Positions 1 through 64,000 of a DNA stretch of 64,000 nt are shown here, piece after piece. Positions within the stretch are counted from its first letter, which is position 1. Every line of letters starts with the position of its first letter. The stretch comes from Thioalkalivibrio sp. ALE14. GTDB lineage: Bacteria; Pseudomonadota; Gammaproteobacteria; Ectothiorhodospirales; Ectothiorhodospiraceae. A model generated the notes under the pieces. It worked only from the letters and a program-made list of their open reading frames with translations, made no database searches and was not told the DNA's origin. Made by a program: the position numbers and the translations under genes. Location of the stretch: positions 1-64,000 of the forward strand of contig NZ_AQXY01000028.1 of the NCBI RefSeq assembly GCF_000376845.1, read 5' to 3'.

Positions 1-249
1 CAGGAACGGCTGGATGCGTTGGGCTTCGTGCCCTCCATGAGCCGCAAGGGCAACTGCTGGGACAACGCGGTGATGGAGCGCTTCTTCGGCGCACTGAAAA
101 GCGAGTGGACCGACGCCCGGACCTACCGTACCCGCGAGGCCGCCCGACTGGATGTCGTGGAGTACATCGAAATGCAGTACAACAGCGTCCGACCCCACAC
201 GGCCCTGGGCCAACTTACCCCCCGGGAGTGGGAAAAGGCCGTTGCTTAG
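1..249 (+). CDS. IS3-family transposase (OrfB, integrase core), C-terminal part
   Basis: The open frame runs in from the left edge, so only the last 82 residues are visible. They carry the end of the retroviral-type DDE integrase core. The segment GNCWDNAVMERFFGALKSEW holds the conserved D-N-A-x-x-E pattern, whose glutamate is the third catalytic acidic residue. The later Y-N-x-x-R-P-H-x-A-L-G and L-T-P-x-E motifs are typical of the IS3 C-terminus. The protein cuts and joins element ends during transposition, usually as an OrfAB frameshift fusion. Whether this copy is intact cannot be judged from the window. Confidence 0.9.
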   Translation, partial: QERLDALGFVPSMSRKGNCWDNAVMERFFGALKSEWTDARTYRTREAARLDVVEYIEMQYNSVRPHTALGQLTPREWEKAVA

Positions 250-274
250 AGGGGTGTCCGTTCTCACTTGACCA
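1..274 (+). mobile_element. Right end of an IS3-family insertion sequence, cut by the window edge
   Basis: The element carries the end of a transposase gene and about 25 bases of non-coding end sequence. It appears to stop near position 274, where an MFS transporter reading frame begins abruptly without a start codon. The junction is inferred from that change of coding content. The left end and any target duplication lie outside the window, so neither the inverted repeats nor the duplication can be confirmed. Confidence 0.7.
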
Positions 275-853
275 GAACACCGCGAGGTCCTGCGCGATCC
301 GCGTTTCTACATGGTGCTTCCGGCGCTGATGGGTGCGCCCTTCATCATTACAGCAGTGTTCTTCCACCAGGTGCCGCTGGCGGAATCCAAGGACTGGACA
401 CTGGCCTGGCTGGCCTCCAGCTTCGTGGCCTTTGCCGCCACGCACCTGCTGTCGCTGTTCGTAGCCGGGCCGCTGGTGGACCGTTTTGGCTCGCGGCGCC
501 TGCTGCCCTGGCACCTCGCCCCGCTGATCCTGGCCCTGCTGGCACTGAGCCTGCTCGACGGCATCTGGCTTGCGCCGGTTTACCTGGCACTGGCCGGGCT
601 CGGCATGGGCATCGCCAATACCCTGATGGGCGTGATCTGGGCGGAGCTCTACGGCACCACCCACCTGGGCGCGATCCGCGCCGTGGCCCAGTCCGCGATG
701 ATCTTCGCCACCGCCGCGGCGCCCGTCGCGGCCGGTGCACTGCTGGACCTGGCGTGGTCGATGGAACACGTGGTGCTGCTGCTCGCCGCCTATGCCGCGG
801 CCGCCTCGATGCTCGCCCGTCACGGCCTCCGAACCCACTCCGGAAGACACTAA
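275..853 (+). pseudogene. MFS transporter, C-terminal half only (5' part cut off by IS3 element)
   Basis: The frame can be followed upstream from the ATG at 311 to about 275, reading E-H-R-E-V-L-R-D-P-R-F-Y before it meets a stop at 269-271 inside the IS end. The RDPRFY segment is ordinary internal MFS sequence, so this is the tail of a gene whose first half lies beyond or was replaced by the element. About 192 residues remain. They hold roughly six hydrophobic segments and a short loop containing DRFGSRR, which resembles the conserved MFS cytoplasmic-loop motif. An MFS protein normally has 12 segments in about 400 residues, so this remnant is very unlikely to transport. The substrate is unknown. 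Confidence 0.75.
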
Positions 854-1067
854 AAAGATCCGGGTCGTTGCGCACCGGCGTAGAGGGCGGTTGCTCCGAG
901 CTGTCCCCGGGAAACTGAACAATGCCTGCCTTCGGCAGCATGCTGAACCGCCCGCTCGGCAGACCGGAAGCCCCGTGATTCCAGGCGTTGTTCGAGAGGG
1001 ACGGGGACTACCGGCATAATCCCTATCCAGCGAACGGGACTGCCGGCAGAACAAGGAACGTCGCGCG

Positions 1068-3179
1068 ATGGCGAGTGTAAAAAGTACCTGCTACGAGTGC
1101 GATGCCAACTGCGCGATCGACGTGCACCTCGACACGGACGGCGAGCCCGTCAAGATCGACGGTCCCGACTGCCCGCGCTGCTACGTGCAGCTGGATCGGC
1201 GCAACCACCCGGAACGCCTGCTCTACCCGCTGCGGCGGACCGGGGCGCGCGGCAGCGGCGAATTCGAGCGCATCTCCTGGGACGAGGCGCTGGACACCAT
1301 CGCCGAGCGCCTGCTCGCGACCCGCGAGGAGCACGGCGCCCCGGCGGCGGCCTTCTTCGCCGGCTACACCAAGGAGGCACGCCCGCAGCTCCAGCGTCTG
1401 GCGCACGCCTTCGGCTCGCCCAACTACCTGACCGAGAGCGGCTGCTGCTTTTCCTCCACCAAGGTGGCGGAGGAAGTGACCTTCGGCACCAAGATCAAGA
1501 CCTCCTCCACCGTGGCCTCGGATGCCACCCGCTGCCTGCTGGTGTGGTCCACCAACCCGCGCGGTTCCATCCCGCCGTTCCACCAGCACCCCCTGGCGGC
1601 GGCCCGTCCCGGCTGCGCCACCGTGGTAGTGGACCCGCGGGTGACCCCGCTGGCGGAACAGGCCGAGGTGCACCTGCAGATCCGGCCGGGCACGGACGGG
1701 GCACTGGCACTGGGCATGCACCACCTGATCTTCGAGAACGGCTGGCAGGACCAGGCCTTCCTCGACGAATGGGGCAACGGGGTGGCGGCCTTCCGCGAGT
1801 ATGTGGCCGATTTCCCGCCCGAGCGCGTCGCACGAATCTGCGGCATCGATGCCGCCGACCTGGAGCGCGCCGCCGAGCTGTACGCCACCCACGCCCCGGC
1901 GCAGATCATGCTCTCGCCCACCGCCACCGTGCAGCACTCCAACGGCTTCCAGAATCACCGCGCGGTGGTCCTGCTGGCGGCGGTCACCGGCAACATCGAC
2001 CGCGAGGGCGGCAACCGCTTCTTCAACGACAAGATCACGCCGAAGTCGATCGACCTGTTCGACCACTGCCGCGAGAACCTGCCGCCGCGCATCGGCGACG
2101 AGACCTACCCGGTGTGGACGGCCCACTGGCCGGCGGCGCAAAGCATGCTGCTGCCGGATGCCATCCTCGAGGGGCAGCCACAGCCCGTTCGCGCCCTGCT
2201 GGCGATGGGCATCAACACCGCGATGTGGCCGAACTCGAAGCGCATGGAACAGGCGCTAGGCGCCCTGGATTTCTTCGCCGCGTCGGACTTCTTCCACAAC
2301 CCGGCCACGCGCATGGCCGACATCGTGCTGCCGGCCGCCACCAGCCTGGAGCGCGCGGCGCTGATCGCCTACCCCGGCTGCAACTTCCGCGGCGAGCTGC
2401 GCTATCGCCGCCCGGCCGTCGCCCCGCGCGGCGAGGCGCGCCCGGATGGCGAGGCGTTTCTGGAGCTGGGCGTGCGTCTGGGCATGGCGGATCAGTTCTG
2501 GAACGGCGACCTGGAGGCCAGCTGGGCCGAGGCCGCCGAGGGCATACCGGAGGCCATCCGCGAACAGGTCTATAACGACCCGGACGGCGTCACCGTGTTC
2601 GCCAAGGCACTGGACGACATGCTTGCGCACGGCTTCGAGGATGGCGACCGCCAGTACCGGATCGACGGGTTTCGCACGGTCAGCGGCAAGGTGGAGTTCG
2701 ACGCCGAAGAACTGCGCGCGGCCGGGCACGACGGCCTCCCGCTCTACCGTGAACCGGCGGAGAGCCCGGTCTCCACGCCGGAGCTCGCCCGCGACTACCC
2801 GCTGGTGCTGACCAGTGGCGCGCGCCACAAGCATGCCACCCACTCGCAGCACCAGTTCCTGGAGCGCATGCGCCGGGCCATGCCCGAACCCCTGGTGGAA
2901 CTGCACCCGATTGATGCCGCCGCGCGCGGCATCGCGAACGGCGACACGGTCGAGGTGCGCTCGCCGCGCGGGCGCGTCGCATTCGTGGCCCGGGTCACGG
3001 CCCGCATCAAGCCCGGCGTGGCCCACTGCCAGCACGGCTGGAACCATGCCAACGTGAACGAACTGACCGACGACCGCTCGCTGGACCCGATCAGCGGCTT
3101 CCCCGCCTTCAAGTCGCTGCTGTGCGAGGTGGAACGCCTGCGCGCGAGCCACGAACAGCGGCTGCCGGAGGCCGGCTAG
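1068..3179 (+). CDS. Molybdopterin (bis-MGD) oxidoreductase, catalytic subunit
   Basis: This 703-residue protein belongs to the DMSO reductase (MopB) superfamily. Cysteines at about residues 8, 11, 15 and 35 (CYECDANC, then CPRC) form a likely N-terminal [4Fe-4S] site. It is followed by the usual HPERLLYPL segment. A Cys-Cys pair near residues 126-127 (ESGCCFSST) sits where the molybdenum ligand is expected. The C-terminal molybdopterin-dinucleotide-binding domain contains LTSGARHKHATHSQHQF and QHGWNHANVNELTDD. There is no Tat signal, so the enzyme is probably cytoplasmic. No electron-transfer or membrane subunit gene is adjacent, and the substrate cannot be named. An AAGGAA lies 11 bases before the ATG. 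Cofactor genes mobA, mobB and moeA lie 34 kb away. Confidence 0.85.
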   Translation: MASVKSTCYECDANCAIDVHLDTDGEPVKIDGPDCPRCYVQLDRRNHPERLLYPLRRTGARGSGEFERISWDEALDTIAERLLATREEHGAPAAAFFAGYTKEARPQLQRLAHAFGSPNYLTESGCCFSSTKVAEEVTFGTKIKTSSTVASDATRCLLVWSTNPRGSIPPFHQHPLAAARPGCATVVVDPRVTPLAEQAEVHLQIRPGTDGALALGMHHLIFENGWQDQAFLDEWGNGVAAFREYVADFPPERVARICGIDAADLERAAELYATHAPAQIMLSPTATVQHSNGFQNHRAVVLLAAVTGNIDREGGNRFFNDKITPKSIDLFDHCRENLPPRIGDETYPVWTAHWPAAQSMLLPDAILEGQPQPVRALLAMGINTAMWPNSKRMEQALGALDFFAASDFFHNPATRMADIVLPAATSLERAALIAYPGCNFRGELRYRRPAVAPRGEARPDGEAFLELGVRLGMADQFWNGDLEASWAEAAEGIPEAIREQVYNDPDGVTVFAKALDDMLAHGFEDGDRQYRIDGFRTVSGKVEFDAEELRAAGHDGLPLYREPAESPVSTPELARDYPLVLTSGARHKHATHSQHQFLERMRRAMPEPLVELHPIDAAARGIANGDTVEVRSPRGRVAFVARVTARIKPGVAHCQHGWNHANVNELTDDRSLDPISGFPAFKSLLCEVERLRASHEQRLPEAG

Positions 3180-4018
3180 TGCCGTTCGTCGGTGTCCTCC
3201 CTGAACGCCGGCACATCTTCCGGCCCGAGCCCCGGCGCGAAGTGGCGGTATCCGATGCCGCCGCCTGGCGGCTCAACCCGGACCACCGCCACATCTACGA
3301 CAAGCTACGCCTCGCCCTGGATGCCGGGCTCGCGGCGGCCCCCTGCGGCGTCGCGCCAACCGATATGGGGCTGACGGAGGATGACACCGTCTTCGTCAAG
3401 CCCATCACAAACCTGGCCGGCATGGGCCTGGATGCGCGCGCCATGCCCGTCGCCGAGGTGCCGGCCGAACCCGGCAGTTTCTGGTGCCAGCGGCTGGAGG
3501 GCACCCACACCAGCACCGACTGCTTGGTAGAAAACGGCGCGGTGCGCTGGTTCGCCCACACCCGCGGCTCGGAACAGAAGGACGCCGCGCGCCCGGTCTA
3601 CTGGGAGATCGGCGCCGCCGTACCCGAAATCGAGCCCTGGATCACCGACTGGGTGCGCCGCAACCTGGCCGGCTACAGCGGCATCTGCAACATCGAACTG
3701 ATCGGCGGCCAGCCCATCGAGGCCCACCTGCGCGGCTCCAACGGCTTCTTCGACTTCTACGGCCCGGCGTTCATCCCAGCCTGGGTCGCGCTGGCCGACG
3801 GCGAGGCGTTCACCCCGCCGCCGCCCATCCCCGGTGGCTTCGTGATCTCGGTGTTCGGCGAGGCCGACCTGCGGGATGCCGACTTCCGGGCCGCCGAGGC
3901 GGCCGGCGTGAACCTGCAGCCAGACCCGTCCACCCCGGGCCGCGCCGCCATCCTGCGCTGCCAGGACCGGGACGCCGGCTTCTCCATCTACCAGCGCATC
4001 ACCGGCCACGCCCTGTAG
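3179..4018 (+). CDS. ATP-grasp-fold protein of unknown substrate
   Basis: I place the start at the GTG that overlaps the last base of the molybdoenzyme stop codon (TAGTG), giving 279 residues. The frame is open further upstream inside the previous gene. The middle of the protein looks like an ATP-grasp nucleotide-binding fold: a K-P-x-x-N-x-x-G-M-G lysine strand (FVKPITNLAGMG), a central STDCLVENG segment, and NIELIGGQPIEAHLRGSNGF, which resembles the metal-binding N-x-E strand. ATP-grasp enzymes join a carboxylate to an amine or thiol using ATP. Here neither acid nor acceptor can be predicted. The one-base overlap implies translational coupling to the molybdoenzyme, so the two probably act together. 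The fold call rests on motif reading, not alignment. Confidence 0.65.
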   Translation: MPFVGVLPERRHIFRPEPRREVAVSDAAAWRLNPDHRHIYDKLRLALDAGLAAAPCGVAPTDMGLTEDDTVFVKPITNLAGMGLDARAMPVAEVPAEPGSFWCQRLEGTHTSTDCLVENGAVRWFAHTRGSEQKDAARPVYWEIGAAVPEIEPWITDWVRRNLAGYSGICNIELIGGQPIEAHLRGSNGFFDFYGPAFIPAWVALADGEAFTPPPPIPGGFVISVFGEADLRDADFRAAEAAGVNLQPDPSTPGRAAILRCQDRDAGFSIYQRITGHAL

Positions 4019-4174
4019 CGGCGACAACTCACGTACGGGCGGCCCGGGTCAACTCGGCCACCTCGATGCCTCCCATCCGCGCGGGCAGATCAAGGGGTGA
4101 CAGGCCTGCACCGGGCATCTAGATTAGGGGTGCACCCGATCAACGGGCCCGCAATGTTTCCAGGGAGGGAAACG

Positions 4175-4657
4175 ATGGAGAAGACCCGCCGCAGTTCGGC
4201 CCGTCCGGGCCTTGCCTCGTGCACGCGATCGCACCGCCTTTGCGCTTCCACCATCGGGGCCGCGACGCTCGTGTGGTTGCTGCTGCTGGGCCTCATTGTC
4301 CCGGCAGAGGCCGATGACTCCCCCGAGATCCTGCACATCCTGAGCCAGTTCGTCGCCGCCAGTACGGCCGCCATGCGCTGCACGGAAGTCGATGGGGATC
4401 AGATGATCTCCTTTCTGGCCAACCAGCAGATGATCTATCTGCGCTCCGTCATGGCGCTGGAAGATCAGCACCCCGAAGCTACCCAACAACAGATCGCGGC
4501 AACCCTGATGCGTGGCCAGGAAGACATCCAGTCCCAGGTGGGGCAGCGCATCGACGAACACGGCTGTGACGATCCGAACGCCCGGGCACTGATCGAGCTG
4601 TTCGCGTTGCAGGCCGAGTGGCGTCCGGGCCGCTCACCCCGGAATGACACCGAGTAG
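4175..4657 (+). CDS. Secreted protein of unknown function
   Basis: I do not recognise this gene. The start chosen is the ATG at 4175, which follows a strong GGGAGGGAAACG ribosome site. The frame is open upstream to 4097. The first 40 residues are basic and then hydrophobic (TLVWLLLLGLIVPAEA), reading as a signal peptide or anchor with likely cleavage after AEA. The mature part of about 115 residues is helical and rich in Q, E and D, with two cysteines (MRC and HGC) that could form a disulfide. It is the first gene of a run of four unknown genes on the same strand ending at 6696. Confidence 0.6.
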   Translation: MEKTRRSSARPGLASCTRSHRLCASTIGAATLVWLLLLGLIVPAEADDSPEILHILSQFVAASTAAMRCTEVDGDQMISFLANQQMIYLRSVMALEDQHPEATQQQIAATLMRGQEDIQSQVGQRIDEHGCDDPNARALIELFALQAEWRPGRSPRNDTE

Positions 4658-4702
4658 GACCCGACGGGTTCGCTGTCACACGCTGCCACAGGGGACGTGC
4701 AT

Positions 4703-5875
4703 ATGTGGATGTTGGCCGGGTTGGTCACGATGATCGGAATGGCGGTCATTGGCTATCGCGCCCGAATGGAAGACCGTTGGAAACTGGAAGCCCTCACGCT
4801 CATCAACCCGTACACGGGCAAACGGATGGGGGATCCACCCGAGGGTGCGCTTTACAGTGAGCAAGAAACCGGAAGTCGACGCGCCCCCTTGCAACGCATC
4901 GGCTTTGACCGGGCGCCGGATATCGAAATGCGCGTCAAGGCCCGGCGCTGGTGGGACTACCCATTTACGGCGATCGGACTCTCCGTGGCCTGCCGCACAG
5001 GGAACCGCTCATTCGACCGGGCCTTTTACCAGGTCACGGAGCAGCGAAGCATCTGCCGCGCACTCAAGGGCTGCGCCACGACCCAGGCGCGGATGCTGCG
5101 CCTCCTCGATGAATGCGAAAAACAGAACGTCCGGTTTCGTCAGATCCGCGTTCGACGCCAACGGATCTGGGTGGAGGTTAAATCGTCGAGGTGGCGCAAG
5201 GAGCCGCGACCGATCCTGCTCGCCCGGGCATTCGTCCCCCTGTTGCGCGACATCTCCGAGGCGCTGGAGGCGGAGATTCCTGCCGCAGTGCGCGGTCGCA
5301 GGGAACCATTTGCATGGAAGGCCGCGCTTTTCACGGGTGCCAGCACGGCCCTGCTGTTCGGCGGACTCGTTCTGTTGGCACCGATCATGCTTTCGCCCCT
5401 GCCGGCGCCTGCCAGCATGGCTGGCCTCCTGTCGCTTGCGCTCCCCGTCGCCGCGATCGTAATCGGCTCGCTGATGGTGCTGACCATCGTGCTGCTCGGA
5501 CGGACTTCACGAACGCATCTTGTCCTGCTCGAACTGGCCCTGGTGGGGTACCTCGGTGCCCTGATGACCAGCTACGGCCTGCTGCGAGAAGTGAATATGG
5601 CGCTTGATCATGCGGCACCAAACCAGTACGTGGTGGGTTTACAGGAAAAGACCGTCCGGCGCGGGCGGGGCGGCACGCGCCGGTACCTGCGCGTGGCTGG
5701 CTGGGACGGTCCTCAGTCGCGGATGGGGGTGCAGGTCGGTGGTGCGCTCTACCGGTCGGTACGCGAGGGGGACCAGCTGCTACTGGAGGAATATCCAGGC
5801 CGGCTCGGCGTTCCCTGGATCCAGATGCATGCCGCGCTTCCGAATATCCAAAACGCGCCCTACGACGGGAAATAA
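4703..5875 (+). CDS. Integral membrane protein of unknown function
   Basis: I do not recognise this 390-residue protein. The ATG at 4703 is preferred to a GTG six bases upstream because AGGGG then stands 8 bases away. One membrane segment at residues 1-20 is followed by a basic soluble domain of about 180 residues with several R-R pairs. Three more hydrophobic segments lie near residues 205-300, and a soluble C-terminal domain of about 85 residues follows. The arrangement suggests a membrane protein with two cytoplasmic or periplasmic domains rather than a transporter. It lies 45 bases after the secreted protein gene and six bases before the next gene, so it is probably co-transcribed with both. 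Confidence 0.65.
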   Translation: MWMLAGLVTMIGMAVIGYRARMEDRWKLEALTLINPYTGKRMGDPPEGALYSEQETGSRRAPLQRIGFDRAPDIEMRVKARRWWDYPFTAIGLSVACRTGNRSFDRAFYQVTEQRSICRALKGCATTQARMLRLLDECEKQNVRFRQIRVRRQRIWVEVKSSRWRKEPRPILLARAFVPLLRDISEALEAEIPAAVRGRREPFAWKAALFTGASTALLFGGLVLLAPIMLSPLPAPASMAGLLSLALPVAAIVIGSLMVLTIVLLGRTSRTHLVLLELALVGYLGALMTSYGLLREVNMALDHAAPNQYVVGLQEKTVRRGRGGTRRYLRVAGWDGPQSRMGVQVGGALYRSVREGDQLLLEEYPGRLGVPWIQMHAALPNIQNAPYDGK

Positions 5876-5881
5876 TGGTCC

Positions 5882-6199
5882 ATGTACAGTCTGGCTCTTC
5901 TCACATGGTGGCTGTCTTTTCTTTCTATTTACGCGACTCTCTTCGCGCTGATAATCCTTGGCTCGCGTAGCCGCGCTCGCCTGGGTACACGGGCGTTCTA
6001 CGCGGGCCTGGCATTATTGGCCCCGTTTTCGGTGCTTTTCCTGGGAATCTTGCATGTGGCCGACGGGGCACCTCGATGGCTCAAGATGACGCTCGTGTTC
6101 TACATCCCGGTCCTGATGCCGTACCTGGTCCGCACCCTATTTGTGTTCCGCGGATCCATGCGTAACGGACTGCGTGCATTCAAGGGGAGGGAATGGTGA
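5882..6199 (+). CDS. Small membrane protein of unknown function
   Basis: This 105-residue protein is almost entirely hydrophobic. Three likely membrane segments occupy about residues 5-27, 40-60 and 68-90, and the C-terminal tail is basic. I recognise no family. It starts six bases after the upstream membrane protein gene and overlaps the next gene by seven bases (ATGGTGA), so the three are very likely translated from one message. Base composition is visibly less GC-rich than in the housekeeping genes, with T-rich codons near the start. This fits an acquired region. Confidence 0.6.
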   Translation: MYSLALLTWWLSFLSIYATLFALIILGSRSRARLGTRAFYAGLALLAPFSVLFLGILHVADGAPRWLKMTLVFYIPVLMPYLVRTLFVFRGSMRNGLRAFKGREW

Positions 6200-6696
6200 A
6201 AATCGTGAGAATAGTGCTCAAGGTCGCCACGCTCGTGGCGCTGGCCGTCTCCAGCGTGATTTTTGTCTGGTTCCTGGCCTGGGTTTTCTGGCTGGCCAAC
6301 GACTATTTCTCGCCGGATCAAGGACTCAACCAGCTCTTCGACGAAGCGTCGCAGCGCTTTGCGCGGGAACAGGGCCTGAGCGAAGAGGAATTCATGGGGG
6401 CCCGGCTCCTCTTTGAAGCGAGAAGCCTGTTCGCCGCACTCGCAGGATTGTGGGGCTGGATCGCCCTCTATGCGGGCGCGTTCATGATGAACCGGCCTTT
6501 CGGCAAGGTGCCACTGGCTATCAAGATGGGGCTGGTCGCGGGCATTCTGGCGTCTCTTGCCATTCCGTCTACCGGCATAACGCTCGCAAAGTACCCGATC
6601 ATCACCGCCATGCTGCTATTCACCATCTGGTGGCTGAACACCTCAGACGCCGCGGCCGGAAAGGGACTATCTGAACCGTCAAAGGGTTCGGAATAA
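6193..6696 (+). CDS. Membrane protein of unknown function
   Basis: This 167-residue protein has one N-terminal membrane segment (about residues 8-32), a polar helical stretch of about 40 residues, and two or three further hydrophobic segments (about 73-95, 100-120, 125-145). A short polar tail follows. The start ATG lies inside the last codons of the previous gene and is served by an AAGGGGAGG site. No family is recognised. It is the last gene of the unknown four-gene run. The next feature downstream is the operator of a toxin-antitoxin pair. Confidence 0.6.
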   Translation: MVKIVRIVLKVATLVALAVSSVIFVWFLAWVFWLANDYFSPDQGLNQLFDEASQRFAREQGLSEEEFMGARLLFEARSLFAALAGLWGWIALYAGAFMMNRPFGKVPLAIKMGLVAGILASLAIPSTGITLAKYPIITAMLLFTIWWLNTSDAAAGKGLSEPSKGSE

Positions 6697-6705
6697 GTGC
6701 GCCTG

Positions 6706-6735
6706 GGTACTGTATCGCATATGCGATACAGTACC
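6706..6735. promoter_or_regulatory. Perfect 30-bp palindrome, probable TA operator
   Basis: The 30 bases form a perfect inverted repeat with no spacer. Each half is the reverse complement of GGTACTGTATCGCAT, and the centre is at 6720/6721. It lies 25 bases before the antitoxin ATG at 6760. RHH-type antitoxins commonly bind such palindromes, alone or with toxin, to repress their own operon. The sequence shows the palindrome directly. Its role as operator is inference from position. Confidence 0.75.
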
Positions 6736-6759
6736 GGGAGGTTGAGCCGGAGACGGACC

Positions 6760-7014
6760 ATGAAGAATGCGACGTTACCCGCCCTGCGGGTCAGTGATGC
6801 GTTTCGCCACCAGGTCGAGCAGGCCCTGGGCGAGGAAGAAACGCTATCGGCGTTTATCGAGGATGCCGTGCGTCACGAGATTCACCGCCGCCAGGCGCGC
6901 GCCCAATTTCTGGAGCGCGGGCTGGAATCCGCGCGTAACGCCCGGGAGACCGGTGTGTACTATCCGGCGCAATCGGTCCTGGACGAGCTCGACCAGATGT
7001 TGAGCACGAAATAG
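6760..7014 (+). CDS. Antitoxin of a type II TA module (RHH-like)
   Basis: The start is taken as the ATG at 6760, giving 84 residues. The frame is open upstream through the operator, but that region is palindromic and unlikely to be translated. The first part (LPALRVSDAFRHQVEQAL, then TLSAFIEDAVRHEI) looks like a ribbon-helix-helix DNA-binding domain. The C-terminal half, ending VYYPAQSVLDELDQML, is of the type that wraps a ParE/RelE toxin. It neutralises the product of the gene 22 bases downstream and probably represses the operon through the palindrome at 6706-6735. It resembles the YlcI/YnfO group, but that assignment is uncertain. Confidence 0.7.
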   Translation: MKNATLPALRVSDAFRHQVEQALGEEETLSAFIEDAVRHEIHRRQARAQFLERGLESARNARETGVYYPAQSVLDELDQMLSTK

Positions 7015-7036
7015 CCCGTCCACCGGAGGCTCAAGG

Positions 7037-7336
7037 ATGAGTTACTCGGTCCGCTTTACGGCGCAGGCACGCGACGACCTGATGCGGCTTGTCGCATTCC
7101 TGGCAGAACAGGATCCGACAGCCGCAAACCGCGCCCGCACGGCCATTGGCCAGGCCGTATCCCTACTGGAAACTTTCCCGCTGAGCTGCCGTACGCTGGA
7201 CCCCGCCCATCCCCACATCCGAGAGCTCCTGATCCCTTTTGGCCGTTCGGGCTACGTGGCCCTGTTCGAAATTGACGATGCCGAAAGGGTGACCCTCCTC
7301 GCGTTTCGTCATCAGCGCGAAGACGACTACTTCTGA
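7037..7336 (+). CDS. RelE/ParE-family toxin
   Basis: This 99-residue protein has the RelE/ParE fold signature. It starts with a strand and basic helix (YSVRFTAQARDDLMRLVAFL), has a helix rich in alanine and arginine, and ends with strands GYVALFEIDDAERVTLLAFR followed by the HQREDDYF tail usual in this family. Members either cleave mRNA in the ribosome or poison DNA gyrase. The sequence does not decide which. The gene follows its antitoxin by 22 bases, with a CCGGAGG site before the ATG. The length is normal for the family, so it could be active. Confidence 0.8.
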   Translation: MSYSVRFTAQARDDLMRLVAFLAEQDPTAANRARTAIGQAVSLLETFPLSCRTLDPAHPHIRELLIPFGRSGYVALFEIDDAERVTLLAFRHQREDDYF

Positions 7337-7392
7337 CATTTTCCTGCAGGCATACGCCATCGAAAGAACGGGGCCCTGTGGGCGGGTCCGAC

Positions 7393-7430
7393 CGATTGCC
7401 ACGGCCTCTGCGAGGCCTCGCAATGACGGG
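7393..7430 (-). repeat. REP-like repeat, single copy
   Basis: Read on the minus strand this is CCGTCATTGCGAGGCC, a short spacer, then GGCCGTGGCAATC. A near-identical unit is found at 28872-28907, and related units lie at 28737-28774 and 28821-28858. GAGGCC and GGCCGT can pair around the TCGCAGA centre. It lies between the RelE-like toxin and the 3' end of the convergent RES toxin gene. Confidence 0.65.
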
Positions 7431-7444
7431 TGTGGGTACGGCTG

Positions 7445-8191
7445 TCAGGCGGGGAGCGGCAGCCGGCCCTGGTAGTGGAACTGGGTCAGGGGGAGGTCGT
7501 GCAGGGCACCGTCGCGGGGTTTGAGGAAGCGGACGTGGTCGGCGGTGAGCTGGCACAGCCAGGCGTCCTGGCGGGTGGGCCGCAGACGGGTGAACGGGCG
7601 CGGATCGAACAGTGCCAGATTGGGGCCGCCATGCGGATCGCGGGCGGATGCGTACTCGAACAGGTCGATGTCGGTCTCGCGCAGCGCGGCACCCAGAGCC
7701 TGGGTGGCCTGATAGTCGGCGGGGTGACGCAACAGGTCCGCGTGTTCAGCGAACGGGGGCTGATGGAGCTGCAGGCCGTTAACACTCTGGTAGCGCGCGG
7801 CGAACAGGGTGTGCTGCGTGTCGAGCTTGGAGGGCGGCGGGGTCGCCATGCCGTACCAGAAAACGAAGCGGTAAAAGGCCGCCTCAGCGAGGACCGTGCG
7901 CTCGCGCAGGGCACCGTAGAACAGGCTGGGCTCGTGGCGACGGCCGAAGCGCGAACCATGGCGCAGCGGCGGATACCGAAACGGGGTCGCCAGCAGGTAG
8001 TGCAGCCGTTCCGTACCCGGGCGCAGGGGCGGCTTGGTCGCCTCCAGCATCGCCTCCAGCACGGCCTGGCGGTCGAGCGAGGAAACGAGCTGGTTGGTGG
8101 CCACCTGCTCCTGGCTCTCGACCAGACGCAGGACCTCGCCTCGCAGCGTGACGCGCGGCGCGGCCTCGATCAGCGCATTCCAGTCCGGCAT
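7445..8191 (-). CDS. RES-domain toxin (NAD-degrading family)
   Basis: This 248-residue protein carries the RES domain in the order expected. Arginine residues lie in PFRYPPLRHGSRFGRR, a glutamate follows in RERTVLAEAAFYR, and a serine lies further on in RYQSVNGL. Characterised members of the family (for example MbcT and the Pseudomonas putida Res toxin) deplete cellular NAD+ by hydrolysis or phosphorolysis. The gene follows an Xre/ParS-type antitoxin gene by 12 bases on the same strand, which is the standard antitoxin-first order of Res-Xre modules. The toxin activity is inferred from family and context. Confidence 0.85.
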   Translation of the reverse strand: MPDWNALIEAAPRVTLRGEVLRLVESQEQVATNQLVSSLDRQAVLEAMLEATKPPLRPGTERLHYLLATPFRYPPLRHGSRFGRRHEPSLFYGALRERTVLAEAAFYRFVFWYGMATPPPSKLDTQHTLFAARYQSVNGLQLHQPPFAEHADLLRHPADYQATQALGAALRETDIDLFEYASARDPHGGPNLALFDPRPFTRLRPTRQDAWLCQLTADHVRFLKPRDGALHDLPLTQFHYQGRLPLPA

Positions 8192-8203
8192 GTCAGCCCC
8201 GCC

Positions 8204-8563
8204 TCACAGCTTGCCGCGGATGGCGTCGAGATACTCAAGCACGCCCACCAGCCCCTGCACCGTGCGGATCTGCTCGGCCGGCACACCGCCGGTGTGATGA
8301 TTCGGCGTGTGCATCCAGTGCTTCATGGCCGCGGCATCCCCACCGGTCAGAACGTACAGGGCGCGATAGCAGCGGATCAACAACAGTGCCAGTTCGCCCG
8401 GCTTGCTGGACGGATCGATATTGCCGCGGCTGATGTCCGTGCGCCCGCGCCCGACGACCTGACCCAGCTCCGCCTGGGTCAGACCCAGCGCCTTCCCGGC
8501 ATTGACCAGCGCCTCGCGCAGGATATCGGCGCGTTCCGGAGCCAGGGCTTCCGCAGCGTTCAT
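8204..8563 (-). CDS. Xre-type antitoxin with toxin-binding C-terminal domain (MbcA/ParS family)
   Basis: The start chosen at 8563 has GGAGG eight bases upstream and gives 119 residues. The N-terminal half contains a helix-turn-helix segment (LGLTQAELGQVVGRGRTDIS). The C-terminal half (HWMHTPNHHTGGVPAEQIRT followed by GLVGVLEYLDAIRG) is the domain with which this family blocks the RES toxin. It is therefore the partner of the gene immediately downstream and probably represses the pair. An imperfect inverted repeat, GCACATT/AATTGTGC, with a TACAAT on the minus strand, lies at about 8590-8612. It may be promoter and operator together, but the match is weak. Confidence 0.8.
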   Translation of the reverse strand: MNAAEALAPERADILREALVNAGKALGLTQAELGQVVGRGRTDISRGNIDPSSKPGELALLLIRCYRALYVLTGGDAAAMKHWMHTPNHHTGGVPAEQIRTVQGLVGVLEYLDAIRGKL

Positions 8564-8789
8564 GGCGCACCTCCAAGTCAGTGCATATCGCACATTGTAC
8601 TATTAATTGTGCAAACCGAACATTCTGTTTCCACATCACCGCCCTCCGGCCAGCACGCGGAAGTTCGGACCTGTGCCGCCCGGTTGACGCGCCCACGGGC
8701 CCGCATAACCGCACTCGGGTGCTACGATCGGCCCAGTCCATTTGCACAAGGCCCGTGTCCTTCGGGCCCATCCCACTGGAGGGGACGCC

Positions 8790-9116
8790 ATGCTGATCTC
8801 GTTGCTGTTGATGATTGCCTTGCTGCTGGTCGCGGGCGCCCTGCTGATCTGGCAGGTCAGCATCATCTTCAGCATCGAGATCGAGGACGGTCATCCGCGG
8901 ACCCGCCGCGGTGATCCGCCAAAGACGTTCCAGCACACGGTGCGGGATGTGGCGCGGCGCTACGGCATCCAGAAGGGCCGGCTGACCGCGATCCGCCGCC
9001 AGAACGGATTGCGCCTGCGCGGCTCGGCCTCCATCCCGAAGGAGGCGCATGCCGAGCTGCAGGCCGCGCTGCAGCGCATCAAGGTCGGCCAGAAGCGCCG
9101 CAAGAAGCGCCGGTGA
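8790..9116 (+). CDS. DUF3634-like small membrane-anchored basic protein
   Basis: The ATG at 8790 follows GGAGGGG and gives 108 residues. The first 30 residues form one membrane segment (SLLLMIALLLVAGALLIW). The rest is soluble, ending in a strongly basic tail (GQKRRKKRR). The pattern of a membrane anchor followed by a short domain with I-E-D-G, the helix YGIQKGRLTAIRRQNG and a final helical stretch resembles DUF3634 proteins of gammaproteobacteria. Function is unknown. The next gene begins inside its stop codon (GTGA). Confidence 0.6.
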   Translation: MLISLLLMIALLLVAGALLIWQVSIIFSIEIEDGHPRTRRGDPPKTFQHTVRDVARRYGIQKGRLTAIRRQNGLRLRGSASIPKEAHAELQAALQRIKVGQKRRKKRR

Positions 9117-9541
9117 ACCCGACCGCACCGGCACAGCCCGTGACCATGGCGCCAGCCGTGGCCGCGCCGGAACAGCGCGACGGGACCTGGTACGTCTACC
9201 TGCTGGAGTGCCGGGGCGGTCGCATCTACACCGGGATCACGCCGCAGCTGGCGGCGCGCATGGCCGCCCATGCCGCCGGCCGCGGGGCCCGCTTCACCCG
9301 CATGCACCGGCCCGTGCAGCTACTGGCGGCCCGGGGCTTTGCCTCGCGCAACGAGGCCTTGCGGGAGGAACACCGGATCAAGCAGACCTCGCCGCGGGCC
9401 AAGCGAGCCCTGGCCCTCCAGTGGGCCCGGGAGGCCGCCATCGACCGGTCCCCTGGCACCGGGATTACTCCGCCGGGCGCCGCCGCGACTCCTGGAACTG
9501 GCGCTGCACCGACTCGGACGGACCGCCGGTCAGCAGGCTGA
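9113..9541 (+). CDS. GIY-YIG domain protein (UPF0213/YhbQ-like)
   Basis: The domain runs from about residue 24 to 105 and opens with WYVYLLECRGGRIYTGIT, in which YVY and IYTGIT correspond to GIY and YIG. R-M-x-x-H and the EHRIKQ segment supply the usual arginine, histidine and glutamate positions. Small single-domain members are uncharacterised nucleases or DNA-repair-linked proteins. The GTG start overlaps the upstream stop; an ATG at 9146 is an alternative. The last 40 residues are a low-complexity Pro/Ala/Thr tail, unlike the compact family. This tail overlaps the 3' end of the convergent putP gene by 77 bases, so a late frameshift or lost stop is possible. Confidence 0.75.
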   Translation: MNPTAPAQPVTMAPAVAAPEQRDGTWYVYLLECRGGRIYTGITPQLAARMAAHAAGRGARFTRMHRPVQLLAARGFASRNEALREEHRIKQTSPRAKRALALQWAREAAIDRSPGTGITPPGAAATPGTGAAPTRTDRRSAG

Positions 9542-10940
9542 CGACGACGATGGCCACAGTGGCGAAGATGAAGCCGGGCAGCAGCTCGTAGACGTCGAAC
9601 AGGCCACCTTCGGCCTGATTCCAGAGGATCACGGTGACCGCGCCGACCACCATTCCCGCCAGTGCCCCGTTGCGCGTCATCCGCGACCAGTACAGCGCCA
9701 GGATGATCACCGGGCCGAAGGCCGCGCCGAACCCGCCCCAGGCGTAGGCCACCAGATCCAGCACCCCGGCCTCCGGCGCCATGGCCAGCAGCAGCGCGAT
9801 CAGCGAGACCCCCAGCACCGCGGCACGGCTGATCCACACCAGCTCGGTTGCCCCGGCCTCGCTGCGCAGGATGCCGCGATAGAAGTCGTTGGTGATGGCA
9901 CTGGCGGAGACGATCAGTTGCGAGTCGATGGTGCTCATGATCGCGGCGAGGATCGCCGCCATCAGGATGCCCGCCACCCAGGGGTTGAACAGCGCGCGGA
10001 TCAGCTCGATCAGCACGGTCTCGCCGTCAGCCAGCGGGGCGTCGGCAAAGTAGGCGATCCCCATGTAACCGGTGGCCACCGCGCCGATCAGGGCCAGGAC
10101 CATCCAGGTCATGCCGATCAACGTGGCACGCGGTACATCCCGTTCAGAGCGCAGCGCCATGAAGCGCGCCAGGATATGCGGCTGACCGAAATAGCCCAGA
10201 CCCCAGGCCAGCAGGGAGAGCATGCCAAGGAAGGTCATACCCTGGAGCACCTGGGCATGCGTCGGGTCCACGGCGGCGACCTCGCTCTGCACGCTGCCCC
10301 AGCCACCGACCAGCACCACCGCGAACATCGGTACCACCAGCAGCGTCAGGAACATCAGGATGCCCTGGAGGAAGTCGGTCCAGCTGACCGCCAGAAAGCC
10401 GCCGAGGAAGGTGTAACTGATAATCACGATGGCGCCGACCCACACCGCGGTCTCGTAGTCCATGCCGAACGAGCTCTGGAACAGCAGCCCGCCACCGACC
10501 AGACCGGCCGAGATGTAGAGCGTAAAGAACACCAGGATCACGATCGCGGAGACCACCCGCAGGATGCGCGTGCGGTCCTCGAAGCGGTTCTCGAGGAAGT
10601 CCGGGATGGTCAGCGAGTCCTTCGCAAGCTCGGTGAAGCGCCGCAAGCGCCCGGCCACGAACAGCCAGTTCAGCAGTGCCCCGACCACCAGGCCCACCCC
10701 GATCCACAACTCGGACAGCCCGGACACATAGACCGCACCGGGCAGCCCGAGCAGCAGCCACCCGCTCATGTCCGAGGCCCCGGCACTCAGCGCCGCCACC
10801 CCCGGCCCCAGGCGGCGCCCGCCGAGCACGTAGTCCGACAGCGTGGTGGTCGTGCGATAGGCCGCGATCCCGAGGATCAGCATGGCCGCCAGATAGGCGG
10901 CAAAGGTCACCAGGGTGGGCATCGGCATGTTGATATCCAT
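9465..10940 (-). CDS. putP: Sodium/proline symporter PutP
   Basis: This 491-residue protein of the sodium:solute symporter family has about 13 membrane segments. The segment ASDMSGWLLLGLPGAVYVSG is the PutP sodium and proline site in the second helix. The stretch MSTIDSQLIVSASAITNDFY is the other conserved family block. It imports proline with sodium at the inner membrane. The gene lies 132 bases downstream of putA on the same strand, so uptake and catabolism are probably expressed together. Its last 77 bases overlap the convergent GIY-YIG gene. Confidence 0.93.
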   Translation of the reverse strand: MDINMPMPTLVTFAAYLAAMLILGIAAYRTTTTLSDYVLGGRRLGPGVAALSAGASDMSGWLLLGLPGAVYVSGLSELWIGVGLVVGALLNWLFVAGRLRRFTELAKDSLTIPDFLENRFEDRTRILRVVSAIVILVFFTLYISAGLVGGGLLFQSSFGMDYETAVWVGAIVIISYTFLGGFLAVSWTDFLQGILMFLTLLVVPMFAVVLVGGWGSVQSEVAAVDPTHAQVLQGMTFLGMLSLLAWGLGYFGQPHILARFMALRSERDVPRATLIGMTWMVLALIGAVATGYMGIAYFADAPLADGETVLIELIRALFNPWVAGILMAAILAAIMSTIDSQLIVSASAITNDFYRGILRSEAGATELVWISRAAVLGVSLIALLLAMAPEAGVLDLVAYAWGGFGAAFGPVIILALYWSRMTRNGALAGMVVGAVTVILWNQAEGGLFDVYELLPGFIFATVAIVVVSLLTGGPSESVQRQFQESRRRPAE

Positions 10941-11072
10941 GGAGCTTCTCCTCGTATCAGGCCGATGGCCCTTGTTGTCGTGGTGCGCGGTCGCGTCTCG
11001 ATCGAGTGTAGAAGACGCCGTGCCGCCCGGCGGCCCCGGGTCGTCAGCGAAGCGTGATCCTCACGCCCACGG

Positions 11073-14000
11073 TCAGTCGGCCGCCGCCAGCAGGCTGGCG
11101 TTGCCGCCGGCGGCGGTGGTGTCGATGCACAGGTGGCGCTCGACCACGTAGCGTTCGGGCGCGATGGGGGCGGTCTCCAGCGCGACAATCGCCCCATCGC
11201 GTTGCGCCAGCGCCTGACGCAACGCACGGGTCCAGTCGCTGGCGCCGGACGCGGCCACCGCGACCAGCCCGTCCAGTGCAGCCAGCGTCTCCGGTTCCAC
11301 CGCGCCATCGACCCCCGTCACGGGCACGCCGGTCTTGTGCAGCGTGCGCGCCGTGCGGTCGGCGCCCGGGGCCACCATGACCACCGGACACCCCGCCCCC
11401 AGCGCCTGCACCGCCTGCGCCAGCGCGAGCGCCGCACCCGGCCCCAGGCACAGCACCGGGCCGCGGGGATAAAGGCTCAGGCGGTTGCTCTCGCCGGTCG
11501 GGCCCGGCAGCGTCTGCGGGCTCATGTCGAACGCCGCGGTCGCGGCCAGCGCCTTGCGCAGCAGGCCCGTGCGCTCCGGCAGTGCGCGGCGCAGTACCTC
11601 CATGCGATCCGTGCGCGCGGCCCAGTCATCGGCATCCAGCGCGTCCAGGGCCTGCTGCAGAACCTTGCGCGCGACGCCTGCGCCCCCCGGCTCCGGCGCG
11701 GCGGGTACTTCCGCGGGTGTGCCGGGCCGGCGCCCGAAACGGGTCAGGTACAGCGGCCCGCCCGCCTTCGGGCCGGTGCCGGAGAGTCCCTCGCCGCCGA
11801 ACGGCTGGGAGCCGACGATGGCGCCGATCTGGTTGCGGTTGACGTACTGGTTGCCGACCCGCAGACGCTCCACCACCTGCTGCACGCGATCATCAATGCG
11901 GGTATGCAGGCCGAAGGTCAGGCCGTAACCACGGGCATTGATGGCATCCACCACGGCGTCCAGATCCCGGGCGCGAAAGCGCGCGACATGCAGGACCGGC
12001 CCGAACACCTCGCGCTCCAGCGCCTCGATCCCCGGGAGCCTGACGATAGAGGGGGCGACGAAGCGCCCCGCCTCCGGCACCGGCAGCGACTTCACCAGCC
12101 GGCCGTTCTCCGCCTGTGCCTTCAGGTAGTCGCGGATATCCGCCTGTGCCTCGGCATCGATCACCGGGGAGACGTCGGTTGCCAGCTGCCAGGGATCGCC
12201 GATGGTCAAGGCATCCATCGCGCCCCGCAGCATCTCCATCAGGCGGTCATGGGCCTCGTCCTGCACGTAGAGCATGCGCAGCGCCGAGCAGCGCTGGCCG
12301 GCCGACTGGAAGGCGGAGGCGAGGATGTCGCGCACGGCCTGCTCGGTCAGGGCGGAGCTGTCCACGATCATCGCGTTCAACCCGCCGGTCTCGGCGATCA
12401 GCGCGGCATCCGGCCCGGCGTTGTCCGCCAGGCTGCGGTGGATCAGCTGCGCGACCTCGGTGGAACCGGTGAAGCAAACCCCGGCGATCCGTGGATCGGC
12501 GGTCAACGGCCCGCCTACGGTCGGACCATCACCCGGAAGCAGCTGCAAAGCGGTCTCCGGCAGGCCGGCCTCGCGCATCAGTTCCACCGCGCGGGTAGCG
12601 ATCAGCGGGGTCTGCTCGGCGGGCTTGGCGACTACCGTATTGCCCATCGCCAGGGCTGCGGCGACCTGACCGGTAAAGATCGCCAGCGGGAAGTTCCACG
12701 GGCTGATGCAAACGAACACCCCGCGCGGCTCAAGCTCCGCCTCCTGCGCCAGCCGCTCGGCCTCGCCGGCGTAGTAGCGCAGGAAGTCGGCCGCCTCGCG
12801 TACCTCGGCGATGCCGTCCCAGACGGTCTTGCCGGCCTCGCGATTGGCCAGGGCGATCAGCTCGGGGGCATGCGCCTCGTAGCGATCCGCGATGGCGCGC
12901 AGCAGGTCCGCCCGCGCCGCGACCGAGTGCGCCGACCAGTCGACGAATCCGGACAGCGCCGTTCCCAGCGCCTGTTCGACCTCCTCCACCGTGGCCTCGC
13001 GCACCTCACCCACCACGTCGTCCGGATTGGCGGGCGCGACCGCGTCACGGTACTCGCCCTGCGCCGCGTGGCCGGCCGCCAGCATCGGTGCAGCGCGCCA
13101 GCGGCTCTGCACGAAGGCCTCGCGCGCCTCCAGCAGCGGCAGGATGGAGGCGGGCTCGTTGACGCGGTAGCCGCGCGAGTTCTGCCGCTGCGGCCGGTAG
13201 AGATCGGCCGGGTCGCGGATGGCCGGGTTGGGAATGGCGTCGCCCAGGGCATCCAGATCGGCGAGCGGATCGCGGGCGATCTCCGCCGGCGGGATCGCGC
13301 TGTCCACCACCTGGTTGACGAAGGAGCTGTTCGCGCCGTTCTCCAGCAAGCGGCGCACGAGATAGGCCAGCAGATCGCGATGCGCGCCTACCGGGGCGTA
13401 GATACGGCAGCGGGTGCCGGCCGTGGCCTTGACGATGGCGTGCACCGACTCGCCCATGCCGTGCAGGCGCTGGAACTCGAAGCCGTCGCGGTCGTCCCCG
13501 GCCATCGCCAGGATCGCCGCACAGGTGTGCGCGTTGTGGGTCGCGAACTGCGGGTAGATGCGGTCGCGCCGGTCCAGCAGCATCTGCGCGCAGGCGATGT
13601 AGCTAACGTCGGTGTTCACCTTGCGCGTGAATACCGGGAAGTGTTCCACGCCCAGCTCCTGCGCCAGCTTGATCTCGGTATCCCAGTAGGCGCCCTTGAC
13701 CAGGCGCACCATGATCCGCCGGTCCAGGCGTTCCGCCAGCGCGTACAGCGCCTCGATCACCGGCGCCGCGCGGCGGCCGTAGGCCTGCACGACCACGCCA
13801 AAGCCCTCCCAGCCAGCCAGCTCCGGATCGGCCAGCAGGGCCTCGATCACGTCCAGCGACAGGTCCAGGCGATCCTGCTCCTCGGCGTCGATGTTGAAGC
13901 CAATCCCGGCGCGCGCGGCCTGCCGGGCGAGTTCCCGCGCCCGCGGAACCAGTTCCGCCATCACCGTCTCGCGGTGGGTGTACTCGTAGCGCGGGTGCAG

Positions 14001-14762
14001 CGCGGAGAGCTTGACCGAGATGCCGGGGCTGGAGCGCACGTCGCCCTGCGCCTGTTTCGCGATCTCGGCGATCGCCGCGGCATAGGCCTGGTGATAGCGC
14101 CGCGCATCGGCATCGGTGCGCGCGGCCTCGCCCAGCATGTCGTAGGAATAGGCATAGCCCTCGCGCTCCATCTCGCGGGCATTGCGCATCCCCTGCGCGA
14201 TCGTCTCGCCGAGCACGAACTGGCGGCCCAGCAGCTTCATCGACTGCGCCACCGCGGTGCGCACCAGCGGCTCGCCCACGCGCCGGATCAGACCGCGCAG
14301 TGCGGCGGCCGGGCGCTGCGGGTCGTCGTTCAGTACCTTGCCGGTCAGCATCAGCGCCCAGGTGGAGGTGTTCACCAGCGACGACGAGGAACGCCCGAGG
14401 TGGGCACCCCAGTCAGACGGCTCGATCTTGTCCTGGATCAGCTCGTCGATGGTCTCGGCATCCGGCACCCGCAGCAGGGCCTCGGCCAGGCACATCAGGC
14501 CGACCCCCTCCTCGGTGGACAGGCCGTACTCGGCCAGGAAGCTCTCCATCATCGACGGCGACGTCTCGGCACGAACCCGCTCGACGATCCGCGCGCCCTC
14601 GGCAGCGATGCGGGCCCGGGGCTCGGCATCCAGCCGGATGCCCGCCCGCAGCTCGCGCAGCACGGCCGCCTCGTCGGTCCGATAGGCCTCGCGGATGCGC
14701 GCGCGGTGGGGATCGAGCGCCGGGTCGATTACCGGATCCTGGCGTGCGTCGGGCTGCGTCAT
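11073..14762 (-). CDS. putA: Bifunctional proline dehydrogenase / glutamate-semialdehyde dehydrogenase PutA
   Basis: This 1229-residue enzyme oxidises proline to glutamate in two steps. The FAD-dependent proline dehydrogenase barrel covers about residues 80-530, with MVRLVKGAYWDTEIKLAQE, ATHNAHTCAA and RIYAPVGAHRDLLAYLVRRL. The NAD-dependent aldehyde dehydrogenase domain covers about 560-1020, with SPWNFPLAIFTGQVAAALAM, the base Glu791 (ETGG) and the nucleophile Cys825 (GQRCSA). A C-terminal domain ends in TTAAGGNASLLAAAD. There is no N-terminal ribbon-helix-helix, so unlike E. coli PutA this form should not repress the operon. A cupin gene precedes it by 94 bases and putP follows. Confidence 0.95.
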   Translation of the reverse strand: MTQPDARQDPVIDPALDPHRARIREAYRTDEAAVLRELRAGIRLDAEPRARIAAEGARIVERVRAETSPSMMESFLAEYGLSTEEGVGLMCLAEALLRVPDAETIDELIQDKIEPSDWGAHLGRSSSSLVNTSTWALMLTGKVLNDDPQRPAAALRGLIRRVGEPLVRTAVAQSMKLLGRQFVLGETIAQGMRNAREMEREGYAYSYDMLGEAARTDADARRYHQAYAAAIAEIAKQAQGDVRSSPGISVKLSALHPRYEYTHRETVMAELVPRARELARQAARAGIGFNIDAEEQDRLDLSLDVIEALLADPELAGWEGFGVVVQAYGRRAAPVIEALYALAERLDRRIMVRLVKGAYWDTEIKLAQELGVEHFPVFTRKVNTDVSYIACAQMLLDRRDRIYPQFATHNAHTCAAILAMAGDDRDGFEFQRLHGMGESVHAIVKATAGTRCRIYAPVGAHRDLLAYLVRRLLENGANSSFVNQVVDSAIPPAEIARDPLADLDALGDAIPNPAIRDPADLYRPQRQNSRGYRVNEPASILPLLEAREAFVQSRWRAAPMLAAGHAAQGEYRDAVAPANPDDVVGEVREATVEEVEQALGTALSGFVDWSAHSVAARADLLRAIADRYEAHAPELIALANREAGKTVWDGIAEVREAADFLRYYAGEAERLAQEAELEPRGVFVCISPWNFPLAIFTGQVAAALAMGNTVVAKPAEQTPLIATRAVELMREAGLPETALQLLPGDGPTVGGPLTADPRIAGVCFTGSTEVAQLIHRSLADNAGPDAALIAETGGLNAMIVDSSALTEQAVRDILASAFQSAGQRCSALRMLYVQDEAHDRLMEMLRGAMDALTIGDPWQLATDVSPVIDAEAQADIRDYLKAQAENGRLVKSLPVPEAGRFVAPSIVRLPGIEALEREVFGPVLHVARFRARDLDAVVDAINARGYGLTFGLHTRIDDRVQQVVERLRVGNQYVNRNQIGAIVGSQPFGGEGLSGTGPKAGGPLYLTRFGRRPGTPAEVPAAPEPGGAGVARKVLQQALDALDADDWAARTDRMEVLRRALPERTGLLRKALAATAAFDMSPQTLPGPTGESNRLSLYPRGPVLCLGPGAALALAQAVQALGAGCPVVMVAPGADRTARTLHKTGVPVTGVDGAVEPETLAALDGLVAVAASGASDWTRALRQALAQRDGAIVALETAPIAPERYVVERHLCIDTTAAGGNASLLAAAD

Positions 14763-14856
14763 CGGCCTGCTCCTGCGTTGTCGGCAATGGCTCGACCAGG
14801 CTTCGCCTTGCCAGGTCCCGGTCCCTGCCTGGAGGCGTAGACCGGGACGGGCGGGT

Positions 14857-15198
14857 TCACAGGTGCCCCGTCTTCACGTAGATCAGGGTCTCCTGCTCCA
14901 CCCAGGGGTTGTGCTGGCTCAAGTGCGGGCTGCGCATCCAGGTGCCGGCCGGATAGCGCCCGTGATCGTCGATGAATTCGCCGGACAGCACCAGGATCTC
15001 CTCGCCCAGCGCGTGCGTGTGCGGCGGGAAGCGGGCGCCCGGCTCGAACTGAACGATGCTGGTCGCGCGACCCGCTTCCGCCTGTTCGCGTTCCAGCGGC
15101 TTGCGCACCACGCCCTCGGCGCGGCTGCCGCTCCAGGGCTGCGCCGCCGTCTCCACGACCACCACCGTATCCAGTTCCAGGTTCAGGGCTTCCGTCAT
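14857..15198 (-). CDS. Cupin-domain protein (ChrR-like)
   Basis: The start at 15198 has GGAG nine bases upstream and gives 113 residues. The single cupin barrel has a metal site made by HTHALGEEILVLSGEF, with two histidines and a glutamate, and a second motif at SPHLSQHNPW. The fold matches the ChrR-type anti-sigma cupin, but the N-terminal zinc domain of true anti-sigma factors is missing. It is probably a stand-alone metal-binding enzyme or sensor. It lies 94 bases upstream of putA on the same strand and may share its transcript. A link to proline metabolism is guesswork. Confidence 0.75.
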   Translation of the reverse strand: MTEALNLELDTVVVVETAAQPWSGSRAEGVVRKPLEREQAEAGRATSIVQFEPGARFPPHTHALGEEILVLSGEFIDDHGRYPAGTWMRSPHLSQHNPWVEQETLIYVKTGHL

Positions 15199-15272
15199 GC
15201 GCACTCCGATCGTCCTTTCCAATCGTACGCGGTGCCATCCGGTTAGTTCCTTGCCAGGAAGGTGACGGGCAT

Positions 15273-15845
15273 TCAGTGGTGATGACCCGAGTGGCCGTGA
15301 TGAGGGTCATGGGAGTCATCCCCCGGGTGATCGGCGTGATAACCGCGGGCCTCGCGGTAGCGCGCCTTCTGCTCTTCGTCGAGCAGCGCATCCATCTTCA
15401 GGTGATAGGACAGATGCAGGTGGCGCAGGCGGCCTCGCAGCTCGCCAATCTCGAGCGCGAGCGTCTCGATGGTCTCGCTGGAGATCCCACCCTCCGCGAA
15501 GCGTGCGTCCAGTCCCCTTTCGCGCTCCACGATGCGCCGGCCCAGTTCGCGCGCTTGCTCGCGCATGGTCTCGAACAGCCGCTCGGTCTCGCGGTGTTGT
15601 TCGACGGTCAGATCCAGCTCCTCCGCCACCTCCAGCACATGCAGCGGGCCCGGGTAGCCGTGCAGCTCGGCCGGCAGTGCCATGCCCATGCCGCGTCCTT
15701 CCAGCAGGTCCTCGGTTTCCTGCGCTGAGAGTGCCTTGATCTCGCGCTCCTGCAGCCCGGAATACGGATTGGCCGCAGCCGGCGCCGCAACGACCAGGGC
15801 AAGCCCCACAACCAGCCACCCGGAAAAACGGAGTACGGGATGCAT
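15273..15845 (-). CDS. Periplasmic Spy/CpxP/ZraP-like protein with His-rich tail
   Basis: The start at 15845 gives 190 residues beginning with a clear signal peptide (WLVVGLALVVAAPAAA). The mature protein is a long helical hairpin with the family's LTVEQHRETERLF segment and many E/R heptads. It ends in a metal-binding tail of histidines, aspartates and glycines. Spy and CpxP act as periplasmic chaperones or stress sensors, and ZraP binds zinc. The His tail points to the metal-binding type, and a CzcCBA efflux cluster lies 4 kb away. The gene stands alone and is divergent from the gntP-family gene. Confidence 0.7.
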   Translation of the reverse strand: MHPVLRFSGWLVVGLALVVAAPAAANPYSGLQEREIKALSAQETEDLLEGRGMGMALPAELHGYPGPLHVLEVAEELDLTVEQHRETERLFETMREQARELGRRIVERERGLDARFAEGGISSETIETLALEIGELRGRLRHLHLSYHLKMDALLDEEQKARYREARGYHADHPGDDSHDPHHGHSGHHH

Positions 15846-15972
15846 GATGGAACCCTCGACGGTAAAAAGTGTGCGCATTGTAGATCACGGGCGATCTCGG
15901 GGCGCGGGATCACTACGGGACGTCTAGACTCCAGAGCGGCACCCAGAACAACCAAAACAGAATGGACGCGAC

Positions 15973-17334
15973 ATGCTGATTATCGGACTGATTGTGGTCG
16001 TTGCCGCGCTGGTGTTCGCCACCGCGAAACTGCGCGTACATCCGTTTCTCGCCCTGCTGATCGCCGCCTTCGCGATGGCGATCATCGGCGGCATCGCGCC
16101 GCGCGAGGCGATCAGCGTCATCAACGACGGCTTCGGCAGCACCCTGGGCTACATCGGCATCGTGATCGCCCTGGGGACGATCATCGGGGTCATCCTCGAC
16201 CGCACCGGCGCGGCCGTGGTGATGGCGGAGGCGATCATCCGCGCGCTGTCCGACCGCTTCCCCACCCTGACGGTCTCGATCATCGGCTACATCGTGTCCA
16301 TCCCGGTGTTCTGCGACTCCGGCTACGTGATCCTGAACTCGCTGAAAAACGCGCTGGCCAGGACCGCCGGCATCTCGGTGGTGGCCATGAGTGTCGCGCT
16401 GGCGACCGGGCTGTTCGCCACGCACAACTTCGTGCCGCCCACCCCCGGCCCGATTGCGGCGGCCAGCAACATCGGCATCGCCGATGCCCTGGGCCTGGTG
16501 ATCCTGGTCGGGCTGTTCGTCTCGGCCGTAGCGGCCGCAGTGGGCTGGCTGTGGGCCAGCCGCTACGCGCATGCCAATGACGAAGAGCTGCTGGAACCGG
16601 ACCCGATCAGCGAGGCCACCGGGCAGGAGGTCGAGAGGGAAGAGATCAAGCTGGAGCACCGTCCGACGACCCTGGGCGCGTTCATGCCGATCCTGGCGCC
16701 CATCGTGCTGATCTCCATCGGCTCCGTTGCCTCGCTGGCCACCCGCGATACCGACGCCGGCCTGTTCGCCGCCGCGCTGATCTTCCTCGGGACCCCGGTG
16801 GTGGCGCTGGCGATCGGCGTGATCTTCGCCCTGCTGCTGATCAAGGGCGCCGGCATCAAGGATCGCTTCCACCAGATGACGGTCGACGCCATCCTGCTGG
16901 CGGCCCCGATCATCCTGATCACCGGGGCCGGCGGCGCCTTCGGCAACGTGCTGCGCGAGACCCCGATCGGCGATCAGCTGGGCGACCTGCTGAGCGGTCT
17001 GGGCCTGGGCCTGCTGGTGCCGTTCCTGATCGCGGCGGCGCTGAAGTCCGCCCAGGGCTCGTCCACCGTGGCACTGGTCACCGCCTCCAGCATGATCGCG
17101 CCGATGCTGGCCTCGCTGGGGCTGGATTCGACCATGGGAATGGTCCTGGCCGTGATGGCGGTGGGTGCCGGTGCGATGACCGTCTCGCACGCCAACGACA
17201 GCTTCTTCTGGGTGGTCACCCAGTTCAGCCGCATGAAGGTGTCCACCGCGTACAAGGTGTTCACCACCGCCACGCTGCTACAGGGCATCAGCGCAATGAT
17301 CACCATCTACATCCTGGGGCTCATTTTTGTCTGA
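15973..17334 (+). CDS. GntP-family permease, probable glycerate transporter
   Basis: This 453-residue protein has 12-14 membrane segments and family signatures including GTIIGVILDRTGAAVVMAEA, SIPVFCDSGYVIL, HNFVPPTPGP and the late SHANDSFFWVVTQFS. GntP-family carriers import gluconate and related hydroxy acids with protons. The glycerate kinase gene directly downstream starts before this gene's stop, so glycerate is the likely substrate here. The ribosome site is weak. The start was chosen because residue 1 begins the first membrane helix. Confidence 0.88.
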   Translation: MLIIGLIVVVAALVFATAKLRVHPFLALLIAAFAMAIIGGIAPREAISVINDGFGSTLGYIGIVIALGTIIGVILDRTGAAVVMAEAIIRALSDRFPTLTVSIIGYIVSIPVFCDSGYVILNSLKNALARTAGISVVAMSVALATGLFATHNFVPPTPGPIAAASNIGIADALGLVILVGLFVSAVAAAVGWLWASRYAHANDEELLEPDPISEATGQEVEREEIKLEHRPTTLGAFMPILAPIVLISIGSVASLATRDTDAGLFAAALIFLGTPVVALAIGVIFALLLIKGAGIKDRFHQMTVDAILLAAPIILITGAGGAFGNVLRETPIGDQLGDLLSGLGLGLLVPFLIAAALKSAQGSSTVALVTASSMIAPMLASLGLDSTMGMVLAVMAVGAGAMTVSHANDSFFWVVTQFSRMKVSTAYKVFTTATLLQGISAMITIYILGLIFV

Positions 17335-18481
17335 CCAATTCCGGGTGGTGGTATGCCCGGACAGCTACAAGGGCAGCCTGGAGGCCGAGGACGTGGCCGC
17401 CGCCATGGCCCGCGGGGTGCATGCCGCCCGACCGGATGCCCGGGTACGCTCCCTGCCCATGGCGGATGGCGGTGAGGGCACGGCCCGACTCGTCAGCCAC
17501 ACCCTTGGCTGGGACTGGCACCTGTCGGATGTGACCGGCCCCACCGGCGCCCACCTGAGCGCTGGCTGGGGTTGTGACCACCACGAGCAACGGGCGGTCA
17601 TTGATGTCGCCTCCGCCTGCGGGCTGGACCAGATCCCGGACGACCGGCACGCCCCCTGGCAGCTCCACAGCTTCGGTGTCGGCGAACTGATGCGGGCGGC
17701 CCTGGACGCGGGCGCGGAACACCTGCTGATTGGCCTCGGCGGCAGCGGCACGGTGGATGGCGGGGCAGGCATGCTGGCCGCCCTAGGCGTGCGTTTCCTG
17801 GATGGTCACGGGCAGGTCCTCCCGCCGCACCCCGCGGGCCTCGAGACCCTCCAGCGGGTGGACTTCGAGGGGCTGGATCCACGCCTGAAGACGGCGGACA
17901 TCACCATCCTGAACGACGTCGACAACCCGCTGACCGGAGCCCATGGCGCGGCCGCCGTATTCGGCCCGCAAAAGGGCATTAAGGCAGACGACATCCCGGC
18001 AATGGATGCCCACCTGGAACGCCTGGCCCAATGCATCGAGACCGCCGGGCACCTCCAACGTCCCATCGAAACCCCCGGCGCCGGCGCCGCCGGCGGGATC
18101 GGGTTCGCCCTGGACTGCGTCCTCGGGGGCCGTTCACGCATGGGCGCGGGCTACCTGGCCGAGCTGATCGGACTGGATGCCGCGATCCGCGAATCCGACC
18201 TGGTCATCACCGGCGAGGGCCAGCTGGACGGCCAGACCTCGCACGGCAAGGTGGTCGCGGAGGTCGTCCGGCGCGCCCGGGAGCAACAGGTTCCGGTGGT
18301 GGCGGTCGCCGGCTCCATTGCCTGCGATGCGGCCGAACTGGCCGCCTTCGGCCTGAGCGACGCCCGCGCCCTGTGCGACGGCAGCATCACCCTGGACCAG
18401 GCCCTGGCCCGCCCCGCACACTACATCGCCGAGCGCACCCGTGCCCTGATCGAGGCGGCCGAGCCGGGTATCCGACCGTGA
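17327..18481 (+). CDS. Glycerate kinase (GarK/GlxK family)
   Basis: The product converts D-glycerate to 2-phosphoglycerate with ATP, feeding photorespiratory-type or sugar-acid glycerate into glycolysis. Family blocks are VVCPDSYKGSLEAEDVAAAM, MADGGEGT, GLGGSGTVDGGAGMLAALG, GAAGGIGFAL and SDLVITGEGQLDGQTSHGKV, in normal order over 384 residues. The start is a TTG overlapping the last eight bases of the permease gene. No better start exists before the conserved VVCPDS strand, although a GTG a few codons later would remove only the first residues. The overlap suggests translational coupling with the permease. Confidence 0.9.
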   Translation: MSDQFRVVVCPDSYKGSLEAEDVAAAMARGVHAARPDARVRSLPMADGGEGTARLVSHTLGWDWHLSDVTGPTGAHLSAGWGCDHHEQRAVIDVASACGLDQIPDDRHAPWQLHSFGVGELMRAALDAGAEHLLIGLGGSGTVDGGAGMLAALGVRFLDGHGQVLPPHPAGLETLQRVDFEGLDPRLKTADITILNDVDNPLTGAHGAAAVFGPQKGIKADDIPAMDAHLERLAQCIETAGHLQRPIETPGAGAAGGIGFALDCVLGGRSRMGAGYLAELIGLDAAIRESDLVITGEGQLDGQTSHGKVVAEVVRRAREQQVPVVAVAGSIACDAAELAAFGLSDARALCDGSITLDQALARPAHYIAERTRALIEAAEPGIRP

Positions 18482-18572
18482 AGCAGCGGAATGCTCCCGT
18501 CTGAAAGGAACGTGTTCGGTTGATCCGGGTCCGAACCGCAGCACGGATCGATACGAACCCCAAGGAAGCCCC

Positions 18573-19679
18573 ATGAACAAGCAGGACGACGCCCTTTTTC
18601 GCCTCTATACCCTGGGCCCGCTGGAGTTGCCAAACCGGGTACTGATGTCGCCGCTGACGCGCTCGCGTGCGGCGCAGCCGGGCGACGTGCCCACCGACCT
18701 GAACGCCGAGTACTACGCCCAGCGCGCCGGTGCCGGCCTGATCATCAGCGAGGCGACGCAGGTCTCGCCGCAGGGCAAGGGGTATGCGTTCACCCCGGGC
18801 ATCCACTCGCAGGAGCAGGTGGACGGCTGGCGCAAGGTCACCGAGGCCGTGCATCGCGCCGGGGGACGCATCCAGGCACAGCTGTGGCATGTGGGCCGCA
18901 TCTCGCGCCCGGAGCTGCAGCCCGATGGCCAGAAGCCGGTCGCCCCCTCCGCCATTCAGCCCGAGGGGGCCTACACCTTCATCAGTGCCGAATCCGGCAT
19001 GGTCGAGGTACAGGAACCCCGCGCACTGGAGCTCGACGAACTACCCGGCATCGTGGAGCAGTATCGCCAGGGCGCGCAAAACGCCAAGGCGGCGGGCTTC
19101 GACGGCGTGCAGATCCACGCGGCCAACGGCTACCTGCTGGACCAGTTCATCCGCAGTGGCAGCAACCATCGCACCGACGCCTACGGGGGCTCGGTGGAGA
19201 ACCGCATCCGCCTGCCGCTGGAGGTGGTGCGCGCCGTGATCGAGATCTGGGGACCGGAACGTGTCGGCATCCGCGTGAGCCCCACCGGCAGCTTCAATGG
19301 CATGCACGACGATGACCCGCTGGCCACCTACAGCGCCTTCGCCGAGGCCCTGGACGCTACCGGCATCACCTACATCGAGGTGGTGGAGGACTCCTTCCAG
19401 GGCAACCACGAGACCGGTCGCCCGGAATCCATCATCGACGCGATCCGCTCGCGCTTCAGCCGGACCTACATCGGCAACGGCGCCTACACCGCCGACGAGG
19501 CCCGCCAGCGCATCGACGCCGGCCGCTGCGACCTGGTGACCTTCGGCCGCCCGTTCATCGCCAACCCGGACCTGCCCGAGCGCTTCCGCCGGGACGCCCC
19601 GCTCAACGAATGGGACGAAGCCACCTTCTACGGCGGCGACGAACACGGCTACACCGACTACCCGGCGCTATCCGACTGA
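18573..19679 (+). CDS. nemA: Old Yellow Enzyme family alkene reductase
   Basis: This 368-residue FMN protein is of the OYE/NemA type. It opens with the family segment LPNRVLMSPLTRSRA and carries the substrate-binding His and Asn in IHAANGYLLDQFIRSGSN. The following NHRTDAYGGSVENR and the late GNGAYTADEA and LVTFGRPFIANPDL are also typical. These cytoplasmic enzymes use NADPH to reduce activated double bonds, N-ethylmaleimide and nitro-esters. The gene starts 91 bases after the glycerate kinase gene and is probably a separate unit. The symbol follows E. coli; the natural substrate is unknown. Confidence 0.9.
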   Translation: MNKQDDALFRLYTLGPLELPNRVLMSPLTRSRAAQPGDVPTDLNAEYYAQRAGAGLIISEATQVSPQGKGYAFTPGIHSQEQVDGWRKVTEAVHRAGGRIQAQLWHVGRISRPELQPDGQKPVAPSAIQPEGAYTFISAESGMVEVQEPRALELDELPGIVEQYRQGAQNAKAAGFDGVQIHAANGYLLDQFIRSGSNHRTDAYGGSVENRIRLPLEVVRAVIEIWGPERVGIRVSPTGSFNGMHDDDPLATYSAFAEALDATGITYIEVVEDSFQGNHETGRPESIIDAIRSRFSRTYIGNGAYTADEARQRIDAGRCDLVTFGRPFIANPDLPERFRRDAPLNEWDEATFYGGDEHGYTDYPALSD

Positions 19680-19773
19680 AACCGGCCCCCGGGGGTCCCC
19701 GGGCGCCATTTACGCAACCCATGCACGCGTGGCGTCTTGCCCTTGTCCTGGACCCGGCGTAGATTGCGGCTCG

Positions 19774-20154
19774 ATGCGCACTGCCAACCGTCATACGTGG
19801 CTGCACGCCCTGCTGGTCCTGAGCCTGGTGCTGGCCGTGCCCCTGCTGCAGGGCGCGGGGCTGCATCTGCACGTGGGCGACCACGATCATCACGATCACC
19901 CCTCGCCGCTGCATGCGGCGCACGATGCCGAGCATGTGCACCATCATGACGAGGCGGCCGAGATCGATCTGACGCCGCAGGCCACCGGCAAGCCGGTGAC
20001 CGGGTTCGATCTGCCCGGCGCCGCCCTGCCCACCACGGCCGGCGGCCTGTCCGTGGCGTCGGCGCGCGCACCCCCCCGCCACGCGGACCTCCCCTGGCCC
20101 CATTACGCATCTCCTCCCTGGCTCGCGCCGCCGCTGCGCGGGCCGCCCGCCTGA
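19774..20154 (+). CDS. Histidine-rich periplasmic protein upstream of the Czc pump
   Basis: The start at 19774 gives 126 residues with a signal peptide or anchor (HALLVLSLVLAVPLLQGAG). A run rich in histidine and aspartate follows (HLHVGDHDHHDH, then HDAEHVHHHDEA). The C-terminus is rich in proline and tryptophan. Small His-rich proteins of this kind (CzcI-like) often precede heavy-metal RND operons and are thought to bind or buffer the metal. The CzcC-like gene starts 75 bases downstream. The role is inferred from composition and position. Confidence 0.65.
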   Translation: MRTANRHTWLHALLVLSLVLAVPLLQGAGLHLHVGDHDHHDHPSPLHAAHDAEHVHHHDEAAEIDLTPQATGKPVTGFDLPGAALPTTAGGLSVASARAPPRHADLPWPHYASPPWLAPPLRGPPA

Positions 20155-20229
20155 CCCGTTGATTCGAACACAGCGCGCTGACGCCCTCCGGGGCGCAGCC
20201 TGGATCGTCATCAATGGGGAGTGCTTCCC

Positions 20230-21489
20230 ATGTCCAATTCGGTTTTTTCCTGGTCGGTCGCCGGACTGATCGGACTGCTTTGCCTGCCCGCCGCGCACGC
20301 GGACACGGACCGCTGGACCCTGGAGCGTGCGGTCACGCACGGGCTCGCGTTGGCCCCCGAGGCCGAGGCCTTCGAACACCGCATCGACGCGCAGCGCGGC
20401 GCGCGCGATCAGGCGGGGCGCTGGCCCAACCCGACACTGGAGGCCGAGGCCTCCGACCGGCTCGGAATGGAGGACGGGCGCAGCGGCTATTCGCTGAGCG
20501 GGATCGCCGTGACCCAGCCACTCCCGCTGTGGGGGCAGATCGGACACCGGCGTGATGCCGCCTCCGCCCGTCTCGCCGCGACCGAGGCGCAGACCCACGC
20601 CGACCGCCTGGAACTGGAAGGCCACATCGGCGCCGCGTTCCATGCCTGGCAGCAGGCGGAGGCGGGGCTCGAGCTGGCGCGCGAGCGCCTGGACGAGGCC
20701 CAGCGCCTGGGGCGCATCGCCCGACTGCGACAGGAACGCGGCGACCTCTCCGAACGCGAGCGGCTGCGCATCGACCTGTTCCGTTCCGAGGCCATGCGCC
20801 AACTGGAGGCCGCCGAGGGCGAGCGGACCGAGGCCCGCGCCACCCTGGCCGCCTGGCTCGACCGGCGCCCCACCGAGCTGGGCACCGCCCCCGCCTTCGA
20901 CGACCCACCCCCGGCACCCGCCAGGATCGAACCACAGACGGTAGTGGACCAGCACCCCGCCCTGCGGGCCGCGTCCGAACAGCAACAGGCCGCGCAATTG
21001 GAGATTGCCCGCGCACGTGCCGCAGGGCGCCCGGATATCGGCATCCGGCTGTTTCAGGAGCGCGAGGTAATCGACGGCCGCCGGGAGACCTCCACCGGCG
21101 TGGCGCTGCAGCTCGAGCTGCCGCTATGGGACCGCAACCAGGGACGCGTCCGCGAATCCGTGGCGGACCATTACACGCGCCAGACCGAGGTCCGTGCCCT
21201 GCGCCGCGACCTGACCCGCCAGGTCGAGGTCGGCACCGTGCACCTGGCGCACCTGCTGGACGAACTCGAGCGCCACCGCGGCGAGACGCTGGCGCCCGCC
21301 CGGCGGGTACGCGAGCTGACCTACCGCGGCTACGAGGCCGGCGAGGCCTCGCTGCTGGAGCTGCTCGAGGCCTACAACACCCATTTCAACGCGATCGAAC
21401 AGGAACACGAGCTGCTCGCCCAGAGCTGGGCCGAGTGGCGCCAACTGCGCATCGCAGCGGGGCTTAGCCTCGCGGAGGACACCCCATGA
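20230..21489 (+). CDS. czcC: CzcC-like outer-membrane efflux protein (TolC family)
   Basis: The ATG at 20230 is preferred over the GTG at 20221 because GGGGA then stands 10 bases away. It gives 419 residues. A signal peptide (SVAGLIGLLCLPAAHA) is followed by two long coiled-coil repeats of the outer-membrane efflux family, with the usual AGRWPNPTLEAEASDRLG and LELPLWDRNQGRV segments. It should form the outer-membrane channel of the metal pump. Its stop overlaps the start of the czcB-like gene (ATGA). Confidence 0.85.
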   Translation: MSNSVFSWSVAGLIGLLCLPAAHADTDRWTLERAVTHGLALAPEAEAFEHRIDAQRGARDQAGRWPNPTLEAEASDRLGMEDGRSGYSLSGIAVTQPLPLWGQIGHRRDAASARLAATEAQTHADRLELEGHIGAAFHAWQQAEAGLELARERLDEAQRLGRIARLRQERGDLSERERLRIDLFRSEAMRQLEAAEGERTEARATLAAWLDRRPTELGTAPAFDDPPPAPARIEPQTVVDQHPALRAASEQQQAAQLEIARARAAGRPDIGIRLFQEREVIDGRRETSTGVALQLELPLWDRNQGRVRESVADHYTRQTEVRALRRDLTRQVEVGTVHLAHLLDELERHRGETLAPARRVRELTYRGYEAGEASLLELLEAYNTHFNAIEQEHELLAQSWAEWRQLRIAAGLSLAEDTP

Positions 21490-23123
21490 CCCACCGAATC
21501 GCCCAGGGAATCGCCCACGGAATCGCCCATCGGATCACGCGCATCACCACCCTACTGGCCCTCGCGACGGCCCTCGCTACCGGTCCCGCCCTGGCCGACG
21601 ACCTCGAGATCACGCACTGGGGTGCCGAGCTGGAATGGTTCCTGGAGGCCGGCGCCCCGGCGCCAGGGGCAACGGAGACCTTTGTGGTCCATGCCACCTG
21701 GCTGGATGACTTCCGGCCGGTCACCACGGGGGAGGTAACCCTGCAGATGCATAACCGCTACGGGGAGGTATTCAGCGAGGCCACGGCCGGCCTCGACCGC
21801 GAAGGCATCTTCGCGGTCCCCCTGACCCTGCCCGAGCCGGGTCACTATTACCTGACGGCCGTCCACGAAGACGCCGACGGCATGCGCGAGGACACGCTCG
21901 GTCAGGTACACGTCCCCGGGGATCACGACCACGGGGACGAAGATCACGGTCACGACCATGACCATGCGGGCGACGACCACGGGCATGCCCATGGCGAGGA
22001 CGATCACGGCCACGATGACCATGGACACGATCACGACCATGGCAACGAGGGGCACGCGCACGAAGCGGACGACACGATCACCTTTCTCAAAGAGACCCAG
22101 TGGCGCATGCGCTTCGCCACCACCCCGGCCCGTTATGAACCGTTCGCCGAACGCATCGAGGTCCCCGGGACGGTCCGCGAAGTGCCCGGCAAGCGCACGC
22201 GGCTGATCGCGCCCGCCGATGGCGTCATCACGGCCGACGGGGAATGGCCGGCACCCGGGCGCGAGGTCAACGCCGGGGACAGTCTGATGCGTCTGGCGGT
22301 CTTGCCGGACAGCGGCACCTCCAGCGGCCTGGCCCTGGATCTCGCCCGCGCACAGGAACGTCTGACCGCGGCCGAGGCGGATCTGGAGCGTCTGACAGCG
22401 CTCGCCGAGGAGGGCGTGATCGCCGACAGTCGGGTGGTGGAGGCCCGCCGCGAACGCAACACCGCGCGGGCCGAACTGGACGACGCCCGCGATCGCCAGG
22501 AACGGCTCGACGGTAGCGCCGTCTCCGGCACCCTGGCCTTGCGCGCCCCGGCGGGTGGTCGGGTGGAATCCCTGGATGTCAGCCCCGGAGAGGTCGTGCA
22601 GGCCGGCCAGCAGCTGGCCAGCGTGCTCGATAGCGAGGCGCTGTGGGTGGTGGCGCACCTCTACCCGGCGGACCTGGAGCGGGTCACGTCTCTGGCCGAT
22701 CCCGCCGTACGCCACCCGGGCAGCCGCGAGTGGCATACCGTGGGCGGCGCGCCGGTCTGGGAAGGCGGCGCGTTCGATGGCCCCGGGCAGACACTGCCGG
22801 TCGCCTTTGCGCTGGCGGAGTCCGGGCCCCGGTACCGGCCCGGCATGCCGCTGACGGTCTCGCTGGCGGCCGGGCCGTCGCGCCACCGCATCACGCTCCC
22901 GACCGCGGCACTGATCGACGACGACGGCGTGCAGGTGGTGATGGTGCAGACCGGGGGCGAGACGTTCGAGCGGCGCCCGGTCCGTACCGGGATTCGTGCC
23001 GCCGGCCGGGTGGAGATCCTCGCCGGGGTCGAGGCGGACGAGCGCGTGGTGGTCCGGGGTGCCTATGCGGTCCTGCTCGCAGGCCGGGATGTCGGTGACA
23101 TCGGCCACGGCCACGCACACTAG
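21486..23123 (+). CDS. czcB: CzcB-like membrane-fusion protein with His-rich N-terminal domain
   Basis: This 545-residue protein links pump to channel in the periplasm. After a signal peptide it has an N-terminal beta domain of about 110 residues. About 45 residues built of repeated His, Asp and Gly (HDHGDEDHGHDHDHAGDD and onward, around residues 142-195) follow, and then the usual fusion-protein body. That body holds the lipoyl half-motif PADGVITADGEW, a short coiled coil with LAEEGVIADSRVVEARRERN, the second lipoyl half and a beta barrel. The His run is a probable metal-collecting site. The gene overlaps czcC by four bases and ends 12 bases before czcA. Confidence 0.87.
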   Translation: MTHRIAQGIAHGIAHRITRITTLLALATALATGPALADDLEITHWGAELEWFLEAGAPAPGATETFVVHATWLDDFRPVTTGEVTLQMHNRYGEVFSEATAGLDREGIFAVPLTLPEPGHYYLTAVHEDADGMREDTLGQVHVPGDHDHGDEDHGHDHDHAGDDHGHAHGEDDHGHDDHGHDHDHGNEGHAHEADDTITFLKETQWRMRFATTPARYEPFAERIEVPGTVREVPGKRTRLIAPADGVITADGEWPAPGREVNAGDSLMRLAVLPDSGTSSGLALDLARAQERLTAAEADLERLTALAEEGVIADSRVVEARRERNTARAELDDARDRQERLDGSAVSGTLALRAPAGGRVESLDVSPGEVVQAGQQLASVLDSEALWVVAHLYPADLERVTSLADPAVRHPGSREWHTVGGAPVWEGGAFDGPGQTLPVAFALAESGPRYRPGMPLTVSLAAGPSRHRITLPTAALIDDDGVQVVMVQTGGETFERRPVRTGIRAAGRVEILAGVEADERVVVRGAYAVLLAGRDVGDIGHGHAH

Positions 23124-23135
23124 GGGGATACCAAC

Positions 23136-26100
23136 ATGCTGGATCGACTGATTCAATGGTCCCTCGCCAACCGCCTGCTGGTGATGGCCGGGGCCCTGGG
23201 CCTTCTGCTGCTGGGGGCCTGGCAGGCCAGCCAGGCGCCGATCGACGTATTCCCGGATCTGACCGCGCCCACCGTGACGGTTATGACCGAGGCCCCGGGC
23301 CTGGCCGCCGAGGAGGTAGAACAGCAGGTCAGCTACCTGATCGAGTCCGCCGTCAGCGGCGCGAGCGGGGTGCGCCGCGTGCGCTCACAGTCCGTGGCGG
23401 GCTTCTCGCTGGTATGGGTGGAGTTCGAATGGGGCGAGGAGATCTATCAGGCGCGGCAGGTCGTCACCGAGCGGCTGGGGCGCGTGCAGGCAGAACTCCC
23501 CGAAGGCGTCGCCGCCCCGCAGCTGGGAGCGATCAGCTCGATCATGGGGGAGATCGCCTTCGTCGGTGTGCGTGACGACGCGCGCGCCGATGGCATGCGC
23601 GCCCGCGAGATCGCCGACTGGGTGGTGGCCCGCCAGCTGGAGGCCATCCCCGGGGTGGCACAGGTGACCACCCTGGGCGGCCAGGTCCGCCAGTACCAGG
23701 TGCAGGTCTCCCCGGAGCGTCTCGCGGCGTTCGACCTGAACCTGGTGGAGGTCCGCGACGCACTGGAGCAGGCCAGCCGCAATGCGGGCGGCGACCGCCT
23801 GGGCGCGGGCGGTCAGGATTACCTGATCCGCTTCCTCGGGCGCGCCGAGCGCATGGACGAGATCGAGCAGGCCGTGGTCGCGGTGCGCGACGGCATGCCG
23901 ATCCTGGTACGGCATGTCGCGGAGGTGGCGATGGGGCCCTCCATCCCGGTCGGGGATGGCGGCGTGAACGGCCGCCCCGGCGTGGTCCTGGCCATCTCCA
24001 AACAGCCGGATGCCGATACCGTCGAACTCACCCATTCGATCAACGAGACCCTCGCGCGGCTCGAAGCCGGCCTGCCCGAGGGTGTCACCATCGAGCCCAA
24101 CCTGTTCCGCCAGGCCGATTTCATCCAGACGGCAGTGGCGAACGTGGGCAAGGCCCTGCGCGACGGGGCGATCTTCGTGGTGCTGATCCTGCTGGTGTTC
24201 CTGCTGAGCGTGCGGATAACGCTGATCTCGGCGCTGGCCATCCCGCTGTCGCTGACCGTCGCCCTGCTGGTCCTGCACGCGCTGGGCATCTCCATCAACA
24301 CCATGACCCTGGGCGGCATGACCATCGCCATCGGCGCACTGGTCGACGATGCCATCATCTTCGTGGAGAACATCTATCGCCGACTGCGCGAGAATGGCGG
24401 CGAACGCGACCGGGCCAGCCTGGACGAGACCGTACGCCGGGCCTGCTCGGAGATGCGCTACCCGGTGGTCTATTCCACCGTGATCATCATGCTCGCATTC
24501 GCCCCGCTGTTCTTCCTGAGCGGGGTGGAAGGCCGCCTGCTGCAGCCGCTGGGGCTGGCCTACCTGGTCGCGATCGCGGCGTCGCTGATGGTGGCCCTGA
24601 CCGTGACGCCGGTCCTCGCCCGCTGGCTGCTGCCCGCGGTGGCTGCACGCCGCGCCGGCCGCGAACCGCCAGTGGCCGCGGCCCTGCAGCGCGGCTACCG
24701 CCCGCTGCTGCGCGCCACCCTGCGCTTTCGCCGCAGCGTGGTGGTCCTCTCGGCGGCCCTCGCCGTCGCCACGCTGGCGGCCACGCTGCTGCTCGGGCGC
24801 TCCTTCCTGCCCGACTTCAACGAGGGCAGCCTGACCATCGAGATGGCCACCCCGCCCGGCACCAGCCTGGAGACCTCGGCGGAGATGGCCAGCCAGGTGG
24901 AACGCTGGCTGCTGGCACACGACGCGGTGCTTACCGTGGCCCGCAGCACCGGGCGCGCCGAGGGCGCGGAGCACACCCAGCCACCCCACCTGAGCGAACT
25001 GGATATCCGTCTGGGTCCGCTGCCGCAGGGGAAGGAGGCGTTTCTCGGGGAGCTGCGCGAGGGCCTGGCCGCGTTCCCCGGCCAGTTCAACATTGGCCAG
25101 CCGATCTCGCACCGTATCGACCACATGCTGAGCGGCGTGCGCGCGAACCTGTCGGTGAAGATCTTCGGGCCGGGCCTGGGCGAACTGCAGCGCCTGGCGG
25201 GCGAGGTCGAACGGACCCTCGAGGGCATCGACGGTCTGGTCGACCTGTCGATCGAGCCCGTCGCGGCGGTGCCCCAGGTCCGGCTGCATGCCGATCGCAG
25301 CGCCCTCGCCCGCTACGGCCTGACCGTGGCCGACGCCGCGGAGACGCTGGAGACCGCATGGCGCGGTGCCCGCGTCGCCCAGATCTTCGAAGGCGAACGG
25401 CGTTTCGACCTGGTCGTGCAGCTGCCCGTGGAGCGGCGCGAGCTGGACCGCCTGGCCGACATCCCGATGCGCACGCCGACCGGGCATCGCATCCGGCTGG
25501 GCGATGTGGCCGAACCGCGCATCGAACGTGGCCCCGCCCAGATCAACCGCGAAAACGCCGAACGCCGCCTGGTGGTCAGCGCCAACGTGGCGGGGCGCGA
25601 CCTGCGCGGGGCGGCCGACGAGGTCCGCGCCACCATCGACGAGCGGGTGGCACTTCCCGAGGGCTATCGCGTGGAACTGGGCGGCCAGTTCGAGGCCGAG
25701 GCCCAGGCCAGCCGCACCATCGCCATCGTGTCCGCCGGCGTCCTGGTCGCGATGCTGGTGGTGCTGCAACTGGCCCTGCGCTCGCTGACCCTGGTCCTGC
25801 TGGTGATGGTCAACATCCCGCTGGCGCTGATCGGCGGGGTGATCGCCGTGTTCGCCATGGGCGGCGTGCTGACCATCGCGGCGCTGGTCGGGTTCATCAC
25901 CCTGTTCGGCATCGCCGTGCGCAACGGGCTGCTGCTGATCAGCCGCTACCAGAGCCTGGCGGCCGAGGGCATACCGCTGGACGAGGCCGTGGAACGCGGG
26001 GCGCTGGAGCGGCTGACGCCGATCCTGATGACCGCACTCACCGCCGCGCTTGCGCTGGTCCCGCTGGCGCTGGGCCTGGGCGAGACCGGCACCGAGATCC

Positions 26101-26216
26101 AGGCCCCGATGGCCATCGTGATCCTCGGCGGCCTGCTCGGCTCCACCGCGCTCAACATGATCGTACTGCCGGCCCTGTACCACTGGGTCCGGTCGCGCCC
26201 CTCGGTGCGGGCCTGA
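23136..26216 (+). CDS. czcA: CzcA-like heavy-metal RND efflux pump
   Basis: This 1026-residue inner-membrane pump has the RND layout: a first membrane helix (residues 12-32), a large periplasmic loop, six helices, a second large loop and five or six further helices. The proton-relay helix reads GGMTIAIGALVDDAIIFVEN with two adjacent aspartates. This differs from the DFGxxxDGA pattern of classical zinc/cobalt/cadmium CzcA and from the VDAA of CusA, so the metal is uncertain. The pump works with the two genes upstream to expel metal from periplasm or cytoplasm using the proton gradient. Confidence 0.88.
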   Translation: MLDRLIQWSLANRLLVMAGALGLLLLGAWQASQAPIDVFPDLTAPTVTVMTEAPGLAAEEVEQQVSYLIESAVSGASGVRRVRSQSVAGFSLVWVEFEWGEEIYQARQVVTERLGRVQAELPEGVAAPQLGAISSIMGEIAFVGVRDDARADGMRAREIADWVVARQLEAIPGVAQVTTLGGQVRQYQVQVSPERLAAFDLNLVEVRDALEQASRNAGGDRLGAGGQDYLIRFLGRAERMDEIEQAVVAVRDGMPILVRHVAEVAMGPSIPVGDGGVNGRPGVVLAISKQPDADTVELTHSINETLARLEAGLPEGVTIEPNLFRQADFIQTAVANVGKALRDGAIFVVLILLVFLLSVRITLISALAIPLSLTVALLVLHALGISINTMTLGGMTIAIGALVDDAIIFVENIYRRLRENGGERDRASLDETVRRACSEMRYPVVYSTVIIMLAFAPLFFLSGVEGRLLQPLGLAYLVAIAASLMVALTVTPVLARWLLPAVAARRAGREPPVAAALQRGYRPLLRATLRFRRSVVVLSAALAVATLAATLLLGRSFLPDFNEGSLTIEMATPPGTSLETSAEMASQVERWLLAHDAVLTVARSTGRAEGAEHTQPPHLSELDIRLGPLPQGKEAFLGELREGLAAFPGQFNIGQPISHRIDHMLSGVRANLSVKIFGPGLGELQRLAGEVERTLEGIDGLVDLSIEPVAAVPQVRLHADRSALARYGLTVADAAETLETAWRGARVAQIFEGERRFDLVVQLPVERRELDRLADIPMRTPTGHRIRLGDVAEPRIERGPAQINRENAERRLVVSANVAGRDLRGAADEVRATIDERVALPEGYRVELGGQFEAEAQASRTIAIVSAGVLVAMLVVLQLALRSLTLVLLVMVNIPLALIGGVIAVFAMGGVLTIAALVGFITLFGIAVRNGLLLISRYQSLAAEGIPLDEAVERGALERLTPILMTALTAALALVPLALGLGETGTEIQAPMAIVILGGLLGSTALNMIVLPALYHWVRSRPSVRA

Positions 26217-26229
26217 CGCCGGTTCGGCT

Positions 26230-26263
26230 ATAGCGCTGTGACGTCATGACGTTACAGCGCTAT
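26230..26263. promoter_or_regulatory. 34-bp near-perfect palindrome, probable TA operator
   Basis: The arms read ATAGCGCTGTGACGTCA and its reverse complement around the centre at 26246/26247, with one mismatched pair. It lies between the czcA stop and the start of the RHH antitoxin at 26298, ending 34 bases upstream of the ATG. By analogy with other RHH antitoxins this is the likely self-repression site. A CRE-like TGACGTCA occurs at its centre by construction and need not have meaning. Confidence 0.7.
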
Positions 26264-26297
26264 CGTGCCTTTTGTACCCACCATCCCGGAGACTCCG

Positions 26298-26531
26298 ATG
26301 AACGAGCCGAACAAGCGTTCCACCGTGTATTTCGAACCGGCTCTGCACCGGGCACTGCGCCTGAAGGCCGCCTCCACCCAGTGCTCGATCTCCGATCTGG
26401 TCAATCGGGCCGTGCGCCAGACCCTGATCGAGGACCAGGAGGACTTGCGGGCGTTCGAGGAGCGCGTTGCAGAGCCGACCATGTCGTACGAGGCGCTCCT
26501 CGACGACCTGAAGGCGCATGGCAAGCTTTGA
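26298..26531 (+). CDS. Ribbon-helix-helix antitoxin
   Basis: The ATG at 26298 follows CCGGAG and gives 77 residues. The N-terminal half (RSTVYFEPALHRALRLKAAS, then SISDLVNRAVRQTL) is a clear RHH DNA-binding domain of the CopG kind. The acidic C-terminal half, ending EALLDDLKAHGKL, should bind the toxin. Its gene overlaps the toxin gene by 14 bases, so the pair is translated together. It is expected to bind the palindrome at 26230-26263. Confidence 0.8.
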   Translation: MNEPNKRSTVYFEPALHRALRLKAASTQCSISDLVNRAVRQTLIEDQEDLRAFEERVAEPTMSYEALLDDLKAHGKL

Positions 26532-26769
26532 GGTTGTAGTCCGCAAGTCCGTCGCCAAGGATCTGCGACGGGTTCCCGACAGGGCCGTACGCCGCATCCT
26601 GGAACGCATCGCTTCACTGGCCGAGGACCCCCGCCCACTGGGCGGCGAGAGGCTTTCCGCGCAGGAACGCTACCGTGTGCGGCAAGGCGTCTACCGAATC
26701 CTCTACGAGATTCAGGACGAGCAACTGATCGTCACGGTGGTGAAGATCGGCCACCGTCGCGAGGTCTAA
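26518..26769 (+). CDS. RelE/ParE-family toxin
   Basis: This 83-residue protein has the RelE core: KSVAKDLRRVPDRAVRRILERI, then the strands YRVRQGVYRILYEIQDEQL and IVTVVKIGHRREV. Arginines in the central strands and the H-R near the end are those usually tied to mRNA cleavage in RelE-type members. Its antitoxin gene overlaps it upstream. The reading frame is full length with no sign of decay. It ends 16 bases before the 3' end of the convergent parE gene. Confidence 0.82.
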   Translation: MASFEVVVRKSVAKDLRRVPDRAVRRILERIASLAEDPRPLGGERLSAQERYRVRQGVYRILYEIQDEQLIVTVVKIGHRREV

Positions 26770-26785
26770 CGGTGAAACGCGGCTG

Positions 26786-29109
<2,324 letters not shown>

Positions 29110-29985
29110 ATGGCAGAAGCCGCAAGCGCAACCGGCGACGATATCCTCGACGTCACTCAGGAGAGCTTCCAGCAGGCCGTACTGGACGAGTCCCACCAGC
29201 GCCCGGTCGTGGTGGACTTCTGGGCCGCCTGGTGCGGCCCTTGCCAGCAGCTGATGCCGCTGCTGCAGCAGCTGGCCGCGCAGTACGCCGGCAAGTTCCG
29301 CCTGGCCAAGGTCAACAGCGACGAGCAGCAGGCCCTGGCGCAGCAGTACGGCGTGCGCAGCCTGCCCACGGTGATGATCTTCCGCCACGGCAAGCCGGCC
29401 GACCAGTTCATGGGCGTACAGCCGGAGCCGAACATCCGCGCGATGATCGACCAGTATCTGGAGAAGCCCTCCGACAAGCTGGTCGAGAAGGCCCGCGAGC
29501 AGGCCCAGGCCGGAGACACGGACGGGGCCGTGGCCACGCTGCGCGCGGCGCTGGAGGATGAGCCCGACAACGGCGACCTGCGTATCGAGCTGGCCCGCGC
29601 GCTTGCCCAGGCCGGCGACCCGGAGGCCGCCGAGGCCGAGCTCGGCAAGCTGCCGCTTGGCGACAGCGAGAAGGAAGAGGCCAAGGCCCTGCGCGCGCGC
29701 CTGGGATTCGCGAAGACCGCTGCCGGCATCGACCCGCAAGCGGTCGCAAAAGAGCTGCAGGAAGGCGACCCGCGCCCCGAGGCGCTGGAGCAAATGGCGG
29801 CCTACGCGATGCTGTCGGGCCGTGCCGAGGAGGCGCTGGGGCTGTACCTGCAACTGATGAAGCAGCACCGCGCCTACAACGACGGTGCCGGCCAGAAGGG
29901 CCTGCTGGCGGCCTTCGAGGTGCTGGGCAACGATCACCCGCTGGTGGGACAGTATCGACGGCAGATGGCGTCGCTGCTCTATTAA
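29110..29985 (+). CDS. cnoX: Thioredoxin-domain chaperone CnoX (YbbN)
   Basis: This 291-residue protein joins an N-terminal thioredoxin domain (about 1-115) to a tetratricopeptide-like region (about 120-285) with alanine- and leucine-rich helix pairs. CnoX protects proteins from oxidation and hands them to GroEL. The active site is WCGPC, so unlike E. coli CnoX, whose motif is SQHC, this one should be redox-active. A GGAGG stands before the ATG. It is a single gene, divergent from parE and convergent with the broken osmC. Confidence 0.9.
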   Translation: MAEAASATGDDILDVTQESFQQAVLDESHQRPVVVDFWAAWCGPCQQLMPLLQQLAAQYAGKFRLAKVNSDEQQALAQQYGVRSLPTVMIFRHGKPADQFMGVQPEPNIRAMIDQYLEKPSDKLVEKAREQAQAGDTDGAVATLRAALEDEPDNGDLRIELARALAQAGDPEAAEAELGKLPLGDSEKEEAKALRARLGFAKTAAGIDPQAVAKELQEGDPRPEALEQMAAYAMLSGRAEEALGLYLQLMKQHRAYNDGAGQKGLLAAFEVLGNDHPLVGQYRRQMASLLY

Positions 29986-30111
29986 GCGGGTTCCGGGCGC
30001 CTGGGCAATTTCCCCTTGGCGTCCGGGGCCGCGATCGGGCGCTGGTCAACCAACATCGAGCCGGGATTCCCCTGCGACGGGAACCGCGGTGTGCAGGTCA
30101 AGCGCGGGCCA

Positions 30112-30144
30112 GGGCTTCGCGAGCAAGCTCGCTCCCACAGGGGG
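30112..30144. repeat. REP element of the Pseudomonas-like type
   Basis: The core GCGAGCAAGCTCGC is a perfect hairpin (six-base arms at 30119-30124 and 30127-30132 around AA) flanked by CTT and TCCCACAGG. This matches the layout of REP sequences that are abundant in Pseudomonas (TTCGCGAGC...GCTCCTACAGG). It lies between the convergent 3' ends of cnoX and the osmC fragment, the usual place for REPs, and may act there as a transcript end. Only one copy is seen. Confidence 0.65.
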
Positions 30145-30161
30145 CGCCCCCGCGGCAGCGC

Positions 30162-30832
30162 CTATTGCCTGGCGACGACCTCGCCGGTGAGTTGGGTACC
30201 CGGGGCCAGGGTCGAGTAGATCGTGCCCTTCTGCACGTTGCGGTGCAGGATCTCGAGCATCTCCTCGTCGGCATCGGTGCCGACCTCGACGCGGTATTCG
30301 ATCTTCGCGATGGCCGGCGGGTCATCCTGGCGCCAGGCGCGCAGCTGAATGGAGATGCTGTCGACCTCCATGCGCAGCATCGGCAGGGCACGCTGGATGC
30401 CGCGCACCATGCAGGCCCCGAGTGACGCCAGCATCAGCTTTGGCGGGCCAAGGGAGACGCTGATTGAATCGCGCGTCCGCGCTCGAGTCGCTTTTGCGTG
30501 CGAACAAGGCGCGGTGACTGCCGTGCAGTCATTCTGCACAAGGGAGCCGCAACGCCGTGCGCGCGCAAAAGCGGCCGAGCCCCTTCGGGGTTGGCGCCCC
30601 AGGTTCCCCGATCCTGCGTTACGGCCCTTGCCGGTAGCACCACTACCGGCTGCGCACCGCGCCTTGTCTCGGAAAACCTGGGGCGCCAACGCGGATGCGC
30701 GATTCAATCAGCGTCTCCCTAAGCGTCGTCGCGACCGTCCATGTCGGTGTCCAGCGTGACCTCGGCTTGCTTGGCCCGCGCCAGGCTGCCGTGGGCATCC
30801 ACCCGTTCGACGTTCAGCTGATATTCCAGCAT
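30162..30832 (-). pseudogene. OsmC-family protein gene split by a 270-bp inserted element
   Basis: The two halves of one OsmC-like gene lie either side of the element at 30451-30720. The N-terminal half starts at 30832 behind GGAG and reads 37 residues, MLEYQLNVERVDAHGSLARA then AEVTLDTDMDGRDDA, before a TAG formed at the element junction. The C-terminal half reads GPPKLMLASLGACM down to 30162 in an open frame that continues into the element. Joining them across 269 bases restores ...DDAFGPPKLMLASLGACM, the expected family sequence. OsmC proteins reduce organic hydroperoxides using two cysteines. Only one is visible (GACM), so a related thiol-independent member is possible. Confidence 0.8.
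30451..30720. mobile_element. MITE-like element with 31-bp terminal inverted repeats, inserted in osmC
   Basis: The ends are 31-base inverted repeats with one mismatch, beginning AGGGAGACGCTGATTGAATC on the left (30451-30481) and mirrored at 30690-30720. Inside are further perfect inverted repeats: 16 bases (30590-30605 with 30675-30690), 10 bases (30489-30498 with 30564-30573) and an 8-base hairpin (30630-30637 with 30643-30650). There is no transposase. The flanks are AA on the left and TAA on the right, so a clear target duplication cannot be fixed. It is non-autonomous and must have been moved by an enzyme encoded elsewhere. Confidence 0.8.
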
Positions 30833-30882
30833 GTCATCTCCACCCGCTGCCCGGACCGCCGTGCGATCCGGGTCGCCGGGAA

Positions 30883-31596
30883 TCAGTTACTGCCGAGGAT
30901 GCGCTCGATCACGGCCTGGGGTTCCTGGTAGCCGGACAGCTGCTGGCCGCCCTCGGTGATCAGAGCGGGCGTCCCGCGCAGACCAAGCTGCTGCCCCATG
31001 GCCATGTGCTGGTCCTGCGGCGTGGCGCAGCTGCCGTCGATGTCGTTCAGCTTGTCGCCTTCCTTCGCCCGGTCCATCGCCTCTTCGCGATCATCCGCGC
31101 ACCAGATGCGGTTCATGATCTCGGGGGAGTCTCGGCCCAGCACCGGGAACATCAGGTAGCGCACCTTGATGCCGGCGGCCAGGTATTCGGGCAGATCCTG
31201 GTGGATCTCGCGGCAGTAGGGGCAGTTCGGGTCGGTGAAGATATTCAGGACGCCCTTGGTACTCCCATTCGGGGAGTAGGTCACCAGCTCGGCGTCATCG
31301 ATGGCGGCGAACATGTCAGCGCGCACGCCACTCAGCGCGGCCTGGGTCAGGTTCTCGCGGGTCTCGAGATCGACCATGCTGCCCTGGATCAGATAGCGGC
31401 CATCTTCGGAGACGTAGAGGATATCGGTGCCGTAGCGGACCTCGTAGACGCCCTCCATCGGGGTCTCGCGAATGCTGTCGATCTCGCTATCCGGGATGAC
31501 CCGGGCCATGTATTCCTCGATGGCCTCGGTGGCCATGAGCGGGGTGCTGAACACGGCCAGGGCCGCGGCAAGGGGAAGAACGCGTTTCAGGAGCAT
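30883..31596 (-). CDS. dsbC: Thiol:disulfide interchange protein DsbC
   Basis: This 237-residue periplasmic disulfide isomerase corrects wrong disulfides and is kept reduced by DsbD. It has a signal peptide (PLAAALAVFSTPLMA), an N-terminal dimerisation domain, a linker helix and a thioredoxin-like domain with the CPYC active site at Cys125 and Cys128 (FTDPNCPYCREIH). The cis-proline loop is RGTPAL. A second cysteine pair (IWCADD and GSCATP) matches the structural disulfide of DsbC. It lies downstream of xerD in the same direction, as in many gammaproteobacteria. Confidence 0.95.
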   Translation of the reverse strand: MLLKRVLPLAAALAVFSTPLMATEAIEEYMARVIPDSEIDSIRETPMEGVYEVRYGTDILYVSEDGRYLIQGSMVDLETRENLTQAALSGVRADMFAAIDDAELVTYSPNGSTKGVLNIFTDPNCPYCREIHQDLPEYLAAGIKVRYLMFPVLGRDSPEIMNRIWCADDREEAMDRAKEGDKLNDIDGSCATPQDQHMAMGQQLGLRGTPALITEGGQQLSGYQEPQAVIERILGSN

Positions 31597-31692
31597 GGAT
31601 TCTCTCGTGGCTGTACAAAAAAACGGGGCCAGTCTAGCAGTCCCGGGCGCGCGGGCCTCGGGCTTTTTACTGGCAAGAACGCGTAATAGACG

Positions 31693-32598
31693 TCAGCCGC
31701 GGGGATGATGTTCCGCATGCAGGTCCTGCAGGCGGGCGCGTGCGACGTGGGTATAGATTTGCGTGGTCGACAGGCTGCTGTGACCCAGCAGCATCTGCAC
31801 CACGCGCAGGTCCGCTCCGTGGTCCAGCAGGTGGGTGGCAAACGCATGGCGCAGCGTGTGCGGCGACAGCGGTGACTCGATGCCAGCACGGCGCGCATGG
31901 GCCTTGATTCGGTACCAGAAGGCCTGGCGGGTGAGGCCGCTGCCGCGCCGGGTGACGAACACCGCCTCGCAGGGCGGGTGGCCGTCCATCAGGTCCGGCC
32001 GTGCCTCGCGCTGATAGCGGGCCAGCCAGTGAGCCGCCTCCTCGCCCAGCGGGACCAGGCGTTCCTTGTCGCCCTTGCCGGTAATGCGCACCACCCCCTG
32101 CCGGCTGTTGACCTCCGACTGTTCCAGCCCCACCAGCTCGGAGACCCGCAGGCCGGTGGCATACATCAATTCCAGCATCGCGCGATCCCGCAGGCCCACC
32201 GCGTCGTCGAGCTCGGGGGCCCTCAGCAGGGCCTCCACCTGGGCCTCGGACAGGCTGTCCGGCAAGGGGCGCCCGGCCCGAGGGGACTCGATCCCGACGC
32301 TGGGGTCATCCTCGCGCTCGCCCTGATGGACAAGATAGCGATAGAAACGCCGAATGCTGGACAGCGCCCGGGTGATGGACTTTGGCCGCGCCCCGGCCTG
32401 CATGCGCGCACTGACATAGCCCAGCAGATCGGGCGCACCGGCGGCCTCCAGGCTCGTGCCCCTCGGTTCCAGCCAGTGCGCCAGGCCCTCCAGGTCGCGG
32501 CGGTAGGCCGCCAGGGTGTGATCGGACAGGCCCTCGACCGCCCAGAGCTCGTCCAGGAAACGGTCGAGGGCCGGGGATGTCGCCGTGGCGACGCTCAC
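31693..32598 (-). CDS. xerD: Tyrosine recombinase XerD
   Basis: This 301-residue recombinase resolves chromosome dimers at dif together with XerC under FtsK control. The N-terminal SAM-like DNA-binding domain covers residues 5-95. The catalytic domain has the arginine in YATGLRVSELVGL, the lysine in GKGDKERLVPLGE, HTLRHAFATHLLDHGADLRV with the second arginine, LLGHSS with the histidine, and the nucleophile tyrosine in TTQIYTHV. The start is a GTG four bases after the slipin gene's stop codon. XerD rather than XerC is favoured by the neighbouring dsbC. Confidence 0.92.
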   Translation of the reverse strand: MSVATATSPALDRFLDELWAVEGLSDHTLAAYRRDLEGLAHWLEPRGTSLEAAGAPDLLGYVSARMQAGARPKSITRALSSIRRFYRYLVHQGEREDDPSVGIESPRAGRPLPDSLSEAQVEALLRAPELDDAVGLRDRAMLELMYATGLRVSELVGLEQSEVNSRQGVVRITGKGDKERLVPLGEEAAHWLARYQREARPDLMDGHPPCEAVFVTRRGSGLTRQAFWYRIKAHARRAGIESPLSPHTLRHAFATHLLDHGADLRVVQMLLGHSSLSTTQIYTHVARARLQDLHAEHHPRG

Positions 32599-32601
32599 GC
32601 G

Positions 32602-33414
32602 CTACTGACCACCCGGCTTCCCGGCGTTACCCGGGGCATCCGGGTTCTCCGCGCGGAATTTGCCCGCCAGGTTCTCGAACACCTTGGTCAGCTCCAGCGG
32701 TAGCGGGAAGAAGATGGTGTTGGCGTTCCCGTTGGTGGACATGTCCGCCATCGTCTGCATATAGCGCAGTTGCAGCGACGAGGGTGCCGCCTCCATCTGC
32801 TGGGCCGCCTGGACCAGCTTCTCGGCCGCCTGCAGCTCGCCCTCGGCGTGGATGACCTTGGCGCGGCGCTCGCGCTCGGCCTCGGCCTGGCGGGCAATGG
32901 CGCGGATCATCGAGTCGTCCAGGTCCACATGCTTGATCTCGACATTGGTGACCTTGATGCCCCAGGCGTCGGTCTGCGAGTCGAGGATCTCCTGGATGTC
33001 GTTGTTCAGCTTGTCACGCTCGGACAGCATCTCGTCGAGGTCATGCTTGCCGAGCACCGAACGCAGCGTGGTCTGGGCCAGCTGGCTGGTGGCGGCATAG
33101 TAGTCCTCCACCTGGATCACCGACTTGGCCGAGTCCACCACGCGGAAATACAGCACCGCGTTCACTCGCACCGTCACGTTGTCCTGCGAGATCACGTCCT
33201 GGCTGGGCACGTCGAGGGTGATGATGCGCAGGTCAATGCGGACCATCTGCTGGATGCCCGGGATTACGATGATAAGGCCCGGGCCCTTGACCGACTGGAA
33301 CCGGCCCAGGAAGAAGACAACGCCGCGCTCGTACTCCCGCAGCACCTTGATCGACATCACGATGATGGCGACCAGGATGACTAGCGGGACGACAAAGAAA
33401 CCGAGATCGTTCAT
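32602..33414 (-). CDS. Slipin (SPFH/stomatin-like protein)
   Basis: This 270-residue protein has an N-terminal membrane anchor ([17 protein letters not shown]) followed by the SPFH domain ([20 protein letters not shown], then [20 protein letters not shown]) and a helical [20 protein letters not shown] coiled coil. Stomatin-type proteins form ring-like membrane microdomain scaffolds. Pairing with a NfeD/ClpP-class protease gene 39 bases upstream on the same strand is the classic STOPP operon, in which the protease can cut the slipin. Confidence 0.9.
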
Positions 33415-33453
33415 GTCCTGCTCCTTCTACGTTATGGGCACCGTGACGACCGG

Positions 33454-35019
33454 TCAGCCGGCCGAGGCGGTGCCCGGGGTGTCCTCTTCGCTGGCGGGTT
33501 CGACCCGCAGCTTCAGGCCGTCGATGGCAGTCACGCGGACCTTCTGCCCTTCGCGCACGGGTGTCGAGGTCTCGGCGTTCCACTGCTCGCTGTGGACCCA
33601 GACCCGGCCGCTGCGCTCGAAGTCCTCGCGCGCCTCGCCGATCATGCCGATCATCTCTTCGTAGCCGGTTGCGGGTTTCTTGCCACGCAGGCTGAACAGC
33701 CGCCCCAGCACCCAGACCGACAGAATGCCGATGGCGATGGCCGTGCCGATCACCAGTGGCAGGGCCACGTTCAGGTTGGGGTCGTCCCACAGGATGATCG
33801 AACCGGTTGTAAACGCCACAATGCCTCCTATGCCCAGGGCCCCGAAACTGGGCACAAAGGCCTCTGCGATCATGAAGATCATGCCCAGCAGCATCAGCGC
33901 CAGGCCCGCATAGTTCACCGGCATCACCTGCAGTGCAAAGAACGCCAGGATCAGCGCGATCGAACCGATCACCCCGGGATAGATCGCCCCCGGGTTGGCC
34001 AGTTCGAAGATGATGCCGTAGATCCCCAGCAACATCAGGATGTAGGCGATGTTCGGGTTGGTGATCACCGACAGCAGCTGGGTGCGCCAGTCCGGGTCCA
34101 TGCGCACGATCTCCAGTCCCTCGGTGGCGAGGGTGCGCTCACCGTCATGCATGCGCACGGTATGGCCGTCGATCTGGGCAAGCAGGTCGTCCAGGTTGTC
34201 CGCCACGAAGTCGATGACATTCTGCTCCAGGGCCGCGGTCGCGGTCAGGTTGGAGCCCTCGCGGACGGTCTCCTCGGCCCAGTCGGCATTGCGCCCGTGG
34301 CGTTCGGCCAGACCGCGGATATAGGACACCGCATCCTCCAGGACCTTGCGCCCCATCGCGTCCTCGCCACGCCGCGGCTCCGGATCGTCCTCCAGCAGTT
34401 CCTCCTCGCTGGCCGGTTCGACCTCGCCATTGGCCGTTCCGTTGTCGTCCGCGGGCTCTTCGGTCGCCGCGTCCGGCTCCTCGTCACGTGCGTCGTCATT
34501 GGACTCGTCGGTGGCCTCGTCGTCACGGGCATCCTCGTCGGGTTGTGGCGGGTCCATGCCCGGCAGCCCGCCACCGCCCATCTGCACCGGTGTGGCCGAG
34601 CCGAGGTTGGTGGCCGGGGTCATCGCCGCGACATGCGACCCGTAGAGCATGTAGGTCCCGGCACTGGCCGCGCGCGAGCCGGCCGGGTGGACATAGGTGA
34701 CCACCGGCACGTCGGATTGCAGGATGTTCTTGATGATGCTGCGCATGCTGGAATCCAGCCCGCCCGGGGTGTCCAGCATCAGGATCATGATCTCGGCGTC
34801 CTCCGCCTCGGCACGCTCGATGCCGCGGCGAATGTAGTCGCCGGTGGCCGGGCCAATGGCGTCCTCCACCGTAAGCATCAGGGCATGGCGCCCGCCGGTA
34901 TCCGCCAGGCTCGCGGCGGCCAGCCAGCCCGCGCCTAGCACCAGGAAGGCCAGCCACAGCAGGTGGCGCCAGCGGCGCCCCGCGCCCGGTCCCGCCTTGC
35001 GTCCCAATGAAACCCGCAT
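33454..35019 (-). CDS. NfeD-family membrane serine protease (long form)
   Basis: This 521-residue protein has a signal anchor, a ClpP-like protease domain, four or five membrane segments (about residues 335-450) and a C-terminal OB-fold NfeD domain ending in VRVTAIDGLKLRVEP. In the protease domain the likely nucleophile is the serine in SRAASAGTYMLYGSHVAAM and the general base the lysine in GRKVLEDAVSYI. Between them lies an acidic low-complexity stretch of about 65 residues (around 175-240, rich in D and E), longer than in most relatives. Its partner is the slipin encoded just downstream. Confidence 0.9.
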   Translation of the reverse strand: MRVSLGRKAGPGAGRRWRHLLWLAFLVLGAGWLAAASLADTGGRHALMLTVEDAIGPATGDYIRRGIERAEAEDAEIMILMLDTPGGLDSSMRSIIKNILQSDVPVVTYVHPAGSRAASAGTYMLYGSHVAAMTPATNLGSATPVQMGGGGLPGMDPPQPDEDARDDEATDESNDDARDEEPDAATEEPADDNGTANGEVEPASEEELLEDDPEPRRGEDAMGRKVLEDAVSYIRGLAERHGRNADWAEETVREGSNLTATAALEQNVIDFVADNLDDLLAQIDGHTVRMHDGERTLATEGLEIVRMDPDWRTQLLSVITNPNIAYILMLLGIYGIIFELANPGAIYPGVIGSIALILAFFALQVMPVNYAGLALMLLGMIFMIAEAFVPSFGALGIGGIVAFTTGSIILWDDPNLNVALPLVIGTAIAIGILSVWVLGRLFSLRGKKPATGYEEMIGMIGEAREDFERSGRVWVHSEQWNAETSTPVREGQKVRVTAIDGLKLRVEPASEEDTPGTASAG

Positions 35020-35134
35020 GGGCTTCCTCTCCCGTCAGGGTGGATTCGTCGTACACTGCGTGCGCACACGCGACATCCGACTCGTTCACCACGATAAACC
35101 AAAGGCCGGACCGGCGCCGAACCCGCAGAGCCAC

Positions 35135-35737
35135 ATGGACCCGCAGGCAATGCAGACCCCGCCCGAAACCCTCGCCGCCGTGATCCTAGCCGGCGGTCAG
35201 GGCCGCCGCATGGGCGGTCGCAACAAGGGCTGGATCGAGTACCGCGGACGCCCCCTGATCGAACACGCGATCGAGCGCCTGCAGCCCCAGACCATGCAGC
35301 TCGCCATCAGCAGCAATACCGATATCGACCGTTATCGGGCGCTGGGGTTTCCGGTACTGACCGATTCCTTCCCGGATTACCGCGGCCCGCTGGCCGGGAT
35401 CGCGGCCGCCTTTGCGGCCTTTCCCGATTGCGAAATCCTGTGTGCACCGGTCGACGCGCCCGAACTGCCCCGGGATCTGGAACGCCGTCTGCGCCAGGCA
35501 CTGGAGACCGGTCCGGCCCCCGTGGCCATCGCCCACGACGGCGAGCGCCTGCAGCCCCTGTTCGCCCTGCTGCGTCCGGTCCTGGCGGATCGCCTGCACC
35601 GGGAGCTGGCGCGCGGCTCGCTGGCGGTCGGACGCTGGTTCCGCGAGGTCGGCGCGGTCACGGTGGACTTCTCCGACCAGGCCCGGGCCTTCGCCAACAT
35701 CAACACGCCCGAGGACCTGCATCCATCGTCGGAGTGA
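35135..35737 (+). CDS. mobA: Molybdenum cofactor guanylyltransferase MobA
   Basis: MobA adds GMP to Mo-molybdopterin, making the MGD form that DMSO reductase-type enzymes need. The 200-residue protein starts with the nucleotide-binding LAGGQGRRMGGRNKGWIEYR and has the metal-binding aspartate in CAPVDAPELP. The ATG at 35135 is used. Another ATG at 35150 is possible, and the longer upstream frame overlaps the divergent NfeD gene and is rejected. mobB begins 37 bases downstream, then moeA. The molybdoenzyme at 1068-3179 is a likely client. Confidence 0.93.
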   Translation: MDPQAMQTPPETLAAVILAGGQGRRMGGRNKGWIEYRGRPLIEHAIERLQPQTMQLAISSNTDIDRYRALGFPVLTDSFPDYRGPLAGIAAAFAAFPDCEILCAPVDAPELPRDLERRLRQALETGPAPVAIAHDGERLQPLFALLRPVLADRLHRELARGSLAVGRWFREVGAVTVDFSDQARAFANINTPEDLHPSSE

Positions 35738-35774
35738 CCGCTATACTGCTGCAGCGCAGCCCGGAAAGACGCCC

Positions 35775-36317
35775 ATGATCGAACCGACCAGTCCCCTGTC
35801 CCTGCCCCGCATCGCCTTCTCCGCCTGGAGCGGCAGCGGCAAGACCACGCTGCTCAAGGGCGTGATCCCGGCCCTGCGCGCCCGCGGCCTGCGCCCGGCG
35901 ATGATCAAGCATGCCCATCACGAGTTCGACGTGGACAAGCCCGGCAAGGACAGCTTCGAGCTGCGCCATGCCGGCGCCGACCAGATGCTGGTCGCCTCCG
36001 GGCGGCGCTACGCCCTGATGGTGGAGACCCCGGAGACCGACGATGGCCGCGTGCCGGACCTCGACATGCTGTGCGCGCGGCTGGACCCGCGACGCTGCGA
36101 CCTGATTCTGGTGGAGGGCTTCAAGCAGTGGGATCTGCCCAAGATCGAGGTGCATCGGCCGTCGGTCGGCAAGGCCCCGCTGTATCGCGAGATACCCGGC
36201 GTGGTCGCGGTGGCCACCGACGCCACCACCCTCGACTTCGAAGGCCCGCTGCTGCCGGTCAACGACCCGGATGCGGTGGCCGCCTTCATCATCGACTACC
36301 TCGACATCCATCCCTGA
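35775..36317 (+). CDS. mobB: Molybdopterin-guanine dinucleotide biosynthesis adaptor MobB
   Basis: This 180-residue P-loop GTPase assists MobA. The Walker A motif is SAWSGSGKTTLL near residue 20. It is followed by the conserved KHAHHEFDVDKPGKDSFELR and, later, LILVEGFK. It is not strictly required for MGD synthesis in E. coli but binds MobA and GTP. The gene sits between mobA and moeA with short gaps on both sides, so the three form one operon. Confidence 0.93.
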   Translation: MIEPTSPLSLPRIAFSAWSGSGKTTLLKGVIPALRARGLRPAMIKHAHHEFDVDKPGKDSFELRHAGADQMLVASGRRYALMVETPETDDGRVPDLDMLCARLDPRRCDLILVEGFKQWDLPKIEVHRPSVGKAPLYREIPGVVAVATDATTLDFEGPLLPVNDPDAVAAFIIDYLDIHP

Positions 36318-36337
36318 AGCGAAAGCGGAGACACCCC

Positions 36338-37594
36338 ATGCCCGAGGCTGCCCCCGGCTGCGACGAATTCGACCCCAATGCCAAGACCCTGGAACAGGCC
36401 CGCGCCGCCATCCTCGAGGTCTGCCGGACGATTACGCAGAGCGAACAGGTCACGCTGGAAGACGTCCTCGGGCGCACCCTGGCGCAACCGGTGCATGCAC
36501 GCATCGACGTGCCACCCGCCGCGGTCTCGGCGATGGACGGCTACGCCCTGTGCGCGGCGGACGCGGCGGAAGGCGCCTGCCTGGCCCTGGTAGGCACATC
36601 GGCGGCCGGGCACCCCTGGGACGGCGAGCTGCAGCCCGGCCAGTGCGTGCGCATCCTGACCGGTGCGGTCGTCCCGCGGGGTGCCGACGCCGTGATCATG
36701 CAGGAGCACGTAGAGCGCGGCGACGACTCCATCACGCTGCAACAGGGTGGCCTGAAACCCGGGCACAACATCCGTGGCCCGGGGGAAGACACGGCGGCCG
36801 GTTCGCCCCTGTACGACACCGGACAGCGCATCGGTGCCGCCGAGATCGGGGTGCTGGCCAGCCAGGGTATCGCCCGGGTGAGCGTGCTGCGCCGGCCGCG
36901 CGTGGCCTTCTTCTCCACCGGGGACGAGCTGGTCCCGCTGGATCAGCCACTGGGTCCGGGGCAGATCCATGACAGCAATCGCCACACCCTGCGCGCACTG
37001 CTCGCGGCCTATCCGGTCGAGGCCATGGACTACGGGGTAGTCCGCGACACCGAGGATGCGGTCCGCGACGCCCTGACGCGGGCCGGCGAACAGGCCGATC
37101 TGATCATCACGACCGGGGGCGTGTCGGTGGGCGATGCCGATCACGTGACCCGCGTGCTCCAGGCCTCGGGCCAGGTCGGCTTCTGGAAGCTGGCGATCAA
37201 GCCCGGCCGTCCGCTGGCCTTCGGTCACTTCGGCAACGCCCACTTCTTCGGCCTGCCCGGCAATCCGGTGGCCGTGATAACCACCTTCGCCCTGCTGGTG
37301 CGCCCGGCGCTCCTGCAGCTGGCCGGACGGAACGCGACCGAACCGCAGACCCTGAACGCGCGACTGCTGGAGGATCTGTACAAGACCCCGGGGCGCAAGG
37401 ACTTTCAGCGCGCGCTCCTGGAGACCGACGACCGCGGCTGGGTGGTCCGGGCCGCCGGTGGCCAGGGCTCGCACCAGTTGCGCGCGATGAGCGCGGCCAA
37501 TGCCTACGTGGTACTGCCGCGCGAATCCGCCGGGGCGCGGGCGGGCGACTGGGTGGAGGTCCTGCCATTCCGGGAGATCTTCCCGGAGGTGTGA
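36338..37594 (+). CDS. moeA: Molybdopterin molybdenumtransferase MoeA
   Basis: MoeA inserts molybdate into adenylylated molybdopterin. The 418-residue protein has the expected domain order and motifs: VSAMDGYAL, ILTGAVVPRGADAVIMQEH, FSTGDELVPLDQPLGPGQ, ITTGGVSVGDADHV and KPGRPLAFG followed by FGLPGNPVA. The ATG at 36338 follows GCGGAG. It is the last gene of the mobA-mobB-moeA operon. The moaA-E genes that make molybdopterin are not in the window. Confidence 0.95.
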   Translation: MPEAAPGCDEFDPNAKTLEQARAAILEVCRTITQSEQVTLEDVLGRTLAQPVHARIDVPPAAVSAMDGYALCAADAAEGACLALVGTSAAGHPWDGELQPGQCVRILTGAVVPRGADAVIMQEHVERGDDSITLQQGGLKPGHNIRGPGEDTAAGSPLYDTGQRIGAAEIGVLASQGIARVSVLRRPRVAFFSTGDELVPLDQPLGPGQIHDSNRHTLRALLAAYPVEAMDYGVVRDTEDAVRDALTRAGEQADLIITTGGVSVGDADHVTRVLQASGQVGFWKLAIKPGRPLAFGHFGNAHFFGLPGNPVAVITTFALLVRPALLQLAGRNATEPQTLNARLLEDLYKTPGRKDFQRALLETDDRGWVVRAAGGQGSHQLRAMSAANAYVVLPRESAGARAGDWVEVLPFREIFPEV

Positions 37595-37606
37595 GCCAGA
37601 CCCGGC

Positions 37607-37960
37607 TCAGTGCGACTCGATCAGGGCGGCGAACTCGCGTTCCAGCAGAACCTCGTCCCCCAGATTGAGTTCGACCAGGCGGCGCAGGTGGGAGGCGGAT
37701 TCCAGCGGCATCGCCTCGATCTCCACGCCCACCCAAAGGCCTTCGTGCCAGCGCACCAAACCCTCGAAGGTGATCCGCGCCTCGTCGCTGAGCGGGATGT
37801 CCACGCTGACTTCGTCGCCGTCGGCCATGGCCGGCAGATCCGCCGCCTCCAGCAGCACGCCCTTCAGCGAGATGTCCTCGACCCGGACGGAACAGCCCCC
37901 GCCGTCGGTCAGCAGGGTAGCCGGAAATTCCAGGGGGATACGTTGAAAGCGTCGCTCCAT
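37607..37960 (-). CDS. PilZ-domain protein (probable cyclic-di-GMP receptor)
   Basis: This 117-residue single-domain protein shows the PilZ ligand motifs: RRxxR at the very start (MERRFQRIPLEFP) and D-x-S-x-x-G in VEDISLKGVLLEA. Both are needed to bind c-di-GMP. The remaining strands (ITFEGLVRWHEGLWVGVEI) complete the barrel. Such stand-alone PilZ proteins pass the second-messenger signal to motility, pili or polysaccharide machinery, but no partner is nearby. It is convergent with moeA and divergent from the RDD gene. Confidence 0.85.
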   Translation of the reverse strand: MERRFQRIPLEFPATLLTDGGGCSVRVEDISLKGVLLEAADLPAMADGDEVSVDIPLSDEARITFEGLVRWHEGLWVGVEIEAMPLESASHLRRLVELNLGDEVLLEREFAALIESH

Positions 37961-38019
37961 GCGGCAAGACTACGCCCACTCCGCGCCTGCGGCCAAATCC
38001 AGAATCATCCGGAAAGCTC

Positions 38020-38556
38020 ATGACCGAAACCGCCTCGTCCATCGACGGCCAGCCGTCCAGCCTGCTGCGCCGCCTGGCCGCCATCGTCTACGACGCCCTG
38101 CTGCTGGTGGCGATCTGGATGGTCCTCGGCCTGCTGGTGGTCGTCGTCGGGAACACCACCGGGCTGTACTCGCCGCGCGCGCACTTCGTGCTCAACCTGA
38201 TCGTCGCCTGGGGCTTCTTCTACTGGTTCTGGACGCGCACCGGACAGACGCTCGGCATGCAGGCCTGGAACATCCAGCTACGCACCGAGGGCGGGTACGC
38301 CGTCAATGCCTGGCAGGCGACGCTGCGCTACCTGGTCGCGGTGGCCCAGTGGCTGGTGATCCTGATGGCGATCTGGGCGGTGCGCGAATACGGTGCGGTC
38401 GCGATCACGGTGGTCACCGCGGCCGCTCTGTTCGCGCTGGGCCTGTCGCAGTTCCATCCGCGGCGCTGGATGCTGCACGACTGGCTCACCGGCACCGAGC
38501 TGGTGCGCATCCCCGGCCTCGCCAAACCCCGCTGGAAACAGAACCGCAAGACCTGA
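38020..38556 (+). CDS. RDD-family membrane protein
   Basis: This 178-residue protein has the RDD signature: LRRLAAIVYDALLLVAIWMV with its Arg and Asp, then FYWFWTRTGQTLGMQAWNIQ. It has four likely membrane segments. RDD proteins are poorly characterised, although some have been linked to sodium/proton antiport. There is no partner gene in the same direction. The 3' side is followed by the repeat region at 38580-38795. Confidence 0.85.
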   Translation: MTETASSIDGQPSSLLRRLAAIVYDALLLVAIWMVLGLLVVVVGNTTGLYSPRAHFVLNLIVAWGFFYWFWTRTGQTLGMQAWNIQLRTEGGYAVNAWQATLRYLVAVAQWLVILMAIWAVREYGAVAITVVTAAALFALGLSQFHPRRWMLHDWLTGTELVRIPGLAKPRWKQNRKT

Positions 38557-38579
38557 CCCCCTCTGGTTCAACCAGGACT

Positions 38580-38795
38580 CAGGTCAAGAGCGGCTAACAG
38601 GAAGGCGCGAAGACAGGAAGAATTTTTTTGGGCGGGCGATCGGGCTGCCCGGGCGTGCAACGGCACCATAGCCGTTCGTTCTTGTCCTGACGCCCCAACA
38701 TCGGAACCTTCCCGTCTTCACGCCTTCCGGTAGATGCTTTTCGTCCTTGAACTTCTTCCCGCCTTCCAAACTTCCTGTGAATCGCTTTTGACCTT
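38580..38795. repeat. Intergenic repeat element with imperfect inverted arms
   Basis: The left arm (about 38580-38622) begins AGGTCAAGAGCGGCTAACAG. The right arm, read on the minus strand (38793 downward), begins AGGTCAAAAGCGATTCACAG, and both continue into GGAAGGCG and GAAGAA motifs. An inner copy, GGAAGGCGTGAAGACGGGAA, read on the minus strand at about 38709-38728, pairs with GGAAGGCGCGAAGACAGGAA at about 38600-38619. A perfect hairpin AACGGC/GCCGTT stands at 38659-38676. It carries no protein-like frame and lies between the convergent 3' ends of the RDD and SGNH genes. It may be a MITE or a repeat-type terminator. Confidence 0.6.
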
Positions 38796-38811
38796 TCGTG
38801 GTGAACAACCA

Positions 38812-39456
38812 TCAGGGGGCGAGCCAGAGGCCGAGGTCGTCCAGGGCCTCGGCGATCTCGGATGCGATGCGGCGGTAGCCGCGGCCGTTGGGATGCACGG
38901 GGTCGGCGCGCAGCTCGCGTTCGGAGAGCACGCCGGAGAGCACCCCCTCGATCAGGGCCACCTGCTCCTCGCGCGCCAGCTCGCGGTAGACCGGATCGTC
39001 CCGAAGCCGGCCGGTGGCCGCGCCCAGGGCGGAGGCCCGCGGCACCCCCAACAGGACCGGCTGGGCCCCGTGCCCGCGGACGGTACCCACTAGGGCACGC
39101 AGGTCCTCCTTCACCGCGGCGGGATCGCGCTGGCGCAGGAAGTCGTTGCCACCCAGCCAGATCAGCACCAGGTCGGGCTCGTGCGCGCGCAGGCTGGGCC
39201 CCAGGCGGTCACGGGCGCCGTTCGCGCGATCGCCCGGGACCCCGTCGTTGATCACCGTCCAGCCGGTGATCGTCGCCAGACGCGTCGGGTAGTCCTCACC
39301 CACCCCCGCCCCGGTGCCGTGGGTCACGCTGTCGCCAAAGGCGAGCACGGTGGCCTGACGCGGGAGCGGATCGAAGTCATCCGGCCCGGCGCCGCCGCAG
39401 GCCGCCAGCACGATCGGCAGCAGGAACAGGAACCCCGCGCGCAGCCAGGCCTTCAT
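38812..39456 (-). CDS. SGNH-hydrolase lipoprotein (TesA/arylesterase-like)
   Basis: This 214-residue protein has a lipoprotein signal with the lipobox LAAC at Cys20. The SGNH blocks follow: LAFGDSVTHGTG with the nucleophile serine, DGVPGD, IWLGGNDFLR and DPVHPNGRGY with the catalytic Asp and His. It should be an esterase or lysophospholipase attached to a membrane facing the periplasm. The start overlaps the end of lptG by four bases, so it is the third gene of the lptF-lptG operon. This suggests a link with envelope lipid upkeep. Confidence 0.88.
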   Translation of the reverse strand: MKAWLRAGFLFLLPIVLAACGGAGPDDFDPLPRQATVLAFGDSVTHGTGAGVGEDYPTRLATITGWTVINDGVPGDRANGARDRLGPSLRAHEPDLVLIWLGGNDFLRQRDPAAVKEDLRALVGTVRGHGAQPVLLGVPRASALGAATGRLRDDPVYRELAREEQVALIEGVLSGVLSERELRADPVHPNGRGYRRIASEIAEALDDLGLWLAP

Positions 39457-40526
39457 GTCTGGCGCCCCATGCGGTAGAGCGCGGCCAGCGCGAGGACCAG
39501 GAACAGCACCACCGGCAGACTGGCCGCCACCACCGGCGGCAGGTTGTAGACCAGCCCCAGATGGGTCATCGCGCGCATCACGATGGCAAAGGACACGCCG
39601 ATGGCGATCCCGATGAACAGCCGGCGACCGGCACCGCCCTCACGCTGGGAACCGAACAGGAACGGGATGGCGAGCAGCAGCATCACGAAGGTGCTGGCCG
39701 GCAGGGTCAGGCGCTGCCAGAACGCGACCTCGTAGGGCGCCGAGTCCAGGCGGTTCTCCTGCAGGTAGCCGATGTAGCGCGCCAGGTTCTGCGCCGCCAT
39801 CTGGCTGGGCTCGACCACCAGCACGTCGAAGTATTCCGGCGCGATCAGACGCTCGATGATCTCCTCCTCCAGGCGCTCGGACTCGACGCGCTCCAGCGAC
39901 AGCCTCGAGCGTTCCACGTCCTGCAGCCGCCAGGCCCCGCCTACGTACTGCGCACTCTGCGCCCGTGTGATCTCGCGCGGCTCGCGGTTCTCGTCCACCT
40001 CGATAATGCGCACCCCGATCAGGCGATTGCCCGGCAGGACGGTATCCGCCTGCACCATGCGCTGCCCGTCGCGCGCCCACAGCCCGATCGGGCTCACGCT
40101 CAGCTGTTCGTCGAAGGCCGTCGCCTTGAGGTTCTGCGCCCGGCTCTCGGCGGCCGGGGCGAAGAATTCGCCGACCCCCACCATCACGACCACGACCACC
40201 AACCCGGCCTGCATCACCCAGCCGATGAACCGGCCCAGCGTCATCCCCGCCGCGCGCATCGCCGTCAGCTCGCTGTTCGCGGCCAGATTGCCCAGCCACA
40301 GCAGTCCGCCCAGCAGTGCCGCCGAGGGCAGCATGTCGTACATGCGCCGCGGCAGGGTCAGCGCCACGTACAAAAGCGCTTCGCTCAGCCCGTAGTTGCC
40401 ACGCCCGGTGTCGCGCAGCTCGTCGATCAGCGCGAAGACCGCATCCAGCGCCACCAGCAGGACCACGGCCAGCGCGGTCCCGATCAGGACCTGGCGCATG
40501 ATGTAGCGCCCCAGCACGGTCGTCAT
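39453..40526 (-). CDS. lptG: LPS export permease LptG
   Basis: This 357-residue inner-membrane protein has three N-terminal and three C-terminal membrane helices around a periplasmic jellyroll domain. Together with LptF and the LptB ATPase it pulls lipopolysaccharide out of the inner membrane and passes it to LptC. The opening MTTVLGRYIMRQVLIGTALA and the DMLPSAALLGGLLWLGNLAA stretch are typical. LptG rather than LptF is inferred from its second place in the pair. It overlaps lptF by four bases. Confidence 0.93.
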   Translation of the reverse strand: MTTVLGRYIMRQVLIGTALAVVLLVALDAVFALIDELRDTGRGNYGLSEALLYVALTLPRRMYDMLPSAALLGGLLWLGNLAANSELTAMRAAGMTLGRFIGWVMQAGLVVVVVMVGVGEFFAPAAESRAQNLKATAFDEQLSVSPIGLWARDGQRMVQADTVLPGNRLIGVRIIEVDENREPREITRAQSAQYVGGAWRLQDVERSRLSLERVESERLEEEIIERLIAPEYFDVLVVEPSQMAAQNLARYIGYLQENRLDSAPYEVAFWQRLTLPASTFVMLLLAIPFLFGSQREGGAGRRLFIGIAIGVSFAIVMRAMTHLGLVYNLPPVVAASLPVVLFLVLALAALYRMGRQT

Positions 40527-41650
40527 GGCGTCACCTCGTCACGCTCCGTGCGACCCGCACCGCGGTCCACACCCCGGCCGAGGCCCAGCATGCCCTTGCG
40601 CCAGGCCAGTACCAGCCACAGCGCCAGCATCACGCCGTGCGTCCACCAAAGCCCCAGGGCCAGGGGTGTACGCCCGTCGGCCAGCTGCCCCTGCCCCAGG
40701 ATCAGCAGGTTGGCGTACAGCACGTAGACCCCGATCGCGGCCGGGATGCGGGCGTAGCGGCCGGTACGGGGCGGCACCTGGGCCAGCGGCAGCGCGATCA
40801 GGCTCAGCACCAGGATCGACAGCGGCATGGCGAGGCGCCATTCGAGTTCCGCGCGGTGTTCGGGGCGATGCCGCTGTTCCCAGAGATCCAGCGTCGACAT
40901 CGCGTTCAGCGAGCGTCTTCCGGCCCCGGCATCCGGTTCGGTGATCTGGGTCCGCAGGCGCTCAAACTCCAGCATGCGGAAGCTGACCTCGCCGGGCACA
41001 CCCACATGGCGATAGCCGTTCTCAAGCACCAGGAAGCCGCTGCCCTCGGCACCGGGATCGGGGATCGCCCGCTCGGCCACGGTGACCTGCGCCTCGCCAT
41101 CCACCTCGCGGTAGATGAACACCTCCAGCAGGGCCTCGCGGTCCTCGCTCAGGCGCTCGGCGAAAAACACCTGCTCGCCTACCCGGGAGCGCAGAAAGCG
41201 CCCGGGGGTAATGCCGACCAGATCGGAGCGCTGTTCGGCGAGGTCGCGGAACTGGTCGATCTGGGCCTCGGTGCGCGGCACCACCAGCGTCATCAGCACC
41301 AGCAACAGCAGCGAGGCCGGCACGGCCACCCAGAAGAGCGCGCGATAGAACGCCGCGAAGGACATCCCGCTGGCCTGCAGCGCGACCAGTTCACTGTCGC
41401 GCTGCAGCCGGCCCAGCACCAGCATGAAGGCCAGGAACAGCGCCACCGGCCAGAGGAAAACAATCCCCTTGAACGCGCCGAAGGCCACCAGCGGGGGGAG
41501 GAAGTCGACCGGGATACTGCCCTCGGCGACATCCCGCAGCACCCGCCCCAGCACGCCGCCGACAATCACGAGCAGCAGCACGATGGTGACCGCGGTCTGG
41601 GTGACCAGCAGTTCGCGGGCAATGAAACGCTCGGCGCGGCGGAGGATCAT
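40523..41650 (-). CDS. lptF: LPS export permease LptF
   Basis: This 375-residue partner of LptG has the same six-helix plus jellyroll layout. It opens MILRRAERFIARELLVTQTA, and the coupling segment near QRDSELVALQASGMSF, which contacts LptB, is clear. It is the first gene of the lptF-lptG-SGNH lipoprotein operon. It diverges from pepA across an 88-base gap, the arrangement found in E. coli and relatives. Confidence 0.93.
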   Translation of the reverse strand: MILRRAERFIARELLVTQTAVTIVLLLVIVGGVLGRVLRDVAEGSIPVDFLPPLVAFGAFKGIVFLWPVALFLAFMLVLGRLQRDSELVALQASGMSFAAFYRALFWVAVPASLLLLVLMTLVVPRTEAQIDQFRDLAEQRSDLVGITPGRFLRSRVGEQVFFAERLSEDREALLEVFIYREVDGEAQVTVAERAIPDPGAEGSGFLVLENGYRHVGVPGEVSFRMLEFERLRTQITEPDAGAGRRSLNAMSTLDLWEQRHRPEHRAELEWRLAMPLSILVLSLIALPLAQVPPRTGRYARIPAAIGVYVLYANLLILGQGQLADGRTPLALGLWWTHGVMLALWLVLAWRKGMLGLGRGVDRGAGRTERDEVTP

Positions 41651-41738
41651 GCGCGCATTACCCCGCGGCCCGCGCGGCGCGTGGTCGGGCGCCGCGTGGC
41701 GCTGGTACCATGACTGGACTCATTCTCGGGAGGCATTC

Positions 41739-43232
41739 ATGCAATTCTCCGTCACCACCTCGACCCTCGACAAACCCCGCGCCGGCATCCGCGCCGCCGG
41801 AATCCATCACAAGCGCAAGCCGGCCGCTGGCGCCACCGCCCTGGATGCCGCGCGCGATGGCGAGATCGCAGCCCTTTTGAAGGCCGGCGAGATGGATGGC
41901 GAGGCCGGCAGCCGGCTGTTGTTGCCCGGCAGTGGGGGCCCAGGCAATCAAGGGAAGGGTAGCGCACTCCTGATCGGCCTGGGCGCGAAGAAGGACTTCG
42001 ACGCCCGCGCCGCACGCAAGGCGGCACAGACCCTCGCGGCGGCACTGGTCGAGCGCCCTGCCACCAGCGCGGTGATCGCGGTGGCAGACTTCCAGCCGCG
42101 CGGCAAGGACATCGCCTGGGTGGTGCATACCCTGGTCGCGGCGATCTCGGATGCCGCCTACCGCTTCACCCCGTTCAAGGGCAAGGAAGAAACCACGCCG
42201 GTCAAGCTGGACAAGATCCAGCTGAGCGTGGAGCGCAACGAGGCCGACGCGGCCAAGAAGGCCTGCAGCGAGGCCGCGGCCATCGCCACCGGCGTGAACC
42301 GCGCCAAGGACCTCGGCAACACCCCGCCGAACGTCTGCTACCCGGAGAGCCTGGCCGAGACCGCGCGCGAGTTGGCCAAGCAGTACAAGTCGCTGAAGGC
42401 CACGGTGCTGGACGAGAAGGATCTGGAGAAGCTCGGCGCCGGGGCGATCCTGGCGGTGGGCAAGGGTTCCGAGCGCCCGCCGCGCCTGATCGCGATGGAG
42501 TACTCCGGCGGCAAGAAGGGCGACGCCCCGGTGGTACTGGTCGGCAAGGGCATCACCTTCGACACCGGCGGCATCTCGCTCAAGCCCGGCGCCGAGATGG
42601 ACGAGATGAAATACGACATGTGCGGCGCCGCCAGCGTGTTCGGCGTGATCGAGGCCTGCTGCGAGCTGGACCTGCCGGTCAATGTGGTCGGCGTGGTCAC
42701 CAGTGCCGAGAACATGCCCGACGGCCGCGCGACCCGCCCCGGCGATATCATCACCACCCTGTCCGGACAGACGGTGGAGATCCTGAACACCGACGCCGAG
42801 GGCCGCCTGGTCCTGGCCGATGCCCTGACCTGGGTCGAGCGCTACAAGCCGAAGGCGGTGATCGACATCGCCACCCTGACCGGCGCCTGCATCATCGCAC
42901 TGGGCCACCAGGGCGCGGCCGTGCTCGGCAACAACGAGCGACTGGCCAAGGGCCTGCTGGCCGCCGGCGAGGAAAGCGGGGATCGCGCCTGGCAGCTGCC
43001 GCTGTGGCCGGAATACCAGGAACAGCTGAAGAGCAATTTCGCCGACATGGCCAACATCGGCGGGCGCCCGGCCGGCACCATCACCGCCGCCTGCTTCCTG
43101 TCGCGCTATACCGAGGACTACACCTGGGCGCACCTCGACATCGCCGGGGTCGCCTGGAAGAGCGGCAAGGAAAAGGGCGCGACCGGGCGGCCCGTGCCGA
43201 TGCTGATGCGCTACCTGCTGGACCAGGCCTGA
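41739..43232 (+). CDS. pepA: Leucyl aminopeptidase PepA
   Basis: This 497-residue M17 aminopeptidase needs two metal ions. The catalytic domain has GKGITFDTGGISLKPGAEMD with a lysine and an aspartate ligand, and then the signature NTDAEGRLVLADAL. The start at 41739 follows GGGAGG. In E. coli PepA also binds DNA, helping XerCD recombination at cer and repressing carAB. The N-terminal domain here could allow that, but it is not shown. holC follows 16 bases downstream, the common arrangement. Confidence 0.95.
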   Translation: MQFSVTTSTLDKPRAGIRAAGIHHKRKPAAGATALDAARDGEIAALLKAGEMDGEAGSRLLLPGSGGPGNQGKGSALLIGLGAKKDFDARAARKAAQTLAAALVERPATSAVIAVADFQPRGKDIAWVVHTLVAAISDAAYRFTPFKGKEETTPVKLDKIQLSVERNEADAAKKACSEAAAIATGVNRAKDLGNTPPNVCYPESLAETARELAKQYKSLKATVLDEKDLEKLGAGAILAVGKGSERPPRLIAMEYSGGKKGDAPVVLVGKGITFDTGGISLKPGAEMDEMKYDMCGAASVFGVIEACCELDLPVNVVGVVTSAENMPDGRATRPGDIITTLSGQTVEILNTDAEGRLVLADALTWVERYKPKAVIDIATLTGACIIALGHQGAAVLGNNERLAKGLLAAGEESGDRAWQLPLWPEYQEQLKSNFADMANIGGRPAGTITAACFLSRYTEDYTWAHLDIAGVAWKSGKEKGATGRPVPMLMRYLLDQA

Positions 43233-43248
43233 TCGCGGTCCGGCGGGC

Positions 43249-43671
43249 ATGACCCACGTCAGCTTCTACCTGCTGAAGGACCCGGCCCCGGAGGCCCGCC
43301 TGCGCTTCGCCTGCCGCCTGGCCCGCAAGGCCAGCGGCCAGGGCCACCGCGTGCACATCCACACCGGCTCGCCGGAGCTGACGCGCACCCTGGACGAGTG
43401 GCTGTGGACCTTCGAGGACACCGCCTTCCTGCCGCACAGCACCGACGTGCGCGATGCGGACGTCGCGGTCTCCGTGCACGAGGCGCATGCCCCCTCGGAT
43501 CGCTGCGACGTCCTGATCAATCTCGCCCCCGAGGTCCCGGAGTACTGCGGGCGCTTCGAGCGCGTCGCCGACATCGTCGGCGGCGAAGAGCCCGAGCGCG
43601 AGGCCGGGCGCGCGCGCTATCGCTTCTTCAAGGATCGCGGCTACCCGCTGGAGCACCACAACATCCAGTAG
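43249..43671 (+). CDS. holC: DNA polymerase III chi subunit
   Basis: This 140-residue clamp-loader accessory protein links the polymerase III holoenzyme to SSB. The sequence opens with the expected strand VSFYLLKDPAPEARLRFACRLARKA, continues with WLWTFEDTAFLPHS and LINLAPEVPEYCGRFERVAD, and ends near FFKDRGYPLEHHNI. The gene follows pepA closely and is probably co-transcribed with it. SSB, its partner, is encoded at 58479-58958. Confidence 0.92.
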   Translation: MTHVSFYLLKDPAPEARLRFACRLARKASGQGHRVHIHTGSPELTRTLDEWLWTFEDTAFLPHSTDVRDADVAVSVHEAHAPSDRCDVLINLAPEVPEYCGRFERVADIVGGEEPEREAGRARYRFFKDRGYPLEHHNIQ

Positions 43672-43693
43672 GGACACCAGGGGCGGGGACCAT

Positions 43694-44284
<591 letters not shown>

Positions 44285-44291
44285 ACGGCGC

Positions 44292-44762
44292 TCAGGCGCG
44301 GTGATAGGGATGGTTGTTCAGCAGCGACCAGGCGCGGTAGAGCTGCTCGGCGACCAGCACCCGCACCAGCATGTGCGGGAAGGTCAGGGGCGACAGCGAC
44401 CAGGCCCATTCGGCCCGGGCACGCACCGCGTCATCCAGCCCGGCGGCCCCGCCGATCACCAGCGCCACGTCGCGGCCATCGGTCTGCCAGGCTTCCAGAC
44501 GCTTCGCCAGGCCCTTGGTATCGACACCCTTGCCGCGCTCGTCGAGCAGGATCACGCGGGCGTTTTCCGGGACCGCCTTCAGCAGGATCTCGCCCTCGCG
44601 GCGCAGCAACGTGGTGGTGTCCATCGACTTCGCACCCGAGGGCCCGGGGAGGGCCTGCAGGTTGAGCTCCAGTTCGCGCGGCAGGCGCCCGGCGTATTCG
44701 GCGAAACCCTCCGCCACCCAGTCCGGCATGCGCTTGCCGATGGCGATCAGGTCCAGGCGCAT
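44292..44762 (-). CDS. rlmH: 23S rRNA pseudouridine-1915 N3-methyltransferase RlmH
   Basis: This 156-residue SPOUT methyltransferase modifies pseudouridine 1915 in helix 69 of assembled ribosomes. The knot region is clear: LLDERGKGVDTKGLAKRL, VALVIGGAAGLDD and the end LVAEQLYRAWSLLNNHPYHR with the conserved C-terminal YHR. It lies 18 bases after rsfS, as in many bacteria. Confidence 0.95.
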   Translation of the reverse strand: MRLDLIAIGKRMPDWVAEGFAEYAGRLPRELELNLQALPGPSGAKSMDTTTLLRREGEILLKAVPENARVILLDERGKGVDTKGLAKRLEAWQTDGRDVALVIGGAAGLDDAVRARAEWAWSLSPLTFPHMLVRVLVAEQLYRAWSLLNNHPYHRA

Positions 44763-44780
44763 CGGACGGCTCCGGCGGGC

Positions 44781-45185
44781 TCAGCCGCGCAGGCGGCGGA
44801 CGCGCTCCAGGCTGGGGTCCTCGGGCGCGGCCTTTTCGGTGTCGGCCGCTTCCTCCGCCAGCCAGAGCTTTTCCAGGTTGTAGAAGTCGCGGGTCTCCGG
44901 AAGCATCACGTGGACGATCACGTCGTTCAGGTCGACCAGCACCCATTCCTGGCCTTCCTGCCCTTCGATCCCGAGCGGCTGGACGCCGGCCTGTTTGGCC
45001 TCGGCGGCCACGAGCTCGGCGGTGGACTGCACGTGACGCCCGGAGGTCCCGGAGGCAATCACCATGAAGTCGGCCAGTGTGGTCTTGCCGCGCACATCGA
45101 TCGTACGGATGTTCTGTGCCTTGCGGTCTTCCAGAGCGGTGGTCACCAGCTCCAGGAGTTGTTCGCTGTTCATTGTGTCGCTCAT
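44781..45185 (-). CDS. rsfS: Ribosome silencing factor RsfS
   Basis: This 134-residue protein binds L14 and keeps ribosomal subunits apart when nutrients run out. Family segments include VTTALEDRKAQNIRTIDVRG, FMVIASGTSGRHVQSTAEL, EGQEGQEWVLVDLNDVIVHV and FYNLEKLW. The start at 45185 overlaps the nadD stop by four bases (ATGA), which supports translational coupling. An ATG four codons later is possible. Confidence 0.95.
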   Translation of the reverse strand: MSDTMNSEQLLELVTTALEDRKAQNIRTIDVRGKTTLADFMVIASGTSGRHVQSTAELVAAEAKQAGVQPLGIEGQEGQEWVLVDLNDVIVHVMLPETRDFYNLEKLWLAEEAADTEKAAPEDPSLERVRRLRG

Positions 45186-45832
45186 GTCCCGTGATTGCGG
45201 TTCGACCCGGCCCGGTACAGGCCGTGGTCCTGAATGTAACGATTGACGGCGCCGGGTAGCAGGAAGCGCGGGCTGCGCCCGGCCTGCAGTTCGTCCCGGA
45301 TCGCGGTGGCGGAGATATCGAGCTGGGTGACCGGCTGGAAATAGACCAGCCCCCCCGGCGCCTTGCGCAGCGCCGACGGATCGTAGGTCGCGGCGTTCCC
45401 CAGCCAGCCACCCAGGTCATGCGAGGCCGGACTGCCGGGCCGGTGCGAGACCACGATATGCGCAAGTTCAAGGATCTGCCGCCAGCGGTTCCACGACGGC
45501 AGCCCGGCGAAGGCGTCCATCCCCATGATCAGCACCAGCGGTGCCTCCGGCCCCAGCTCCTCGCGAAAGCTGAGCAGGGTATCCACGGTGTAGGAAGGCC
45601 CTTCGCGATCCAGCTCGCGGCGATCGGCAACGAAGCCGGGGACATCCGCGATGGCGCTCTCCACCATGGCCAGGCGGTCATCGCTGCCGGTGCCCGGACT
45701 CGCCCGGTGCGGAGGCACGTGGCAGGGGATGAAGTGTACCCGTTCCAGGCCCAGGTGCTGCTGGATCTCCAGCGCCGGGCGCAGGTGGCCGAAGTGGATC
45801 GGATCGAAGGTGCCGCCGAGGATCCCGATCAC
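45182..45832 (-). CDS. nadD: Nicotinate-nucleotide adenylyltransferase
   Basis: This 216-residue enzyme joins nicotinate mononucleotide and ATP to deamido-NAD in NAD synthesis. It carries the nucleotidyltransferase motif GILGGTFDPIHFGHLRPALE and the late ISATAIRDEL. It sits between proA (9 bases upstream) and rsfS. An NAD-consuming RES toxin is encoded elsewhere in the window at 7445-8191, but nothing suggests a direct link. Confidence 0.95.
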   Translation of the reverse strand: MIGILGGTFDPIHFGHLRPALEIQQHLGLERVHFIPCHVPPHRASPGTGSDDRLAMVESAIADVPGFVADRRELDREGPSYTVDTLLSFREELGPEAPLVLIMGMDAFAGLPSWNRWRQILELAHIVVSHRPGSPASHDLGGWLGNAATYDPSALRKAPGGLVYFQPVTQLDISATAIRDELQAGRSPRFLLPGAVNRYIQDHGLYRAGSNRNHGT

Positions 45833-45841
45833 GCGCTAATC

Positions 45842-47146
45842 TCAGCCACGTACATGGCCGTCGCCGAACACCACGTACTTGAGGGTGGTCAGCCCGTTGA
45901 GGCCGACCGGCCCGCGGGCATGCAGCTTGTCGGTGGAGATGCCGATCTCCGCGCCCAGACCGTATTCGAAGCCATCGGCGAAACGGGTGGAGGCGTTCAC
46001 CATCACCGAGCTGGAGTCCACCGCGCGCAGGAAGCGCCGGGCCCGGGTGTAGTCCTCGGTCACGATGCTGTCGGTATGGTGCGAACCATAGGTATTGATG
46101 TGGTCCATCGCCATGTCGAGGTCGTCAACCACGCGGATCGCGAGGATCGGTCCCAGGTATTCGGCCACCCAGTCGTCCTCGGTGGCCTCGGCGATGTCCG
46201 TCCCGCTGCCGGCGAGGATGGCGCGGGTGCGCGCACAGCCACGCAGGCTCACCTGGTGTTCCCCCAGGGCCGCCGCCAATCGCGGCAGGAAGACCTCGGC
46301 CTGGTCCGCGTGCACCAGCAGCGTCTCCATGGTGTTGCAGGTGCCGTAGCGCTGGGTCTTGGCGTTCACCGCCACGGCCAGCGCCTTGTCGAGATCGGCC
46401 CCGCCATCCACGTACACGTGGCAGACGCCGTCCAGGTGCTTGATCACCGGGATCTGCGACTCGTTGCTGACGCGTTCGATCAGGCCCTTGCCGCCGCGCG
46501 GGACGATCACGTCCACGTACTGCGGCATGCGCAGCAGCGCCCCCACCGCCGCGCGATCGGTGGTGGGCACCACCTGCACCGCCTCGCGCGGCAGCCCGGC
46601 CTGCTCCAGCCCGGCCTGAATGATCGCGGCCAGCGCCTGATTCGAGTGCAGGGCCTCGGAGCCGCCGCGCAGGATCGCGGCGTTGCCGGACTTCAGGCAC
46701 AGCGCGGCGGCGTCGATGGTCACGTTCGGGCGCGACTCGTAGATGATGCCGATCACGCCCAGCGGTACGCGCATCTGGCCGACCTGGATGCCGCTCGGCT
46801 GATAGGCCATGTCGGAGATCGTGCCGACCGGGTCGGGCAGCCCGGCCACCTGGCGGCAGCCCTCGATCATGGTGTCGATGCGGGCATCGGTCAGCGCCAG
46901 ACGATCCAGCATCGCGGCGTCCAGGCCGCGCTCGCGTCCGGCCTCCAGGTCGCGACTGTTGGCCTCCGCCAGTTCGGCACGGCGCGCGGCGATGCCCTCG
47001 GCGATCGCGTGCAGCGCCGCGTTCTTCGCGCCCGGCTCGGCCTCGGCCATGCGCCGCGAGGCCACGCGCGCGGCACGGCCCAGCGCCTCGACCTGGGCGA
47101 TCACATCGTCGGCTACGGATTCGGTGGGGTTCACGGCAGCGTTCAT
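45842..47146 (-). CDS. proA: Gamma-glutamyl phosphate reductase
   Basis: This 434-residue NADPH enzyme of the aldehyde dehydrogenase superfamily makes glutamate-5-semialdehyde for proline synthesis. The catalytic cysteine lies in [36 protein letters not shown] and the final [19 protein letters not shown] are family blocks. It is placed between holA and nadD, an order seen in several gammaproteobacteria. It makes the intermediate that PutA, also in this window, oxidises. Confidence 0.95.
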
Positions 47147-47150
47147 GCGG

Positions 47151-48187
47151 TCAGACTCGTTCCGGGTTCAGGGCGGGTTCGGCCACGGTCAGCGGGCGCC
47201 CCGCCATACGGGCCACCAAGTCTAGCAACCCCTGCCGGGCATTGCCGTTTTCCTGACCCTTGATCACGCGATCCACGCGCGCGGCCTCGGCCAGCAAGCT
47301 CCGCGCCTGCGTCAGGCTCAACCGCGACATCGCCTGGCGCAGGGCCTTCTGGCCATCGCCGAAGCTGCCCTGGAAGGCCTCCTTGTCGGGCGCGCCGGCG
47401 GCCTTGCGCTCCATCGCCTGCACCAGCAGCCGGCATTCGCGCGCCAGCGCCCAGAGGATCAGCGGCTCGGCCTGGCCCTCCTCAAGCAGCCCCTCCAGCA
47501 TGCGCAGCGCATGGCGGACATCGCCGCGCAGCGCGGTCGGCGCCAGGGCGAACAGCTCGAAGCGCGCCGAATCGGTGGTGGCCTCCGCCATTACGGTCTC
47601 GTCGATCTCGGTGACGCCGGCCAGCGCCAGCTTTTCGATTTCCTGGCGCGCGGCCAGCAGGTTGCCCTCCACCCGCGCGACCAGCAGCGCCAGTGCCGGG
47701 TCGGTGATACGCAGACCGTTCTTCTGCAGCCGCGCGCGGATCCAGCTGCCCAGCTGGGCCGGCGGCACCGGACGCGCATGGATCACCACCGCGCGGTTTT
47801 CCAGGGCCTTGAACCAGGCGGCCCGGCGCATGTCGCGGTCCGGCCTGGGGAGCTGCAACAGCAGCACCAGATCGTCCTGCGGCTCGCCGGCATAGGCCTT
47901 CAGGTGGTCGCCGCCGGTCTTGCCCGGCTTGCCGGTGGCCAGGCGCAGATCCAGTACCGCGCGTTCGGCGAACAGCGAGCGGTCGCGGATCGCGGCCTCG
48001 AACGGACCCCAGTCGGACTGGGCAGTCAGATCCAGCACCGTGCGCTCGAGAAAACCCTGCTCGCGGGCGGCCGCGCGGATCGCGTCGGCCGCCTCGATCG
48101 CCTGCAGCGGCTCCTCCGCCAGCAGCAAGTAGATCGGCGCGAGCCCGCGCGCCAGATCCTGCTCCAGGCGGGCGATATCCAGCGCCA

Positions 48188-48188
<1 letters not shown>
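47151..48188 (-). CDS. holA: DNA polymerase III delta subunit
   Basis: This 345-residue clamp-loader subunit opens the beta clamp. It opens with the family stretch [20 protein letters not shown], has [19 protein letters not shown] and [19 protein letters not shown], and ends near the helical collar. The start overlaps the last base of the lptE stop codon (TAATG), and proA starts five bases after its end. It is thus part of a leuS-lptE-holA-proA-nadD-rsfS-rlmH-maf run. Confidence 0.93.
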
Positions 48189-51483
<3,295 letters not shown>

Positions 51484-51566
51484 TCAGGAACAGAGCCCCT
51501 TTCCAGACTGCCTCACAAAGTGCATCGACTGGAAACACTGAACTCGAGTTTCCAAGGAGGCTGGAT

Positions 51567-52418
51567 ATGCACGAAAAGGACGAGATCCCCGTTGTGCAGC
51601 GGGCCTACCCCGAGGACCTTGGCGAGACGCACCCCGAACACACCCCGGAGACCGAGTCTCCGACCATCCGCGAGGTCACGCCCGAGGACCTTGGCACCTG
51701 GCTCGGCAAGGGCTGGCGGGACCTCTGGCAGGTGCCTGTGGCACTGGTACATGGCCTGGTCATTGCCCTGGTCGGCCTGGTCCTGATCGGTCTTTCGTGG
51801 AATCAGCCGTGGATGGCGTTTTCCTTCCTGGCCGGCATCCTGCTGCTCGGGCCCGTGCTGGCCGTGGGCGTGAACTACCTCGCCCTGCAAAGGGAACGCG
51901 GTGAACCGGGTGGCGCCGGTCTCGGCTGGCTGGGCACCCTGGGCGGTTCGGTCTGGGGCTTCGCGGCCCTGCTGGCCTTGCTGTTCGTGATCTGGGCCAG
52001 CTTCGTGTGGATGTGGATCGCGGTGCTCAACATCGGCGAGCTCGCGGTGATGGGGCAGCTGCACCACCTGGTGGGCGCAATGCTCGGCAGCGGCGCCGGC
52101 ATCGTCTCGCTGGTCGGGGTCATGGTGGCCGCCATCGTCTTCGGGCTGGTGGTGTTCACCCTGAGCCTCGCAACGATCCCGGCCCTGCTGGACCACCGGG
52201 TGCGCGAGGAGGCCACGCAGAAGAGTCTGATCGAGTCCATCGGCGTCAGCCTGAAGGCGTTCAATCACAACCGGGGCACCCTGATCCTCTGGGGACTGAT
52301 CATCACGGCGCTGTTCATGGTCTCGGTCGCGACGGCCCTGCTGGCCCTGATCGTGATCTTCCCGTGGCTGGGCTTCGCCATGTGGCACGGCTACCGGGAT
52401 CTGGTCGCGACGACCTGA
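51567..52418 (+). CDS. DUF2189-family integral membrane protein
   Basis: This 283-residue protein has a polar N-terminus of about 55 residues and six membrane segments. The segment GWRDLWQVPVALVHGLVIAL at about 48-67 and the late WHGYRDLVA are typical of the DUF2189 family. The function is unknown. The ATG follows AAGGAGG. The gene diverges from leuS across 251 bases and runs towards the YbeL-like gene, 129 bases downstream. Confidence 0.8.
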   Translation: MHEKDEIPVVQRAYPEDLGETHPEHTPETESPTIREVTPEDLGTWLGKGWRDLWQVPVALVHGLVIALVGLVLIGLSWNQPWMAFSFLAGILLLGPVLAVGVNYLALQRERGEPGGAGLGWLGTLGGSVWGFAALLALLFVIWASFVWMWIAVLNIGELAVMGQLHHLVGAMLGSGAGIVSLVGVMVAAIVFGLVVFTLSLATIPALLDHRVREEATQKSLIESIGVSLKAFNHNRGTLILWGLIITALFMVSVATALLALIVIFPWLGFAMWHGYRDLVATT

Positions 52419-52547
52419 CCCGGTCCGGGCGCGAGCCCCGTCCACCCGCCCCATGCCACGTACCCGAGGCAACGCTGCTCCGGGTGCGTGCGCTCGTGCT
52501 ACCGTTGATCACAACCGACCGGAACTGCGACCCAAAAGGAGAGGCCG

Positions 52548-53099
52548 ATGAGCGAGGAACAGAAGGACCAGGTCCATGATCAGGAGCGCGAATCGCGCCT
52601 GAGCGACGCCTATCACCGCATGCTGCACGAGGTCACCGAGGACCTCGAGAAGCTGGAGGACAAGACCAGCAAGGCCATCACCGAGGCCCTGGAAAACGCC
52701 CGGGACCGCGTGCAGAAGGCCAGCGACCTGACCCGCGAGGAGGCGCACGAGGTGATGGATTACCTGCGCCGGGACCTGCAGGACCTGGGTGCCTACCTCG
52801 ACAGCCGCAGTTCCGACTGGCGGGGCTGGCTGCAGATCGACCTCGGCCTGATCGAGGCCAGCATCAAGAGCGCCCTGGAGCGCATCGCCGATCGCACCCG
52901 GATCGAGATCACCGAACTGACCGCGCGCGCCCAGGTGATGGGCGAGTGGCACACCGGCGAGATCACCGGCCCCGGCGAACTGCTCTGCAAGCAATGCGGC
53001 CATCCGGTGCACATGACGAAGGTCGGCCGCATCCCGCCGTGCTCCAACTGCCACAACACCACCTTCCGGCGCGGCCCCGGCGGCACCGAGGCGGAGTAG
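52548..53099 (+). CDS. ybeL: YbeL-like zinc-ribbon protein (DUF1451)
   Basis: This 183-residue protein has a long helical, charged N-terminal two-thirds likely to form a coiled coil. It ends with a zinc ribbon made by CKQCGHP and CSNCHNTTF. The layout matches E. coli YbeL, whose gene also lies near leuS. The molecular role is unknown. The AAAGGAGAGG site precedes the ATG. Its end faces lnt, which runs in the opposite direction. Confidence 0.85.
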   Translation: MSEEQKDQVHDQERESRLSDAYHRMLHEVTEDLEKLEDKTSKAITEALENARDRVQKASDLTREEAHEVMDYLRRDLQDLGAYLDSRSSDWRGWLQIDLGLIEASIKSALERIADRTRIEITELTARAQVMGEWHTGEITGPGELLCKQCGHPVHMTKVGRIPPCSNCHNTTFRRGPGGTEAE

Positions 53100-53115
53100 T
53101 CAGCCGACAAGGGCG

Positions 53116-54609
53116 TCACGTCCGGTCACGCCGGCGCCCCACCGCGGCACCGGCGACGACCAGTACCAGCGCCGCCAGTACCGCCGGCCCCGGCCCCGTG
53201 GCGGTCGCCGGCGTCACCCCGTGGCGAGGCTGCAGCCGGCCCGTCACCACCTCGCGGGTGAACAGTCCCGAGCGTTCCAGTATCCGCCCGTCGGCATCGA
53301 TCAGGGCCGAGATGCCGGTATTCGTGGCGCGGATCATCGGACGCCCGGTCTCCACCGCCCGCACCCGCGCAATCTGCAGATGCTGGGCCGGCGCGAGACT
53401 GTCGCCGAACCACGCATCGTTGGAGACATTGACCAGGAACCCGGCCTCCGGTAGCGCCGCGCGGATGTGGCGCGAATACGCCGCCTCGTAGCAGATGCTG
53501 ACGCCGGCGGTCTGCCCGGCCACCCGCATACGCCCGTCACCGGTGCCGGGGGAGAGGTCGGACATCGGGATCGCGAGCAGCCGGTCCAGCCAGTCGAGCT
53601 GGCCACGCAGCGGAATGTACTCGCCAAACGGCACCAGCTGGCGCTTGTTGTATCCGGCGCCCGTGGTCACGTTGACCACCGAGTTGTAGACGTGGCGCCC
53701 GGCCGAGGCGTGGTCGAAGACCCCGACCAGCAGCTCGGCCTCGTCCTCCGCCAGCGACTGCGCAAGCTGCCCGAGTGGGCGTTGGACCTCGACATAGAAC
53801 GCCGGGATCGCGGTCTCCGGCCAGACCACCAGGTCCACGTCCCCCGCCTCGCGCGTCAGTTCCTCGTAGACCCCGAGCGAATACTCGATGCCGTCGGCAT
53901 CCCACTTGCGCGCCTGGTCGATATTGCCCTGCACCATGGCCACCGAGATCGCCTCGCCCCCCGGCTCCACCCAGCGGACAGCCCCCAGCGCCAGCGACAC
54001 CAGCACCAGCGCCGCGGCCAGACCCGCCCCGAGCCCGCGCTGCCCGGTGCGGAATACGCTGACCAGCGCGACCGCCAGCAGCGCGACCACCAGCCCCGCG
54101 CCCAGTTCGCCGGCCAGCGGCAGCCAGGGCTGCAGCGGCGTGTCCAGCACCGCGTGCCCGAACAGCAGCCAGGGAAAGCCGGAGAACAGCCAGGAACGCG
54201 CCAGCTCCATCAGCACCAGGCCGCCGGCCAGCGCCAGCATGCCGGCCGGGCGCTCCAGCGGCAGGAAGCGCGCCGCCAGCGCGGCCAGCAGTGCCGGATA
54301 GACCGCCATGGCCAGCACGAACAACACGGTAATCAGCGAGGCGACCACCAGCGGGGCCTGGCCGAATACCAGCAGGCTGTTGAAGATCCAGGTCACCCCG
54401 GTCCCGAAGAACCCGAGACCAAAGGCATAGCCGATCCAGGCGGCCCGGCGCGAGGTAGCCCCGGGCAGCAGGGCAAACCAGGCGGCCAGGGCCAGGGGGG
54501 CCGCCAGGAACCAGCCGACCGGGGCAAAGGCCAGAGTCGCACCCGCTCCGGCCACCAGGGCCGCAAGCCCCGAGGCCCAGGGCGGCAGTTGGGCGACGCG
54601 CAAGCGCAT
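53116..54609 (-). CDS. lnt: Apolipoprotein N-acyltransferase Lnt
   Basis: This 497-residue inner-membrane enzyme adds the third acyl chain to lipoproteins. About six membrane helices in the first 210 residues are followed by a periplasmic nitrilase-type domain. Its catalytic triad is glutamate in VVWPETAIPAF, lysine in YNKRQLVPFGEYIPL and cysteine in SICYEAAYS. A final membrane helix closes the protein. Clients in this window include LptE and the SGNH lipoprotein. It follows ybeX by five bases. Confidence 0.95.
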   Translation of the reverse strand: MRLRVAQLPPWASGLAALVAGAGATLAFAPVGWFLAAPLALAAWFALLPGATSRRAAWIGYAFGLGFFGTGVTWIFNSLLVFGQAPLVVASLITVLFVLAMAVYPALLAALAARFLPLERPAGMLALAGGLVLMELARSWLFSGFPWLLFGHAVLDTPLQPWLPLAGELGAGLVVALLAVALVSVFRTGQRGLGAGLAAALVLVSLALGAVRWVEPGGEAISVAMVQGNIDQARKWDADGIEYSLGVYEELTREAGDVDLVVWPETAIPAFYVEVQRPLGQLAQSLAEDEAELLVGVFDHASAGRHVYNSVVNVTTGAGYNKRQLVPFGEYIPLRGQLDWLDRLLAIPMSDLSPGTGDGRMRVAGQTAGVSICYEAAYSRHIRAALPEAGFLVNVSNDAWFGDSLAPAQHLQIARVRAVETGRPMIRATNTGISALIDADGRILERSGLFTREVVTGRLQPRHGVTPATATGPGPAVLAALVLVVAGAAVGRRRDRT

Positions 54610-54614
54610 GGCGC

Positions 54615-55541
54615 TCAGGGGGTACGAGGGTCGTCCGGGGCCGGCCCGTCGAATGGCTGCGCCTCGGTCCCGGTGGCCACCGGGGCGTCCGGTTCCGGCA
54701 GGCGCATCTCGAGCAGGTGCAGGCGGCGGTTGTCCGCGCGCAGCACGCGAAACTGCATGCCGTCCACGACAATCTGCTCGCCGCGGCGCGGGACATACCC
54801 GAAGTGCGACAGCACCAGCCCGCCGATGGTGTCGAAGTCATCCTCGCTGTAGGCGGTCTGGAAGTAGGCGTTGAACTCCTCCATGGGGGTCAGCGCCTTG
54901 ATGGTGTAGCGTCCGCCGGGATGCTGCATGATCTGGGTCAGGTAGTCCTCGACGTCGTGCTCGTCCTCGATCTCGCCGACGATCTGTTCCAGCACGTCCT
55001 CGATGGTCACCAGGCCCGCCACGCCGCCGTACTCGTCGACCACGATCGCCATGTGGTTGCGGCTCAGGCGAAATTCCTTCAGCAGCACGTTCAGGCGCTT
55101 GCTCTCGGGCACGAACACCGCCGGGCGCAGGATCTCCTGCATATCGAAGGCGGCATCGTCCGTCTCGCCGAAGAAGCGCAGCAGGTCCTTGGCCAGGAGC
55201 ACGCCGACGACCTCGTCGCGGTGATCCCCCACCACCGGCAGGCGGGAGTGTGCGGAGGCGACCACGTCGGGGAGGAACTCGGAGAGCCCGGCATCCCGGC
55301 GCACCACTTCCATCTGCGCGCGCGGGATCATGATGTCGCGCACCTGCATGTCGGCGACGTTAAGCACGCCTTCCAGCATGGTCAGCGCCTCGGGATCGAC
55401 CAGCTCGCGGGCGTGCGCGCCGCGCAGGGTCTCGATCAGCTCGCGGCGGGTCGCCGGCTCGCGGCGCGGGCGCAGGGCCTCGCCGGCGCGGGCCAGCCAG
55501 CGCCGCCAGATCGGTTGCTCGTCGGGTTCGGGTTCAGGCAT
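54615..55541 (-). CDS. ybeX: YbeX/CorC: CBS-pair and CorC-HlyC domain protein
   Basis: This 308-residue soluble protein has two CBS domains (about residues 65-190; VRDIMIPRAQMEVVRRD and VDEYGGVAGLVTIEDVLEQI) and a C-terminal transporter-associated domain. Formerly called CorC for its effect on magnesium and cobalt flux, YbeX is now linked to ribosome maturation and sits with ybeY and ybeZ. The usual membrane DUF21 domain is absent. It overlaps ybeY by eight bases. Confidence 0.92.
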   Translation of the reverse strand: MPEPEPDEQPIWRRWLARAGEALRPRREPATRRELIETLRGAHARELVDPEALTMLEGVLNVADMQVRDIMIPRAQMEVVRRDAGLSEFLPDVVASAHSRLPVVGDHRDEVVGVLLAKDLLRFFGETDDAAFDMQEILRPAVFVPESKRLNVLLKEFRLSRNHMAIVVDEYGGVAGLVTIEDVLEQIVGEIEDEHDVEDYLTQIMQHPGGRYTIKALTPMEEFNAYFQTAYSEDDFDTIGGLVLSHFGYVPRRGEQIVVDGMQFRVLRADNRRLHLLEMRLPEPDAPVATGTEAQPFDGPAPDDPRTP

Positions 55542-56046
55542 CGGGGGCGTTTCCGGCTGGGTGCGGCGTCTGGGCGCGGGCCGGATGCTCGGCGTAGGGG
55601 TCGGAATAGCCTAACCCGGCCAGGATCGAGGACTCAATTGCCTCCATCCGCGCGGCCTCGTCCGGCGTCTGGTGATCCATGCCCTGCAGGTGCAGCATCC
55701 CGTGTACCACCATGTGGTGATAGTGGGCGGCCAGGCTCTTGCCCTGCTCCGCCGCCTCGCGCGCCAGCACCGGCGCGCACAGGATCACGTCGCCGAGATA
55801 GGCGTTCGCCTCGGGCGGCAGACCGGCCGGCAGTTCCGGCGCGGGGAAGGACAGCACGTTGGTCGCGTAGTCGCGGTCGCGAAAGGCGTGATTCAGCGAG
55901 CGCCCCTCGTCGGCATCCACCAGGCGCAGGGTCACCGCGGCCTCGCCCGCCCCGCGCCAGGCCGCGCGGGCCGAACGGTGCAGGGTGGTGGCGGCCGGCA
56001 GGCCGACGCGCGGCACGGCGTACTGCACCGCGACCTCAAGCGCCAT
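55534..56046 (-). CDS. ybeY: Endoribonuclease YbeY
   Basis: The start at 56046 gives 170 residues, overlapping phoL by 11 bases. The zinc-binding motif HGMLHLQGMDH is intact, as is the RDYATNVLSFP block. YbeY acts in 16S rRNA 3' maturation and ribosome quality control. The longer upstream frame runs into phoL and is not used. Order phoL-ybeY-ybeX-lnt is that of E. coli. Confidence 0.94.
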   Translation of the reverse strand: MALEVAVQYAVPRVGLPAATTLHRSARAAWRGAGEAAVTLRLVDADEGRSLNHAFRDRDYATNVLSFPAPELPAGLPPEANAYLGDVILCAPVLAREAAEQGKSLAAHYHHMVVHGMLHLQGMDHQTPDEAARMEAIESSILAGLGYSDPYAEHPARAQTPHPAGNAPDA

Positions 56047-57076
56047 CAGCGTCCTGCCCGTCCACAGCGGCACCGCCAGCACCGGGCTCCGGCGCCGCAT
56101 CCGGTTTTCCGGAGGCGCTGTCGTGGGCGTCGTAGGCCTCCACGATGCGCTGCACCAGCGGATGGCGCACCACGTCACCCGCCTGGAAGCGGGTGATATG
56201 TACGCCCTCCACGTCGTTCAGAATCTGCATCGCGTGCTTGAGCCCCGAGCGCTGGCCACGCGGCAGGTCGACCTGGGTGATGTCGCCGTTGACCACGGCA
56301 GTGGAACCGAAGCCGATCCGGGTCAGGAACATCTTCATCTGTTCGACAGTGGTGTTCTGCGCCTCGTCGAGGATGATGAAGGCCTCGTTCAGGGTACGCC
56401 CGCGCATGTAGGCCAGCGGGGCGACCTCGATCACCTGGCGTTCCATCAGGCGGGCGGTCTGGTCGAAGCCCATCAACTCGTACAGGGCGTCGTACATCGG
56501 CCGCAGATAGGGGTCGATCTTCTGCGCCAGGTCGCCGGGCAGAAAGCCCAGGCGCTCGCCGGCCTCCACCGCCGGGCGCACCAGGACCAGGCGCTGCACC
56601 CGGTCCTGTTCCAGCGCGGCGACGGCCGCCGCCACTGCGAGGAAGGTCTTGCCGGTGCCGGCCGGGCCGATGCCGAAACTGAGGTCATGCTGCGCAATCG
56701 CCGCCAGGTACTTCGCCTGTCGCGGGCCGCGGCCGCGGATGACCGCCCGCTTGAGCCGCAGCGACGGATCACCGCCATTTCCGCCATTGCCTTCGGGCTC
56801 CGCCAGCCCCTCGACATGGGCGGTCTGTAGCGCGGTATGCACCTGCTCCAGGCTGACCGGTTCCTCCTGGGCCATGCGGTGCAGATCATGGATCAGCGCC
56901 CCGGCCGCCTGCACCGCGGTCTTCGGACCGGTCAGATTGAAGCGCGGACCGCGATTGTGCACCGCCACGCCCAGGCGCGACTCGATCAGGCGCAGGTGCG
57001 CATCCAGCGGCCCGGAGATCCGCGCGAGCGTCTCCTGGTCACCGGGTTCCAGCGTGAAATCCAGACGATTGGCCAT
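56036..57076 (-). CDS. phoL: PhoH-like ATPase (YbeZ/PhoL)
   Basis: This 346-residue protein has an N-terminal KH-like region and a PhoH ATPase domain with Walker A GPAGTGKTFLAVAAA and Walker B FIILDEAQNT. It also carries the MKMFLTRIGFGS block. It works with YbeY in RNA processing. The C-terminal tail of about 20 residues is low in complexity. The gene lies five bases after miaB and overlaps ybeY. Confidence 0.93.
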   Translation of the reverse strand: MANRLDFTLEPGDQETLARISGPLDAHLRLIESRLGVAVHNRGPRFNLTGPKTAVQAAGALIHDLHRMAQEEPVSLEQVHTALQTAHVEGLAEPEGNGGNGGDPSLRLKRAVIRGRGPRQAKYLAAIAQHDLSFGIGPAGTGKTFLAVAAAVAALEQDRVQRLVLVRPAVEAGERLGFLPGDLAQKIDPYLRPMYDALYELMGFDQTARLMERQVIEVAPLAYMRGRTLNEAFIILDEAQNTTVEQMKMFLTRIGFGSTAVVNGDITQVDLPRGQRSGLKHAMQILNDVEGVHITRFQAGDVVRHPLVQRIVEAYDAHDSASGKPDAAPEPGAGGAAVDGQDADGA

Positions 57077-57081
57077 TCAGG

Positions 57082-58434
57082 TCAGGCGCCGACGGCGGCG
57101 GGCATCGCCCGCTCCACCGTACGCCCGCGCAGGGAGTGCGCCAGGGCCTCGGTGATCTCGACCGGGATCAGCTGCCCGATCAGGCCGGGGTCACCGGCAA
57201 AATTGACGATGCGGTTGTTCGCAGTTCGCCCGGCCAGTTCGCCCGGGTTGCGCTTGGCCGGGCCTTCCACCAGCACCGGCTCCACGTTGCCAACCATGGT
57301 CTGGTTGCGCGCGCGGCCGTGCTGCTCGATCAGGGCCTGCAGCTCGGCCAGACGGGCCTTCTTGGTCGCCATCGGCACGTCGTCCGGCAGCGATGCGGCC
57401 GGGGTACCCGGACGCGCGCTGTAGATGAAGCTGAAGGAGAAATCGAAGTGCAGTTCCTCGATCAGTTTCATGGTCGCCGCATGGTCGGCATCGGTCTCGC
57501 CGGGGAAGCCGACGATGAAGTCCGAGGAGAGGTCCAGATCCGGGCGCGCCTCGCGCAGGCGGCGGATCTTGGACTTGTACTCCAGGATCGTGTGGCCGCG
57601 CTTCATCTGCGCCAGGATACGATCCGAGCCGCTCTGCACCGGCAGGTGCAGGTGGCTGACCAGCTTCGGTTCGTCGGCGAAGGCCTGGATCAGCGAGTCG
57701 GAGAACTCGACCGGGTGCGAGGTGGTGAAGCGGATGCGCTCGATGCCCTCGACGGCCGCCACGTAGTGGATCAGCAACGCCAGGTCGGCGGTGTCGCCAT
57801 CCTCCATCGGCCCCTGATAGGCGTTCACGTTCTGCCCCAGCAGGTTGATCTCCTTGACCCCCTGCGCGGCGAGCGCGACCACCTCCGCGATCACGTCGTC
57901 GAACGGGCGGCTGATCTCGTCGCCACGGGTATAGGGCACCACGCAGAAGCTGCAGTACTTGGAGCAGCCCTCCATCACCGAGACGAACGCCGTCGGTCCC
58001 TCGGCCTTCGGCTCCGGCAGGCGGTCGAACTTCTCGATCTCGGGGAAGGAGATATCCACCACCGGCGCACGCTCGCGGCGCACCGACTGGATCATGGCCG
58101 GCAGCCGGTGCAGGGTCTGCGGCCCGAACACCAGGTCCACATACGGGGCACGCTCGCGCAGGGCGTCACCCTCCTGACTGGCGACACAACCGCCCACCCC
58201 GATGATGACCTCCGGCCGGCGCTCCTTGATCTGCCGCCAGCGGCCCAGCAGCGAGAAGACCTTCTCCTGCGCCTTCTCGCGGATCGAGCAGGTGTTCATC
58301 AGCAGGACATCCGCCTGCTCCGGATCGTCGGTGCGCTCGGCCCCGTGCAGCTCGCGCAGCGCGTCGAGCATGCGATCGGAGTCGTACTCGTTCATCTGGC
58401 AGCCGTGCGTCTGGATGTAGACCTTGCGGATCAT
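57082..58434 (-). CDS. miaB: tRNA-2-methylthio-N6-dimethylallyladenosine synthase MiaB
   Basis: This 450-residue radical-SAM methylthiotransferase has the N-terminal cluster-binding cysteines ([29 protein letters not shown]), the radical-SAM [15 protein letters not shown] and a C-terminal TRAM domain. It adds the methylthio group at A37 of tRNAs reading UNN codons. It heads the miaB-phoL-ybeY-ybeX-lnt operon. Confidence 0.96.
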
Positions 58435-58478
58435 GCTCTCGGTACTTCGCTGGTTGGGGAGTTCAGGGATCGCGGTGG

Positions 58479-58958
58479 CTAGAACGGGACGTCGTCATCG
58501 TCGAAGCCGCCACCGGAGACCGGTGCACTGCTGCGATTGCCGCTCTGCTGGCCGCCACCGCCGTAGGCATTGCCGCCGCCGTAGCCCGGGTCCTGGTCGA
58601 ACCCGCCACCACCGCCGCCACCGCGGCCGCCGATCAGCTGCATGTCACTGGCGACCACCTCGGTGCTGTAGCGATCATTGCCGGACTGGTCCTGCCACTT
58701 GCGGGTCTGGATCTTGCCTTCGATGTAGACCTGCGAGCCCTTGGACAGGTACTGCGCGGCGATATCCGCCAGACGCCCGAACATCACCACCCGGTGCCAT
58801 TCGGTGTTCTCGCGCTTCTCGCCGGAGTTCTTGTCGGTCCACTGCTCGGACGTCGCCAGACGCAGATTGGTGACCGTGACCCCGTTCGGGGTCTCGCGCT
58901 TTTCCGGGTCGGCCCCGAGGTTGCCGAGCAGGATGACTTTGTTGACGCCGCGGGCCAT
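58479..58958 (-). CDS. ssb: Single-stranded DNA-binding protein
   Basis: The start at 58958 has AAGGAGG upstream and gives 159 residues. The OB fold ([20 protein letters not shown] to about residue 110) is followed by a glycine-rich tail and the acidic tip FDDDDVPF. This tip binds partner proteins such as the chi subunit (holC here). A Val replaces the usual Ile of the DDDIPF tip, a mild change. The gene precedes miaB on the same strand, and uvrA lies nearby as in E. coli, though with yajR between. Confidence 0.95.
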
Positions 58959-59068
58959 GGGGCCTCCTTCAGTCAGGCATGGAGAGACAGACCCGATAGT
59001 GTAGCAGCCCGCCCCCGCCGCGACAGTGCACCGGTCCGCGATGGGGACGCGGGCCGCGTCCACGGAGA

Positions 59069-60439
59069 CTACCGGGGCGGAGGACGCGCCATCCAGGCGG
59101 TCAGTTCGGGGGTATCCGGTCCACCGGGCTCCACCTTCAGGTACAGGGAACCGGCATCCGGCGACAACTCGGCCTCGTGCACACCCGGCCAGTCCCCCAG
59201 CATGCGCAGCAGCTCGGCCTCGCGACCGGACCAGTGGGCGGGGACCGCCAGCAACCGGTTGGAGCGGTAGTGCGGGTGCATCCCGCGCGCACTCCACCAC
59301 CAGAAGAGCAGCAGCGGCACCCCGGCAAGAAACACCCCCGCCGGCCCGGCGACGGTCAGCAGGCCACCCCCGAGCACGCCGCCGGCGAAGATGCCGAGGA
59401 ACTGTGCGGTGGCAAAGCCGCCCATGGCGGTGCCCTTGTGCGCCACCGGCGCCATGCGCGCCACCAGCGACGGCAGCCCGGCCTCCAGCAGGTTGAAGGC
59501 GGCGAAGAACAGGATCATCAGTGCCGCCAGCATCCACAACCCGCCACCATCCAGCACCAGCAAGGCCAGCAGGACCTGCACCCCGGCGAGCAAGGCGATC
59601 GCGCCACGCAGCACGCTGTGCACGCGCCGGCGGCGCTCGCCATAGATGATTCCCGGCAGCATCAGCACGAAGCCGACCAGCAGGACCGGCACATAGAACT
59701 TCCAGTGACTCGCCCCCGGCAGGGCCAGGGTCTCCAGCAGCAGGACCGGGATCACCAGGAAATTCGCGGCCAGCACCAGGTGCAACACGAAGATACCGAG
59801 ATTCAGGCGCAGCAGGTCGGGAGCCCGCAGGATCCGCGGCAGCGCCGACCATACCGGAACCATGTCCGGATGCACGCGGGTGCGCTCCGGTGCCGGGACC
59901 CACAGGAACAGGATCACGATCGCGACCACCCCGAGCAGCGCCGAAAGGGCGAAGATCCCCTCCAGCCCCGCGGAACGATCCACTACCGGCCCTAGCGCCA
60001 TCGCGGCGGTGAAGGTCAGGCCGATGGTCAGGCCGATCACGGCGAGCGCCCGCATGCGGCGCTCCTCGCCGACAAGGTCCGCTGTCAGGGCGAGGATAAC
60101 CGCCGCCACCGCACCCGCCCCCTGCAAGGCACGCCCCAGGATGATGCCGTGGATGGTCTCGGCGAGGGCCGCGACCAGGCTGCCGGCCACGAACAGCAGC
60201 AGCCCGGCGAGGATCAGCGGCTTGCGTCCCACCCGGTCGGACAGCAGGCCGAACGGGATCTGCAGCACCGCCTGGGTGAGACCGTAGATCCCCAGCGCCA
60301 GCCCCATCAGCAACGGAGTCGCGCCGGGGATGCGGTCGGCATGCAGCATGAATACCGGCAGGACCATGAACAGCCCCGCCATGCGCACACCATAGATCGC
60401 CGCCAGCCCCGTTGTGGCGCGCAACTCGCGGGGGGTCAT
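59069..60439 (-). CDS. yajR: YajR-like MFS transporter with C-terminal YAM domain
   Basis: This 456-residue protein has 12 membrane helices (about residues 10-385), including the A-motif [17 protein letters not shown] soluble domain of about 65 residues follows ([20 protein letters not shown] to YLKVEPGG). The length and the ferredoxin-like tail fit E. coli YajR, whose YAM domain is distinctive. The physiological substrate is unknown. It is divergent from uvrA and lies between uvrA and ssb, an insertion into the usual ssb-uvrA neighbourhood. Confidence 0.85.
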
Positions 60440-60613
60440 GGCGTCCGGAACCGACGCAGAGGCGGGGACGTCTTCATGGCGCGGAGTTTACCGGCAACCC
60501 CGGCGCGGAAACCATGGCGCCCGACGCCCGGGTGTTACCATGGACGGTTTGCGGCGCATCGGGGGCCACCCGGCGCGCCGCGCGACGCAAACCAGTGGAG
60601 TCGATCCAGCCCC

Positions 60614-63463
<2,850 letters not shown>

Positions 63464-63500
63464 GAATCCCTGCCCACAGGGCGCAGCCGCCCCCAGACGC

Positions 63501-63529
63501 AGAAAAGCCGGCTATGAGCCGGCTTTTCT
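63501..63529. terminator. Bidirectional hairpin terminator between uvrA and rplQ
   Basis: A perfect 12-base stem (AGAAAAGCCGGC with GCCGGCTTTTCT) closes a TATGA loop. Each strand ends in a T-rich arm, so the hairpin can stop transcription from uvrA on the plus strand and from the ribosomal operon ending with rplQ on the minus strand. It lies 38 bases after the uvrA stop and 43 bases after the rplQ stop. Confidence 0.9.
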
Positions 63530-63571
63530 GTCGCCCACTGCGGGCATTTCCTTCTCCGGAGGACTTTCGCG

Positions 63572-63961
63572 TCAGGCGGCCTCGCCGTCGCCCGCCTGGC
63601 CTTCCGGACGATCCACCAGCTCGACATAGGCCATCGGGGCATTGTCGCCCGGACGGTTGCCGCACTTGAGGATCCGCAGATAACCACCCGGACGCTGCTG
63701 GTAGCGCGGGCCCAGTTCGCTGAACAGCTTGCCCACGATCTCCTTGTCCCGCAGGCGGGCGAACGCGGTGCGACGACCGTGCACGCTGTCTTCCTTGGCC
63801 ATGGTGATCAGCGGCTCGGCGACCCGGCGCAGTTCCTTCGCCTTGGGCAGCGTGGTCTTGATCAGTTCGTGCCGGAACAGGGCCACGGACAGGGCCTGAA
63901 ACGTGGCCTTGCGGTGCGAGCTGTTACGGCCCAGCTGACGGCCGGAATGACGATGACGCAT
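63572..63961 (-). CDS. rplQ: 50S ribosomal protein L17
   Basis: This 129-residue protein matches L17 throughout: [20 protein letters not shown] at the start, then [20 protein letters not shown] and [19 protein letters not shown] short acidic tail follows. It is normally the last gene of the alpha operon after rpoA, which would lie just beyond the right edge. A GGAAG site stands before the ATG. Confidence 0.97.
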
Positions 63962-64000
63962 GAGAGGCTTCCTCTAGAAAAACGATGGGCGCGGCGCGCC

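Follow-up and report, generated by a model that had tools for sequence, protein, structure and literature searches.

Among the closest described counterparts of the locus analyzed here is the metallopterin-dependent ergothioneine synthase (MES) of Caldithrix abyssi, which its discoverers relate to acetylene hydratase and describe as a Cys-ligated MopB enzyme that reversibly places sulfur on trimethylhistidine (PMC9516567). According to the same account, a cysteine desulfurase forms part of the fused MES protein, and the anaerobes that encode MES show no discernible EgtB (PMC9516567). Its C-S bond formation was termed unprecedented among molybdenum enzymes by the discoverers in 2022, who also proposed that other uncharacterized molybdenum enzymes may attach sulfur to heterocycles (PMC9516567). 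In the canonical pathway EgtB is described as yielding a sulfoxide, and DMSO reductase is described as holding its metal through Ser (PMC9516567).

The window of this study, a stretch of 64,000 nucleotides from Thioalkalivibrio sp. ALE14 which opens at a contig start of the 3.02-Mb genome (G000), encodes a protein of the DMSO reductase superfamily (MopB) and, directly behind it, a protein with a predicted ATP-grasp fold (termed ligase; Table 1). The TAG of mopB (3177-3179) shares one base with the GTG of the ligase gene (3179-3181), and a GGAGG at 3167-3171, judged by eye to be a ribosome-binding site, lies seven bases 5′ of this GTG. Reading frame coordinates and sequence thus agree with the overlap at TAGTG that a sequence-only reading had reported. 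This overlap is not universal, as TGA..GTG is found in locus L002 and a 203-bp gap in L210. As that reading had implied, no electron-transfer subunit was noticed among the listed neighbor genes, most of which were judged by eye and not by family search. Beyond the pair itself, the most frequent neighbor cluster, which comprises two or more kinds of ABC ATPases, was present at seven of 19 loci.

Table 1. Features of the pair and of the DNA upstream of it, in positions of the window.
Feature	Position	Strand	Remarks
Transposase-like end	1..250		Upstream of MopB; by eye
Truncated MFS gene	311..853		Upstream of MopB; Pfam MFS_1
MopB ORF	1068..3179	+	703 aa; DMSO reductase superfamily, bis-MGD type; one Fe4S4 motif
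CYECDANC...C35, Fe4S4 cysteines C8, C11, C15, C35 and Asp12	1089..1172	+	Alignment to acetylene hydratase; family rows
Cys126-Cys127	1443..1448	+	Cys127 aligns with acetylene hydratase Cys141
GGAGG RBS-like site and TAGTG stop/start overlap	3167..3181	+	By eye
ATP-grasp-fold protein ("ligase") ORF	3179..4018	+	279 aa

Both superfamily domains are present in MopB (Pfam Molybdopterin, 2.9e-45; Molydop_binding, 1.3e-30), which is in agreement with its initial assignment as a molybdopterin oxidoreductase, and no Tat-like signal was seen by eye at its N-terminus. Its best match in the PDB is acetylene hydratase (2e7z; 2e-70), the next one following at 1.9e-50. In the alignment to this enzyme, MopB has four Fe4S4 cysteines and Cys127 as putative protein ligand of the metal, and its Asp12 falls on Asp13 of acetylene hydratase. 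The Cys-Cys pair which had been noted at the probable metal-ligand position corresponds to Cys126-Cys127; the second of these shares its column with Cys141 of acetylene hydratase, which we take to be the ligand of the tungsten there. CYECDANC and GCC are invariant over the 34 MopB family rows wherever these are covered, although up to three rows may be gaps. Cys126 is specific for the family, the equivalent residue being Met in acetylene hydratase and Leu, Leu and Met in three outgroup MopBs (L083-L085; 34-36% identity). These three carry His in the column of Asp12 and are, judged from their context, presumably PadB-like. The sequence-only reading had proposed to place MopB in a superfamily tree. 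In a tree of 16 rows its family forms a clade of its own (100/100) with a stem of 1.36 and long branches, while the positions of acetylene hydratase, FdhF and PsrA are unsure. BLAST with acetylene hydratase gave 352-377 bits to L083-L085 vs. 247 bits to the MopB of the window. An identity as formate dehydrogenase was rejected, as C127-F128 stands in place of Cys/Sec-His and RGQNN is absent in the alignment to 7qv7. MopBs encoded on plasmids shared at most 33% identity with the MopB of the window among the best 20 of 351 records. The predicted structure of MopB was poor (pLDDT 46) and was set aside.

For the ligase no sequence family match was obtained in Pfam, NCBIfam or the PDB. A Pfam ATP-grasp match was absent in all 28 aligned members of its family, and profile comparisons with PDB ATP-grasp proteins and PurK gave no match. 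The second protein is, by structure prediction, of ATP-grasp fold, as had been suspected from its sequence: the model, built from 28 sequences, reached a mean pLDDT of 90.2 and a pTM of 0.87, Foldseek placed biotin carboxylase, PylC, PurK and amino-acid ligases on top (best E 1.3e-9), and the top match in VIA was BacD/YwfE (3vmm) with a Z of 18.1, an rmsd of 3.7 and 8% identity over 266 aligned residues. Conserved in the family are K42, K74, E173, E181, H183, R185 and N188 together with many aromatic residues. Over 12 diverse rows, which include a distant subfamily, K42, E173, E181, H183 and R185 are invariant and K74 is replaced by Arg in three. The conserved Lys, Glu, His and Arg residues would be those that bind ATP and Mg. 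Members of the distant subfamily (L069-L072) are 31-40% identical and adjoin an S15/CocE-type hydrolase in two of their four loci (L069, L072). L069 also has a Ddl-like ATP-grasp family match, and the neighbors in L070 and L071 are known from the ORF listing. The MopB described here is absent from all four of these loci.

Among 58 relatives the ligase was found in 12, all of them Thioalkalivibrio. Of the 30 genomes of this genus, these 12 also carry MopB, which is lacking in the other 18, and the two genes are adjacent in all 12, one locus (L023) holding only a part of MopB. As both genes occur in the same genomes and always side by side, their association in the genus is not due to chance. 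One of the 12 genomes (G024) has an in-frame TAG within the ligase. A scan of genome contigs yielded 33 ligase loci, the hosts being Thioalkalivibrio, Ectothiorhodospira, Thiocapsa, Thiocystis, Thiorhodococcus, Rhabdochromatium, Lamprobacter, Thiohalocapsa, Thiorhodovibrio, Thiothrix and a Chromatiaceae MAG; Allochromatium was not among them. MopB lies inside 29 of the 33 loci. In L044, L048 and L060 it is located elsewhere in the genome, outside the 8 kb around the ligase, and L058 starts only 131 bases before the ligase. Leaving aside the 11 Thioalkalivibrio loci as well as L045, L055 and L058, MopB was found in all 19 further ligase genomes, so that the conservation which the earlier reading had asked about holds within the genus and beyond it. 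In a sample of the class, a close ligase was present in six of 369 genomes, with four more having the distant subfamily only, and MopB at 64% identity or more was present in eight. The two additional MopB genomes, G110 and G339, are both 100% complete and contain a full-length MopB without ligase and without EgtD. Besides G000, a phylum sample (398 genomes) gave a single, distant ligase match, and a search of plasmids gave no ligase. A literature search in open-access papers returned no description of such a MopB and ATP-grasp pair. The pair is real and conserved, and within the range of these searches it has no earlier description.

Genes for ergothioneine synthesis were sought with the EgtD profile TIGR03438. 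After removal of two repeats, and with one remnant counted, there were 47 ligase genomes; EgtD was present in 44 of them, compared to 143 of the 369 genomes in the class sample (123 over the cut-off). The three ligase genomes without a detected EgtD are G198, G842 and G014, which are 94, 96 and 67% complete. Among MopB genomes outside Thioalkalivibrio the count was 22 of 25, the exceptions being G198, G110 and G339. Within Thioalkalivibrio itself EgtD occurs regardless of the pair (27 of 30 genomes, 11 of the 12 with the pair, and all 23 good genomes with or without it). The family of G110, taken as Thiotrichaceae (63 genomes), offers a sharper contrast: 14 of its genomes have the ligase, one of them as a remnant of 30 codons, and EgtD was found in 13 of these 14 vs. 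five of the other 49 (Fisher p 1e-8, uncorrected for relatedness). Of these 18 genomes with EgtD, 13 exceed the cut-off, ten with and three without ligase. This is fairly strong evidence, and a new observation, that the presence of the ligase goes along with ergothioneine synthesis. Of the 20 Egt regions examined, 19 have an EgtB-like gene beside EgtD. In Thioalkalivibrio some match to EgtB was obtained in 28 of 30 genomes, of which nine, including two of the 12 with the pair, exceed the cut-off; the other ten pair genomes have EgtB homologs below the cut-off only. The genome of the window encodes EgtD, an EgtC at 218.6 bits (cut-off 218.65) and an EgtB/SenA-like gene on another contig. There, as in most other genomes, the Egt genes are located away from the pair.

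The nine genomes of a Thiothrix genus (g474) that have the ligase or its remnant show a different arrangement. In eight of them egtB-egtD is found no more than 8 kb from the ligase or its remnant, and in seven of the nine MopB is in the same locus. L210 and L212 have MopB, ligase, egtB and egtD in this order on one strand. The order is the same in L209, where 982 bp separate the ligase from egtB, and in L213, where other genes intervene; in L207 ligase and egtB are 6.6 kb apart. L220 has kept MopB, egtB and egtD with the ligase reduced to a remnant, L208 and L211 show ligase-egtB-egtD with no MopB in the stretch, and L214 is interrupted by a contig end. An upstream element of its own precedes egtB in all eight loci, and a copy of it stands before the ligase in two of them (L210, L214), so that these genes are to be seen as adjacent units and not as one established operon. 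Moreover, the clustering concerns one genus and may go back to one event. Outside Thiothrix, egtB starts 5.8 kb after the ligase in Thiohalocapsa (L059). In L060/L208, which represent a single genome, and in L213 a DsrE-type gene separates the ligase from egtB; in L220 such a gene lies beside egtB. The class-V PLP gene 3′ of egtD in Thiothrix has SufS as its best family (137.7 bits, cut-off 475), with EgtE at 48.3 bits (cut-off 400), and none of its 13 full-length rows, several of which are from the same genome, has the RxGxHC motif of desulfurases (a 14th row is cut). In Thiocapsa a betaine-type ABC transporter gene next to MopB was considered as EgtU. By score it is nearest to EgtUC (133.9 bits vs. 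129.9 for ProX). The account of EgtU names Gly244 and a Y-to-F switch as ergothioneine determinants (PMC9732360), and the candidate was rejected as both fail in one aligned copy (L043), which has Phe and Tyr in these columns (numbering offset worked out in the analysis).

Taken together, a link of the pair to ergothioneine appears likely. The genomic context may narrow the substrates, which the sequence-only reading had left open for both proteins, to ergothioneine or hercynine. Action on these compounds is proposed because an acetylene-hydratase-like MopB, MES, is a known ergothioneine synthase. With an EgtB-like gene in nearly all Egt regions, MopB is not simply a stand-in for a missing trimethylhistidine sulfurase, and an action beside the canonical pathway is therefore favored. 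Our preferred reading, held tentatively and with somewhat less than even confidence, is that of an enzyme module complete in itself and tied to the ergothioneine metabolism of sulfur-oxidizing Gammaproteobacteria, in which MopB performs sulfur chemistry and the ligase conjugation. More tentative is the specific chemistry, with sulfur handled by MopB at the imidazole and a carboxylate conjugated by the ligase. MopB would be a cytoplasmic, Cys-ligated Mo/W bis-MGD enzyme and, by analogy with MES, might move or reduce sulfur at the imidazole C2 of hercynine or ergothioneine. Since it has no fused cysteine desulfurase, sulfane sulfur would be supplied by carriers of the cell, possibly via Cys126 beside the presumed ligand Cys127. 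If the steps follow in this order, the ligase would then activate the carboxylate of the betaine (or of a partner amino acid) and form an amide, and the product would be a conjugated ergothioneine-type thiol. The earlier idea that the ligase activates a substrate is compatible with an L-amino-acid ligase as its nearest match in structure, although such a likeness does not demonstrate it. Its alternative, the making of a modified cofactor, is disfavored because MopB persists without ligase in G110 and G339 and because the two genes need not adjoin.

Several other explanations have to be weighed against this module. The one with most weight, if still an unlikely one, is that the pair is unrelated to ergothioneine and performs other chemistry, such as a hydration like that of acetylene hydratase or a side reaction of sulfur oxidation, the Egt link reflecting ancestry and chance synteny. 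The MopBs of G110 and G339, with neither ligase nor EgtD, the presence of EgtD in Thioalkalivibrio independently of the pair, the match of Asp12 and Cys127 to acetylene hydratase and the closer relation of that enzyme to three other MopBs all speak for it or against an ergothioneine model, whereas the EgtD contrast in Thiotrichaceae, the clustering in Thiothrix and the nearby egtB in Thiohalocapsa count against it. That MopB is itself an O2-independent ergothioneine synthase, working in parallel to EgtB under anoxia and fed by sulfane carriers with the ligase as an auxiliary, seems rather unlikely, despite hosts that are known from oxic/anoxic interfaces and the DsrE-type genes near ligase or egtB at the loci named above. 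MES provides the precedent for such an enzyme, but as described it needs no ligase (PMC9516567). Furthermore, an EgtB-like gene is nearly always present, and MopB lacks the desulfurase domain. Relatives of DMSO reductase reduce S-oxides, and in a similar way MopB could reduce the S-oxide made by EgtB, or ergothioneine sulfenate or sulfinate. The reported sulfoxide product of EgtB (PMC9516567) and the clustering of MopB with egtB fit with this idea; it is nevertheless improbable, as MopB has Cys at the ligand position instead of the Ser described for DMSO reductase (PMC9516567) and EgtB homologs occur in many genomes without this MopB.

Two further explanations concern the ligase. As a maturation factor that modifies the cofactor or the protein of MopB it would account for the tight co-occurrence and the gene overlap. 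Yet a full-length MopB occurs without ligase in G110, G339 and the remnant-bearing G847, and the distant ATP-grasp subfamily is found in loci without this MopB, which makes this role quite improbable. Least credible of all is a role of the ligase as the synthetase for glutathione amide in purple sulfur bacteria. The modeled fold would suit the amidation of a carboxylate, and the hosts overlap with organisms reported to contain glutathione amide (PMC8877833). As a proxy for glutathione amide, residue 21 of the reductase (Glu) was located by motif and could be read in 50 of 55 genomes, with Glu in 48 and Lys in two. This proxy does not follow the ligase: Glu21 is present in all 14 ligase-lacking Thioalkalivibrio genomes that were read (of 18) and in G110 and G339, which also lack the ligase, while the ligase-bearing G156 and G270 have Lys.

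The module favored here suggests an undescribed step in the ergothioneine metabolism of sulfur-oxidizing bacteria. A further-reaching idea, which we regard as doubtful, is that the two proteins, as Mo/W enzyme and ATP-grasp ligase, jointly make an ergothioneine-derived thiol not described before, carboxyl-conjugated or loaded with sulfane sulfur, that serves sulfur oxidizers as sulfur carrier or thiol buffer. The pair may be relevant to the question of which thiols act as carriers of sulfane sulfur when sulfur is oxidized; for Allochromatium vinosum, a thiol of unidentified nature has been reported (PMC4213376). If the proposed link is correct, the pair would represent another case of sulfur being attached to a heterocycle, here with a ligase as unusual partner and in sulfur bacteria that can be cultured, and would offer a concrete class of substrates.

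Compared with known systems, the pair co-occurs with the canonical EgtB-EgtC-EgtD-EgtE pathway and is its near neighbor in Thiothrix, whereas EgtD is found in many genomes without MopB or ligase. The ligase appears, by its model, to have its fold in common with the L-amino-acid ligases BacD/YwfE, BL00235 and RizA (Z 15.6-18.1), but is only 8-12% identical to them and much shorter. At the Mg site it has ExH in contrast to the ExN that is usual in ATP-grasp enzymes. MopB shares 28.9% identity with acetylene hydratase (2e7z) over the compared stretch and has kept the equivalents of Asp13 and Cys141. It differs in having F128 and S167 in place of Ile142 and Trp179, which are presumably residues of the active-site ring, in its additional Cys126 and in its separate clade on a long stem. 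With MES, known here by its description, it has in common the relation to acetylene hydratase, a single Fe4S4 motif and a Cys metal ligand (PMC9516567). MES is described as being encoded with the histidine methyltransferase EgtD (PMC9516567), an arrangement which the present pair shows only in the Thiothrix genus. Unlike MES, the present MopB ends after its MGD domain without a desulfurase, has an ATP-grasp protein as its partner instead and occurs in genomes in which EgtB-like genes are present.

In two genomes the ligase gene of the pair has decayed beside a MopB match of full length: at L005 (genome G024) it carries a TAG codon in frame, and at L220, a locus of the genus Thiothrix (genome G847), it has decayed to a 30-codon remnant.

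Further features of the window are listed in the table. The sodium:solute symporter and the proline dehydrogenase/aldehyde dehydrogenase probably serve the uptake and use of proline.

Features of the window outside the MopB–ligase pair
Feature	Position	Strand	Remark
Transposase-like end, IS3 type, and adjoining MFS transporter gene (3′ half)	1-853		Contig edge; transposase identified by eye
ParE toxin with small ORF upstream	within 6697-8593
RES-domain protein and Xre/MbcA antitoxin	within 6697-8593
Sodium:solute symporter and adjoining proline dehydrogenase/aldehyde dehydrogenase (1229 aa)	9465-14762	minus

MFS or MFS-like genes were also seen near the pair elsewhere. A CynX-like MFS gene lies close to it in Ectothiorhodospira (L041), and in genome G270 (L066) an MFS-like ORF, recognized by eye and having no match in NCBIfam, is located 5′ of the pair.

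A distant ATP-grasp subfamily of about 310 aa, which has no Pfam family, adjoins an S15/CocE-type hydrolase at two of its four loci (L069 and L072); at L069, a Ddl-like ATP-grasp gene is also found beside the subfamily gene. These genes constitute a second, uncharacterised cluster.

With regard to ergothioneine synthesis, two genomes of the Thiothrix genus (L210 and L214) have a second copy of the egtB upstream element, which precedes the gene for the ligase. The EgtB homologue of the window genome, encoded on another contig (L120, 7183-8367), scores below the respective cut-offs for both the selenoneine synthase SenA and EgtB, with the score for SenA (277.5 bits) being higher than that for EgtB (248.4 bits).
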